64,000 nucleotides of DNA from Spiroplasma sp. BIUS-1 (GTDB taxonomy: Bacteria > Bacillota_I > Bacilli_A > Mycoplasmatales > Mycoplasmataceae). Each line of letters opens with the position of its first letter. Position 1 is the first letter of the stretch. The stretch is from positions 496,001 to 560,000 of the forward strand of contig NZ_CP048386.1 of assembly GCF_010365805.1 (NCBI RefSeq), given 5' to 3'. Shown piece after piece: positions 1-64,000 of this stretch. The notes under the pieces were generated by a model that had not been told where the DNA came from, did no database searches, and saw nothing but the letters and a program-made list of their open reading frames with translations. A program made the position numbers and the translations under genes.

Positions 1-191
1 TTAACTTTAACAGGCAGTAGGCTCTTATCTGTTAAAACAATGTCATATTTAACTTTTAAATAAATATAGTTATCACTTTCAAATGGTTTTTCCATTTGCT
101 TATCTGTTGATTTAAAGTTAAACATAAACAATAAAGATGTTCCTATAAGAATAGAAAATATTAATATAACTACATACTTAGCTTTTTTAAT
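1..191 (-). CDS. Membrane-anchored hypothetical protein (N-terminal part)
   Basis: Only the first 63 codons lie inside the window. They begin with two lysines and a single hydrophobic segment (about residues 4-22, YVVILIFSILIGTSLLF), followed by a polar stretch, so this looks like a signal anchor with an extracytoplasmic domain. The start is unusual: no ATG is available, and the reading frame begins at an ATT four bases after a strong GAGGTGG ribosome-binding site; ATT is a permitted start in code 4. It follows an ABC exporter operon but lies beyond that operon's terminator. Function not recognised; an accessory role to the exporter is only a guess from position. Confidence 0.55.
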   Translation of the reverse strand, partial: MKKAKYVVILIFSILIGTSLLFMFNFKSTDKQMEKPFESDNYIYLKVKYDIVLTDKSLLPVKV

Positions 192-216
192 AAAACCACC
201 TCAATTAAATTAATCG

Positions 217-246
217 ATAAAAAAAACGAATTATTTTAATTCGTTT
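217..246 (-). terminator. Intrinsic terminator of the ABC exporter operon
   Basis: Stem AAACGAATT/AATTCGTTT (224-232 with 238-246), with a T-run on the minus strand. The TAA stop of the permease lies inside the hairpin. Confidence 0.8.
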
Positions 247-1532
247 TTCATTTTCTTATTATCTTTAACTATTTTTAAAATGTAATCAAAAATTATTATC
301 GTTAACATTATTGCTAAAACACAAAACACTTCTACAAATCACATTCAAAGGTTTTCAAGTGTTTTTGTATCATTTCATATCAACGATATAAATAAAGTTG
401 TTGTAAATGACAAGAACAAGAATATTGATCAGATAAATATAAATTGAATCGTGTTTCTCATCAATATTTTTTCATTTGTAAATCCTAATTTTCTCAATAC
501 CTTATTTTCTTTGTTTGTAATTTTTAAATACATCATAAATCCATTTACAATAACTACAAAACTAAAGATTAAAAACACTAAATTTAAATACTGAGATAAA
601 AATTGTAGCCCTTTCATATAATTTTCATTTTCTGATCCTTCATATGTCACTTGAGACATTTGTTGGATTACATTAATTGAAAAATACAAGAAGACCATAG
701 AGTTAACAAGTATTACAATGATTTTTGATATCAATCCAGCATTGAATTGCATGTTTTTTATAGAACTTGATATCATAAAGTTTCTTTTAGTTATCTTGAA
801 AGTTATACTAAAAAATAACTTAAGAGCAAGCTCTAAAACTATCATAAGCCCTATTAAAAAGAACAAACTAGCAAATAAATATAAAACTTCACTGTTTTCA
901 AATATTATTAAAGCTAAAAATGATAGTATGAATAAACTTCCAAATATTGATTTTAAGACTGTTTTTTTAACGGTTACTTTTTTACTTACCTTATAATTAT
1001 TTTCTAATTGATTGTATTTTTTAGTACTTGTATAAATAACAAAGACTAAAGAAACAATACCAATTAAGAAAACTAAAAACACATTAACAAATTTATAAGA
1101 TACTTTAAAAGTATCTGATAGAACTCCTTGAACAATTAGTTGATCTACCAATACTTTATTTAGAATAATTGCAAATACAAAACCTAAAACAAAGCTTGGA
1201 ATCATAATAATTAACTGCTCTTTTAATAGATTTCAAAAAATAATCTTATTTGAAATACCCAAAAGTCTTTGGTTTATTATTTCTTTTTTTCTACTTTCAA
1301 AGTTAATACCAATAATAATAGTTATCATAATTGTTGATATAAGCAATATTAGACCAAACAATATAATAAATATTAATAACATGTTTGAATCACTTCCCAT
1401 TTCTTCTTTTGAAGAAAGCAATAGGAAAAGTGATGAGTTTGTAAACATTGAACAAATCAAAAGAGTTATAAATATACTTAAATTTATTGTCTTATAAAAG
1501 AATAATTGTTTTAAAACTAAACTATTCTTCAT
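231..1532 (-). CDS. FtsX-family ABC transporter permease
   Basis: 433 codons once TGA is read as Trp. The protein is strongly hydrophobic with about ten predicted membrane segments. It contains two copies of the FtsX-type cytoplasmic signature, one near the N-terminus (FESRKKEIINQRLLGIS) and one near the C-terminus (NKENKVLRKLGFTNEKIL), which fits permeases of the MacB/BceB type that export lipids, peptides or antimicrobials rather than import substrates. Its ATG lies inside the 3' end of the ATPase gene (11-base overlap), implying translational coupling. Substrate cannot be read from sequence. Confidence 0.85.
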
Positions 1533-2226
1533 TGAGTAGTTTTTTTTCTAATCAATTATAGTCAATAAATCCAGTAGATATTTGTTCAGTTACTTGTCCG
1601 TTGTTAACTAAAATTATTTTTTCAGTTTTTAATGCAACTTCTGGTGAGTGAGTAACTATTACTAAAGTTTTGTTCAATTTTTTACTATTAACAATAAGTT
1701 CTTCTAATACTTTTTTGGTATTTACAAGATCCAAAGCCCCTGTTGGTTCATCTGCAAATATTATTTTAGATTCACCTAGCAAACTTCTTGCAATAGCAAC
1801 ACGTTGTTTTTGACCCCCACTCAGCGATTCAACAATAACATGTTCTTTTTCTGTTAATCCTAAAGCTTTAATTATGTTTAAATATTTTGTTTCATTTATT
1901 TTGTTTTTATTATTTTTCTCAATAAATTTAATATTTTGTTCTACTGTAAGATATTCAATTAATTTATAGTCTTGATAAATATATGAAATATTGTTTGTTC
2001 TAAATTTTGTTAAACCAGGTTCTTTTAATTCACTTATTACTTGTGAATTAATAAAGATTTGCCCTGTTGTTGGTTTTTCTAAACCCGACATTAGATTAAG
2101 TAGAGTTGATTTACCAGCTCCACTGTTTCCCATTATTGATACACATTCCCCTTCGTTAATTGATAAGTTAATTTCTTTTAATATATTTTGTTTAGTTACT
2201 TTTGATACTTTAATGATTTCTCTCAT
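1522..2226 (-). CDS. ABC transporter ATP-binding protein, LolD/MacB type
   Basis: 234 aa. Walker A GNSGAGKST, Q-loop region, signature LSGGQKQRVAIARSL and Walker B IIFADEPTGALD are all intact; the ADEPTGALD form is typical of ATPases that partner FtsX-like permeases. It ends after one in-frame TGA Trp codon and overlaps the permease start, so the two make one transporter. The ribosome-binding site AGGAGAAAT precedes the ATG. It should sit on the cytoplasmic face driving export by the downstream permease. Confidence 0.92.
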
Positions 2227-2268
2227 TTTTTATTTCTCCTTTTCTTTTACAATAAAAAAATAAGAGAA

Positions 2269-2739
2269 TTAAATTGAAGATATGTTGTATTTGTATTCTA
2301 AAAGACCTTTGAGATCTGTTTTAATAGGATAAACTTGATAATCTATGTAATTGTTTTTAAATATAAAAATATTGAAAAAATTAAAATCATTATTTTTGGT
2401 ATTTAACTTAAATTCTTTAAGAGTTATTTCAATAAGTTTAAAAGTTAAAGTTATTGAAAGCATTAAAGCAAATGTATTAAATAAAACTGATGTAAATACA
2501 ACATTTTTACCTATTAAAACCATTATTCAAGTTATAACTATTAAATAAGTAAGTGTTCAAATAGAAAAGCTAATTAGAAAGTATTTTAATGACTTTAAAA
2601 ACTTCTCTTTTGATCTAAATGCATTAAAAAATATTGATATGAAAAATGCAATTGATATAAAAGGAATTATAGCAAGTAAAAAAGGAGCAAATACTGCACT
2701 GATGAAAAATAAAATACCGATTTTATTAAACTTATTCAT
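2269..2739 (-). CDS. Small integral membrane protein, ABC exporter operon
   Basis: 156 aa, read through one TGA Trp codon. About three to four hydrophobic segments separated by short basic loops (RSKEKFLKSLKY). A strong AAAGGAGGCAATT ribosome-binding site precedes the ATG. It is the first gene of a minus-strand run that continues into the ATPase 42 bases downstream, so it is probably co-transcribed with the exporter. No recognised family; it could be an accessory or immunity subunit, but the sequence does not show this. Confidence 0.7.
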
Positions 2740-2783
2740 AATTGCCTCCTTTTTTTATTTATTATAGCAAGTAAAACAAGTAT

Positions 2784-2810
2784 AAAAAAACGAATTAGTT
2801 TAATTCGTTT
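2784..2810 (-). terminator. valS terminator
   Basis: Hairpin AAACGAATT (2788-2796) with AATTCGTTT (2802-2810) and minus-strand T-run; the valS TAA lies within the stem. Confidence 0.85.
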
Positions 2811-5443
2811 AGTTTTTCTTTTAAGATTTCGTATTGTTTTTTGTAGTCTTCATACTTTCTTTTTTCTTCTTCTACTTTATCGCTTGCAGCTCTTTTTAAG
2901 AAGTTTTCATTTGAAAGCATTTTTTCACTTCTTTCAATTTCTTTTGAAAGTTCTTCGATTTTTTCTTTAGTTTCAATTAAAACCTTTTCTTTATCAAAGA
3001 AGTCTTTGTTTGGAATATCTAAGAAGTAATCATTTACAGGCAATGAAGTGAATTCACTTTCATTGATTTGATCAATATTTAAGTTACAGTTAACCATTTT
3101 TTCAATAAACATTTGAATATAGTTTATACTGCTTTCCAATACTGTTTTAAAAGCAGATTTTGATAAATTTAAGTGAGCATTTAAACTTATTGAGTTTTTA
3201 ATGTTTTGACTTGCTCTAAACTCTCTAAGAGCGCTTATAATGTCAAATATTGGTTTAATTACTTCAACTTTGGCACTATAATCTTTTTCAAGTCATCTTT
3301 CTTTTAAAATTGAAGATTCTAAATCAAATGATTGATAAATTTCTTCAGTAACAAAAGGCATAAATGGATGTAACATTATTAGAATGTTTTTTAAAACAAA
3401 TCCTAGAGTTAATTTACTAAACTCTTTTTCTTTATCATTTAATAAACTATTTTCTCCAACTTGAGCTTTTGCGAGTTCAATATATCATGAACAATAATCA
3501 TCTCAAATAAAGTTATAAAGTGCTTTTCCAGCAATTGTAAATTCATATTTATCAATAGCTTCTTTTACTTGTTTTTGAGTTTCACTTAGTTTGTTTAAAA
3601 TTCATAAATCAATTTGATTTTTCTCTCCACTAACTGTATCAAAAACAGCATCAAACTCTTGGTTTGTTGGTATTTTTTCAATGTTCATCATAACAAATCT
3701 TGAAGCATTTCAAATTTTGTTAATAAAGTTTCAAGTACTTGTTAACTTCTCTTCACTATATCTTAAATCTTGTCCTGGAGAAGAGTTTGTAAGTAAGAAA
3801 TATCTTAGTGAGTCTGCTCCATATGTTTCAATAACATCCATTGGATCAACACCATTTCCAAGAGATTTAGACATTTTTCTTCCTTCTGAATCACGAATAA
3901 GACCGTGAATTAAAACATCTTTAAATGGTTTTGAATCAGTGAATTCTAAACTTTGAAATACCATTCTAGCTACTCAAAAGAAAATAATGTCATATCCAGT
4001 TACCATTGTTGAAACTGGGAAATATCTTTTCATCATTTCAGATTGACTTTCTGGATTTCAATCCATTGTTGCAAATGGTCAAAATGCAGAAGAAAATCAT
4101 GTATCTAAAACATCTTGGTCACGAGTTCAATTTTGTTCATCTTTTGGAGGATTTGTTCCTACATAAACTTCCTTTGTTTCATTGTTATATCAAGCAGGAA
4201 TTTGATGTCCTCATCAAAGTTGTCTTGAAATAGTTCAATCATGTGAATTTTCCATTCACTTGTTTAGTGTTTCATTAAATCTATTTGGAAAGAAGTTGAT
4301 TGCATCTTTTGAGTTTTGTAAATCTAATACTTGTTTTGCAAGAGTATCCATTTTTACAAATCATTGATCTGAAATAAACGGCTCAACAATAGCATTACTT
4401 CTTTCTGAGTAACCTACTTGGTGAGTTATTTCTTCTTTTTTAATAAAAGTTCCTTGATTTGTTAATTTTTCAATTAATTTTTTTCTAGCTTCAAATCTAT
4501 CTAATCCATTAAACTCTAATGCTTTTTCATTCATAGTTGCATCATCGTTCATTACATTGATTTGTTCTAAATTGTGTTTTAAACCAAGTTCAAAGTCATT
4601 AATATCGTGAGCTGGAGTACATTTCATAACCCCAGTTCCAAAGTCAATTTCTACATATTCATCTGCAATAACAGGCATTAAAGCTTGATTAGAGGGATTT
4701 ATAACTGTTTTTCCAACATACTTGGTGTATCTTTCATCATTTGGGTTTACAACCAAACAAACGTCTCCAAACATAGTTTCTGGACGTGTTGTAGCCACTT
4801 GTAAGAATTCGTTTGGATTATCACTTAAAATGTATTTAAAGTGATACATCCCCCCTTGTGTTTCTTTATAAATAACTTCAATATTTGAAAGAGCTGTTTT
4901 TTGTTTTGGATCTCAATTTATTATTCTTTTACCTTTGTAAATTAATCCTTTTTCATACATATTCACAAATACATGATTAACTATTTTGTTTAATTCTTCT
5001 GAATAAGTAAATTTCTCTTTTGAGTAATCCAAACTTAAACCAAGTTTAGCTCATTGACTTCTAATTGTTAGAGCATACTCTTCTTTTCATTCTCAAACCT
5101 TTTCAATAAAGTTTTCTCTTCCCAAATCATATCTTGATATGTTTTGTTCTCTTAGTCTTTCTTCTACTTTTGCTTGAGTTGCAATTCCAGCATGATCCAT
5201 TCCTGGAATTCAAACAGTATCAAAGCCATTTAGTTTTTTAAATCTTATTAATAAATCTTGAAGCGAACCATCTCAAGCATGTCCTAAATGTAATTTACCA
5301 GTAACATTTGGTGGTGGTATAACTATTGAATATGCTGGTTTTTTATCATCCATTTCTGCTTTAAATAAATCTTGATCAAGTCACATTTGATATTTGTCTT
5401 TTTCAACATCTAAATGACTATATTTTTTCTCTAATTCTTTCAT
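2795..5443 (-). CDS. valS: Valyl-tRNA synthetase
   Basis: 882 aa, the usual length for bacterial ValRS. It charges tRNA-Val in the cytoplasm. The N-terminus shows the class Ia HIGH region as [13 protein letters not shown], and the KMSKS loop appears as [16 protein letters not shown]. The editing (CP1) domain is recognisable by [10 protein letters not shown]. The C-terminus is a charged coiled coil typical of ValRS. Many Trp codons are TGA. The start has a good ribosome-binding site (AAAGGAGAGG), and a T-box leader lies directly upstream. Confidence 0.97.
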
Positions 5444-5461
5444 ATAAACCTCTCCTTTAAT

Positions 5462-5680
5462 AAAAAAAATTCCTATTTTTTAATAAACATTAAAAAATAG
5501 GAACGAATTGTAAAACACCAATACGCGGTACCATCCTAATTGACTTTAAATTAAGCCCACTTAATTTATTTAGTTTTAAATACTTATACAACCTTCAATA
5601 GTGATAAATTCTAGTTCACACCAACCACTAGATCTCTGAAAATTACCAGTTATTTACTCCTTATAAGTTTTCGACTTTTT
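5462..5680 (-). promoter_or_regulatory. T-box riboswitch (valine) upstream of valS
   Basis: On the minus strand the leader contains the T-box core AGGATGGTACCGCGTAT (5521-5537) that binds the uncharged tRNA acceptor end, followed by a terminator hairpin built on TTCCTATTTTTTAAT and its complement (about 5470-5503) with a T8 tail. Upstream, the base of stem I (CTTATA with TATAAG) encloses GAAGGTTG, placing a GTT valine codon (5590-5592) as the likely specifier, and an AGAGA box is present. Uncharged tRNA-Val should stabilise the antiterminator and raise valS expression. Confidence 0.9.
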
Positions 5681-5681
5681 A

Positions 5682-5687
5682 ATTATA
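5682..5687 (-). promoter_or_regulatory. -10 box for the valS T-box transcript
   Basis: Minus-strand TTGTTATAATT carries a consensus TATAAT just upstream of T-box stem I. No convincing -35 hexamer is visible. Confidence 0.6.
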
Positions 5688-5695
5688 ACAAATGA

Positions 5696-5727
5696 AATAA
5701 AAAAAATAGCACATAAAGTGCTATTTA
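5696..5727 (-). terminator. Terminator
   Basis: Stem AAATAGCAC/GTGCTATTT with a long minus-strand T-run; closes the transcript of the 5831-6655 gene. Confidence 0.8.
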
Positions 5728-5830
5728 GCTCTAAAAGTTCCGACACATTTAAAGCTATATTATTTATTTAATTAATTTTTTTTGGCGTTTGTATTTAAGT
5801 ATCTACACTTGTATTTTAACTAAGTAATTA

Positions 5831-6655
5831 TTAAAAGTTAAAATGTGGTGGTGTAGTAGCTTTCTTAAGTTCTTTTCAAAAGTCGGATTCTTTAACGTCT
5901 AAAATTGCATATAAATGCAAGTTTCTCTCATTTTGGAATGAAATTTCTTTACTTTCATTTTCAATCATAACCTCTTCAAAGTTATCAAAGTATTTCAATT
6001 CTTTTTCTGTTTTAACATTTAAAGATATTTTTCTAAATGTTTTGTTAATTTCTTTGAAATACTTATTCATAGAGATTTTATAAATAACATAAATTAATCC
6101 CATTAAAAATGTTGATGCAATTATTGATAAAAATATCAATGAAATTCCAAATGAAATTCACTCATTATTATTTAACATTGCATTTATAAAGTTTAATAAA
6201 AATCCATTATCAACATTATTGTTTAAACCCATACCCATAAATTTTAGCTGGTAAGGAACACCTAAAATAGTGTTTTCAGATTCTATATTTATACCTTTGT
6301 TTAACTTCATTCCTTGAATTATTGCAAAAACAAGAAATGGAGTTATTGATAAAGTTGTTTTTAAGAAAGCTATTAAGTTATTTTTTCTTAAAGTTCATTT
6401 TAAAGTAGAAACGTTGTTTTTATTTATATCTAAATTAGTAATAAACTCAGTATATCCTTTAATATATTTCACTAAAATAGCTAAAATACCTACTAATCCA
6501 ACAATAATTTTTATTGCAATTAATATATCTGAATTATCAAACTTATCTCTAAGAACACTAACTGATGGAGTAATGAAAAAAATTGATAACAATATAAAAA
6601 TTGCACCATAAATTATGAAGTCTGCTCAATTTCTTTTTCTAGCCCCTAATTTCAT
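5831..6655 (-). CDS. Multi-spanning membrane protein, unknown
   Basis: 274 aa, continuous with TGA as Trp. It starts MKLGARKRNWADF and contains about four hydrophobic segments: two near the N-terminus, one around residues 85-100 (LIAFLKTTLSITPFLVFAII) and one near residue 170. A hydrophilic C-terminal tail of about 85 residues follows. A ribosome-binding site (AAGAGAG) precedes the ATG. It is a single-gene transcript with its own terminator. No family recognised. Confidence 0.7.
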
Positions 6656-6734
6656 TTTTCTTACTCTCTTCTTTGTTCATAAATATTATAAGACTTTAAA
6701 TTAATATTGCAAATCTCAAAACAAGATTAAAAAT

Positions 6735-6757
6735 AAAAAAACCATTATAAATGGTTT
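6735..6757 (-). terminator. Terminator
   Basis: AAACCATT/AATGGTTT hairpin with minus-strand T-run; abuts the stop codon of the 6757-7644 gene. Confidence 0.75.
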
Positions 6758-7644
6758 TAAATGTTAAAGAAATCTAAGAATATATGGTCATATATTCTTT
6801 CTAATCAAAATAGTTTTTTAGCTTTTGATTTAGAAAATTCAATTGAAGCACTAGTTTCTAGCAAATCATAGTAATTAGCTCATATTTCAGTATATGTAGC
6901 TAATATCTTTTCGTTAATTTTCTTGATTTCTGTTGTTTCTTTTTCTGTTAAGTCTTTTTTGTTTGTAAAAATAAATAGTCCATTTTTTGAAACTAAATCA
7001 TTTTTTGAAAATACAGCATTTAAGTTATTGTCAGATAGCTTTGCATCTTTAAATAATGATTCATTTGAAAAATATTGATCTTTCACTAAGTTTGTATAGT
7101 TTGATTCAACTTGTTTATCAGACTTAGCTAATTTTTGAAATGAATTCAAGAATGATGGCAATAACATTGCATTTAGCATTGCATCTCCAATAGCTGACAT
7201 TACTGGTTTTTCACTTAAAAATGAACTTAATTCATAGTTAATGAAAATAACAGTTATAAAGTTTGACCCAATTATATATACTCAAAATCAAATTGGAGTA
7301 AATTCAATAGATCTTTTTGCTCTAAATTTTTGATTACTTAGTTTTACTGAGTAATCAAAAATTGTAATACATTGAAAGAATTTATTCTTTGCAAATCAGT
7401 TGATATAAGTAAACTTAAACAATAGATAAGCACTTAGTGCCAAAATTGAATAAGAAACTTCAGGTGATGATATTTTTAGAACTAGGTTCAAAATAAACAA
7501 GATAAAAGCAGTTGCAAATACAACTTGGTCAAATATAAATGTTGCTAAACCAAAACGATTGGTTTTAAAAAACTTATTTATTATCTTGTTTTGTTTTTTA
7601 AGCAAATCTATACTATCATTTTTATTTTGTTTTTTGTTCTTCAT
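6757..7644 (-). CDS. Membrane protein, unknown
   Basis: 295 aa. The start chosen is MKNKKQNKND, after an AAAGGGATGAGGGA ribosome-binding site; it overlaps the upstream gene by 23 bases, a sign of coupling. Two adjacent hydrophobic segments follow near residues 35-70, another pair near residues 115-145, and the C-terminal half is a hydrophilic alpha-helical domain rich in K, D, N and S. Co-transcribed with the Pr6Pr/DUF1600-like protein. No family recognised. Confidence 0.7.
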
Positions 7645-8512
7645 TCCCTCATCCCTTTCTAATATTGCTTGTTTTTGTAGCAACAAATAGGTAAAGGCTC
7701 CCTAGACCAATTAAAATACCTATAATTGCAATTGCAGCTATAAATAATCAGAATAATCCGTTAGTAATAATACTTTCGTTTGTTGAATTAAATACATTTT
7801 TATTATGTATTTCTAAGAAGAAATATGGATAAGCATTATGTTTTTGTGCTAATTGAGCATTAGAACCATAACTTCTGTAGATCAATTCTCCACGAATTAA
7901 AGTATATGCTAAGTATGATAATGGATAAATTATCATTTTAAGAAAATCTTTTAAAATGAAACTTTTAAAGTTAAACTCCAATTCTTGTTTCATAAAGAAT
8001 AAGAAGTAAACAACAGCAGCTATTGGCCCTAATGTATGAACTATCATTTGTTCAATTCATCATAGAGCAGCAGCACCAGCTTCACTAGGAATTGGCTTTT
8101 CACCAAACTCATTTGGTTTAGCAGTTAAAACTTGAGGTAATAACATAAAGTTAAATATTAATGCAGTAACTGTTATAAATGTTACAACACTTAAAGAAAA
8201 TGTTCTTTGTAAAGGTTTTATTTGACCTTCTTTATTATGATTGAAAAATCCAATCATTAATCATACAACAATTAATATATTAGATTGAATTGTAAAGAAA
8301 CTAAAGAAGTTAATTACATAACCAAAGTAGTCATATCCAATAACTTCTTCTGAATCTTTACCAAAGATAGCTCATGGACTTCTGTCACCCTTCGCATCAA
8401 TATTAACCATACCTTTAATTAACATTTCTAGAATAAAAATTGTTATTAAAGATGCAACGGCTAATTTATATCAAAGTCTTCAATCTTTTAAATTTTGTTT
8501 TGTGATAAACAT
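7622..8512 (-). CDS. Pr6Pr/DUF1600-like integral membrane protein
   Basis: 296 aa with about six to seven membrane segments. Motifs suggestive of the Pr6Pr/DUF1600 membrane families are FFSFFTIQSNILIVVW in the middle and HTLGPIAAVVYF later; a conserved YP-RGE stretch (YTLIRGEL) and a PYFFLEIH segment follow. A paralogue at 30880-31803 shares these blocks in the same order. These families are common in Mollicutes but have no established biochemical role. Ribosome-binding site GGGAGAGAAC; it overlaps the next gene by 23 bases. Confidence 0.75.
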
Positions 8513-8535
8513 TAGTTCTCTCCCTTTTCTATTTA

Positions 8536-8567
8536 TAAAAAAATTATAGACCAAATCGATCTATAAT
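8536..8567 (-). terminator. Terminator
   Basis: ATTATAGA/TCTATAAT stem (8543-8550 with 8560-8567) followed by T-run on the minus strand, after the 8577-8933 gene. Confidence 0.75.
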
Positions 8568-8576
8568 TCATTATTT

Positions 8577-8933
8577 TTATTTTGATTCTTTTTCAACAGA
8601 ATCTGAATATTTTTCTATTCTACTTGCATATACAAAGTAGAATAAACCTCAATCAAGAGCTGCTTTTTTTCTTACTTTTTGTATTTCTTTTCAATCTTTA
8701 TTGGCATTTAAGAATGTAAATCCGCCAATTAAGGCAAAGAACGTAAATAAAGATATTATTCCACTAAGAACAGTTAAACCTAATCATAGTCATGAAGTTC
8801 TTTCTTGTTGGTGTTCGTTAATAAATAAAGTTAAAAATACACCACTAAGAACTAAAGTTATTATAAAAACAACCATTGAAATTACAGCTGTTTTATATAC
8901 CCCTTGCTTAATTTTTTGAATCTTATTGTCCAT
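8577..8933 (-). CDS. Small two-TM membrane protein
   Basis: 118 aa, read through TGA Trp codons (SWLWLGL, KDWKEI, LDWGL). Two hydrophobic hairpins around residues 15-37 and 47-72, with a basic amphipathic C-terminus. It has its own terminator. It is divergent from the DegV gene. Function not recognised. Confidence 0.65.
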
Positions 8934-9092
8934 CTTAAGTTTCTCCTGTTTTTTGCTATTAGATTAATTATAGACTATTTTTAAAAAATAGGAAATATAG
9001 ACAATTTTAAAAAAATTTTTAATTAAGTTTAATGATACTATTTATTTGATTAATTTAGGGTATTAATCTATTAACTAAAGAAAGAGAAAAAT

Positions 9093-9914
9093 ATGAAAAT
9101 AGCTATATTAACCGATTCATCTTTTGGTTTGAAATCAAACATTAAAGATTTATATATTATCCCCCTTTCAATTAATTTGAATGCGGAAAAGTCAATTAAA
9201 GATGATGATAAATTAACAGATAAAGAGTTTTTAAAGATAATAAATACACATATCAAGACTAGTCAAAGCCCTTATGGTGAATTAGAAAATATGATTGAAA
9301 ACATCTTAAAAGACTATGATCAACTAATAATTTGTGGAATTGCAAAAGCACTTTCAGGACAATACAATAGTTACTTATCTTTTGCTAATCAAGATAAATT
9401 CAAAGATAAGGTATTTGTGATTGACAGTGACGGAGTAAGTATTATTTTAGAAAAGCAAATCAAAGATATTAGATATTTGATTGACAAAGGTTTAACTTCT
9501 CAAGAAATTAAAGATTTCATTGAAAAAGATAAGAAAAACTATGAATGCTATATAATCCCAAGAAAATGAACTACAATGGTTGCTAGTGGAAGAATAAGTA
9601 AACTAAAAGGACTTATAGCTTCTACTTTAAAAGTATCTGTTGTTTTAAAAGTGGCAGACGAAAAAATAGTTTTAGATAGCAAGCAAAGAAGCTTCCTTAT
9701 TGGAATTAAATACATTTTAAGTGAATTAAAATCAAAAGTTAAAGACCTAAAAGTAATTGATGTTGCATGTGGAATATTTGAACAAGATATTATCGATAAA
9801 GTAAAAGACATTATTAAGAGTTTTGATTTAGAAATAAATCTTTGATCTGATTTAACAAAATCTATTATGATAAACACCGGGGAACAAACTATGGCATTTT
9901 GTGCTTGAAGATAA
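9093..9914 (+). CDS. DegV family fatty-acid-binding protein
   Basis: 273 aa, normal DegV length. The N-terminal motif KIAILTDSSFGL and the SGQYNS block (residues ~90) are the family hallmarks, as is the TMVASGRISK motif after one TGA Trp codon. DegV/FakB proteins bind fatty acids and, in Firmicutes, present them to FakA kinase for phospholipid synthesis; Mollicutes scavenge fatty acids, so this role fits. The DegV domain 1 ligand serine is probably in DSS. It is one of the few plus-strand genes here and ends in a strong terminator. Confidence 0.92.
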
Positions 9915-9943
9915 AAAACTTTGAAGATTTACTTCAAAGTTTT
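9915..9943. terminator. Bidirectional terminator between degV and DUF1295 gene
   Basis: AAACTTTGAAG/CTTCAAAGTTT hairpin with T-runs on both sides, placed between convergent genes. Confidence 0.85.
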
Positions 9944-10791
9944 TATTTTTCATTTTGCATTTTCTTAACTTTTTTTGTATATCCCTTTTTACCAATTCAA
10001 GGAAATACTACACTTGTTTTTCTAATGTATTCTTGATAATCTTGATTATCTTTTAATTTTTTGAATGCATTTCTTTCTAGAATTGGAACTCCAGAAACAA
10101 ATAACAATAAACAAATTATGTATAATGGTGAAAGCAATCACAATAAATAATAATATGAGTTTAAATTATCAGAGTTTGTCATTATAAAGTTTGTTAAGAA
10201 ACCAATTGTGATGAATAATCAAAATACCATTTCTCCAAAATAATTTGGATGTCTTGATATTTTTCAAAGTCCAGTGTCAATAAAATCTTTCTTTTTGTTT
10301 TTATAGAATTTAGATTTTTGTTCATCACCTATTGTTTCAAAAACTAATCCAAGTAAAGCTATTAAGATAAATACAAAACTTAAATAGTTTTTGTTATCAA
10401 AATATTTTTCTGGAATAGTTAATGCAAAGCAAGCTGGCATTACAATTAAGAAAACTGAAACAGCTTGTAAAACTCAAAATCCTAAAAATTTAAAAAACGA
10501 GTTTCTGATATTGTCAAATCTTTTGTCATGTTTTATTTTTATTATTCTTTTAAATAAATAAGAACCAAGTCTAATTGATCAAACAACAACACAAGCATAA
10601 ATTAAAATTTGTATAATTGAAAAGTTTTGTTTTCAAGCAAATATAATTGTTGTTGAAATTAAAAATGTTAAAGCATACGTTATATCTGTAAATACATCTG
10701 ACTTAAAAGTATATGCAATGATAAAGAAAAATAAATTCAAAACCATACATACTGCAAATAAATAGCCAATAAAATTGTAATTAATATCCAT
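9943..10791 (-). CDS. DUF1295 / steroid 5-alpha-reductase-like membrane protein
   Basis: 282 aa, about seven membrane segments. The C-terminal half has the diagnostic SRHPNYFGE motif followed by a further membrane pair and a YQEYIRKTSVVFPWIGKK tail, all typical of DUF1295 proteins, which are related to 5-alpha-reductase and isoprenylcysteine methyltransferase-like enzymes. The exact substrate in bacteria is unknown; lipid or sterol modification is the family-level inference. Confidence 0.85.
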
Positions 10792-10856
10792 AGTGTCTCC
10801 TTGTATAAAGAAAATTATATATAGATTATTTTAAAATTGTATAAACTAATAAAAAA

Positions 10857-10891
10857 TAAAAGTGCTTTATTGTTTAATAAAACACTTTTAT
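10857..10891 (-). terminator. Terminator
   Basis: AAAAGTGCTTTATT/AATAAAACACTTTT hairpin downstream of the secreted-protein gene at 10900. Confidence 0.8.
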
Positions 10892-10899
10892 TTTTTATA

Positions 10900-11898
10900 T
10901 TACTCTGTCATTTCCAAAACGACTTTTAAACTAATTTTTAAATTATCATCTTTAAATTCACTTTTATGATAACTATTTCCAGTTTTCTTTACTTGCACAC
11001 TATTGTTATTACCTTCTAGTGTAGAACTAAATAGATGATCAAAATAAATTTTTGTTCCTCCTGAACTTGTAGGTTTTTCTACTAAGCCCATTGTTAGAGT
11101 TGTTGATTTATTATTGTTATTTGAAAGTTCTAATTTTAATAAATCTATTAATAAAATTGAACTTATTAAATTATTTTCTGTTGTTTCAAAATCTAAAGAA
11201 ATGTTTATTATGTTTCTGTATTTTTGTGGATAAAGTCTAAAGTAGTCAATATAATTTTGCATTAATTCATCTAAATTAAAAGTTTGTTTTTTTTCTAAAT
11301 TAAAATCTGCTTTAAAATTTTCACTATTGCTAAAAATCAAAGATTGAAATTGTTTAAAAAATGCAGTGATATAAAAATCACTCATTATTTGAAATGAAGT
11401 AAAGTATTGATTTTCAGGATAACCTAAAAGAGATACATTTTTTCAAAGTGTTCCATCCAAGTAAAAGTCTCCTTCTAAAGAAACTTTATATTGAGAACTT
11501 TGCTTTCCATAAACTTTAAAATCTAATCTTTGAACTACAATCTCTTGAGATTCTAGTAAAGTTTCAAAAAACATTTTTTTAACAAACTCTCCTGAAGAAT
11601 CTATTGCTCCAAACTTTGTTTCTATATGTTCTAATTCAATAAATGAAACATTATTTTGTTTTTTATATTCAAGTCATTCATCAAATTCTCTTTGAAATTG
11701 TTTTGACATATCATAAGTTTTGTTGTCGACTAACTCATTGTTTTCATCAACTTCAAAATGCGAAGTTGTTAAATCCATTGCATAATCATAGTATCTATAT
11801 TCATCTTTATTTTCAACTTGATTATTTACATTAACTATTGCTGATAAGTTTGGTGTTGTCATACCTAAACCAAATAAAAGTTGTAAGATTTTCATCAT
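10900..11898 (-). CDS. Secreted protein with G-rich leader (family member 1)
   Basis: 332 aa. Starts MMKILQLLFGLGMTTPNLSA, a short Sec-type signal without a lipobox cysteine, so it should be released or loosely attached rather than lipid-anchored. The mature part is hydrophilic, rich in N, S, E and Y, and unlike the other family members in sequence. It is grouped with them because it shares the leader: G-rich run, AAAGAAAGG, then ATG. A second ATG follows immediately, so the start may be residue 2. Function unknown; surface exposure is likely. Confidence 0.75.
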
Positions 11899-11906
11899 AC
11901 TAAAAT

Positions 11907-11939
11907 CCTTTCTTTCAACATTCCCACCCAACCAACCTT
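11907..11939 (-). promoter_or_regulatory. G-rich leader element, copy 1
   Basis: Minus-strand AAGGTTGGTTGGGTGGGA (G-run 11923-11937) followed by TGTTGAAAGAAAGG and the ATG. A likely -10 (TGTTATAAAT) lies about 40 bases upstream, so the element is in the 5' untranslated region. Confidence 0.75.
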
Positions 11940-12013
11940 AATTATTCATGTATTTTAGTAGCTATTAATTTATAACAAAAGATAAACTTCAATATAATTT
12001 TATAATCTAAACT

Positions 12014-12056
12014 AAAAAAAAAAAAAAAAAAAAAAAAGTAAATTTAGTGATTTACT
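12014..12056 (-). terminator. Terminator of the P-type ATPase gene with a T24 tail
   Basis: Stem AGTAAAT/ATTTACT (12037-12043 with 12050-12056) followed on the minus strand by 24 consecutive T (A24 at 12014-12037). The tract is far longer than a terminator needs and lies about 115 bases upstream of the secreted-protein start. Confidence 0.8.
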
Positions 12057-14950
12057 CTTTTCTTTGATCTTCTTTTTTGTTTTTCTTGCATTAAATCCAT
12101 TTCAACTAATTCTTGAGCAATAATTCTATTTCTTCTTCATGGATCTGGTTTGTAATGATAAATTACATAAATTGATCCATCTAAAATTAGAATTGCAATT
12201 ACAGGAATTACAGCTATCGCTAAAGCTCCTGGAATTAAGTATCAGTTTGCAGAACTATATTGATTTAATTCAGTTAAGTTTAAAATTTTATCATTAAACC
12301 CTGGTATAAAAATTACCAACAAGTTTAAACCTATTGCTCCTAAACTTGAAATAAATAATGGTTTATTATGAACTATATCTAATTTTTTATCTGCTTTTCA
12401 ATTTGATAATTTAATTGTGTTTGCATAGAAACAAGGTGCACAAGTAATTGCAATAAACATTGCAGTTCTTCCATAATCTCCTATTTCAATTTTTGTTTCC
12501 ACATCAATTGCTTTACTTCTTAAAGCTTCATGTCAATTATTAAATGAAATATTATTTTCTACACCTTGTAATTTTAAAATTCTGTCCAACTCATCTGGAG
12601 TTACAAACATCATTCCAAAATAATAAGCACCAATTGAAGCTATTGTTGTAAATAAAATTATTTTAAATAGTGTAAATCCTAATCCTTTAAATAATGAATT
12701 CTTTCCTTTGACCGGTTTTATCTTCATTAAACTTGGATCGTTTGCACCCATTCCCATTGAAAGAGCAATAATTGATTCAACAATTAAGTTCATTCATAAA
12801 ATGTTTGTAGCTTCTAAAGGAGAAACTGAATTGATAACAGATAATATAAATATTGCCAAAACGTTTGCTAAGTTTACACCAATCACAAAAGCAATAGCTC
12901 TTTTAATTTTTTGATAAACGTTTCTTCCTTCGTTAACTCCTTTGATAATTGTTTCAAAGTTATCATCAGTTAAAATAATATCACTTGCTTGTTTAGCAAC
13001 ATCTGTTCCAGTTATTCCCATAGCCACACCAATGTCAGCTTTACTTAAACTTGGAGCATCGTTTACTCCATCACCTGTCATTGAAGTGATGTTACCTTTT
13101 TGTTTTAAAGCATCAACAATTCTAACTTTATGTTCTGGGTTAACTCTAGCAAAAACTTTTATTTGTTCAATAACTCTTAATAATTGTTTGTCATCAAGTT
13201 TGTTTAAAGTTTCACTACTCATTACTTCATATTCAGAATGAGCTAAGTCTAATTCTTTTGCAATTGCAAGAGCAGTTACAGCATGATCACCTGTGATCAT
13301 TACAACTTCTATTCCAGCATCATGAGCTAATTGAACAGCATTAACTGCAGTTTCTCTAACAGGGTCAATCATTCCAACTGCTCCTAAAAAGATTAAGTCA
13401 TGTTCTAAGTCATCTTTATCTTCAAGTTTGTCATAGTTTTCGTGATATCCAAAAGCAAGAACTCTTAAAGCATCTTGAGAAAGTTCATTTGCCATTTCTA
13501 ACAAATGTTTTTTATCTTCTTCTGTGATATCTCTTAAAACATTATCAACCATTATCTTGCTACATCTTTGTAGTAACTGATCGATTGCACCTTTTGTGAA
13601 AGCAAAGTTTTTATTGTTAATTTCATTAACAGTTGTCATCATTTTTCTTTCACTGTCAAAAGGCATTTCATCAATTCTTTTTCAAACATCTCTTGAGTCT
13701 TGTTCGTCATATCCAATTATTTCAGCATAATCAACAAGAGCAAGTTCTGTTGGATCTCCTATTCTTTCATTTCCTTCTGTAACTGAATCGTTACATAGAA
13801 CTAAAGCTTTTAAGAATAAATCCATGTGGTTATCATTTTTTTCTTTTGCATATTCTTTTGATGTAATTATTTTATTGTCCATTATCATTTTTTTAACAGT
13901 CATTCTGTTTTGAGTTAATGTTCCAGTTTTATCTGTACAAATAAAGTTAACATTACCTAAAGTTTCAACAGCTTGAAGTTTTTTAATAATAACATTTTGT
14001 TTAACCATTTTTTTAGTACTAATACTTAAGGTAATAGAAACAACAGCTGCTAAACATTCTGGAATAACTCCAATTGCTAAAGTAATAGCAACCATTAAAT
14101 AGTTAGCTCATGCATTTTTATCTCCACTAAAGAATAATGTAGTGAAAATTAATATTGCAAGAACAAAACTTAAACCACTCACTCAGTAAGTAAATGAGTT
14201 TAACTTTCTTTCTAATGGAGTTGATTCTTCTTCGTTTTCATTAATTGATTTTGCAATTTTTCCAATTTCAGTTTCTTCACCAGTTTTTATAACAACACCA
14301 ATTGCTCTTCCTGATGTAATAAATGTTGACATGAAAGCAATATTTTTCATATCAGCTAAAATTGTTGTTGCTTCTTTTAAAGGTAAATGTGTTTTTTCAA
14401 CAGGCAATGATTCTCCTGTTAAGTTAGCTTCATCAATTGAAAGATCACTTGATTCAACTATTCTAAGTTCTGCTGGAATATATTTTCCAGCTTCTAAAAC
14501 AACTATATCTCCCGGAACTAATTCACTTGCATCAATTTCTTGTTGCATACCATTTCTAATAACCACAGCTCTAGGTTTTGAAAGTGATTTTAAAGCATCC
14601 ATTGATTTTCTAGCTTTAATTGTCTGAACAGTTTCTAAAACAGCATCAATTAAAACAATTGATAAAATAACAGCTGCATCGATAAATTCTGAAGGTTCGA
14701 TGTGACCTTTGTTAGAAATTATTGGTGCAATAATTGAAATTACAGCTGCTCCCATTAAAACTAATAGTATTGGTTCAACTAAAGTTTTTAGAAATATTAA
14801 ATATCAAGGAGTTACTTTTCCTTGAGGTAATTCATTAAGTCCATATTTTTCTTTTTTAGATTCAACTTGTTGTGAAGTTAAACCCTCTTTTATATTTGTC
14901 TCTAATTTTTTTTCGAGTTCTGGTTCAGAACTTAAAAGATTTTCGTCCAT
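12044..14950 (-). CDS. P-type cation-transporting ATPase (P2 type)
   Basis: 968 aa. Visible in order: N-terminal cation ATPase domain, actuator motif LTGESLPVEK, phosphorylation site CTDKTGTLTQNRMT, nucleotide-binding KGA motif (FTKGAIDQLL), hinge MTGDGVNDAPSLSKADIG, and a C-terminal domain of about six membrane segments. It pumps a cation across the membrane using ATP; length and layout match Ca2+-type P2 ATPases. Two transport-site motifs differ from the usual forms: the M4 segment reads VIPECLAA instead of PEGL, and the M6 region reads NLIVESIIALSMG instead of NLxxDxxPA. The ion specificity is therefore uncertain. Confidence 0.9.
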
Positions 14951-15034
14951 ATATACTTCCACTTCTTTTTTTCAATATTTAAATTATAACAAAAATAATA
15001 ATTGAAAGTTATAAATGTTTTTTACTTGATAAAT

Positions 15035-15069
15035 AAAAAATCTAATTCATTTAAAAATTAGATTTTTTA
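15035..15069 (-). terminator. Terminator
   Basis: AAAAAATCTAATT/AATTAGATTTTTT hairpin after the first beta-glucosidase cassette. Confidence 0.85.
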
Positions 15070-15072
15070 TTT

Positions 15073-16512
<1,440 letters not shown>

Positions 16513-16513
16513 G

Positions 16514-18181
16514 TTATGCTCCTCTTAATATTTTTATTTGATTTTTAGTTTCTTTTTTTAAAATTTTAATTTGTGTTAAATTTTCTTTCTTTAAATCTCT
16601 GTCTAAATTTTTTGTATTTTTATTTATTAGATTTTTTAAATCATTTTTATAATCTTTTTTTAATTGTTCTACTTTTTCATTTACTACTTTGTAATCAAAA
16701 TCATATTCTTCTTTAAGAATTTCATTAGTTCTCTTTTCAAATCTTTTTACTTTTGACAAAATCATAGTCGCTAAAAAGCTAACACTAATTGTTGTTGCTA
16801 AACTTAAGAATCCTCATAAGAAGTTACCTCCAGCTCAAGTATTTAAATTCATACTTTCAGGAGCACTTGAAGCAAAACCAATTACTCCAAGAATACCAAA
16901 TGGTGATGCTGTTGTTCAAACACCTGCAGATGTATAAAGTAAAGTACCAAAGTATGCTCCAATAACAGAACCTATCATAGGATATATATATTTTATACCA
17001 ACTGAATAAATACAAGGTTCAGTAACACCAGCAACAAATCCTGAAAGCGAATTACTATAAGCTACTTGTCTTACTTTTTTACAATTTTTATTTTTTAAAC
17101 CAAATGCAAATGTTGCAACTGCTGTACTTACGTTTGAAATTATTAATAAACCCATAATTAAGCTACCGTTATTTTGAACAATATCTTGCATTAATATTGG
17201 TGTTATACATCTATGAATACCAAAGATAACCATTGGTGCGTACATTGCCCCAATAAGTGGTGTAAATATATACTTAGTTATCCCATTAGTCATTAAATAG
17301 TTAAAAGCAATTGACAAGTAACTAGTAAACAACAAACCAACTGGAGCTATGAACAATATTGCAATAAAAATTGTTGAAACAATTACAATTGTAGGTTCAA
17401 TTAGCATTCTAAAACTACCAAAGTTAGCTTTTTCTAATCCCTTTTGAATTAAAGAACCAATATAAGCAACAAGAACCATTGGAAGCACTAATCCTTCAAA
17501 TGATATTTTTCAAGGGTATGGGAATCCAAATATATTTCAACTAGGCATTGAAGCTAAAATTGTAGATCCTTCTGCTACTTCGATATCGTTTAATGCAGTT
17601 AGATAAGGATTACATAAAGCTGCACCTATAACTATTCCATAAATAGGATTTGAGTTCATACATTTAAATGTCGATCATGATACCCCTATTACAACAAAAT
17701 ATATAAGACCTCTTGAAATTGTTTTATTTAAATCATTTAATTCATTTAGTCAACCTACATTTTTGTTAGACTCTGCTGCTAAAAATATTGGTAACCTCAA
17801 CATTTCTCAAAATCCAATTGTTATTAAAATAATTAAGAGTGGTGCAAAAACTTGGGAAATAAATGTCAAAAAAGATCTTTTCGGCTGTTTTGTTTCTAAG
17901 TCAGTTTCAGATTTATCATCTTTTTTTACATCTATTTTATTTTGCTCACAAAATAATTTATACAACTTTGTTACGTTAGGTCCAACAATTACTTGTCATT
18001 CACCTGAAGATAAAACAACACCTGATACAAAAGTTAATTTCTTAATTTCATCTTTTTGAAATAAGTTCATATCTTTAACTATAAATCTTAATCTCGTCAT
18101 GCAGTGATATACTTTTTCAATATTACCAACTCCTCCAACGAGATTAGTTAATTTTTCTATCTCTTCTTTTGTAAATTTCAT
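16514..18181 (-). CDS. PTS EIIBC permease, beta-glucoside-type (cassette 1)
   Basis: 555 aa. The N-terminal EIIB domain has the phosphorylated cysteine in YHCMTRLRF (Cys27). A loop then leads to an EIIC domain with about ten membrane segments and the GVTEPCIY motif. There is no EIIA domain, so phosphate must come in trans, possibly from the EIIA of the neighbouring cassette. The last 80 or so residues are a lysine/glutamate-rich coiled coil following the final membrane segment, an unusual extension. Start follows TTTGGAGGATGTT. Forms an operon with the GH1 gene. Confidence 0.9.
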
Positions 18182-18199
18182 AACATCCTCCAAAAATAT

Positions 18200-18215
18200 T
18201 TTCACTTAAATGAAA
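18200..18215. promoter_or_regulatory. Palindrome before PTS cassette 1, possible RpiR operator
   Basis: TTTCACTTAAATGAAA is a near-perfect dyad 19 bases ahead of the PTS start. RpiR/MurR regulators often bind sites with GAAA/TTTC arms; assignment is inference. Confidence 0.35.
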
Positions 18216-18231
18216 TAAATTTGAAAGTAAA

Positions 18232-18264
18232 ATGAACTAGTTTGATTTTTAAAAACTAGTTCAT
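18232..18264 (-). terminator. Inverted repeat between rpiR and PTS genes
   Basis: ATGAACTAGTTT/AAAAACTAGTTCAT stem abutting the regulator's stop codon. The T-run after it is weak, so it may be an attenuator or an operator rather than a full terminator. Confidence 0.5.
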
Positions 18265-19022
18265 TAAAATTTTAATAAGTAATCAAGATACTTTCACATA
18301 TAAATTAAAATAAAGTTTCTATCAATATAATTTCTTTTAAAATTTTCATTATCAAAATATATAACTTCAACTTTTTTTGAATCTAGATATTCTTTTCATT
18401 GTAGTGAAGAAATTACAATAATATCTTCTTTGCTTAAGTTGATGTAATCCAAAAACTTTTTTAAAAATGAATTGTCTCTTCCAGAAAAAATAAATAATGA
18501 TTTACAAGATTCTAAATTTATGTTTTTTAAAGTAAGAACATCTTTTTCCAGATTAATTACATTACTTGTAATTTTGTTTTCATCCAAAACATCTTTTAAG
18601 AAAATTGTTGAAAAATTTGTTTGGTAACTGGAAAATATATTTATTATTTTATTATCTTTACTAATAAATTTTAAAATTTTTTCATGATTTTTCAATATAA
18701 AATTTTTTAGATTATTGTTAGTAGTATCTAAAAAATTTTCTTTATTTTTTTGATTATAAATTTTTTGATTATTATTTATTTCAAAATTATTTTCATATTC
18801 TATTTTTAATCTTATTTGAAGTTCTCTGTAACCACTTACTAAAACCGCTTTTGAAAAAGCTGTGATAGTTGATTTAGAACAATTGCATTTCATCGCTAGA
18901 TCATCTTGACTCAAAAAAACACCATTCGAAAAGTCAGACAATATTTGTTTAGAAATTATTTTAAATACCGTGTTTCTATTTTCCCTACCCAAATTATCAA
19001 TGTTTCTATATATAGAATTCAT
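18264..19022 (-). CDS. RpiR-type transcriptional regulator (cassette 1)
   Basis: 252 aa. The N-terminal helix-turn-helix reads LSQDDLAMKCNCSKSTITAFSK, the RpiR/MurR pattern, followed by GYRELQ. The C-terminal half should be a SIS sugar-phosphate sensing domain but is poorly conserved. It sits directly upstream of the PTS/GH1 pair in the same direction, so it probably controls that operon in response to a phosphorylated sugar. Ribosome-binding site AGGAGTTGAG. Confidence 0.82.
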
Positions 19023-19063
19023 TTACTCAACTCCTTTTTTCAAATCAATTACATTATATAAAT

Positions 19064-19100
19064 AAAAATCCCAATTTATATTTATATAATTGGGATTTTT
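19064..19100 (-). terminator. Terminator
   Basis: AAAAATCCCAATT/AATTGGGATTTTT hairpin between cassette 2 and the regulator of cassette 1. Confidence 0.85.
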
Positions 19101-19103
19101 ATA

Positions 19104-20555
19104 TTAAAGTTCTCCAGTTTCTCTGAATTTTTTAAATCAACTAAATGATTTTTTCTTGAATCTATCTCCAGTTCCTTTATGATAGTCATCATAATCAACA
19201 AAGATTAATCCATAACGTTTTGACATTTCATTTGTAGATAAACTTACAACATCAATTGGAGTTCACATTGTATAACCAAATACATCTACTCCATCAATAA
19301 TAGCTTCATTCATTTGTTTGAAGTGTTCTGATAAGTAATCAATTCTGTAATCATCTTCTACAGTGTTGTTTTCATTTAAAGTTTCAACAACTCCAATTCC
19401 ATTTTCAGAAATGAATAATGGAATTTGGTATTTATCTCACAACTCGTTTAAAGTAATTCTTAAACCAATTGGATCGATTTGTCATCCTCATTCAGTAGCT
19501 TTTAAGAATGGGTTTTTTCCTCCCATTAATAAGTTTCCTCCTGATGTTTCACTAATGTCTTTTGACATTGTTGAAGTCATGTAGTAACTGAATGTAATGT
19601 AATGAATTGGGTTATTTTTTATAACTTCCATTTCTTCTGGGGTTGTTTCGAATTTAACATTGTTTTCTTCAAAATAACGTTTTGAATATGTTGGGTATTT
19701 CCCTTTAACCATTACATCATAATAGAAATCTCTTTCCATTTGTTGGTATTTTAAGTTTTCTAATACGTTAACTGGGTTACAGTCAGCATAATATGTTTCA
19801 ATGTTAGCAACCATACATCCCATTTTTAAATTAGATGAGATTGATTTTGCAATTTCAATTACTTTAGCTTGTGCATAAAATTGGTTGTGTAAACCTTGTC
19901 ATGCAGCATTTTTATATTCTTGTTCAGTTGCAAAATCTTCTTTGAAAATACCCAACCCTGTTATAGGTGAGTGAGTTGCAATGTTGATTTCGTTGAATGG
20001 TAATCAATATTTAACTAAATCTTTATATTCATTCATGATAACTGTTGCAAATTTGATGTAAAGATCAATAACTTCTTTGTTTGATCATCCACCATATTTT
20101 TTAGTAATTGGGTAAGGTACATCATAGTGTTGAATAGTTAACATTATTTCCATTCCAGAGTTTCTACACTCTGTAAAAACGTTTCTATAAAATTCAATTG
20201 CGTTTTTATTTGGTTCAGCTTCATCTCCATTTGGGAAAATTCTACTTCATGCAATTGACATTCTATAAATGTTCATTCCAGCTTCTTTAAATAAAGCTAT
20301 ATCTTCTTTATATCTATTGTATTGGTCTACACCAAATCTTTTTGGATAATGCAAACCATCTTTGTTTTCGATTGACTTTTCATAGTCTTCTCTAGTATAA
20401 GCATTTAATTCCCCTATACTTTTACGATCTAAATTTGGGTTGAAAGGTCTCATTTCAGCGATAGTAAGTGACTTACCATCAACATCATAAGCTCCTTCTA
20501 CTTGTGAAGCAGAAGTTGCTCCCCCTCACAAGAAATCTTTTTTAACAAATTTCAT
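19104..20555 (-). CDS. 6-phospho-beta-glucosidase, GH1 (cassette 2)
   Basis: 483 aa, a paralogue of the GH1 gene at 15073. The acid/base is in WLPFNEIN and the nucleophile in LFISENGIG. Both enzymes share QVEGA/QAEGA, AEMRPFNPNLDRK-like and WGWQIDPIGLRI blocks in the same order, so they are close relatives with probably different beta-glucoside preferences. The ribosome-binding site AAGGAGG overlaps the stop of the PTS gene. Cytoplasmic. Confidence 0.93.
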
Positions 20556-20566
20556 AATTTGCCTCC

Positions 20567-23125
20567 TTAAGCTTTTGCTAATAAGTTTAGTTTTTGTTCT
20601 TTATTGAAGTGAATTTTTTTCTCTTCAATAAATCCATAACCAACTTCTACTGTGTTTGCAGCATTTCAATATAAGTCTTTAAATTGAAGTAATTCAACTT
20701 TGTTTGCTTGTTTTGAAATGTTTTCAACTGTTTTGTTTGAGTCTTGTTCAAGTTTTTTAATTGTTTCTTTGTATTCTTTTACCATAGCAACATTTTCTTT
20801 GATTAACTCTTCTTTTTGTAAGTTCAGTGGATTTATTTTATCTGCTAAACTGTATTCATTATATTTGTTTACGATTAAATCAATTTTCTCTTGATCTAAT
20901 TTTTCGTTTGCTTGAGCTTTTGTAGCTTTTTTATATAATTTAGTTTTCACTTTTTCTTCAATACCGTTTAATCTAGCAATTTTTGACTCTATTGAAGTTA
21001 ATTTTTGAATATATTTTTCATAACCGATAATTATTTCTTTATTATTTTTAAACTCTAAAGATAATTTATCTGCTTGTTCAATTCATGATTGAACGTTTTC
21101 AAATTCCATTTTTTTCAATAACTTAGTAATTCTTTTTGATAATTTAATTGAGTATTTATATTCATTTTTTCTTTCTCTATAGAAGAAGAATGAAAGTAAT
21201 ATTCCCGCAATTATAGTTGCCAAGAAAGAAATTAGAAGAATAACTTTATCCATTGGTTTATCGTAGTTTAAAACAGCTAATATACCTTGTGGTCCAACAC
21301 TGTTTTGAACAACTCCAAACACTCCACAAATAAATCCTCCAACACCACTTGCTAATGAACCTATTATAAATGGTTTAACTTTAGGTAAGTTTATACCATA
21401 GATTATTGGTTCTGTAATTCCAAAGACTCCAGCTGGAACTGAGTTTCAAGCAAGTTGTCTTAAATTTCCATTTTTTGAAAATAAACCAATTCCAATTACA
21501 ACACCTAATTGACCCATAACAGCAACAGTAACTGCTGGTAGCATTGGTGAAGGTGTATGATGTGAAATTATTGGCAACATCATTGTCATAGCGATTGCTA
21601 TATGACATCCAGTAAGTACTAATGGTTGTCATATAATGGCAAATATTGCTACACCAAACCCAAATGGTATTGTACCTATTAGGTTTACTAACATAACCAT
21701 TACGAATTCAACCAATCCTAAAATCGGTCCTGCAACAAACAATACTGGTACAACAGTAAAGAATATAACTAACGCTGCTCTAAAAACAACATCAATTGAA
21801 CTTGGCATTCAAGTTTTAATTCATTTATCTGAGTATGTAACTAAGAATCCTGCAAGAATGAATGGAAGAACACTTCCTTCATATGCTTTTATTACTACAG
21901 GATAATCTGATATTCTGAATAAGAATCAACCAGATATACCATAATTACCCTCTGACATTAATTGTCCAAATTTTCATTGATCTGGTAGAGTTGGATCTCC
22001 AGAACTAGCAAAGAAAATTCTTGATGTAAGTAATAGTCCTACAAATATAGCCAATATTGTATTACCATTTAAATATTTAACTGTATTGTATATAAAGAAT
22101 ATACCTATTAAGTTTAATCCAACTTTTTGTAAAACATACATAATAACAGTTAATAAGTTAACATCTTGGATAAATATAGGATTACCCTCTTTATCTAAAC
22201 CATCTAGGTTTTGAGTTCAACCAATTTGGTTTGTAATTGCATATAATGCTCCAAAAATACCAACAGCCATTAACACAGGAATAATAGGAACCATAATTCC
22301 AGCTATTCCCTCCATGATAATAGAACCAACTGATTTGTGAACTTTTGCTTTCACTTCAACAGTTGAACCTGAATAATCATGAGCTTTTTCAATTTCTTCT
22401 CTAACTTTGTAACATTCTCCACCAATAATGATTTGTAGTTCATCACCATTTCAGTTTAAACCTTTTACAAGTTCGTTTTGTTTAATTTTAGCTTCATCAA
22501 CTTTTGCTTTATCATTTATGTTAAATCTAAGTCTTGTCATACAGTTATAAACTCTTGAGTAGTTTTTTTCTCCACCAACAGCATTAACAAAATGTTCTGC
22601 TGCTAATTGGTATTTAGACTTAAATTCTTTTATCCCATTCTCTTTTTTTTCAGGTGCAGCTGTTTTGTAACTTACTTTACAAATCAACTCACCTTTTTTG
22701 TATTTACCTTCTTTTAAACCAACAATTTGAATATCTTCAGCACTTGTTGGATCAAAAACTATAGGTGTTTCGCTTGTTATTTGATTTTCTTTTAAAACTT
22801 CTAAATCAACACTAAATATTGCATCATTAAGTTTTAAGTTTTGATCAACTTTTACTTTAGGATTAAATGGTTTTCCATTTAATTTAACAGTGTCTATACC
22901 ACAATGAATTAAAACATCTAATTGGTTATTTATTTTAAAACCATAAGCATGCTTTGTATCAAATGTCATTGAACATTTTGCCTTATCAAATGGTAATACA
23001 AAATTACCATTTTCTGGTATAACAACTATTCCATCTCCCAGCATCTTTTGTGCAAAAACATCATCGCTACATTTTGATATATGTTTTACTTCACAATCAA
23101 CTGGCGCATATAGATTAATTTCCAT
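20567..23125 (-). CDS. PTS EIIABC permease with N-terminal EIIA (cassette 2)
   Basis: 852 aa. Domain order is unusual: a glucose-type EIIA comes first (residues ~1-155; active-site pair His59 in DTKHAYGF and His74 in LIHCGIDTV), then EIIB (Cys195 in YNCMTRLRF), then EIIC with GITEPIIYG. The protein ends in about 200 residues of charged coiled coil. The EIIA domain could also phosphorylate the EIIBC proteins at 16514 and 26486, which lack their own. In an operon with the following GH1 gene. Likely a beta-glucoside transporter. Confidence 0.9.
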
Positions 23126-23165
23126 ATAACTTCCCCCTTTACAATAATATTTTCCATTTTATTTG

Positions 23166-23192
23166 AAAAAAAAGAATAGATTTCTCTATTCA
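23166..23192 (-). terminator. Terminator between rpiR2 and the PTS gene
   Basis: GAATAGA/TCTATTC hairpin with minus-strand T-run. Confidence 0.7.
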
Positions 23193-23220
23193 GTCAAGTA
23201 CTTTACTAATTGTGTAGTTT

Positions 23221-23946
23221 TTAAAGTTTATTAGATATTGTAAAGAACAGTAAGTTTAAAGCCACTATTCTTGTGTCTAATCTAGAATTGTCTTGTTCAA
23301 AGTTAATTAAAAGCTTATTTGTAAAGTCTAGTTCAATTTTGTTTTCTTGCTTTTCTGTAACAATTAAAAAGTTTGCAACATTTGGATCATATGACTTTGA
23401 AAAGTTATCTACTAAAGTATCATTATCTCTTCCTGTTAAAACAACTAGATTAACTCCGTTTGCTGGAGTTTTTCTTTCTTTATATCTATATTCATTATTT
23501 AAAAGAATTGCATTTTTTCCATTTTCAATTAAAAGATTTGCTAGATATTTAGAACAATCAAAAGATTGTTGAGATGAATATATATTTATAATCTCAGCAG
23601 TTTTAAGTTTTTCTACAAGTTGATTTATAAAATCTTCATTTTGTGAAATTCATGATTGAATTGAATCAACTACTTCTGCAGTATCTACTTTTTTTGATTT
23701 TTCTCAATCATATTTAGATCATTCATTTTTTATAGTGAATATAAATTCTCTATAACCTGAAAAACCAAGTTTTTTTGAAAACTTAGTTAATGTTGAAATT
23801 GAAACGAAAGTTTGACTAGCCAACTCTTCTTGATTGTAAAATTTACCTTTCTTTGTGTTTTCCAATATTTTTTTAGCAATTAGTTTGAAAGTAGTATCTT
23901 CAAAATCTTTGCTCATAATTTCTATTTTTTCAAAAACAGATGTCAT
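23221..23946 (-). CDS. RpiR-type transcriptional regulator (cassette 2)
   Basis: 241 aa. HTH region YNQEELASQTFVSISTLTKF followed by LGFSGYREF matches RpiR/MurR. The C-terminal SIS-like half is weak but includes NIYSSQQSF and NLVVLTGRDN, matching the equivalent INIFSSYQTN and LFIFSGRDN in the cassette 1 regulator. It precedes the EIIABC/GH1 genes as its paralogue does in cassette 1, so a local regulator role is likely. Confidence 0.82.
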
Positions 23947-23996
23947 TCATTTATACCTCTTAATATCTTAATTATAATTTTTTTTACTTCATTATT

Positions 23997-24041
23997 AAAA
24001 AAAAAAAAAAAAAAACATTTTACTTTTAATAAAATGTTTTA
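23997..24041 (-). terminator. Terminator of the sucrose operon with a T20 tail
   Basis: AAAACATTTTA/TAAAATGTTTT hairpin followed by 20 T on the minus strand (A20 at 23997-24016), reaching to about 50 bases before the rpiR2 start. Confidence 0.8.
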
Positions 24042-24080
24042 AAAAATTTAATACGTTTTGTTAATAAGCATTCATAAAGT

Positions 24081-25004
24081 TTATTTATTTAAATGGTCCA
24101 AGAAAGTTAGAGCTCCGATGTATCTAACAGCTTGGTTTGCAAATTTATTTGATGTTGAAACAATTTCAATTACATCTTCTTTGCTAGATTCACTATTAAT
24201 GTCTTTTGAAACAAATTCATTAATTAAACTTGATATAAATGCATCTCCAGCTCCTGTTGTATCTGCAAGTTCTTCACAAACAACTGTTGGAACATAAATG
24301 ATTTCACCATTTCATCCACACATTGTATCATTACTTCCTCTTGTAATACAAATTAAAGCGTTTGGATTAAATCCCATAAGTACTTTAATAGCTCTTTCTT
24401 GTTCATTAGTTCCAGTTACTAATAAAAGTTCTTCATCACTTAATTTAATTAAGTCAGCTTTGTCTAAAAACGGAGTTGATAGTCTAATAAATTCTTTGAT
24501 TTCTGCTTCAGTAGTTCAAAGGTTGTCTCTGAAGTTTGGATCAAAACAGAATTTAATATTATTTTCTTTTGCAAAGTCAAATAGTTCTCAATATGAATCA
24601 CTTAGATCACCTTCAAGCAATGCTGTTGCACTACCAAAGTGAATAAAGTCAATTTCTTTTAATTGGTCTTGTGAAAAATTTGATAGTTGAAAGTCTGCAT
24701 CACTGTTTCTTGTGAATTCAAAAAATCTTTCTTTGTTTTCATCAAGAGTAACTTTTGCAATTGTTGTTGGCAATTGTGACTCTTGAATGAAATCAGTTTT
24801 GATACCATATTTTTCTATAAAAGTTTTAATTTCATTTTTGTAATCATCATTTCCTAAACTTCCCATAAAATAACTTTCATTATTTTTAAGAGCTGCAATT
24901 GAACAAGCAACATTAAAACTTGCTCCTCCAACAACTGCATTAGTTTTGTTTGCTTCTGAATATACATCCATTAAAACTTCACCGATTGATACTATTTTTT
25001 TCAT
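24081..25004 (-). CDS. scrK: Fructokinase, PfkB family
   Basis: 307 aa. Family signatures are the N-terminal GGASFNVA block and the C-terminal ATP-binding/catalytic DTTGAGDAF, whose aspartate is the base. It phosphorylates the fructose released by sucrose-6-phosphate hydrolysis. It is the last gene of the sucrose operon, starting three bases after the hydrolase stop and sharing its AAAGGAAA ribosome-binding region. Could also act on other sugars of the ribokinase family, but context favours fructose. Confidence 0.9.
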
Positions 25005-25007
25005 AAT

Positions 25008-26459
25008 TTATTTTCCTTTTAATTCGTTTTTAAACATTATATTATTTCAAACATATTTATTTGAATCAAGTTGGATAACTTTTAAGTTATTTAAATTTGC
25101 TGTAACTTTATTGTGTTCTTTAATAAAGAATCTTAAAGATATAGCATGTTGACCTTCGTTGATAAATATTTCTAAACAACTTCTGTCTACTAATATTCTA
25201 ACATTTTTAATTTCTAAATTATCAAAATTAATGATTGAAGGTAAGTTATCTTCATCATTGTAATCCATTTTTGATCTGTCAATTGAGAAATTATTGTTTA
25301 TGTTTTTTAAAATTATAAATTTATTTTCGCTCTGTATTTTAATTTCAAAATCTTGATTTGAAATATTGTCTGCCAATATTTCAACCAATCCGTTTTCATA
25401 AGTATAAGAATCATTTTCTTTTGTAATTTCATTTAATCTTAAGTTATCAATTTCTTTGATTGGTAACTGATATAAGAAATCATTTTTAACAAATAATTCT
25501 CTTGGAATTGTTAAATGATTACTTCAAGTTGTTAATTCTTCTGGGAATGGATTTGATTTTGAATTTCCCAATCAACCTAACATAATAATTCTGTCTTGAG
25601 TATTTGAAAATACTTGTGGTGCATAGAAATCAAAACCTAAATCAATTTTTCTTAATTCAGTTTTGAATTTAAAGTTAGCATCTCCATCCACTTCCACTTC
25701 TCTGTATTTAACAAAGTGACTTCCTTCACTTAAAGGAGCATCTTGTTCAAGACAAGCAAAAATATATTCTTTACCATCTAATTCAAAGTAGTTTGGACAT
25801 TCAACCATGTAAGAGTTTTGTTCATCTCCTTGGTCAATTAAAACATCTTTTTTAAATTCTCATGATTCACCATTAAATTCATAAACATTAAGAACACCTT
25901 CTTTGTTTAAAGTTTGTGCTCCGTTTAACATGAATAATTTATTTTCTTTTTCAAATACTATTGGATCTCTAAAGTGACCTGTATATTTTTCTAAGTCACA
26001 TTCAAATAAAAGTTCTTTTGTAACAACTTTTTGTTTTAAGTCAATTAAAGCTTTTAAAGTATAACTAGTTCTATCAACATCATTAAATTTTATATTTCCT
26101 GTATAGTAAATTTCCATCTCTCCTTGAGAGTTTACTCTTGCACTTCCTGAAAATACTCCATTTTTATCATAATCATTTGAAGGTATTAAAGTTAAACCTT
26201 CATAAGTATAATTTATGAAATCTTTTGTTGTATAAAGTCCTCATGATTTATTTCAGTGTTCTATACTAAAAGGACAACTTTGCATAAATACAAAATATTG
26301 TCCTTTGAAGTATACTAAACCATTTGGGTCATTTGTAGAACCAGCATATCCTGATAAGTGAAATTGATTGTTATATCAATCACTTTCTTTTTTATCATGA
26401 TATTCTTTGAACAACTCTAAGTGACTTTCGTTTATTAAACTATATTTTTCTCACTTCAT
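25008..26459 (-). CDS. scrB: Sucrose-6-phosphate hydrolase, GH32
   Basis: 483 aa, normal for the family. The nucleophile motif is STNDPNGLVYFKG (Asp44), with the FRDP motif (transition-state stabiliser) and ECPNYF (acid/base) following in the correct order. The C-terminal beta-sandwich has ILVDRSCLEIFIN. It cleaves sucrose-6-phosphate from the PTS into glucose-6-phosphate and fructose in the cytoplasm. Located between the EIIBC and fructokinase genes. Confidence 0.93.
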
Positions 26460-26485
26460 TTTTTGTTCTCCGTTTTTGGTTTATA

Positions 26486-28528
26486 TTATTTTTTTAGTTT
26501 TTGTCTTTCAGCTTTTTTAGCTTCTTTTTCTTTTTGTTTTTCTTCTTTAATTTTTGCTAAATGAGCTTCTCATTTTTTTGGATCTTCTTTTAGGTTCATT
26601 AATTTTTCTTTTTCTTTTTGTTTTTCTTCTTTTGCTTTTTGTTTTTCAGCTTTCATTTTTTCTTTTTCAGCTTTTTCTTCTTCTTTTAGTTTTGCAACTT
26701 CTTGAACATAAGCTTCATATTTAACTTTATCTTCTTTAAGTTTTTTCTCTTCAGCTTTCATTTTTTCTAATTTGTTTTCGAAAGCTTCAACTTTTTGTTC
26801 ATGATTTTTAACGTCAGTTTGTTTTTTGAATTTTTTCAAGTCTATTTCTGCATTAACAACTTTTGTTGCATAAGCATCAATTCTTTTTTGAGTAACTTTT
26901 CTTCCTGATTCTCAGTAGAAGAAGAATGTTAATGCAAACGCACTACCAAATGAAATTAAGTTAACTAAGATAATCATAAATAAGTTTCTAATACTGTCAG
27001 TATATAGAAGTAATCCTGGCAATACAGTAACTCCCATTCCTGAACATGTTACTGAAAATGCTCCTGCAAATAGACCACCAGCAAATCCTCCAATTGAGGC
27101 ATAAATGAATGGTTTAATTTTTGGTAAGTTAACTCCAAAAATAGCAGGTTCTGTAATACCAAACATTGTTGATACAGCAGAAGACATTCCTAAGTTTTTT
27201 TCTTGTTTTGATTTTGTTTTTAAAGCAACAGCCATTGCAGCTCCACCTTGTGAGATGATTGATGCAGTTCAAATCGCGTTAAAGATTGAACCTTCCATAA
27301 CTCCTTGAGCATTTGGAATTCCACCTTTTATAACTAATTGCATTTCAAGTCCTTGTAAAACTTGGTGACAACCAGTAACAACAATTGCTTGTAATAAACC
27401 AGCAATTAAACCTGTTCCAATACCTACAGGTAATTTAAGAATTGCAGTTGTTGCAATTAAAACACCATCTTCAACTAGTAATAATACTGGACCTAAAACT
27501 AATAAAGCAACTAACAATGATAATGTAATTGTTAAGAAAGGTGTGAAAATAATATTCACAGCTTTAGGCATTCATGTTTTAATTCATTTTTCTAAGTAAG
27601 CAACTCCAATACCAATAACTAAAGCTGGTAAAACAGAACCTTGGTAACCTGTTATTGGTATGAATAATAATTTTAAAGGAGTTGTTTCTGAAACTGGATT
27701 TTTGTCAGTAGCATTAATTCAAGCTTGAATTCAAGCATTTGTATTAGGATCTAATAAGTTATTTGGATTAGATCAACCCGCTTGTTCATTAATAGCCTGA
27801 ATAGCGGGTTTATTATTTTTTATGAAATCCAATTGAGTATTTCACATTGTTATATCACCTTTATTTGGCAATAACGGTGATACTAACATTAATCCGATAA
27901 TAATTCCTAGTACCGGATTTCCACCAAACCTCTTAACTGTTGATCAACAAACTAATACAGCAAGTGAATCAAATGCTGTTTTTGTTACTATGTTAATGAT
28001 TACTCATAACAATTGACTTTCATCAACATGTCCACCTGTTTGTTTAACAATTGTTTTAATTAATGCAGCAAATCCCATTGCAAGACCAGCTGCCACAATA
28101 GCAGGAATAATTGGTAAGAATATATCTCCCAATGTTTTCATACTTAATTGTACTCAAGCAAATTTTCCACCTTTATTTCTAAAAGCTTCTTTGTTTGCTT
28201 TTGCTTTTAGTGCAAACTCTTCAAATGTTTCACCTTTTGAAGAATCACTTTTTGTTTCTTTTGCACTATTTACTTCTAATATTTTTTGAACTTCAGCATA
28301 AGTTGCTTCAACAACTCCTGTACCCAATATAATTTGTAATTGAGTAGAGCTTCAATTAGTTCCCTTACAAATTGGTGATTCTTTAATTGCATCAATATTT
28401 ACTTTATCTTTATCAATTACATTAAAACGTAATCTTGTAACACAATGTAAATATGATTCAATGTTAGCTTGTCCACCAACTGCATCGACAAATCTTTGTG
28501 CTTCTTGAGCATAATTTACTTTTGCCAT
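26486..28528 (-). CDS. scrA: Sucrose PTS EIIBC permease
   Basis: 680 aa. EIIB carries Cys29 in LHCVTRLRF; EIIC has GITEPAIFGV and about ten membrane segments. No EIIA domain. The C-terminal 125 or so residues are an extreme lysine/glutamate coiled coil with repeated KEEKQKEKE-type units. Sucrose specificity is inferred from the operon, with hydrolase and fructokinase downstream and a GntR regulator upstream. The start ATG follows AAGAAAGGTACTAAGTC. Confidence 0.88.
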
Positions 28529-28549
28529 GACTTAGTACCTTTCTTGAAT

Positions 28550-29248
28550 CTATTTTCTTCATTCAATAAAGTCTCAAGAGAAGAATTTTGGTTGATAGTA
28601 GCTTTTACGATATTCTAAGGTTTCACCAAAAATATCATAAACCATACCTTCATCTAAAATTAATCCATCAATTTCATCATATTTTAATTCAAACTCCTCT
28701 AGTAAAGGTTTTGCATTTGTAATGAAAGAAATTTTCTTTGATGAGTGACTTACAATTGAACTTGTATTCTTTTCAATAAATTGCATTAGACCAATTTCAT
28801 TTAAAACATCTAGTGATAAATTTTTAAATTTTTCTTCTGGTACAAAACTTTCTTGAAAAAGAATTAAATCTTTTTCTTTTGTTTTTCTAACACATCTAAA
28901 TTTAAACAGTCTGCTACCAAGTAAATATCCACTTTTCTCTTTAATTTCTTTTGAACAAATAACTTCTTCAATGCTTGTATAAACACTTTCAGATCCAGGA
29001 AATAATTCTCTGAAACTAAACAATAAGTTATTTGAAATTTTATCTTGAACAACAAAACCTTTTCCGTTAACTGGTTTAACAATTTTTAACTCTATTAGCT
29101 TATTAAAAGCTATTCTAATTGGTTGTTCTGAATATTTAAACTTGGTTTTCAACATATTCTGACTGGGAAGAACTTCTCCAGGAAGTACTTTATTTTCCCT
29201 TATTAAATACATTAAATAATCAAAAACTATTTCTCACTTTTTATCCAT
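28550..29248 (-). CDS. GntR-family regulator with UTRA domain
   Basis: 232 aa. The N-terminal winged helix includes LPSQNMLKTKFKYSEQPIRIAFNKL and the wing NGKGFVV. The C-terminal domain has the UTRA-like pattern ending in EYRKSYYQPKFFSW, which binds a sugar phosphate in relatives such as TreR. It is the first gene of the sucrose operon and probably represses its own transcription through the palindrome over the -10 box. Confidence 0.88.
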
Positions 29249-29271
29249 AAATCAGTTACCCTTGTATAAGT

Positions 29272-29292
29272 TAATTATACAAAGTAATAAGT
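29272..29292 (-). promoter_or_regulatory. Operator and -10 box of the sucrose operon
   Basis: TTGTATAA-N5-TTATACAA is an 8+8 dyad resembling TreR/GntR operators. On the minus strand it contains the TATAAT of the likely promoter, 24 bases from the gntR ATG, so binding should block RNA polymerase. Confidence 0.7.
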
Positions 29293-30001
29293 GTTTTTGC
29301 TATTTAAATTTAATACTTATCAAAAATGTCCACTATTATTATCACTTTATATACAATCTCTTAATAGACCTATGATTATAAGTTTTTATTAAAAAAGGCA
29401 TTAAAAAAATCCCAACTAGTGGGATTACAATTATATTTAGTATTATCAGAATTATAAAACTGATATCCAAACAAACCTGAATATCAGTTTAATTGCAAAG
29501 TTTTTTTAAATAAGATCTTATTTACTAATATTTATCTTTTAATTACTACAAGTTGATATTGTGTAAATTAAATTAAATTTCTTTCTATTTTATTCATTAT
29601 TTTAAGAACATAAAAGGGATATTTCTGAGATCTTTAAATAAATACTAGTTATAAGTTTTTTTGCGAAAGAAACACTTATTTCTTTCATCTTTATTGTTTC
29701 AAAAAAATGACCTAAAAATAAGGTTTTTTTAACATTAAAAAACCTTTAGTTAAACTAAATAAAAATAGTTTTATCTATCACCTCTTTTTTTGTTCAAACA
29801 CTAAAATATTTTTAAGTTTTAACTTTCCCTTTGCTTTTTTTTTTTTTTTTTATGATTAGAGGGTGTTGGTTAGTTTCCTATTCTTTCCAACACACTGATT
29901 AAAGGCAATATCCTAGTAAAAAAAATATAAAAACTTTAATTTTTCTATTGCATTATAGTTGCTATAGTGTTTTATTATATTCATATAGAGGTGAAATAAT
30001 T
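29293..30001. other. 709-base non-coding region with orphan terminators
   Basis: No credible ORF on either strand. It holds a strong minus-strand terminator (AATCCCA/TGGGATT, 29408-29426, T7 tail), a second hairpin (AAAACTGATAT/ATATCAGTTT, 29456-29490) and a third (AAGGTTTTTT/AAAAAACCTT, about 29722-29752). As no minus-strand gene lies upstream before the plus-strand SDR gene, these suggest an unannotated minus-strand RNA. A T17 tract (29835-29851) is followed by a GTGTTGG/CCAACAC hairpin (about 29861-29895). Confidence 0.5.
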
Positions 30002-30838
30002 ATGAAAAATAAAGTGTGATTTATTACCGGAGCCAGTCAAGGTTTTGGTTTAATCTTTGTAAAAAAATTACTAGAAAAAGGACACTGTGTTGTTGCGACA
30101 AGTAGAAGTCCTGAAAAGATAATTGAACAAGTCGGGGAAAACGATAACCTATTGGCTATCAAAATTGACTTATCTAATCAAAAACAATTAGATGATGCAA
30201 TGAAACAATGTGTCGATAAATTTGGTTCAATCGATATCTTATTAAATAACGCTGGTTATGGACAACTTTGAACTTTCGAAGAGTCAAGTGATGAAGAAAT
30301 TAGAAAGTGTTTTGAAGTTAACTTCTTTGGAACACTAAATGCAACTCGTGCTGCTTTACCATACATGAGAAATCAAAAATCAGGTCATATCTTCACAACC
30401 GCATCAATTTGAGGTTACTTAGGAGATCCGTATACTTCAACTTATGCTGCAGTTAAATTTGCAACAGATGGTTGAACTGAAGCTTTAAGCCATGAACTAA
30501 AAGATATGAATATATCAGTAAGTTGTATAAAACCTGGTGGATTTAGAACAAACTTCTTAGAGTCATCTTCAATGGTTACTGGAGAAGATAAAATATCTGA
30601 TTATAAAGAAGCTAGAGACGCTTACTTCAATCAACTTGCTAAATTTAACAAAAAACAAGATGGAGATCCAGAGAAATACTGTGACTTTATTATTGATGTT
30701 ACTTATAGAGATCAAAAACCTCCATTACATATCTTTACAGGAAGAGATTCTTATAAAAAAGCTGAAGATAAAATGAATGCTATTAAAAAAGATATGGAAG
30801 AACTAAAACAAGACGCAACAAATTTACACGTACAATAA
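30002..30838 (+). CDS. Short-chain dehydrogenase/reductase
   Basis: 278 aa classical SDR. Cofactor motif TGASQGFG at residues 9-16, NNAG at about residue 84, and the catalytic Ser/Tyr/Lys arrangement with TASIWGY and YAAVK. Uses NAD(P)H; substrate unknown. Preceded by AGAGGTGAAATAATT and ends in a bidirectional terminator. It is a stand-alone plus-strand gene. Confidence 0.92.
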
Positions 30839-30848
30839 ATAACACACA

Positions 30849-30880
30849 AAAAAACCACTTAAATAAGTGGTTATTTTTTT
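30849..30880. terminator. Bidirectional terminator
   Basis: AACCACTT/AAGTGGTT with T- and A-runs on the two sides, between the convergent SDR and Pr6Pr-like genes. Confidence 0.85.
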
Positions 30881-31803
30881 TATTTATACTGTTTAATAAA
30901 TTCTTTGTTAATTTCTCTAATAACTTTTGCTTTATCTTTTTTTAATGTATCTTTGTAATTATCTTTAAATCACATTTCAAAATATATTTTGTTAAAGATA
31001 GCTGAAAACCCTATTGCGATAAATGTTACCAATGACATAGCAATTAAAAATCAAGCTCAACCAGGAATACTTAAACCAGGAATTGGATAGTCATCTGGTC
31101 CATATTTTCCATTTAAATGAATATTTAAAAAGAAATATGGATATTGAGTTGAAACTGGTTTATCAGAAATATATCTCATCTCTCCTCTTATTAAAGCAAA
31201 CACTCCATAAAGCAATGGATAAATCATATAAATTCATCAGTTATTTTTTATAAAAACCTTTGTTGTTGGAGTTTTATCTCTTTTAATAAAGAAACAAACA
31301 TACAAAACCATTAATATTGGTACAACTGTATGCAATATTTGTTGATGAGTTCAAGTAAGTGCATCCATACCTGTTTTTGACATACTCAAAGTAGTTGGCA
31401 ATAATAAGAAGTTATAAATTAAACAAGTTATAGTTATATAAGTTGCAACAGCATAAGATATTTTACTTTTTGTTATAAAGTTAAGCCCTTCTTGTTTGTG
31501 TGAGAAAGCAGCTGCAAAGAATCAAATTGCAACTAGTATATTTGTTTGAATTGTAAAGTATGAAAAGAAGTTTCCAAGATAACCCGCATAGTCTATCCCC
31601 GTTTCTCCTGAACCATAAGTTGTGTGTCAAACAGATCATCTTAAATCTTCTGGAGTTGAATCAGATAAACTTATCAATTCAACACTTAAGTTCATAGTTA
31701 TTCCAATTAAAACTAAAATACCAGCTAATAATTTATATCAAAATCTTCAGTCTCTTAATTTAGATTCAGCTTCTCATGAATCTATTCATTTTGTTTTAAA
31801 CAT
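30880..31803 (-). CDS. Pr6Pr/DUF1600-like integral membrane protein, paralogue
   Basis: 307 aa. Shares with 7622-8512 the blocks LRDWRFWYKL, FFSYFTIQTNILVAIW, QQILHTVVPILMVLYV, YPLLYGVFALIRGEMRY and YPYFFLNIH, in order. About seven membrane segments and a longer basic cytoplasmic tail. Monocistronic. Function unknown. Confidence 0.75.
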
Positions 31804-31872
31804 AATTTTACATCCCCGAATACTTTTTTATTTTTTCACAAATAAGTGTAGTTATTCAAAACAATTAAAATG

Positions 31873-31906
31873 TAAAAAACATTTACAAAGTGTAAATGTT
31901 TTTATT
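31873..31906 (-). terminator. Terminator of the ABC-2 operon
   Basis: AAAAACATTTACA/TGTAAATGTTTTT hairpin; overlaps the permease stop. Confidence 0.8.
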
Positions 31907-32792
31907 TTTTTGCAGTTCATTTAAAAGTAAATGTAGTAATTGTAAATAATAGTGCAAGTATCATTAAAGCACCAAGAACTGGTTGTCATGTTGCACTAAA
32001 GTCTCTTCCAATAAATTCACCATTAACATTGTGGTTGTTAAATCCACTATCTCATCCTTTATCTGCTCAACCTCTGGTTGCATATAAGAATAAAAAGACA
32101 CTGTATTTGTGAGGAATAAAGTAAGTAAATATTATCATTCCCTTACTTGTTTCGAATGCTTCTGGAGGAAGCATTATTCCTGATAAGAATATACTGAAAA
32201 AGTAAATCATCATTATCATACCTTGCATTGATCCAACAGAACTGAAAAGTCCTCCAAACATAGTTGCAAGAGCAATTGAAGTTAATGTAATTAAAATCAT
32301 TGATAATAACATATAACCTCAATTCACTTTTCCTAAAAGTTGAGCAAATGATAATTCATTTGTACTATCCATTAATCTACTTATTTCTGAAAAGATTAAA
32401 TTAAATATCATCATTATAAAAAATGAAATGATTCCAGCAACAAGATATACAAATCAAAGCGCTGCAATAAACATAGATTTTTTAATTCCAGTTATATCAA
32501 TTCTTTTTAGAAATACTGAGTTTTTTCACTCAACAACAGCTGGAGCTAATAGAGTTAAACAAGTCATTGAAGGTAATAAAGTATATGAGAATAAAATTCC
32601 ATATTTTTGACCTTCGACTTTTGCACCCATTATAAAGAAGAACATCACACTAAAGAAAATTGGAACAAATATCATAAATATAATTGATTTTGGTTCTTTA
32701 ATAAAAGACTTTGTAAGTAATAATGATAAATTGTTAAAAATACTTAATTGCTTTTTAGCATTAAAGTTAGCTACTTTTTTGTTATTTTCCAT
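31902..32792 (-). CDS. ABC-2 type transporter permease
   Basis: 296 aa with about six membrane segments: one after a basic N-terminus (KSIIFMIFVPIFFSVMFFF), a pair around the LLAPAVVEWKNSVFLKRIDITGIKKS coupling loop, and several more ending in a KWTAKK tail. The layout and the FLSGIMLPPEAFE motif fit ABC-2 exporters for drugs or polysaccharides. Its ATG overlaps the ATPase stop (TAATG), so the two are coupled. Confidence 0.85.
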
Positions 32793-33496
32793 TATTTATT
32801 TTCTCCTTTAAAGAATTTGTTCATAAGTTCTCTAACTGATTTGTGTTTTTTAATTGTATTTTCAATTGAATCATCATATCAAATTGCACTATCTTTTATA
32901 ACAACTAAACGATCACACATTTCTTCTACTTCTTCTGGGTGATGTGAAACTAACAATAAAGTTTGTTTGAATTCTTTTGTATTTTTTGTAAAGAAATCAA
33001 TTATTTTAAATTGTAATTCCATATCAAGACCAGTTGTAAGTTCATCTAAAATAACTATTTTTGGATTATTCATAATTGAGATCATAGCATTAAATCTTTG
33101 TCTTTGACCCCCACTTAATTTTTTAAGTGGTCTGTTAATGAACTCGTCAATTTCAAAAACTTCTTTTAGCTTTTGTTCTCACTCTTTTGTAAATTTTGGA
33201 TATACTGACTTATAAAAATCTAGCATGTTTTGTGCAGTAATTCCTGTAGGTCAACTACCTTCTTGTAGTTGAATACCTATTTCTTGTTTTATGTTTTCAC
33301 TTAAATTTATATCAATTTGTCCTGAATCAGGCTTACTAAATTGAGCTATCATTTCAACTAAAGTTGTCTTTCCACAACCATTAGCTCCCATTAAAGCTAC
33401 ACGTTGACCTTCTTTTATTTCTAAACTAAAGTCTTTGAAGATGATTTTTTTGCCAAACGCTTTTGAAATATTTTTTACATCAATTATTGTTTGCAT
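32792..33496 (-). CDS. ABC transporter ATP-binding protein
   Basis: 234 aa. Walker A GANGCGKTT, signature LSGGQRQRF and Walker B IVILDELTTGLD are intact, with the H-loop in LVSHHPEE. The domain pairs with the ABC-2 permease encoded one base on. Ribosome-binding site AAGGAGAAAC. Likely an efflux system; substrate unknown. Confidence 0.92.
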
Positions 33497-33588
33497 CTTT
33501 GTTTCTCCTTACAAATATTAAATATACCATTTAAAATAAAAAAATGATTTTGATATTTTTAAAAGTATTCAATAAACCATTTTTTTAA

Positions 33589-34455
33589 TTATTTAAACTC
33601 TTCAATCATTTCATTTAGCTTTTTACCAACACCAGCATTTTGAACTGTATCGATTACTTCTTTTGCTAAATCTTTAATACCATCAATTGCATTGCCTACT
33701 GCATAACAATTTGGAAAGTCTTCAAACATTCGATAGTCATTGTGTTCATCACCAAACACATGGATATCTTCTTTTTCTAAATTTAAATGTTCTAGAAGAG
33801 CATTTAAACCTCAACTTTTTGTTACATCTTTTTTAAAGATTTCAACTCTGTAGTTTTGTTCGTTTCTTGTAAATTCAAGTTTTAAAAGATCTTTTTCTTC
33901 TACAAACTTTCTTACCATTTCAAGTTCATCTAAAGTTTGAGTGTTAATTACAAGAACAGGAAAACTTTCATCATGATCCAGTCCGTTTTCAATTAAATCT
34001 TCTAAACTTTCATAGTGATATAAAACTTGATCATTTGGAAAATGTGAGAAATCAACTTTTGTTTGATTTGCTCTTAAAAGTTCTTGTCAATCATCTTCTT
34101 TGATATAGTGAGTTCTAAAGTCATTTGATATACAAATATCTAAATCAGTTCCTATAAAGTACTCTAACATTTCTTTCATTTCATCTTTGTTAAAATGATT
34201 TTTTGCAACATATTCAAATGTTTTTGGATCAATTACTGATGCTCCATTTGAACAAATTACAGGTAATTTAACTTTAAGATCTCTTGCTGCAAAATCTGCC
34301 ATAAAGTAGTTTCTTCCAGTAACTATTGTCAAACTGTGGTTTGATTCTTTTTGGAACTTTAATAACTCTTCTTTATTTTTTTCACTTACATTATCTCATT
34401 CAAAAATAATTGTTCCATCCATATCAGTGGCTGCAACTTTTTTAATTTTATCCAT
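33589..34455 (-). CDS. HAD-superfamily phosphatase, Cof type
   Basis: 288 aa. Motif I TDMDGTII supplies the two catalytic aspartates; motif II is VTGRN, and motif IV is HVFGDEHNDYRMF. The Cof/YbjI cap subdomain accounts for the middle. Such enzymes dephosphorylate sugar or nucleotide phosphates. Stand-alone gene, divergent from the nitroreductase. Confidence 0.9.
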
Positions 34456-34662
34456 ATCCTTAACTCCTTGTTACAAAAATATTTTACTTGATTTTATTTA
34501 AAATAAACTTTTTAAATAAAGAAGTAATTTGAAAATATTGGTTATAATCAATATGTAACATAAATTACTAAAAATTATTTATGTTGCTAGAAAAAATAAA
34601 TTTTTTAAAAGACAAATGGTTTAATTACTGAAGAAAATTGAATAATTAAAAGATATTAGTTT

Positions 34663-34691
34663 TTGACAACTAAAGTTTTTTTGACTATAAA
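34663..34691 (+). promoter_or_regulatory. Consensus promoter of the nitroreductase gene
   Basis: TTGACA (34663-34668), 17-base spacer, TATAAA (34686-34691), 38 bases before the ATG. The best sigma-70-type promoter in the window. Confidence 0.85.
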
Positions 34692-34729
34692 GATTTAGTC
34701 TTTTAAATTAAGGAAGGAAAAACAAAAAC

Positions 34730-35377
34730 ATGACAAAAAGTTTAGAACTATTAAATAATAGAATTTCTGCAAAAAGATATATTGAGGACTTTAAATTAAC
34801 TGATGAACAAGCAACAGAATTGTTAGAATCAACAAGACTTGCACCAAGTTCATTTGGATTAGAACCTTTTAGAGTTTTATTAATTGAAAACAAAGAAATT
34901 AGAGAAGAATTAAAGGAAGCTTGATGAAATCAATTTGGTATTACTCAATCAGCTGGAATTATGATTTGAGTTGGTTATAGAGAAGAATACTTAACTCAAA
35001 CTCACTTTGTTGAACAAGTAGAAAGAAACATTCCAGTAGAATTTAAAGACATCAGAGATATGATGATCGGTGGAGCTGGAACTGTTCTTTCAACACTTGA
35101 AATGACAAGAGATGAATGAACTGCAAGACAAGCATATATATCACTGGGAACTGTTTTAAACACAGCACAAGAACTAGGATTAGATACTTGTCCAAGTGAA
35201 GGATTTAGCCAAGCTGATGTAGCAAAAGTTTTAGAAAAACATAACCTAATTGATACTAAAAATGAAAAAGTATTAGTTGGAATGTTTGTTGGAAAAGTTG
35301 ATACAACTCAAGAATTCCACCACTCATTTACAAAAACAAGAAGACCTGCTGATAAAGCATACAAAATTGTAAAATAA
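34730..35377 (+). CDS. Nitroreductase-family NAD(P)H flavin oxidoreductase
   Basis: 215 aa. The N-terminal NNRISAKRYI and TRLAPSSFGLEPFRVLLI blocks are the FMN-binding hallmarks, and QAYISLGTVLNTAQELGLDTCPSEGF is the second family signature. Likely reduces quinones, nitro groups or flavins. Ribosome-binding site AAGGAAGG. Ends in a terminator shared with the convergent AEC gene. Confidence 0.9.
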
Positions 35378-35384
35378 AAATTAA

Positions 35385-35411
35385 AAATATCACATAAAGT
35401 GATATTTTTTT
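35385..35411. terminator. Bidirectional terminator
   Basis: AAATATCAC/GTGATATTT with T7; between convergent genes. Confidence 0.85.
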
Positions 35412-36531
35412 ATCCTCCAAAGATACTTGTTTCCCCAATTGCTGAAGAAGTTAAGATTCAGAAAGGAATTATTATTATACTTAATAAAATCGTTAACGTT
35501 CCAACACGAGAAGCTAACTTTGGTTCCTTGTCATAAAGAACTGCATAACCAACTATTGTGTTTGCAGTTGGTGAAGCAATAATTGCAACACAAAGAACCA
35601 TAGCCAAGGAACTTAATCCAGTTCCATTGATTGATTTTAAAATAAGTGAACCTATTATGAATAAAGATAAACATATTAATGGTGTAATTATTGATTTTAC
35701 AAAAGTAGCTCATCAAACTATTTTAGATTTGAAAGCTTCTTTTATTTCGCTTTTAGCAAGAGTTGCTCCCATTGAAAATCAAGCTAAGGGACTAGCTAAA
35801 GGAGCTAGAATTGAAAGTATTTCTTTTACACCAGGAATATACTGATCAATTCTACTTATTGAGTACTCCCCTTTAATAATTTTTACACCAGGAACTAATT
35901 GAAATAATCATAAGAATATTCCAACAAAGGTTGCAATTATTATTGGGTTTTTAAATACTTTAAAAAAGTTTATAACTTTTTGTTTTTTACCAATTAAAGC
36001 CTCTTGCATTTCTTGTTCTTCAAAATATTTTCTTTGCATTATATTTGATGCAGCAGAAAACATAAAGATTCAAAAACCTATTAAAAATAATGAAGAGTAA
36101 AGATCTATTTTGCTAGTTATTGCTGCATCTGGATTGATAGCTTTCATAATAGCTACCCCAAAATAAACAGCAGAAGAAAAAGCAACACTCATAGCAAGTG
36201 TGTCTTGTCTTGGTTTGCTACTTTTTATAAAAAAGTATTTAGAACCAAAAGTAAGACTTGTATAAAAGATAATACCAATGACAGCTATTGTAATTGCTTC
36301 ACCCATATCTTTTGGGTTAAGATCAACCAAAAAGCTTTTTAAAGCTAATGCAGGCAATGCTGCATATAGAATAATTTTAACAACCACTTTTTCTCAATCT
36401 TTAAAAATTAAGCTTTTCTTTTGAAAGATAAACCCAAGAAAGATTACAAAAGAAGCTGCAAGCAATATACTTCAAAAATTAAAGTTTGAAATTACTTTTA
36501 ATACTTCATTTCAAGAACTTGTCAACAACAT
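35410..36531 (-). CDS. AEC-family transporter (auxin efflux carrier / malate permease type)
   Basis: 373 aa with about ten membrane segments in two halves. The N-terminal half shows YAALPALALKSF and the C-terminal half ASPTANTIVGYAVLYD, the helix-breaking motifs of the AEC/BASS fold. In lactic bacteria and Mollicutes such proteins move organic acids such as malate or lactate. Monocistronic apart from its position 22 bases after engB. Confidence 0.85.
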
Positions 36532-36553
36532 AAACTACCCCTCATATCTTAGA

Positions 36554-37147
36554 TTATTGATTATTTTCAAATAACTCTTTGAAAATTGAATAAACTTTAT
36601 CTAAATTATTTTTTTCTGTTGATGAAATTGATAAAAATTTATCGTTTTCATCAAACTCTAAAGTTTGTTTTATTATTTTTTCATTTTTAACAATATCGTT
36701 TTTTTTGCATTTATCCCTTTTTGTAGCAACTATGAAAACTCTAATGTTATGGTGTTTAAAGAAATTATACATTTCTTTGTCATCATTTGTTGGTTTATGT
36801 CTTAAATCCACTAACTGACAAATGAATTTTAATTCAGGTCTGTTTGTAAGGTACTCATCCATCATTTTAGCAAAAGCTAATTTCTGATCATGATTTACTC
36901 TTGCATAACCATAACCTGGTGCATCAACAATTCTAAACTCACCATTATTAATATCAAAGAAATTTAGTAATCTAGTTTTACCTGGAGTTGAAGATGTTTT
37001 TGCAAGTTTGTTTTGATTTGTTAATGCATTAATAAAAGTGGATTTTCCTACATTACTTCTACCAATAAAACAAACTTCAGGAATGTTATCCTTTAATCAA
37101 CCACTTTTGTTTGCAGCTGATGTAATAAATTTAGCTTGTTTTATCAT
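36554..37147 (-). CDS. engB: Ribosome biogenesis GTPase EngB (YsxC)
   Basis: 197 aa. G1 GRSNVGKST, G2 STPGKT, G3 DAPGYGYA and G4 TKRDK are all present, with a C-terminal S-x-S-S-T G5-type loop. EngB binds 50S precursors and is essential in most bacteria. The YGYA after the G3 motif is diagnostic for the EngB branch. Confidence 0.96.
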
Positions 37148-37175
37148 AATGTACTCTTCTCCACTTTTATTTTTA

Positions 37176-37502
37176 TTATTTTTGAATTTTGATATATTCT
37201 TTTAACATATCTTCAAATTCTTGTGTGATGTAATCAGTTTCGTCTTTGATTACTTCTCTTCTTTTCAAAAGAACTTCGTTATAATACTTATTTAAAGTAT
37301 CAACAAAGTGTTGTTGATTAACAATTCTTGTTTGTAATACTCTATTATTATAATTATTTTCTTTTTCAAATTGTTGTTTCATTGACTCTAAAATAGTTTC
37401 TTCCATGTCTAAATAACTTCTAAAATCTTGTCTTTTGATTTTTTTTAAAGTCTTCACAGAAAAAAGTTTTTTTTCATTCTTATTTAAAAATTTCTCTAAC
37501 AT
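37176..37502 (-). CDS. Conserved hypothetical, helical
   Basis: 108 aa, soluble, highly charged and predicted all-helical (KKIKRQDFRSYLDMEETILESMK). No signal peptide or motif recognised. It lies just upstream of engB in the same direction (28 bases), so it may be co-transcribed with it. Confidence 0.6.
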   Translation of the reverse strand: MLEKFLNKNEKKLFSVKTLKKIKRQDFRSYLDMEETILESMKQQFEKENNYNNRVLQTRIVNQQHFVDTLNKYYNEVLLKRREVIKDETDYITQEFEDMLKEYIKIQK

Positions 37503-37554
37503 TTTATAAGTACCTCTTGACTATATAAAGTAATTATAAAACATTTTTATTCAT

Positions 37555-38112
37555 TTAAAAGTTTATTTTTAAGTTTAAAGCTTTTAAATAATCAAATAAC
37601 TTCCAATTATAATTGAGTCTTATTATATCTTCTAAGTCATTATCGTCTTTAAATGTAATGAAAATAGTTGTTCTTTTGAGATTATGACTAATCTCAACAA
37701 TTTTGTTTAATTCTATAACTTCATTATAAAGAACTAGTTTGTCTTCATATTGAAAAGCTACTAAAGAATTTTGTTTATTATTTAACAATATAATTATTGT
37801 AAATATTTGGATTGTATATATAAGGTAAAACAGTGTGAATAATTTGCTTAGTATTTTTATTTCGCTAAAAACTAAGCAACAAGTGAAAAACACTGTCATG
37901 AATATAAAAAATATTATGAATGAATAAAACATATAAAATTTAAAAAAATTAATTCACTTTGTGTTAACAAATTTGTTTTCTGGTCAGATTTTTTTCATCT
38001 TTCAGATCCTCTTATAAAAAGATGAAAAATAGAATGCTAATGCAATGGAAGTAATTATGACAAAAACAAATCCTGTAATAACACTACTAGTTAATAAACT
38101 AGATAGAGGCAT
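37555..38112 (-). CDS. Membrane protein with a possible PH-like domain
   Basis: 185 aa. Three hydrophobic segments near the N-terminus (residues ~8-30 and ~60-110), then a cytoplasmic beta-rich tail (KLVLYNEVIELNKIVEISH, TTIFITFKDDNDLEDIIRL) that resembles bacterial PH-like domains. Its ATG overlaps the end of the preceding gene by 14 bases. The domain suggestion is tentative. Confidence 0.6.
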
Positions 38113-38653
38113 GACTTTTCCCTTCTTTCTTAGAAATTTCATTTAGTGCCAGTAATAGGTCAAAGCCATATTCCTCTACACTATATTTATCGTCATTTAT
38201 TTCAAAAAAAATTAAAAAATTTCAATTTTTTTTGAAATATTTTAAAAAATAATGACATTTTACTAAATTTTCTACTTTATATTGTAAATATTTATCATTT
38301 AATCTGACCATAACTCTTTTATTTGTTACATAAATGCTACATTTTAAGTCAGATTCTTTTATTTCTTTTTTGTAGTTTTCTTTAGCTTTTTTGTTTTTAA
38401 TTTCAACTTTGTTTAACTTAACTTGATCGTTAAAGTAATAGGCTTTTTCTCCACTTGGTAAATCATAGTCTATTTTAACTTCTTGTAATTTAAAGTTTTC
38501 TTTTGCTTCTTTTAACTGTTTATTTACTTCATCGCTTTTTAATTTAAAGTTTTTATATTTATCTTTAAATATTAAAGCTAAAAGACCAGTTATAAGAGTT
38601 GCTAGCAATCAAATAGAAACTATTATGATAACCATAAGATCTTTGCTATTCAT
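38099..38653 (-). CDS. Single-pass membrane protein with possible PH-like domain
   Basis: 184 aa. One N-terminal anchor (LMVIIIVSIWLLATLITGLLALI), a coiled-coil linker (DEVNKQLKEAKENFKLQE), then a beta-rich domain with IYVTNKRVMVRLNDKYLQYKVENL, similar in feel to PH-like domains. Overlaps the next gene, implying a two-protein membrane complex. Function unknown. Confidence 0.6.
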
Positions 38654-38732
38654 ATTAAAAACCCCTTTTACTTTTTTTATTATAACAATTAAAAGTTTTA
38701 ATAAAACCCTTTAAAAATAATTGTTAGATTAA

Positions 38733-38759
38733 AAAAAAGAGATCAAAATTGATCTCTTA
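38733..38759 (-). terminator. Terminator
   Basis: AAGAGATCA/TGATCTCTT hairpin with minus-strand T8. Confidence 0.85.
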
Positions 38760-38762
38760 TAA

Positions 38763-39350
38763 TTAAACATCAAATCTAGAAAATTGTATTTCTAAACCTT
38801 TTAAGAACGCTTGACGCTCTTCTAAAGTTGACTCACCAATACTTTTGTATGTTTCAATAATTGGGTTGTATAATCCCATTCTTCTTAAAACTTGTGCTGT
38901 TAGAGCATCAGTTTGTTTTTTTGATTGGTTTGTAATGATATCTCACATGTTTCCAAGTGATGTTTCAATTACAAATGTTTTTTCAATGTTAATTGATGGT
39001 TTTCAATCCACTGGATTGTCACCATCTTTGATAAGTGTTCCAATAAACACTCTATCAAAGAATCCTTTTAAAATAGCTGGCATTTCAAAGAAAATTATTG
39101 GATAGACAAATACTATTTGATCACAATCATTTTGTAGAACATCAATAAAGTGTTCTAAGTTTGGATCATATTGAGCATATCCAAATGCTTGAAATTCTTC
39201 TTTTGTAATAACTGGGTTGAAGTTCATTTTATTTAAATCTCAAACTTCATATTCTTTATTTGCTTTTTTTAATCCTTCAATAACAGAATCTGCAATCGCA
39301 TGATTGAAGCTTTCTGGTTTTGGATTAGCAATAACTATAACTGTTTTCAT
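38763..39350 (-). CDS. Flavodoxin-fold NAD(P)H oxidoreductase
   Basis: 195 aa. N-terminal VIVIANPKPESFNHAIADSV is the FMN phosphate-binding loop of the NQO/KefF/MdaB family, and VFVYPIIFFEMPAILKGFFDRVF is the second flavin-contact motif. A cytoplasmic quinone or azo reductase is the likely activity. Monocistronic. Confidence 0.85.
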
Positions 39351-39443
39351 TTATTTACCCCTTTGTCTTATTTATATAATAATACACTTTTTAGAGGGTA
39401 AAAAAAAGTAAATAAAGCAATGTTTAAGCATTTTTTAGAAAAT

Positions 39444-39476
39444 AAAAAAGAGATAAGCTTTTAACAAATCTCTTTT
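39444..39476 (-). terminator. Terminator
   Basis: AAAAGAGAT/ATCTCTTTT hairpin after the secreted protein gene at 39514. Confidence 0.75.
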
Positions 39477-39513
39477 ATAATTTTCATATTAAATTAATTT
39501 TATTCTTGAAGAA

Positions 39514-40293
39514 TTAACAGCAAATAATAGTTTTTACAAAAACAAAGTTAACTCGGAAAGCTCCAGTGACACCTCTTCTTTTCCCTTCACTAGTTGCATA
39601 AAAAATAGTTGAAAGTCCAATTTTTGAACCTGGTTCCATTTTCTCATAATCTTCTTCTGTGAATGTTTGTCCATCAGAAAGTTTTGTTGCATATAATGGA
39701 TTTCCAACACTTTCAGGACTACCAAAAGTTGGATACCTAGTAAATTCACCAATAATAGGTCAAACTATACGACCTCTTAAGGCTCCAACTATTTTGTCTG
39801 CTTCTCAAATTTGTTGCACAACAACTCCAGCAAATAAATTTTCATAAATTTCTAACTGTAAAGATTCATGTACCATTTTGAAGATATAATTCATTTCTCC
39901 ATATACACCTTTTTCAAACCCTGACTCAGTTGCAACTAATGTAACTTTAATGAAAGTTGTTCCAGCTCCATTTCGTCCCAATACATCTGCGTCAGTTAAA
40001 TCTCTATTTTCATTCATATTAAATGATGATACTATTTCAAGATCTGGTCAATCAAGTTGAATACCAGAAGCTTTATTAATGATAGTCATCGCATGTGCTA
40101 ATGCTGTAAGTTCAAATAAATATAAATTTTCTTGTTCATAATCATATCTTTGTGTTCTTACAGTACCATTTAAGGCACTTATATCAAATCCTTGTTTTGC
40201 TACATTATTTAAATTTATTACATTTTGACTCAACGGCATAGCTGCTGATGAAGTCAAAGATAACGAACCAATTAAACTTAGTAGTTTTAACAT
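39514..40293 (-). CDS. Secreted protein with duplicated module (family member 2)
   Basis: 259 aa. Signal peptide MLKLLSLIGSLSLTSSAAMP, no lipobox. Two copies of a module seen in other members: first DLTDADVLGRNGAG then SGFEKGVYGEMNYIFKMVHE; second TFTEEDYEKMEPGSK then SEGKRRGVTGAFRVNFVF. It ends in ICC, an odd double cysteine. Expressed from a promoter followed by the G-rich leader. Role on the cell surface is inferred from the signal. Confidence 0.8.
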
Positions 40294-40302
40294 ATAATAA
40301 TT

Positions 40303-40336
40303 ACCTTTCTTTCGACAATCCCACCCTACCAACCTT
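40303..40336 (-). promoter_or_regulatory. G-rich leader element, copy 2
   Basis: AAGGTTGGTAGGGTGGGA (G-run 40320-40334), then TTGTCGAAAGAAAGGTAATTATT before the ATG. TATAAT-like boxes lie about 40 bases upstream. Confidence 0.75.
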
Positions 40337-40453
40337 TTAAATTGATACTTATTTAGTTTTTTGATAATTATATTTTGATTATACAAATCATAATATATAA
40401 AGGTTTTTAGTGATAAAAGATAAAAAAATTTTAATAAAGACTTTTTAGAAAAT

Positions 40454-40478
40454 AAAAAAAGCACTTAATAAGTGCTTT
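40454..40478 (-). terminator. Terminator of the large surface-protein operon
   Basis: AAAGCACTT/AAGTGCTTT hairpin with T7 on the minus strand. Confidence 0.85.
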
Positions 40479-40484
40479 GATTAA

Positions 40485-43138
40485 TTATTTTTTAACATTC
40501 TTTTTAACATTTTGAAGTCTTGATTCTAGTTGAGGATCTTTTTTGTTTGGAGATCTTGTTCCAGATTTTTTAGAATCTCAGTTATTTAAAACTGGATCTG
40601 TATCTTCAACTTTTCCTTCATTGATTCAAACGTATTTTGATTCATAGTCTGGATCATTTAATTTATCTAAGTTATATTCTAACTCTCTTTCAAATAATCC
40701 ACTTCTAACAATACCTTTGTCTCTTGTTATTTTAGCTGTTTCTGTTTTTTTAGCTTTTGCCACTGCATGTTTATCAGCTGCAATAGCCGCATATCTTGGT
40801 TGACGTTTTTGGAATTCACTTCTGAAGAATTTTCATCAAATGAAGTAACCAAATCCTGATAACAATAATACTAGTAATACTAATAATAAAATTAGTAATC
40901 ATAGTGGGAATGGTTTTGGTGTAAAGATTGTTAATTTTGTAGTAATTGGAGTAATTGTAACTCCAGCTCTTATTGGAGTTGCGTTAATTGTTAAATCAAC
41001 TGCTTCTCCAGATTTTCCACCAGTAATTATTATGTAACCATCTTTATATTCAGCTGTTGCTTGAGAAGAGTTTGAACCACCTTCTGCATAAGAGTTTGAT
41101 CCAACATTTACATTAATTGCAGAAAACATGTGTGCATTTTCTACTTTAAATTTCTCTTCTTTTCCTTCTTTAACTTTTACACTTGAACCCAATCCTTTTA
41201 CAGATATGGTTGGTGAGTAAGCTGTTAATGAAACACTTGCCTTAGTTTCATAACCTTTTCCTAAGTCAAATCCAGTACTTACTTTTCCTGAGTTTTTTAC
41301 TTTTAATTTAACTGTTGTATCAGTTCCGTTAGGGGTAACATCTGCTATTTCTAAACCTTTTGCATTTTTAAGGTTTACAATTCCATTAAAGTTTTTTAAA
41401 GTATAGTCAAATGTTTCACCCACAAATGCACCTTTAACAATTTCTTCACTAGCTGCTGGAAGTTCTCCTTCAACAACTACATTTCCAAAACTTGAGAAAT
41501 TTAAATCAATTTCTTTGCTTGTTGACATTCCACTTGGTAATAATAAACCATCTTTTGCTTTAATGTTTATTTTAACTGAAGTAGTAGTTCCACTTAAGTC
41601 TATTTGTTGTTGTCTTTCAACTTTAAGATTTCCTCCAAGTTGTTTATCAACATCATCATAAACTTTTGTTAAGTCATCTCCACTTATAATTGCATGTTGA
41701 ACTCTAACACTTGTTGATATTGAATCATTTGATCCAACTTCAAAAATATATTTATCTGAGTTAGATACTTTTAAACTATTTCCTGATTTAACAAATGAAC
41801 CTGTTAAATCAATGTTCATTTCTTTATATCAGTTATTAAAGTTTGAACTAGTATTTAAAGTTTCGAATTTTTTTTCATCAGGTAAAAGTTTATAAGCTTC
41901 ATTCAAGTTGATTTGACCATTTGATCCTTCAACTAAAGCTTCCGCTGCTTGTTTTCTTGAAGCTGCTGCATTAATACTGTTTTCTAAAGCTTTTGTTACA
42001 TTTATTGTATTTTCTGCAACTCAACCTCTTGAATAACCTATACTGCTTCTATCGTCTTTTAAATAGTAAGTTCCGTTTTGTGTTTTATAAGAAGTTGTAA
42101 ATGAAAGATCACCATCCGCTATTGAAGATTCAAGAGTCAATTTATCTTTTGTATCATCATTTATTCCTGAATAAACTTGAATACCTTTTTCAGATGTTAC
42201 TTCAATTTTATCCCCATTAATTTTCATGTTAGATATTTCTTTTACTTCATCTACAGTTTTATAAAGTCACTCTTCTTTTAAAGCAAAATTTTTATTTAGT
42301 TCGTCATTTTGTATTTTATATATCTTATTTCCAACAGAAACAAGAATATTATTATTATCGAACTTTTCAATACCACTTGCGTTTTTAATATTTAAATCAG
42401 TTGCAACACTACTATTACCAGACTTAGATACTTTAACAAGATTTGGATTTGTTTTTTTGAATTTAAAACAAGTAAATTTGTTTCATCATCTCCAAAACTC
42501 ATTATTTTTCTTTGTTGCTCATCAAAATCTAAAAAATTAGATAAAACATTTTCATGTAATGCTTTCTTTGAGAAAAAGTTATATATAGATGATGTACTCC
42601 CATCAGAGAAAATAATATATCCATTTTCTGAATCAAAATAAGTTGATTTTGGAGTTGAGGTTGTTAATTGGAATTCATCTTGTACCTCCAACTTAGAAAT
42701 ATCTCTAGAAGATTTGAAAAATTCTTCATTTAAAACTGTCTTACTTTTGTACATTAGCATATTTCCTTGTGAAAAATATGATACATAAAGTTCATTTTTA
42801 TATATTAAAATTTGGTTATATACAACTCTGTAAGGTTTTTCTAAACCGGTTATAATTTCTTTTTTTTCTATTTTTCCTTCACTATTTGGTAGATAAACAT
42901 AAACACTTTTTTGATCTGCCACCATAATATAATCAAAATCAATATCTTCATACTTTCCAGACCAAACAGCGAAACTTTCTCCTGTTTTAACAAGATCTTT
43001 CAAGTAATCAGAACTTGATCATAAAGAAGTTTCAAGATTTTGATAGTTTTGATTTTCATTAATACTAAATGCAGAAACACTTAAAGTAACAGGTACAGAT
43101 ATACTTAATGTTCCTAAAATTGTCAATAATTTTTTCAT
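40485..43138 (-). pseudogene. Large membrane-anchored surface protein, frameshifted at an A7 tract
   Basis: Would encode about 884 aa if one A were added at 42452-42458 (A7 on the minus strand); the reading frame shifts there from one long open frame to another with no gap in homology-like character. N-terminal signal MKKLLTILGTLSISVP, then a region with repeated beta-strands (YIMVADQKSVYVYL) resembling a propeller, several 70-90 residue beta-domains, and a C-terminal membrane anchor LLILLLVLLVLLLLSGFGYF with a basic cytoplasmic tail. Follows the 43161-45950 gene by 22 bases, so the two are one operon. Either phase-variable, decaying, or a sequencing error. Confidence 0.75.
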
Positions 43139-43160
43139 ATAAAATTATCCTCCCTTATAC

Positions 43161-45950
43161 TTATTTTTTATTTTTTTCTTCTCTACGTTTAGCTTGTGCA
43201 ATTTTTGCAGCTTCTTTACCTACAGCTGATTTATAGAATCGTTTACGTGAAATGAATCATGTTGACATTATTAAAAGAATAATAATTGACATTCCACCAA
43301 ATGCTAAAACAGGTGTAACTCATCTAGGCATTGAACTTGGAGCTTTTAATCCGTAAATTGTAACTTCAATAGTTATATAATTAAATCCATCAATCTGTGA
43401 AGACTCTATTAAAGGGTTTTTACTATACTCAAAAGCTCTGTCAAACATTCTAACAGTTAACTTTGAACTATTTGCAGATAAGTTATAATTTTTATTTTCT
43501 ATAATATCCAAACCAATACCCGGATCTAATAATCTATGTTTATTTAGCCTTCTTTGAATTTGTTTTAAGTTTTTTTCTCCAGATAAACCTTTAGTTTCTG
43601 TAGTTAGTCCAATACCATTAAATTGTAAATTTTGAACTTCCTTAACTTTTGAATTTAAATCGATCTTATTTACTATGTTATCTTTTTTACCAAAATCATT
43701 ATCTTTTATATTCATTTTAACTTTTAACTTTGGAAGATTTATAAATTCTTCACCAGAACCAATAAATAAGAAATCATTACTTAATTGAGAATCTTTTGCT
43801 TTAGGTCTCAACTTTATTCCTTCAAGTGTGTAAAATCCAGATTCAGGATCAGGTAAAACATTACCGTTTGTAAAGCCTCATCCAGAATCTCAACTATCAA
43901 GTTCCTCAGAGTTAGAGTATCAATCATTTATTTCTCATACATCATCAAACTCTTTTCATAGAATTTCATTTTCAAATCCAGATAATTTTTCTAAAGAGTC
44001 TTGAATAGAATTATAAACTCAACCAATCATACTATTGTAATCATCAAAAGACACCTCATGTCCATCTTCTCAAGGGAATCACAAATCAGTATTTGATAAA
44101 TCAAATCTATTTATATAATTTGTAGTTGAAGATTGTAAAAATGAATTTCTAAATCTTGAAGTGTTAGATGATTCTATATTGCTAATAGTTACATTTCCGC
44201 TTTCTTGAATTTGACCATATCTATTTTCAGGTATTAAATTACTATCTGTAATTTCAATATTGTAATCAGTACCCAATTTAGAACCTGCAAATATATCTCT
44301 AATTTTTTGTTGAGATATGATTGGATTTTTAACTTTACTTTCAGGACCTTTTTCATCAAAACCTCTTAAACTATAAGAAAGCTGATTTTTAAAATCATCA
44401 ACATAATCCTGTCTTTTATCAAAATTTCTATTAGCATTATAATAAAATGGATTTGTTTGAAGAGTTTTTAAATCTAATTTTTCAAAAACTTGAGAAGTAT
44501 AAATTGGTTCATTATTTTCAATTATATTCTTGAAAGAATATTCTAGTTTATCCCCAGAATAAACAATACTATTATTTAGAATAGAAATACCAGGTTTTCC
44601 AATTATGTTCAATGGAGAATCTAAAAATAATATTTTTCTAGCAACTCCTCCAGAAATCATGTTTTGAGGGTTTTTGTAAGAATACTGATAAATAGATTGG
44701 TTGGTAGTAACTACAATATTGTAATTTCTATTTATTTCATCATAATATGAATAAAATCCATTAACACCTTTATCTTCATAGACATCCTTTTCTTTATATT
44801 TTTCTGTAAATTTTTGAGGAAGTAATTCAAAAAGTTTAACCATTTTATTTCCATCCATATAATAAATTGCTTCTTCATTATTTGAATCAGTTGCCGCAAA
44901 AATAGTTTGTTGAGAATCGCCAGAACCTCTATGATCAGTGTTTGTAATATAAGTTATTTCTTGTTTATCAAAGTTAGTAATAACATTATTTATAGGATCT
45001 TGACCTTTCACTATACTATAAGAATAAAAATCAGCACCTGACATAAAGTTTAAAGTAACTTGATTATCATTACCAAGTGAAAAATTTATATTTCTAGGGT
45101 TAGTAGGTATTGATGGAAGTTCTTGAGTCATCACTTTAACATTTCCCATTCTCGAAGAATCAAGGTTACCATTAGTATTATTTTCTGTAAAACAGTCATT
45201 TAAATCATAACTTGTCACAAAATATTTACTTTCAGATGTGAAAAACATATAAATATGATTATCTTTACTTGAGTCATTTAATTGTCTTGTTGGTGCATAA
45301 ACCTTCAAAACCTGAGCAGATTCACTAAATTCATTCGGCATGTCAAGTTGTAATTTTTTATCTTTGTTAACAGCATCAGGCTCTATATCTAGTATATTTA
45401 TTTTTTTATTTTTACCCACATTATTATCAGCGTATGCTAAATATTTTGTTTTATAATCTTTACGCCCCAATCTGTTATAAATAGATGAAAAAGCTGTAGT
45501 TGATGCATTGTATGAAGTTTCAGAAGTTGAAACATCACTTTCAACACTAACATAACCATCATTTTTATCATTTTTAATTATAAATGACTTTAAATTTTCA
45601 CCTGAACCATTAGTTGCAGATACGGCCATATTATATATAACCTCTTCTTTACCACTATTAGGATCAGAGTATTTAAAGATTGCTAAATTCTTTTTTAAAA
45701 AACTAGCATCTTTACCTTGCGCTTCTTTCATCAAACCAATTCCATAGTTTTTATTTCTTTTTGCATTTAGATTATATTTTTCATTTTGTTCATCGTTTCC
45801 AGTAGCTAAGTTAAAAGTATCACTGTCAACACCTTCAAGTTTTGTAGTTCTTTCGCCAAACATGTTTAAAACACCAGTTTGTTCTGCTAATAAAGCAACT
45901 GGTTGAGCTGATACAGTAATTCCTCCTAATAAAGTCAATAAAGTTTTCAT
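43161..45950 (-). CDS. Large membrane-anchored surface protein
   Basis: 929 aa. Signal sequence MKTLLTLLGGITVSAQPVAL without a lipobox. The first ~600 residues are acidic and asparagine-rich with repeated beta-strand patterns suggesting a propeller-like or adhesin ectodomain. A Trp-rich segment follows (WEFDDVWEINDWYS-type, residues ~660-700), then a stalk, and a C-terminal single membrane span (WVTPVLAFGGMSIIILLIMS) with a basic tail. First gene of a two-gene operon with the frameshifted partner, which has the same anchor layout. Not related to known lipoproteins that I recognise. Confidence 0.8.
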
Positions 45951-46099
45951 ATTTTTAATTTCCTTCCCTAGTTTTTTCCTGATATAAATTACTATTTTTA
46001 ATAGTTCCTTTATGCCCATAAGGGCATAAACTACAAAAATATTATAGAGAATTTTAGAGAAAAAAGGTATATAAAAGATTAAAAATATTTAATTACTTG

Positions 46100-46140
46100 A
46101 AAAAAAAAAAAAAAAAAAAAAATCAAAATTATTTGATTTT
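46100..46140 (-). terminator. Terminator with a T23 tail ahead of the surface-protein operon
   Basis: AAAATCAAAT/ATTTGATTTT-like hairpin (46119-46140) and 23 T on the minus strand (A23 at 46100-46122). It ends the 46172-46696 transcript and lies about 55 bases upstream of the TATAAT that serves the surface-protein gene. Confidence 0.8.
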
Positions 46141-46171
46141 AATATCAGTAAATACATTTACTTAAAGTAAC

Positions 46172-46696
46172 CTATTTAGCCACTTTCTTTTTATCTTCGT
46201 AAGTATCAACACTTGTTTTAGCACTAATTAATCCAAAAATTGAACCAACTGTTAATAATCCACCATTTAAACCAATAAACACTATTAATAAACCTAAAAG
46301 TAAGTTTAAAACAGGATCTTGTTTATGAGTTGAGTTAAATATAATAATTGGCAATAAAGAAACTATAAACAAACCAATACCCATCCCTAAAGCTAAAAAA
46401 TAACCAATTCTTTGTTTATAACTTTTTCTTGAGTTAATTAAAACTAAGTTAAAGATTAAAGCACCATATGCTATTAAACAAATTATCAATACAGTTCAAC
46501 CAATTGAATTTATAGTTGATAAACCTGATTCACTTACTTGTGTAAGTCATTCACCTAATCTATTTAAAAGTTCATAACCTTTATTTACAAGATCTTTTAA
46601 AGATATCATGATAATTGAAAAAACCATTACAGGCATTAAAGTTGCTAACAATAAATAAATACTTACATGTGATAGAGTTTTTGAAAATCTAATCAT
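46172..46696 (-). CDS. Four-TM membrane protein, unknown
   Basis: 174 aa. Hydrophobic segments near residues 10-32, 60-80, 95-115 and 125-150, with a short basic tail (YEDKKKVAK). The last gene before the T23 terminator. No family recognised. Confidence 0.65.
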
Positions 46697-46758
46697 ATTT
46701 TTTTCTCCTATTAATTTTTAAGTACCTTAAACAACATTTAAAAGTATACTATTTTGAG

Positions 46759-46787
46759 AAAAAAAATAAACTCATGAGAGTTTATTT
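46759..46787 (-). terminator. Terminator
   Basis: AAATAAACTC/GAGTTTATTT hairpin with minus-strand T6. Confidence 0.8.
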
Positions 46788-46797
46788 GATTGATTTT

Positions 46798-47589
46798 TTA
46801 TCTATATGTAATAAATAAATTAAGTTTAGCACTTCCAAATATACCTTTTGATTTTCCATAATCATTAGGTCTTACATAAATATGAGTAACCATTAATTCG
46901 TTTTCATTTATAGCTTTATCTATATCTTCTTGAGTTAATAATCTATTTGTGTTTGTTTGTTCATCCAAAGTATAAAGTGGACTAAATTCTAAACCAAATA
47001 ATGCAAAGTAAAGTGCAGTATAAGGATCATATGCCTGTATTGTTTTTGAAAGTGATCATTGTGTTAGTTCTGTTAAACTTTCAAGCTCACCTTCATCTTC
47101 TTTTTGAGCTCTTCTAAATAAGCTGATTTCATTAAGTTGGTTTAAATCACCTGGATGATGGTGAATTGTTGAATAATATGTTGCATTTCCAATTAAATTA
47201 TTTGCAATACCTTCTTGACTTGCTTTTATTTTAATTTCTCAAGTTTCTTTATTAGCTCCATTTGCACCCTCAATATCAACATCTTCTATATCTCTATTAT
47301 CCATTACACTTTTAATTGAAATTACTTCAATTCAACTTTCTTCAATAAAGATGTTGTGACTTTTTTGTAGTTCTTTTTTAATTAAAGCAGGTATTAATAA
47401 AGTTTTGTAGCTATCAACTCCAAAGTTGAAATATCCCAAATTCTCTGTGACAGCATAGCCATTTAATACTGACAAATTATAACTTTCTTCTTGTTTTTCT
47501 TTTAATATATTATTTGTGTTAATCACAACAGGTGCAACACTTGTTGTGGTCATTGACAATGATGCGATTAAACTTAGTAATTTTATCAT
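46798..47589 (-). CDS. Secreted protein with duplicated module (family member 3)
   Basis: 263 aa. Signal MIKLLSLIASLSMTTTSVAP. Module copy one: DIEDVDIEGANGANKETWEI then EGIANNLIGNATYYSTIHHH; copy two: LLTQEDIDKAINENELMVTH then YGKSKGIFGSAKLNLFITYR at the C-terminus. The histidine run HHHP sits after the first module. Shares the G-rich leader. Function unknown; extracellular. Confidence 0.82.
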
Positions 47590-47600
47590 TATATTTTATT

Positions 47601-47632
47601 ACCTTTCTTTCTTAACCCACCCAACCCACCTT
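47601..47632 (-). promoter_or_regulatory. G-rich leader element, copy 3
   Basis: AAGGTGGGTTGGGTGGGTTAAGAAAGAAAGGTAATAAAATATAATG is the stretch in full up to the ATG; the G-run is 47616-47630 and the TATAAT (ATATATAATATT) is about 40 bases upstream. Confidence 0.75.
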
Positions 47633-47740
47633 TAAAAATTTATATTTATAAAGTTATTGGTAATTTGCAAATATTATATATTTCATGTTTAATAAATAAT
47701 TTTGTTTGTTAAATACAAAAAATATTTAGAAAAAAACGCA

Positions 47741-47930
47741 AAAAAAAGCCCAGAGCGAACTCTGGACTAAAACTATTTAAGGGTAAAATAATTTTAAATT
47801 TAACAACTTGAATTGTTCTAGGTACTTATTTGCTTTTATTCAAAGCTCTTACAAGTAGCATTAACTTGTAGTTTCCTGATCCCACCCTTACACCCTTTAT
47901 TTTTTTCTAGAAAAAAATAACTGGAAACTT
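47741..47930 (-). ncRNA. Candidate structured RNA with an orphan G-rich leader motif
   Basis: On the minus strand: a promoter (TTGGTT 47961-47966, 18-base spacer, TATAAA 47937-47942), an AGTTTCC (47923-47929) that can pair with GGAAACT (47870-47876), a perfect 10-base hairpin with CTAG loop (47897-47920), a G-rich run GGGTGTAAGGGTGGG (47881-47895), a further ACAAGT/ACTTGT hairpin, and a strong terminator with a TTCG loop (47748-47767) and T7. Only an 11-residue ORF (47826-47861, MLLVRALNKSK) exists. The G-run echoes the leaders of the six secreted-protein genes. Not a class I recognise. Confidence 0.65.
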
Positions 47931-48217
47931 GGAGATTTTATATTATTGATATCTAATAAAAACCAATACCTTTTTTGGACTAATTCATTTTTATTCCCTG
48001 TTTTTTATTTTTGAAATATTACACTTTCGCAAGCGATTTATGTATTGCTTACAAATGTTATTATCAATTATTAATAAAAATAATCAACAACAATAGTTCA
48101 ACATAAAAATTTTTTTAAAATTCTATAATTATTTTAATTTTATCGATTCAGACCATAAGTGAGCATCTTTGTAATATAAAACAATTGAAATTATTTTATA
48201 TATTTGATATATTTATA

Positions 48218-48441
48218 TTGTAACTAATTTGTTTACAAGTTAGTTACGCGTTGTTGTAAGCCCTCCCAAAGTTTATAATAACTAGGGATATATGAACATT
48301 ATCGATTTCGATAAAACTATTTGTTAGAGAAGTATATATACATCTATCAGTTAATAGTGAATAAGATAATGTAATATTTTCCCTATAACGCAAATTGCAG
48401 ATTAAATTACTTGTTGTCTCTTTCTAAGAGGCAACTTTTTT
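48218..48441 (+). ncRNA. Candidate structured RNA with C-rich loop
   Basis: Plus-strand promoter TTGAAA (48185-48190), 17-base spacer, TATATT (48208-48213). The RNA starts with a GTAACTAA/TTAGTTAC hairpin, then nested long-range stems: GCGTT (48248-48252) with AACGC (48387-48391); TAGGGA (48283-48288) with TCCCTA (48380-48385); ACATTATC (48296-48303) with GATAATGT (48365-48372); ACTATT (48316-48321) with AATAGT (48353-48358). A side hairpin (48250-48259 with 48273-48282) exposes the loop GCCCTCCCAAAGT. It ends in GTTGTCTCTT/AAGAGGCAAC plus T8 (48411-48441). The rod shape recalls 6S RNA, but I cannot assign a family. Confidence 0.7.
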
Positions 48442-48664
48442 TTATCTTTAATTTGGTTAAAATTTTTTAATAAGTGTTTTTTTAAACAATTTTTTTTATT
48501 CCCGAACAGCATCAAATGATTGATTTTCTCTAGTTATTTAAAGACATCTATCTTTGACACCCTTATTGTAATACTTTAAATATTAAATACAAATATTTAA
48601 AAAACCTCTGTCAATTTTAAACTAGTCTCTCACTGCTTTAAAATCAATTTTAAAAAATTTTAAA
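48442..48664. other. Non-coding stretch without recognisable content
   Basis: No ORF, no hairpin of note; strongly AT-rich. Part of the 1.1-kb gap between 47589 and 48685. Confidence 0.6.
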
Positions 48665-48697
48665 AAAAATAGTTAACTTGAAAATTAACTATTTTTT
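48665..48697. terminator. Terminator of the phosphatase gene
   Basis: AAATAGTTAA/TTAACTATTT hairpin; the stop codon lies inside it. Confidence 0.8.
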
Positions 48698-49140
48698 AAA
48701 TTATAAGGATAATTTAACTCCAAAAATTTCTTTCACCCTGGGTTTGGTGAGTGTTCTGGATAGATCTGTCAGAATTTCTTTTGAGCTTCTTGGTAACTAT
48801 TTGCTTTAATAATCTTATTTCTTACTAAATACATAAACACTATACTTGCACTTCTATTTATTCCTCAAATACAGTGAACATAGATTTTTTTATCTTTAAT
48901 ATTGTTTTCAATTTGTTGAATTGCATCCAATATTAAAGATTTGTCCATATCTTCTAGATAAGGATAATCTTCAAAGTTGTACAAAATTCTCTTATTGTTT
49001 TCTTGTACTATTTTGTTTTCACCATCTTTAGGGTTTTGTGTTGTGAATATCTCTTGAGCACAGCTCAAGATCAAATCAGCATCTTCAGGAACTGAATGCA
49101 TGTCTCCTAAATATAAGTTCTTTACGATTTTTTTACTCAT
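48685..49140 (-). CDS. Dual-specificity protein phosphatase
   Basis: 151 aa. The signature HCxxxxxR is present as YVHCIWGINRSAS (Cys90, Arg96); the general-acid aspartate is probably in NFEDYPYLEDMDKS. Small DSP-type phosphatases remove phosphate from Tyr and Ser/Thr residues in the cytoplasm. It is followed in the same direction by no further gene and preceded closely by the 49160-49675 gene, which overlaps its ribosome-binding region. A eukaryote-like phosphatase is uncommon in small Mollicute genomes. Confidence 0.85.
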
Positions 49141-49159
49141 ATTTTAATCTCCTTTTTTC

Positions 49160-49675
49160 TTATATTCATAATGGCAAGAAGTTAGTAAAAAATTCTTGTT
49201 CATTGTCAATAAATAAGCAATCATAGTTTGTATTACTTTGTTTTAGTAAGTTTTTATGTTCCAATATATGGACAAATATGTTTATTTGTCCATCATTGAA
49301 TTGCTCTAAAAACACAATTGGTCAAAATTGTAGTCCTGGATTTATTTGAACTAAACCCATATTGCTAGGTTGATCACTGTATACTTCTATTAATTTAATT
49401 CTTTCTTCTTTTTCTTTATCTTTTAGATCAAGAAAATAAGTTAAAGTGTTTTGATTACTTGCTTTGATTAATCTATCTTGTTGATCAAATGTAAAGTAAA
49501 GATTAACAAATTTATAGTTACCATTTAAATAATGAACTTTATATACGTCTTTTATTGTATGACTTTGATTATTATCTATAACTGTTACATCTTGAGGAGC
49601 ATAAAACTCTATTTGACTACAACTTTTATCTATTAAAATTGTATTCAAACTCTTTATAAAATTGTTTATGTTCAT
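49160..49675 (-). CDS. Hypothetical protein upstream of the phosphatase
   Basis: 171 aa, soluble, no signal peptide. Rich in aromatic beta-strand patterns (VYKVHYLNGNYKFVNLYFTF) and acidic loops. Ends 19 bases before the phosphatase ATG, so the two are probably one operon. No family recognised; a substrate or partner of the phosphatase is a possibility from position only. Confidence 0.65.
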
Positions 49676-50173
49676 ATTACTTTACCTCTTATACTTATTA
49701 TAATAAAAAACTAGCTTATCGCTAGTTAAATATTATTTAAATGTTTCTATAAATTGGGTGGCTAGAACCAATTTATATTAAAAAATACTAAGTAAAAATG
49801 TAATCTGTTTTTTCCAAGCGTATGTATCTTGGGAAAAATATATCTAAAACTAATAACTCACATTATTTTAATTTAACAAAGAAGTCTAATAATATGGCTA
49901 ATTTTTATATACTTCAAAAATATGTCAGCTTTGTTTCAAATCCCTGTACAAATAAAACAGTTAAGCATATAAATATAAAAATTTTTTTATTCCCTACCTT
50001 CGATTAAAAGGCAAATTCATTTTAACAATTATTAAGAAAAAACTATTAAATTTAGCAAAGTCAAAATTCATTTAAAAAAATAAAATTATTTTAAAAAGTG
50101 AGCAAAATTCATTAAAAAAGAATTTATTTTTAGTGTAGTTTTGTTTAAAATTATCCTAAAAGGAAGTTATGAA
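49676..50173. other. Non-coding gap with hairpins and an orphan minus-strand terminator
   Basis: No credible ORF. On the minus strand there are three hairpins: TTTTCCCAAG/CTTGGAAAA (49810-49837), AAATTGG/CCAATTT (49751-49774) and a terminator AACTAGC/GCTAGTT (49709-49727) with T6. No gene lies upstream on that strand, so they suggest an untranslated RNA of about 140 bases (49705-49860). Promoter not clear. Confidence 0.5.
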
Positions 50174-51169
50174 ATGAATTACAAAAAAAGTTTAAGAAAA
50201 CTTAAAAGGTATCACTATAATTGATTTAATTTAACCTTACTTATAATACTATTTCCAATCGCTTTTCTACTATCAGCTTTTTGTGCAATAGTGTTTGTCC
50301 CCTACTTATTTAAGTATCCAAGAAAAGGAAAATACAGAGGACTTGATTTTAATACTTATGAACACTTAATGCATGATCTTGAGTCTAAAGATATGACAAA
50401 CTTTAACTTAACAAAAGATCAAATAAAAGAGTTTTATATTGGTCCAATCCAAGAACAAATAAGTGCTTTAATGGTTAAAAACAAAAATAGTAAAAAATGA
50501 GTTATTGGACTTCATGGATTTAAAAGAAATAAATACATGGGTTTAAGACAAATATATCACTTCTATGATCAAGGATATAACTTAATAGCTTTTGATGCTT
50601 TTGCTCATGGTTTAACTTATGGAAAATATTCAGATTTTGGTTTAACAAATGCTAAAGTATTAGATGAAGTTATTAAATGAGTTAAAGCAACATATGATGT
50701 TGAAGAAATTGGAGTTTTAGGAACAAGTATGGGAGCTACAAGTTCACTGTTCTTTGCAAAAAAATACTACAAAGAAAATAAAGTGGATTGATTAATAGCA
50801 GATTGTCCTTTCTCACAAGCAGTTCCTCAAATCAGATTCTTTTTACAAAAATACATGGTATTGCCATGATGAATGATGTCACTTGGAATTAATTGAAACT
50901 TTAGAAGATATGCTCGAGCAAGCATTAAAGAAGTTAACCTTCTTAAAGGTTATGAAAGTATGAATGATTTAAAAGTACTTTTCATTCACGGTAAAAAAGA
51001 TGACTTTATAATGTATGACAACTCTGTTGTTATGTATCATTTAAAACACAATTCAGAAAATGAAAAATTAAGTCAAATAAACTTATATGATAATGCACGA
51101 CACTCAAGTTGTATGCACAAAAATATGGAAGACTATATGAACACAACAATTGCTTTTGCAAAAAGATAA
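50174..51169 (+). CDS. Membrane-anchored alpha/beta hydrolase
   Basis: 331 aa. A single N-terminal membrane span (residues ~20-44), then an alpha/beta hydrolase domain: oxyanion region VIGLHGFKRNK, nucleophile elbow LGTSMGATSS, an acid in HGKKDDF and a catalytic histidine in NARHSS. The family includes lipases and peptidases of the BAAT/acyl-CoA thioester type; substrate unknown. An upstream ATG five bases earlier gives a short dead frame. Ends with a terminator. Confidence 0.88.
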
Positions 51170-51170
51170 G

Positions 51171-51199
51171 AAAAAAAACCTCACTAAGAGGTTTTTTTT
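51171..51199 (+). terminator. Terminator
   Basis: AAAACCTC/GAGGTTTT with T8. Confidence 0.85.
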
Positions 51200-51318
51200 A
51201 ATTATCAACTTCATTGTTTAAACAACATCTTTAATAAAATATTTAGAAAATTTAACATAAAGAAAAGTCTTAATAATACTACTAGAACTGAAATTTACAA
51301 TTAAATATAATTAAATTA

Positions 51319-51555
51319 TTATTTTGATACTCTTTTTAATGAAAGTTTAGCTTGATCTTTGCTGTCATCAACAGAAATTACATAACCATCCATTTGTTGA
51401 CCTACAGTTACGAAGTCACTAACGTTTGTTACGTAAGCATCAGCGATTTCTGAAATATGAATTAACCCTTTGTAGATTTTTCCATCAATTTCAGCATCAC
51501 AGAATGCACCAAAATCAACGATTTTAGTAATAGTAATATTTACAATTTTTCCCAT
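51319..51555 (-). CDS. Small S1-domain RNA-binding protein
   Basis: 78 aa, essentially one S1 fold: GKIVNITITKIVDFGAFCD, GLIHISEIADAYV, VGQQMDGYVISVD and KLSLKR. It resembles CvfD/YugI (GSP13) regulators that bind ribosomes or mRNA. Ribosome-binding site AAGGAGAAAAAAAC. Monocistronic. Confidence 0.88.
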   Translation of the reverse strand: MGKIVNITITKIVDFGAFCDAEIDGKIYKGLIHISEIADAYVTNVSDFVTVGQQMDGYVISVDDSKDQAKLSLKRVSK

Positions 51556-51726
51556 GTTTTTTTCTCCTTACCCCTTTACTATAAACTATTTTGAAACTTT
51601 ATGTTGGATTTTGACAAAAAAAATAAAATATTTTTAAATCCTAGTGGAGTTAAAAATATTTACTTTGACTTTTGTTATTTAATTTTAGATATAAGGACAG
51701 TTGCAGTTTAAATTAAGCCTAATGTG

Positions 51727-51858
51727 TTAAACTCATCTTTTTCTATTTTTAGATCTTCTTTTCATAAGTTTATAGTGTTTTCTGCACATATAACCTGTAG
51801 AAAAGGATTTTCATCCTCTTCTAAGACAACCATTAACTGGACAAGCATTTATTTTCAT
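51727..51858 (-). CDS. 43-residue zinc-finger-like protein
   Basis: Small ORF read with TGA as Trp. Begins MKINACPVNGC and continues to YMCRKHY, giving a C-x4-C...C-x2-H-type ligand set, then a basic C-terminal tail of repeated lysines and arginines. A ribosome-binding site (AGGA, eight bases) precedes the ATG and a TATAAA-like -10 is visible. Similar tiny C..C..C..H proteins occur in phages and plasmids and bind nucleic acid. Expression is not proven. Confidence 0.6.
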
Positions 51859-52131
51859 ATAAAAAATCCTAACTATCAAAATTTATAATTTTGAATTCTT
51901 ACTCATTTCGTTTAATATATTTTCAAAGAAAAGTTATTAAACACTTTTTGATTAATATTACATACATTTATATTTAATTATTTGTGTTTTATTTGTAAGC
52001 ATAATCTTTTGCTGGCTAATTAAAATCTACATATATTTTATAAGAAAAGTGCCTATTTTAAAGGGATTATGTCTAAGTGAAAAGGATTTTAATGACTTTA
52101 AAATTTTTTTATGAAATCTAAATAATTTAAA
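51859..52131. other. Non-coding stretch
   Basis: About 270 AT-rich bases between the zinc-finger gene and the next terminator. Only ORFs below 10 codons on either strand; nothing supportable. Confidence 0.5.
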
Positions 52132-52161
52132 AAAAGAATCTAGGTTAAACTAGATTCTTTT
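52132..52161. terminator. Terminator
   Basis: AAAAGAATCTAG/CTAGATTCTTTT hairpin. Confidence 0.85.
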
Positions 52162-52986
52162 TTATTTCTTATTAATTAAAAATGGTGAATTTGATTTTTT
52201 ATAGTACTCATCATTTTGAATATAGTACATCTCAATTCAATCTTGAGTTTTTTCTTTGTCCACAACCCTAAAAGAGTCTTCTAAGGCTTGTATTAATGGA
52301 TCCATATTACTTGCAAGTATCATTGCTGTAATAGAAGTTTTGCTAATTATTTCATACATATCTGCAAACTTTGGATGGAACAAGTAAGAATTCGGGTCAT
52401 AATGAACAAATGGTAAGAACAATACATTGCTTATTTTGATTTTCTTAATAATATGATTTTCATCAATGTATCTAGAAAGTCTATCTCCAAGTGGTTTAAA
52501 GTAATCAAGGATATGCTCTCTTCTATGTCTTGGCATAACCTCTTCTCAGTATTCATCTCCATCTTCTTTATCAACTATCGATAAAGAAATAATGTTTATA
52601 TCTTTTTCAATTCCATATGCTAAAAAGATAAAGTCAAAAGATATGTCTAAATACTCTTGCATTGGATAAAGCATAATTAAAGTTTCTTTGCTTAGTTTTT
52701 TAGTTGATTTAATAACTTCTCTCATTAACTTTACTCTTAAAATCATTTCTGTCACTTTTTCTTCACTTGCTTCATAGCCAAGCAATATAAAGAAACGAGA
52801 TTTAAACATTAATGTTAAGTCTTTATCTGTTATTTGCATAAAATAGTCAAGTTTAAATATACAAAGAGAATGAATTAAAGCTTCATCACTAAATCAAATG
52901 TTTTGATTTTTAAATATAGCTAGTTTTTCTTTTTCTATTTGAGCTAGTTTTAGAAATTTTTTAGATCCTAATTTTCTTTTATTCAT
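52162..52986 (-). CDS. Conserved hypothetical protein, paralogue of 58002-58796
   Basis: 274 aa, soluble. Starts MNKRKLGSKKFLK; early block NIWFSDEALIHSLCIF; late block KTQDWIEMY near the C-terminus. Shares NxWFxxEAL and TQ-W motifs and overall order with the 58002-58796 protein. Mixed alpha/beta. No known domain seen. Monocistronic. Confidence 0.7.
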
Positions 52987-53064
52987 ACAAAAACCTAACT
53001 TTCATTAATAGTATTATATCATTTTGACTATCATTTAAAAATAGAGTGGATTATTATCAAAAAT

Positions 53065-53090
53065 AAAAAATCCTTTTAGGATTTTTTTCT
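53065..53090 (-). terminator. Terminator
   Basis: AAAAAATCC/GGATTTTTT hairpin with minus-strand T6. Confidence 0.8.
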
Positions 53091-53106
53091 TTTTTATATA
53101 ATTTTT

Positions 53107-53892
53107 TTATTCTATTTCTTTTGGATTGTAAAAACGAAATAGTATATCTTCACTACCTGTAATACCTTTTGAAACACCATATTGAGTTGCTCTAACTCTT
53201 AAATGAAAGAAAACTTCTTGTTGTGGTTCTAAAACTATTTTACTTAATTCTTCATTTGTTAATTTTTGTCCTTGCGGATTAATTAAGTAATTTGTATATT
53301 CAAGCGCTCCATTAGCATATTTTGATAAAGGATTGTATAGGTCGCCTCCATAAAAGGTTCTTACATAAGCATTGTATTCGAATGCTGCCTTTTCAACTGT
53401 TATTGGTGTTCCATAATTAAAGACATGAATTGTGTTGTATCTATCAATTGATAAATCATGGGTACCATGATCTATTGAAAGAGTTACACTCGCTTGTCCA
53501 GTAAATCCAAATATTTCACCAATTTCATTTGCTTTCAATATAGCTGTGTAATATTTTTCTCCAGGCCCAGTTGAACCATTAGCTTCTTCATTAGTGATTG
53601 GTTCTCCTGTAAAATCATTTGTAATTGAAACTACATCAAAGTGAGCTGCATTTGCATATATGTAGTAACTGTTTCTTAAAGCTTCTGCAAAACTTTGTCT
53701 TAAATGAGTTTCATATTCTTGAATAGTTCATCAATAACTTCCTGCAATAGGAACCGTAACTGGTCTAAAGTCTCCAATATCTAAATGTTCTATTTGTTTT
53801 TCTTTTATAGAGTTACCAATAACACCACTAACAGGCATAAGTGTTGAAGTTGTTAAACCCAAACTTCCTATTAAACTTAATAATTTAACCAT
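53107..53892 (-). CDS. Secreted protein with duplicated module (family member 4)
   Basis: 261 aa. Signal MVKLLSLIGSLGLTTSTLMP. Module copy one: PITNEEANGSTGPG, IGEIFGFTGQASVTLSIDH; copy two: KLTNEELSKIVLEPQQ, YGVSKGITGSEDILFRFY at the C-terminus. Otherwise hydrophilic, extracellular. G-rich leader copy 4 precedes it. Confidence 0.82.
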
Positions 53893-53903
53893 ATTATTTT
53901 ATT

Positions 53904-53938
53904 ACCTTTCTTTCGACATTTCCCACCCAGCCCCCACA
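53904..53938 (-). promoter_or_regulatory. G-rich leader element, copy 4
   Basis: GTGGGGGCTGGGTGGGA (53922-53937), then AATGTCGAAAGAAAGGTAATA and the ATG. It has a five-G run instead of GG-N2-GG. A tandem of CTCTATCAA repeats lies upstream. Confidence 0.7.
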
Positions 53939-54081
53939 TTGATAGAGTTGATAGAGTTGATAAGTTTATTGATATATTTATATTTTATTTTCATTAACTT
54001 GTAAAAACCTTTATTAATTGATTTATAAAATATGTTATTAAATTAAGCTATTTTATAAATAAATTTACAAAACAAATAAAA

Positions 54082-54101
54082 AAGTACTTTTACAAGTACT
54101 T
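54082..54101 (-). terminator. Terminator
   Basis: AAGTACTT/AAGTACTT hairpin with minus-strand T6. Confidence 0.7.
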
Positions 54102-54177
54102 GCTATTATTAATATACTTTTTAAAAAGAACAATAATTTGTTAAAAATTTATTAGTTATAAGGTGTATTTTTTATCT

Positions 54178-54948
54178 TTATTTACTTGCATATGCATATA
54201 TAACAATTTCTGTAGAACCAACTATTCCTTTGGCTTTTCCTGCTTGAGAAGCTCTAATTTTCAATGTTAGTGCTCTGCTTTCTCCAGGTTTTCAACCCAT
54301 TTCTTCTAGATCTTTATTAGTTAGTTTTTCTCCTTCTGGAGTTAAAAAATAATCTACATGATCAAACATACCATCTTTAAATCTTGAAAGAGGGTTTGTT
54401 GGGGTTGCTTTATATCATTCATTTAAGACATGCATATAAAGATCAAAGCCATCTTCTACAAAGAAATTATCTTCTGTAACATTATATTCAGCAAGAATTT
54501 TTTGATCTTTTGTTATGTCATGACCTTTGTGTTCTAAAGTAAATGCCATTTCTGTTTTACCAAAAAAACCATTATTTTGTCCATATTGATTTGAAGATAT
54601 ACCAACTGTGTAATATCCAATATTCGCACCATTTGAACCACTTGCATCATCATCTGTCATTTCTTCACCAGTAAAGTCATCAGTGATGTAATCTACATCA
54701 AAGAAATCTCTTTGTGCTGATCAATGAACGTTTTCTTTAAGATAATTTGCAAATTCTTCTAATATTATTGGATGATATTTATTTGCTCCATAGAAATAGT
54801 GTCCATCCATTTCAAAACTGATATTTTTGTATTTTGAAATATCAATTTTTAATTGTGGTTCTACTTCGATGTTTCCAATCACACTAACAGGAGTTAGAGA
54901 CGAAGTTGTTAAACTCAAACTTCCTATTAAACTTAGTATTTTAAACAT
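54178..54948 (-). CDS. Secreted protein with duplicated module (family member 5)
   Basis: 256 aa. Signal MFKILSLIGSLSLTTSSLTP. Module copy one: EEMTDDDASGSNGAN, YGQNNGFFGKTEMAFTLEH; copy two: KLTNKDLEEMGWKPGES, AGKAKGIVGSTEIVIYAY at the C-terminus. Closest in layout to member 4, and the two genes are adjacent. Confidence 0.82.
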
Positions 54949-54956
54949 TTAATAAT

Positions 54957-54991
54957 ACCTTTCTTTTCACAATCCCACCCTACCTACCTTT
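54957..54991 (-). promoter_or_regulatory. G-rich leader element, copy 5
   Basis: AAGGTAGGTAGGGTGGGA (G-run 54974-54988), then TTGTGAAAAGAAAGGTATTATTAA and the ATG. Confidence 0.75.
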
Positions 54992-55061
54992 TGTGAAAGA
55001 CACACATTTATCATTGTAAATGAGCAAGTAAATAAAGGATTTTATAAAAGATTTTTAAAAC

Positions 55062-55095
55062 AAAAAAACTCAACACTTATTAAATGTAGAGTTTT
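55062..55095 (-). terminator. Terminator
   Basis: AAAACTC/GAGTTTT hairpin with minus-strand T7. Confidence 0.65.
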
Positions 55096-55128
55096 ATAAT
55101 TCATTTTTTTCTTAACTATATTTAGTTA

Positions 55129-56256
55129 TTATTTTCAAAAAATGGCTTTATTAAAGACAAATGTAACTTCTGATCAAGCAGAATTTTCAGTTGTAACTTC
55201 TCTATTATCAAGTTCAATCACATGTCTTGGACTTGTTAATAATTTTCCAGTTTCTTGATCAATTTCAAATACAACTTCAGAGTATACTTTAAGTTTTGAA
55301 ACCCCGTGTTTAGGGTGAGGCATAATTATTTCCATAATACCATCATAAACTCATCTATCTTCTGTTGATTTTGATTCATTTTTAAACATTTCAAAGTTTG
55401 CATTTGTATATGTTATATAGTAATCACCTAAGATTTGAGCAATTCTCATACTTCCTTGATAAGTAATTCTTTGTACATCAGTATAATTACTTGGGTTATT
55501 AAATTGATAATAAAGTCCTGAAAAGAACTCATTAGAAGCATATTCATTTTCTAACATCACTAAACTATTTGAAGCTTCAATATCATAAGTTCTATAATAG
55601 TTATTTGCCTTTTGGTTTTCATTATAAGTTTCATTCTCATAAAATGTTGCTCTTTCTGTATTTAGAGAAACACTAATACCTTGATCTTTTGTTGAATTAT
55701 TTACATAAGAAAAAGCATCATTTGCTGTATATGTTAAAGTATGTCTCATCATTGAAGCCATTTCTTCTTCTTGTTCTTCTTCAAAAAATTCTAAAGTATA
55801 TTCAACTTTTAAAATTGATTTGTTATTTTCAGGAGAATTTATATTAATTTCACCTGTATAAGTAGCTACTTCATCATTTCCTGTATCAATACGTTCTAAT
55901 ATCATGTTGTTAAAATTTAATCTTTGATCTGCATAATTAATTAACAGTGACATATTTAAGTCCATAAGTGTTAATTTTTTTGCATTTACAATTCAACTAT
56001 GTTTAAGGTTACTAATACTTTCAAAAGTAGTTGTGCTTACTTCTTGTCCAACTCCTTTAAAAATTTCAGTTTTTGTCATTGGTAAAAATGGTTTTGTTAT
56101 CAACTGTTTTGGAGAGACAACAAACTCACTAGATTCTTGTTTATTTTTCACATTCTCATCAATTTTTGCTTGAGAAAGTAAATTTTGGTTAACTATCGAA
56201 GAAATTGGTGTTGCTGATAAAGTCATTGAAGACAGAGCTAATAATAGTTTAGTCAT
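55129..56256 (-). CDS. Secreted protein with G-rich leader (family member 6)
   Basis: 375 aa. Signal MTKLLLALSSMTLSATPISS. The mature part is asparagine- and tyrosine-rich (AYRTYDIEASNSLVML-type strands) and does not contain the duplicated module of members 2-5. The G-rich leader and signal peptide place it in the family. Unknown function. Confidence 0.75.
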
Positions 56257-56269
56257 ATTTCTTTCGATT

Positions 56270-56301
56270 CCTTTCTTTCAACTACCCACCCAACCTACCT
56301 T
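56270..56301 (-). promoter_or_regulatory. G-rich leader element, copy 6
   Basis: AAGGTAGGTTGGGTGGGT (G-run 56285-56299), then AGTTGAAAGAAAGGAATCGAAAGAAAT and the ATG; the Shine-Dalgarno-to-ATG distance is longer than in the other copies. Confidence 0.7.
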
Positions 56302-56440
56302 GATTGATATTTATTAACTTATGTAATTTAATATATTATTAAAATAGTTAAAAATAATTTATAGTTAAGAAATAAAGAAAAATAATAGAATTTTTAAAAA
56401 TAATATTAAAAAAATTTTATAAATAATTATTATATGAAAT

Positions 56441-56474
56441 AAAAAAAACTCAGATATTGTATATCTGAGTTTTT
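56441..56474 (-). terminator. Terminator
   Basis: AAAACTCAGATAT/ATATCTGAGTTTT hairpin with minus-strand T8. Confidence 0.85.
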
Positions 56475-56479
56475 AACAA

Positions 56480-57304
56480 TTAAAAGTCAAAGTTATCTGG
56501 ACTTGGTCCATCTCTGTACTCTTCAATTGTTGATAATAATTGCATATCTTCTTGAGTTAATTCAAAATCTTCAATTTGAATGTTTTCAACCACTCTTGAT
56601 GGTTTAGAAGATTTTGGAATTATTACATAATCAAGTTGAAATGCTCATCTTAAACAAATTTGAGCTGCACTTTTATTGTATTTTTTAGCCAATTGTTGTA
56701 TTTGATCAATTTCGAAACATTTTCCCCTAATCATTGTTCCTCATGATTCAACTACAATATCATTTTGTTTACACTCATTTACAACTTCTAAGTTTTGAAG
56801 TGCTGGATGTAATTCAAATTGATTAATAACTGGTTTTATTTTACATACTTCTAAAAGTTCTTTTAAATGATGTGCTTGGAAATTACTTACACCGATTGAT
56901 TTTACTTTTCCCTGTTCAACAGCTTCTTCTAATGCTTTTCAACATTCAAGTCTTTTTTCTGTTGGTCAGTGAATTAAAAGTAAATCAATATAATCTAATT
57001 CAAGTTCTTCTAAGATTTCATCAATTGCTTGCTTTGCAAGATCATATGCATGATGAGTGTTTCAGATTTTAGAAGTTATAAAAACTTCTTCTCTTTTAAC
57101 ATTACTTTCTTTTAAAGCTCTTGCAACAACTTTGTGGTTGTTGTAAATGGTTGCAGTGTCAATGTGTCTGTAGCCATTTTCAAGAGCAGCTTTAATAGAG
57201 TTAAGTGTTTCACTCTCATCTGTTAATTTATAGGTCCCTAAACCTACTTGTGGGATTGTTAATCCATTGTTTAATTTTAAGTTTTTGTCTAATACTTTAT
57301 TCAT
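56480..57304 (-). CDS. Aldo/keto reductase
   Basis: 274 aa (alpha/beta)8 barrel. The catalytic tetrad is visible: Asp in HIDTATIYNN, Tyr in the same segment, Lys in VFITSKIWN and His in LLLIHWPTE. NADPH-dependent reduction of aldehydes is the family activity. Monocistronic. Confidence 0.93.
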
Positions 57305-57413
57305 TTTTTCTGTCTCCTTTAATAAAGTATCTTTATTATAAGACTTTAAATATGAAAAACAGTTTTAAATTTAAAAAGTATAATAGACAATCTTTTAAGT
57401 TTTCTTTCATTAC

Positions 57414-57999
57414 TTATTTTTTTATATTCTTGAAAATAAAATAGTTGGATATACCTAATGGCAATAAAGTTCAAAACGTAAAGCAAAAGCATATTCAAGC
57501 ATCAGCATTTCCAAAAAGTGCTTGGAATAAGGAAGCAAAAGCCATCAACACATTTATATAAGTAATAAATGTACAAACAGCTGCAACCAAACTTGTCCCA
57601 TTTGTTCTAAGTGACAATGTCACTAGAGCAGATACACTTTCAATGTAAAGTGCAATTAAAAAAGCAAATGCAATTCACCCAGCTAGTTTACCAAGAACTT
57701 CTCAATCAATATCATCATTGCAAGCCATAATCAATACAACCAATATTATTATTGGAAATATGGCAAATATATATGAAAATAAATATGCCATTGGTGGAAT
57801 AAAGAACGTGATACAACTTTTAAAAAAGTTGTTTAATGGATCTTGTGCTGATCAAAATGTTGAAAGTGATTTTGTCTTTCCAAACAAGAAAATCAAATGC
57901 ACATGTAAACACAGGAACTGAAATCAATACTGATAAAGTTATTGAAAGTGCCAATGCAATTGATAGTCCTGATATTGTAAAGAATTTAGGTCAATCCAT
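57414..57999 (-). pseudogene. Membrane protein gene with a single-base frameshift
   Basis: The N-terminal frame (MDWPKFFTISGLSIALALSI...) runs into a stop, while the rest of the protein (FIPPMAYLFSYIFAIFPI, ..., LPLGISNYFIFKNIKK) continues in another frame; the length of 586 bases fits one extra nucleotide, somewhere near 57880-57945. About five hydrophobic segments remain. It starts two bases after the 58002 gene's stop, so it would be translationally coupled. Decayed gene or sequencing error. Confidence 0.6.
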
Positions 58000-58001
58000 T
58001 T

Positions 58002-58796
58002 TTATTTAACAAATATTTCTTTAGTTTGTTTTAGATTTTTTTTCAATCATTTTTGAGTTCTCTTTGGATCTACATCATTAAATGTTTGTGAAATTAGATC
58101 TTCAAAGTCACTTTCGTTATTTTCAAAAAAAACATGAACCATATCTGTTTGATCTACTTCATTAAAGTAGTTATTAAATTTTGAGTCAAATAAATACGGT
58201 GCTTTTTCTTCATCTAAGAAAGTAAAACAAAATCCATTTCATATTATTTTTCTTTTAGATTTTTCCATAGCATAAACATATCTTACAATTTTTTCTGCTT
58301 TATTCATAAAAATTGGATATGGATGGTTTTGTAAATTAGAACCCATTAGAGGTTTTAACTCTTCTCTGTCCTCTGCATAGTTATAATTTACAGATACAAA
58401 GTTAAAGCTTTTTGAAGTGTCTACACTTGTAAGCAAACATAAACTTTCCATTTCAATAAAATTGTCTGTTGGAAAAACTCAAACTAATGTGTCATCTGAA
58501 ATCTCAGCATTTTCCAGCAATCTTTTAATTGTATTAAAACATAGTTCAAAAAATTTAGTTTGATCTTCATCCAAGTCTGTTTGAAAAAATTTTAGAACCC
58601 TAGCACTTAATATTTCCATTAACTCTTCTTTTTCTAGAGAATATATAAAGTTAGGTTTACATACAAACATGCAAGCAAACAATCCTTCATTTCCAAATCA
58701 TACATCTCTGTCCATGTATTTAATTAATTTTTCATTTCTGTATTTTAATTCAGCTTTAAAAGCTTTTTTATTTTTTATATCATTTATAAATCCCAT
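58002..58796 (-). CDS. Conserved hypothetical protein, paralogue of 52162-52986
   Basis: 264 aa. Starts MGFINDIKNKKAFKAEL; has DVWFGNEGLFACMFVCKPN and RTQKWLKKN, matching the NIWFSDEAL and KTQDWIEMY blocks of its paralogue. Soluble, mixed alpha/beta. Ribosome-binding site AAGGGAGGAAATAAATC. Forms an operon with the frameshifted membrane gene. Confidence 0.7.
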
Positions 58797-59146
58797 GATT
58801 TATTTCCTCCCTTTTTTTAGTTTAAGTACACAAAAAAATCATCACTCTTTTTATAGATACTTTAAATTTGTATATTAAAAATTATTCAAAAAAGAATTTT
58901 TAATATTAAACGTTAATTTTATTATTTATTTTTTTAGCTGTGAGCATAAATTAATTACTTTATAACAACAGAGTTTTCCACAAAAAACTGCTCTCATAAA
59001 AACCAAACAGTAACTAAAATAGTTAACTGCAAATTCAACATTATTTGCGATTAATATCTTTTAAATAAAAAAGATATAACCTTCGGATGTTTCCTATAAA
59101 TAGGTCTCACATACTAGTATTATATCATTGTAATTTTATTTAGTTA
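58797..59146. other. 350-base non-coding region before the restriction operon's last gene
   Basis: No ORF on either strand. A minus-strand TATAAT (59119-59124) lies just after the nuclease gene's stop, followed by CCTAT/ATAGG and ATATCTTTT/AAAAGATAT hairpins, which may mark an untranslated transcript or the tail of the operon mRNA. A single TTTTCCACA at 58974-58982 was judged chance. Confidence 0.45.
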
Positions 59147-60766
59147 TTATGAATTTATTTTTTTAACCAATCTATTGTAAAGTTCTATATCTTGACAATA
59201 AATAGCAGCCCCATTGTTTGAAGATTTTAAAGTATCATATAAGTTCATATTGTTTATTGTACTTTCAAATAAGTAATTTGAATTTTTAATAAGTTCAAGA
59301 TCATTTAAAATTTTTACTCCTACAAAATCACATTTTCTAGAAGTTATATCAAATCCCTCTTCTTTATAATCTAAAGAGTAACTGACAAGTGAATCATATA
59401 ATTGTATTTCTTTAAATTTTATTTCTTCTTTTTGTTTTTCAGAAATAAAATTTTTATATTCACTTAAGTCTTTGAAAATATGGAGATTTGTTTTTTCGCA
59501 ATCAATTTCTTGGTTTGTAGAAAAATAAATATTTTCTACAAGTTTTATATAATCTAAGTTTTTATTAAATTCTCTTTCTCCAATAAATTCATAATTTATT
59601 TTTTTTGCTTTTTGATTTTCTAAAAACTCATATGCAACTTTTTGAACTGAAGTTAATTTTTCATATGTTTCATAAATAGATTCCAAATATGAAACTGTTG
59701 AAATAACTATATTAGAAATTTCAAAAGCTTGTTTTATTTCTTCTGGTTTAATGTGATGGATTTTATCAAATAAAATAATATTGTTTTCATTTTTATTTAA
59801 ATTTAATATTGTTGAAGAACGTCTGAAAACAAAATCAGGATGAAAGTTTTGATTTAATTCTTTTAAGTAGTCAGCTTTCTTTGTCATTAAGTAAGTTGAG
59901 TTTTTATACTTTTGATTATTTCTAAAGTATAAGTATAAATAATAAATTAAAATTAACTGTTCACTGTTTGAATCAGAATTTATATAAATTAAAGTCTTTT
60001 CATTTTTTGACTTTTCAATTAAAGACAAAATATTTTTAACTACTTTATATTGATCTTGAGTTAAAACAATTTCTGTTTCATTGGTTTTATTTTTTATTAT
60101 TTCTAAATTATTTGATAAGTTAGTTTTTTTAACTTTATCAAACTCTTCTATGAAATTACTTTCACAACAATTTTCAAAAAATGATTCTAAAAAGTTGGCA
60201 AATTGTTTGTGTTCATTTTTAATAAATAATTTGTTTGTTTTATCTTCTACTGTTCAATTATTTTCATTTCAAACTAAATTATTTTTTTCTAAAGTTTCTT
60301 TTTCCATATTGTGTAAATAAGCTAAACCTTGAATTATTGGTTTTGTTTTAAATGGATCACGATATCAAAAAGTTTCAAAAGAGTTTGTATATCTTTTTAA
60401 TTGTCTTGCCAAGTAACTTGGTTGTTTGTCTGAATTGAAAAGTAATATATCATTTTGATTATATTTCATTATTCAATCATGTTGTTTTAACTCTATTACT
60501 AAAACTTTATCAACACCACTTTGTTTCCCCGTCATTATAATGTCACATCTTGAATCATTAAATTTAAATTTATATTCTAAATATATTTTTATTTCATTAT
60601 TGATATTAGAAATATTTATAACTTCTAAAAAGTTATTTAAAGAATTTTGTCATGCTTCAATTTCTTTTTGATTAGAATTAGAATATAGAGAATCAAAAAT
60701 ATCTTTCAAACTTTTATTTGAAAGATCATTTATTATTTTTTCTTTATTTGAACTATATTGAATCAT
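59147..60766 (-). CDS. PD-(D/E)XK nuclease fused to a degenerate DUF2075-like ATPase
   Basis: 539 aa. N-terminal ~110 residues carry a restriction-nuclease pattern: NDSRCDIIM (Asp71/Asp75) and VLVIELKQHD (Glu92, Lys94), i.e. D...E-x-K. Then follows LTQDQYKVVKNILSLIEKS, the start of a DUF2075-type helicase-like domain, but the Walker A position reads IYINSDSNSEQ (residues ~260-270) instead of GxxGxGKT and the Walker B/DEAH position reads IILFDKIHH (residues ~331-339), so ATP use is doubtful. It follows res in the same direction after 28 bases, with AGAGGTAATC before the ATG. Probably a defence effector or accessory of the Type III system. Confidence 0.75.
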
Positions 60767-60794
60767 GATTACCTCTATAGTTATTATAATTTAA

Positions 60795-63077
60795 TTAAAT
60801 TAGTGTTTTTTTTATAAAATCAGAAAGAGATATTGTGTCAAACTTATTTAGATTCCTATTATAGTATTTGAATGTAGTTTCTTTATCTTCATTCCCTATT
60901 TTTCTTCCAGAAAAACAAACACAAAGTTCAATTTTTGAATCATCATTTTGCTTCATATACATTTCATAACCATTTAGTAAATTTGAAGTTTTCACTTCAT
61001 CATAATCATCATAACTTTTTACCTCTACCATTATTAAATTACCACTTTGACTTTCTATTAAAAAGTCAATATATGATTTTGAATAATTTTGTTCTTTTTC
61101 ATTAAAATATTCAAAATAAAGGTTAGAACCGAAGGTTGGCATCTTAGCAAAAAAATTAAAATAAATTTCCTTTTCTAAGTAGTTTTTAATTGTGGAAAGC
61201 TCATTAAAAAAATCTTTCATGAACTTTTCTTCTGGCCCAGAGTCTAGAAATTGAATGTTTTTTTCTTTTTCTATCCCCGATATAAGTTCATATCCATAAT
61301 TTTCTCACTTTTCAAGATTTTCAATTTTTTTTGGATTTTCAGATTTATCAACCCATATTTTATAATATTTTTGAGGTTCAATTTTTTCATCCACTATGTA
61401 ATCTTCCATTTTTCTATTAACTATGAAGGAATTAGATAGATTATTTTTTAGTAAATCTATGAAGTTTCTATGTATTGTATAAAATAGAAAATCGAAATTT
61501 AGATTATTTTCCTGAGCGTAGGAATTAATAATTTTTACTACTGTTTCTGGATACAATAAAAGATTTTTTTTAATTGTTTTGATTACATTTATTTTAAGAT
61601 TAACTCTATCTTTTATTTGAGGATACTTTATTGTCAAATTTTCTTCAGAAACGATGGTTTCCTTGTTTCAAATATCATCTATACTCTTTTTACTCATATT
61701 TGATATACATAGATTTTTAATACCTAATTCTTCATCCCTTAGCATTTTTTCAAAAAGCATCGAATAATGATTGACTATAATTGTTCTATTATTTTCTTTA
61801 TTTTTTATTCTACCCTGAAAAAATAACTTATTTTCAAATTTTTCTTTTATCTTATAACCTTCTAAATTCCTAGAACTCTCTTGATAATTTGAGTATAGAT
61901 AATACTTATCTGTTATTGGATTTTTTAATAAATTAGGATATGGGTTTCTTTTTATTCTACCCAATGTTTGTATATTTAAATTCTCAGAAAAAACATTTCT
62001 AAGTTGAACAAGCATACAAGCTCTCGGAATATCCCATCCAGTTGCTGGTCCAACTTTAAATATTATTACATCATATAAAGAATCATTTTTAGATGCTTCT
62101 TCGAGTGTTGCTGGAACCTTTATATTATTTTTTACCCCCGATGACTTATCATCCGAAAAATACTTCAATCAATTTAAATTTTCTTTTTCTAAAATTGAAA
62201 TTATTTTAGAAATATTTTCTTTAAAAAAGTTTTCATTTTTAGAATTGGTTGATGAAACTTGTATTAACATCGCAGGTCTTATATAGACACCATCTTCTTC
62301 TAGTTTTTTATATTCCACTTTCACAGTTTCTTTAAATTTTTTAATTGCCGCCTTTAAAATGAATTCATCTTCAAGGTCAAATTCATCTTCATTAGGTAAA
62401 ACAGCCTTTTCTTTTAATAAACTCAATCCATCCTCTTTCATTTGTTCTGCTTTTAATTCAATAATTTTATTATTGCCCAAAGGTGTTGCGGTCATTTCTA
62501 AAACAAAACTTGAAGAACTTCTAATATTGGAATCTATGTCTTTTGAAACTTTAATATCAGTTGAATTTAATTTTCTACTACCTTTGTGAGCTTCATCTCT
62601 TATATAAATAAGTTTTCATTCCTTATTTTGTTTTATTTCTTGAATAAAATTATCCAGTATACCCTCTTCTGAAAAAAGTTTTTTATTTCCAAAAGAAGAA
62701 GTACCAAAAATAAGAACTTTATTTTCTTCTAAAGAAAAAGGTTGAATTGCTTCAATTTTATTATTTTTTGAAGATGGAGATACCCTGTGCTCAACTTCAA
62801 AATTTTTAAAAGGAAGAAATTTTTTATAATATTCCATTTTTTTAGCAAATGCCCTAGGCAAATCAGCATCCGATAAGGTTGCGATAACAAAAAAGAGCTT
62901 TTTCTTTTCATTCATTTGGTTTTCCAACATTATTTTTGAAATAATGTTTGCAGCCATAAATGTTTTACCTGATCCGGTGGGCGCCTTAAAACTTACGACT
63001 TTTGTCTTGCTTTTGTATTCATTAAAAATATTATTTACAGCATTTTCTTGCGAATTAGTTAATATCATTTTCTTCAT
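60795..63077 (-). CDS. Type III restriction enzyme, Res subunit
   Basis: 760 aa, read through four TGA Trp codons; two further Trp codons are TGG. Helicase motifs: Walker A APTGSGKTFM (residues 32-41), DEAH box in YIRDEAHKGS (residues ~161-164) and motif III in EMTATPLG. The C-terminal endonuclease has IDFLIESQSG and MVEVKSYDD (Asp671, Glu685, Lys687). With Mod it would form the ATP-dependent Type III restriction complex. Its ATG overlaps the mod stop by 23 bases. Confidence 0.92.
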
Positions 63078-64000
63078 CCCTTAAAATTTTTTTCTTCACT
63101 TCTTTATCATAGGGGTTTAAACCAGCCAAATCATAATAAATAGAAAGGTCATCACCCGAATATTTTGGATCTAATTTTTTAATATTTTCTATTGCCATAT
63201 TTTTTATTTTTTCAATATCATTATTAGAGGTCAAGGAAATATCAAAATGTTTTGTGAAAAATAATCTTAAATTATTTTTGAAGTAGTCTTTTTCAGCATT
63301 TTCCAAAACAACACCTTCTGTGTTTTTTCCTTTTATTAACCTGTAGATTCTTTCATAAGTAATTTTTGTTCCAATTTCATTTTCATTATTAGTACATAAA
63401 ATAAATGTTCTATTGCCGTTATCCTCTTTATTCAGTTCCATTACAGCTTGTCCTGTAGTTCCACTCCCTGCAAAAAAATCCAATATTATGGCATTTTTTG
63501 TATCTTTATTTATTAATTTAACAAGACCAATTAGGTACTTTATTAAATGAGTAGATTTCGGATTACTAAAATCAAGATCCAGATTTTGAAGTTGCTGTGT
63601 TCCTTGTGAAAATTCTCTCATATAAAAATTATTTTTTGGAGTACCATAAACCAAATTACTTCTTATTTCTTGTTCTGTCGGTCTATTTTTTGTATAAATG
63701 GAGTAATTTTTGCCGATAACTATGTTTTCATTTAGGATTTCTTGCTTCAATCCATCAAAATTAGACTTTCATCTCATTTTTTTACCCTTTTTATTTATAG
63801 GTCAAACAACTTTATAACCTTTTTCTTCATATATTTTTGTTAACTTTTCAGAGTATTCATCATCAAAAACTTTTAAATTTTCATCGTAAATAGCATTATA
63901 TTCATTTTGTTTTATGATATCTATCTTGCTTTCTTTGATCAAAATAGGATATCACATTTTGGCCCTGTCTTCTCTAAAAGCATGTGCAGTTTTTGAACCA
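63055..64000 (-). CDS. Type III DNA adenine methyltransferase, Mod subunit (C-terminal part)
   Basis: Partial: about 315 residues, the 5' end lies beyond the right edge. The SAM-binding motif I is DFFAGSGTTGQAV; the segment MREFSQGTQQLQN before it and the NRTFILCTNNENEIG after it match beta-class Type III/I methylases. The catalytic DPPY motif would lie upstream, outside the window. Recognises and methylates the site for the Res subunit. Confidence 0.92.

Follow-up and report, generated by a model that had tools for sequence, protein, structure and literature searches.

What kind of gene occupies positions 48218-48441 of the window, by which we mean the whole 64,000-nucleotide stretch of DNA analysed here (Spiroplasma sp. 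BIUS-1, contig NZ_CP048386.1, positions 496,001 to 560,000), and what might its product do? A sequence-only reading had described the locus as a new structured RNA with a readable promoter and terminator, a 5′ hairpin, a side hairpin whose C-rich loop it could not name, and a set of long-range nested stems. We find it to be a genuine intergenic RNA gene of ~225 nt, previously unlisted, and the complementarities described below suggest, with a probability of about 0.8, that this stand-alone gene specifies a trans-acting antisense sRNA that would hide the SDs of two mRNAs, those for a ROK sugar kinase and for PTS IIB.

The layout of the gene is summarised in Table 1. Its promoter, hairpins and terminator had all been read correctly from the letters, and the extended -10 region recurs as TTTG(A/T)TATATT directly 5′ of SL1 in 10 of 10 homologues; transcription, which we infer from these signals, is expected to start at about 48219-48220. 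Both flanking genes are opposite in strand to the RNA gene, which, together with its own conserved promoter and its terminator, argues for a stand-alone gene, an independent transcription unit whose proposed targets lie 326-330 kb away. The 224-nt sequence folds with an energy of -60.7 kcal/mol, against -35.3 +/- 4.2 kcal/mol for dinucleotide shuffles (z = -6.0; 0 of 200 shuffles folded equally well), and the RNA region showed no sign of a conserved protein-coding frame. A second ncRNA-like element of ~390 bases lies nearby, at 47740-48130 of the window on the minus strand and thus divergent to the sRNA gene; it is 83-88% identical in eight relatives and shorter in G005, ends in a terminator (AGTCCAGAGTTCGCTCTGGGCTTTTTTTT), has a fold z of -2.7, no Rfam match and no ORF that could be seen, and is retained in G013 and G019, both of which are without the sRNA.

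Table 1. The RNA gene, its parts and its neighbours, in window positions
Feature	Position	Strand	Description
Promoter	48185-48213	+	-35-like hexamer TTGAAA (48185-48190), 17-nt spacer, extended -10 TGATATATT (48205-48213)
SL1, 5′-terminal hairpin	48220-48247	+	Hairpin in each homologue
SL2, side hairpin	48250-48282	+	Stem GUUGUUGUAAGC/GUUUAUAAUAAC, loop CCUCCCAAA; conserved pairing, invariant loop
Seed	48261-48271	+	CCCUCCCAAAG; antisense to the SDs in the mRNAs for ROK kinase and PTS IIB
SL3, long rod	48284-48384	+	AGGGAUAUAU...AUAUUUUCCCU; 35 nested long-range pairs, 101 bases
Intrinsic terminator	48413-48443	+	GUUGUCUCUUUCUAAGAGGCAAC-U8; hairpin with T-run, from sequence and fold
Dual-specificity phosphatase gene	48685-49140	-	Pfam DSPc; same neighbour in most homologues
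Lipoprotein-like gene	46798-47589	-	Adjacency to the RNA not conserved

The relatives that carry this RNA are not Mesoplasma, as had been presumed, but members of the Apis clade of Spiroplasma. Searches by DNA sequence, covariance model and pattern located the RNA in 10 of the genus's 20 genomes (G000, G001, G002, G003, G004, G005, G008, G009, G015 and G017), among which G002 is taken as S. diminutum, G005 as S. taiwanense and G015 as S. culicicola, with G018 taken as S. apis (PMC5091035). Zero matches were obtained with the covariance model R1 in 40 genomes from 11 other genera of the family, and likewise with the seed-stem pattern in 40 other genera of the order; a pattern match in G018 (ATTGTTGGAAGCCCTTCCAA) was taken as chance, and the RNA-syntenic places of six RNA-less genomes held no match above noise. 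In most genomes the RNA adjoins the phosphatase gene or that gene's neighbours, even despite inserted genes. Rfam 15 yielded no family above its gathering threshold, and the sub-threshold hits to TarA, snoU30 and mcrA (E 3-9) were set aside as chance.

The compensatory changes to which the sequence-only reading had looked for confirmation do exist. Across an alignment of nine homologues (the tenth copy, in G003, was found separately), pairing is kept in 91% of pair cells, both sides have changed in 14 of 47 pairs (26 cells), and the covariation score exceeds those of all 500 shuffles and of every slid version. SL3 has 14 of its 35 pairs changed on both sides, SL1 varies in sequence by lineage with its hairpin persisting in each, and SL2, the best-conserved part of the RNA, has 100% of the cells of its 12 pairs paired in the nine homologues, its changes being one-sided only and every one of them preserving pairing, around a loop (CCUCCCAA) that is invariant in the nine. 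The nested stems had been said to span 144 bases: the 101-base rod proved conserved and the full nesting was not confirmed, since the outermost GCGTT/AACGC pair that such a span seems to require competes with the better-conserved SL2 and is absent from the homologues. A pseudoknot between the loop and AGGGA in the rod was also rejected, AGGGA being lost in G015 and G005 with the loop kept. In five relatives (G001, G002, G004, G009 and G017) the rod ends in CCCTTTTT / CCCUUUUUU and runs directly into the T-run, so that the rod itself is the terminator there; in G000 and G008 the terminator lies further 3′. With ten homologues, compensatory changes, a promoter and terminator of its own and no match in Rfam, the reading as a new structured RNA is well supported.

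The invariance of the SL2 loop raised the suspicion of a base-pairing seed, and its sequence, 5′-GCCCUCCCAA, forms a perfect complement to the SD region (UUGGGAGGG) of the ROK sugar kinase and PTS IIB. These two genes share one lactose/cellobiose-type PTS operon, with the sites 4.3 kb apart, in a cluster comprising, by Pfam, a DcuC-type carrier, an ABC transporter, PTS IIA (lactose/cellobiose), the ROK kinase, an unassigned, lipoprotein-looking protein, PTS EIIC, PTS IIB, MupG and PTS EIIBC. Pattern scans, from which the genome-wide statement derives, place TTGGGAGGG/GCCCTCCCAA in the source genome only at the RNA gene's loop and at the ROK and IIB SDs. Duplex energies, ranked over 71 genes of G000, put ROK and IIB at the top (-21.2 and -19.6 kcal/mol), ahead of an SSB-like gene with UUUGGGAGGA at -16.0 and a median of -6.6 kcal/mol; the 16S anti-SD pairs with the ROK and IIB sites at about -10.7 kcal/mol. 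The SSB-like gene and EIIC (UUGGGGGG) may, from their SDs, be weaker targets, and the SDs of IIA, MupG and the lipoprotein in the operon have no match to the loop. Opening the nine loop bases costs 0.0 kcal/mol, the eleven seed bases 3.3, and the target sites about 3.8-3.9, against about -19 to -20 kcal/mol gained, and the predicted pairing spans the entire SD, 8-9 bases 5′ of the start codon. The RNA presents a conserved, unpaired seed complementary to regions of translation initiation.

Several other sites resemble these. In G004 (L129 ~2213) and G009 (L131 ~1892) a gene for a YitT-family membrane protein has the SD CTTGGGAGGG, which matches the loop in full and makes the gene a possible extra target there; G002 has another PTS IIB-like gene (L228 ~1750, minus strand), with the SD TTTTGGGAGG. 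The motif TTGGGTGGG or a close variant accompanies minus-strand genes at 10900, 39514, 46798, 53107, 54178 and 55129 of the window, lipoprotein-like where read, ~20-40 bases before the start codon; it was rejected as a target, having one U.U mismatch to the loop and lying away from the SD.

Comparison of the sites among relatives connects seed and targets further. The ROK SD reads UUGGGAGGG in 7 of the 10 RNA-bearing genomes (G000, G001, G002, G004, G005, G008 and G009) and is weaker in G017 (UUUGGGAGGA) and G015 (AGGGAGGGU), with no site in G003 or in the RNA-less orthologues of G014 and G018. The IIB SD contains UGGGAGG in the source genome and in the six RNA-bearing relatives closest to it, the site being CUUUGGGAGGG in G000 and G008, whose loop has AAAG, CUUGGGAGGA in G001, G002, G004 and G009, whose loop has AAG, and CUGGGAGGG, one U short, in G017 (loop AAG); G005 lacks the site, and G003 and G015 have a weaker form. 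Thus CCCAAAG in the loop faces CUUUGGG at IIB, and CCCAAG faces CUUGGG, a match that extends to YitT in G004 and G009. The number of A's in the loop tracks that of U's at IIB in 6 of 7 genomes, the exception being G017, and exchanging the loops costs 2-3 kcal/mol at IIB. In G005 and G015 ROK alone matches well, and in G003 neither gene does. G005 also shows signs of a decaying operon (L266 6994-9169), with its PTS EIIC split into several ORFs and its IIB match eroded, in keeping with the reported partial pseudogenisation of sugar pathways in S. taiwanense (PMC5726471). On a DnaK tree, two genomes nested in the RNA-bearing clade (whose internal branching order the tree does not settle), G013 and G019, are without the RNA, including at its syntenic place, where the G019 locus keeps the same neighbours; the ROK gene is absent from their operon, and their IIB SDs (GAAAGGAAUU and GAGAGGAAUU) do not match the loop, though IIB itself is 91-93% identical. 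Genus-wide, UGGGAGGG precedes ATG 13 times in the 10 RNA-bearing genomes and once in the 10 without the RNA, and UGGGAGG SDs lacking the third G are equally frequent in RNA-less genomes.

Could these matches simply be strong SDs inherited by relatives, with the true targets of the RNA elsewhere? The SD core is purine-rich anyway and GGAGG belongs to any good SD, so that some of the complementarity is trivial; the relatives share descent, to which the recurrence of the sites is partly owed, and good matches are missing in G003. Seed and target do change or vanish together, but in few independent events, the joint loss being a single one and the tracking of loop length probably another single one. 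We nevertheless consider this explanation unlikely: the complementarity exceeds the part that pairs with 16S rRNA on both sides (about -20 versus -10.7 kcal/mol), the matches are gone where the RNA is gone, and most other SDs of the operon have none.

It is also quite improbable that the RNA acts through a bound protein or RNA polymerase, as a scaffold or in the manner of 6S RNA, with the SD complementarity incidental. The long rod and the strong fold speak for such a role, a C-rich loop could bind a protein, and a rod-like helix is what the locus has in common with 6S RNA, a likeness on which the sequence-only reading had remarked. That likeness does not extend further: 6S RNA (RF00013) gave no covariance match in the window or the whole genome, the Spiroplasma RNA lacks both closing stem and central bubble, each of its ends folds into a hairpin of its own in the homologues, and in the five relatives noted above its rod is a terminator. 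Moreover, the sequence of the rod varies freely whereas loop and SDs co-vary, and the two genomic TTGGGAGGG sites are both SDs in a single operon. Action mainly on 16S rRNA or tRNA is a very remote prospect. The loop does look like CCUCC at the 3′ end of 16S rRNA, a single mismatch separates it from the complement of the tRNA D-arm UUGGGAGAGC, and nearly all genomes of the genus contain a one-mismatch GCTCTCCCAA, a putative reverse complement of the tRNA D-arm; yet an invariant tRNA target explains neither the loss in G013 and G019 nor the co-variation with SDs, and the mismatch is A.C. That the locus is a riboswitch or attenuator in the 5′ leader of a downstream gene is scarcely credible despite its several stems and 3′ terminator, the next same-strand gene starting ~1.7 kb downstream (50141) beyond two opposite-strand genes, with no same-strand gene conserved directly downstream and the downstream genes not conserved as a same-strand unit.

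As an antisense sRNA, the molecule would be framed, and probably protected, by SL1 at its 5′ end and by the rod and terminator at its 3′ end, with SL2 exposing the C-rich seed 5′-CCCUCCCAA(A)G. The seed would pair with 9-11 consecutive bases over the SD of at least two cistrons, ROK (UUGGGAGGG) and IIB (CUUUGGGAGGG), and so block 30S ribosomes, with less sugar uptake and phosphorylation whenever the RNA is made. Because the pairing covers the whole SD at low opening cost, repression of translation is to be expected, rather than only mRNA destabilisation or activation, and a sugar-related signal may well control the RNA. Hfq (PF17209) was not found in any of 20 Spiroplasma genomes, so the RNA is likely to act without that chaperone, as IsrR does (PMC9410917). 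In an RNA-seq study that grew S. diminutum and S. taiwanense with and without glucose, the only ncRNAs singled out as highly expressed were tmRNA and RNase P, so the RNA may be scarce under those conditions; celA/B were highly expressed in S. diminutum in both (PMC5726471).

Most of what the papers searched offer on Mollicute sRNAs is lists of predictions, with no targets backed by evolution (e.g., PMC5088518). In the present case the structured RNA, the seed and the predicted target sites can all be traced through ten relatives, among them a lineage from which RNA and sites have both been lost. We give even odds to the wider proposal that a dedicated sRNA in a wall-less, reduced bacterium with no detected Hfq gene selectively controls the kinase and IIB cistrons within a polycistronic PTS operon, whose mRNA, with two or three sites, may soak up the RNA; this would be among the first sRNA-target pairs in Mollicutes to be backed by joint evolution. 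The locus thereby offers a small, testable case of regulation by base pairing where no Hfq gene could be detected, and suggests how these insect symbionts might tune their sugar uptake.

Known systems offer partial parallels. RsaE and RoxS are sRNAs of Firmicutes whose C-rich single-stranded motifs pair with G-rich SDs in AT-rich genomes; ChiX of enterobacteria pairs with the transcript of the chitobiose PTS operon, which acts as its decoy; and SgrS, which also encodes a peptide, blocks translation of the mRNA for a sugar PTS transporter. ChiX and the peptide-encoding SgrS are Hfq-dependent and unrelated to the Spiroplasma RNA, the likeness to ChiX residing in the pairing with a PTS operon transcript. 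LhrA of Listeria, again Hfq-dependent and unrelated, hinders ribosome recruitment on chiA mRNA (PMC3078929), the step at which the present RNA would likewise interfere. IsrR acts independently of Hfq, through C-rich single-stranded motifs, partly in hairpin loops, that pair with G-rich SDs (PMC9410917). With IsrR, RsaE/RoxS and FsrA, the C-rich SD-targeting RNAs of Firmicutes, the Spiroplasma RNA shares the pairing of a C-rich motif with a G-rich SD in an AT-rich genome, but it differs from them in having one seed loop only, targets in a sugar operon, no Rfam match, and a layout of 5′ hairpin, seed hairpin and long rod, and would thus represent a new family of an already known kind, the SD-targeting sRNA.
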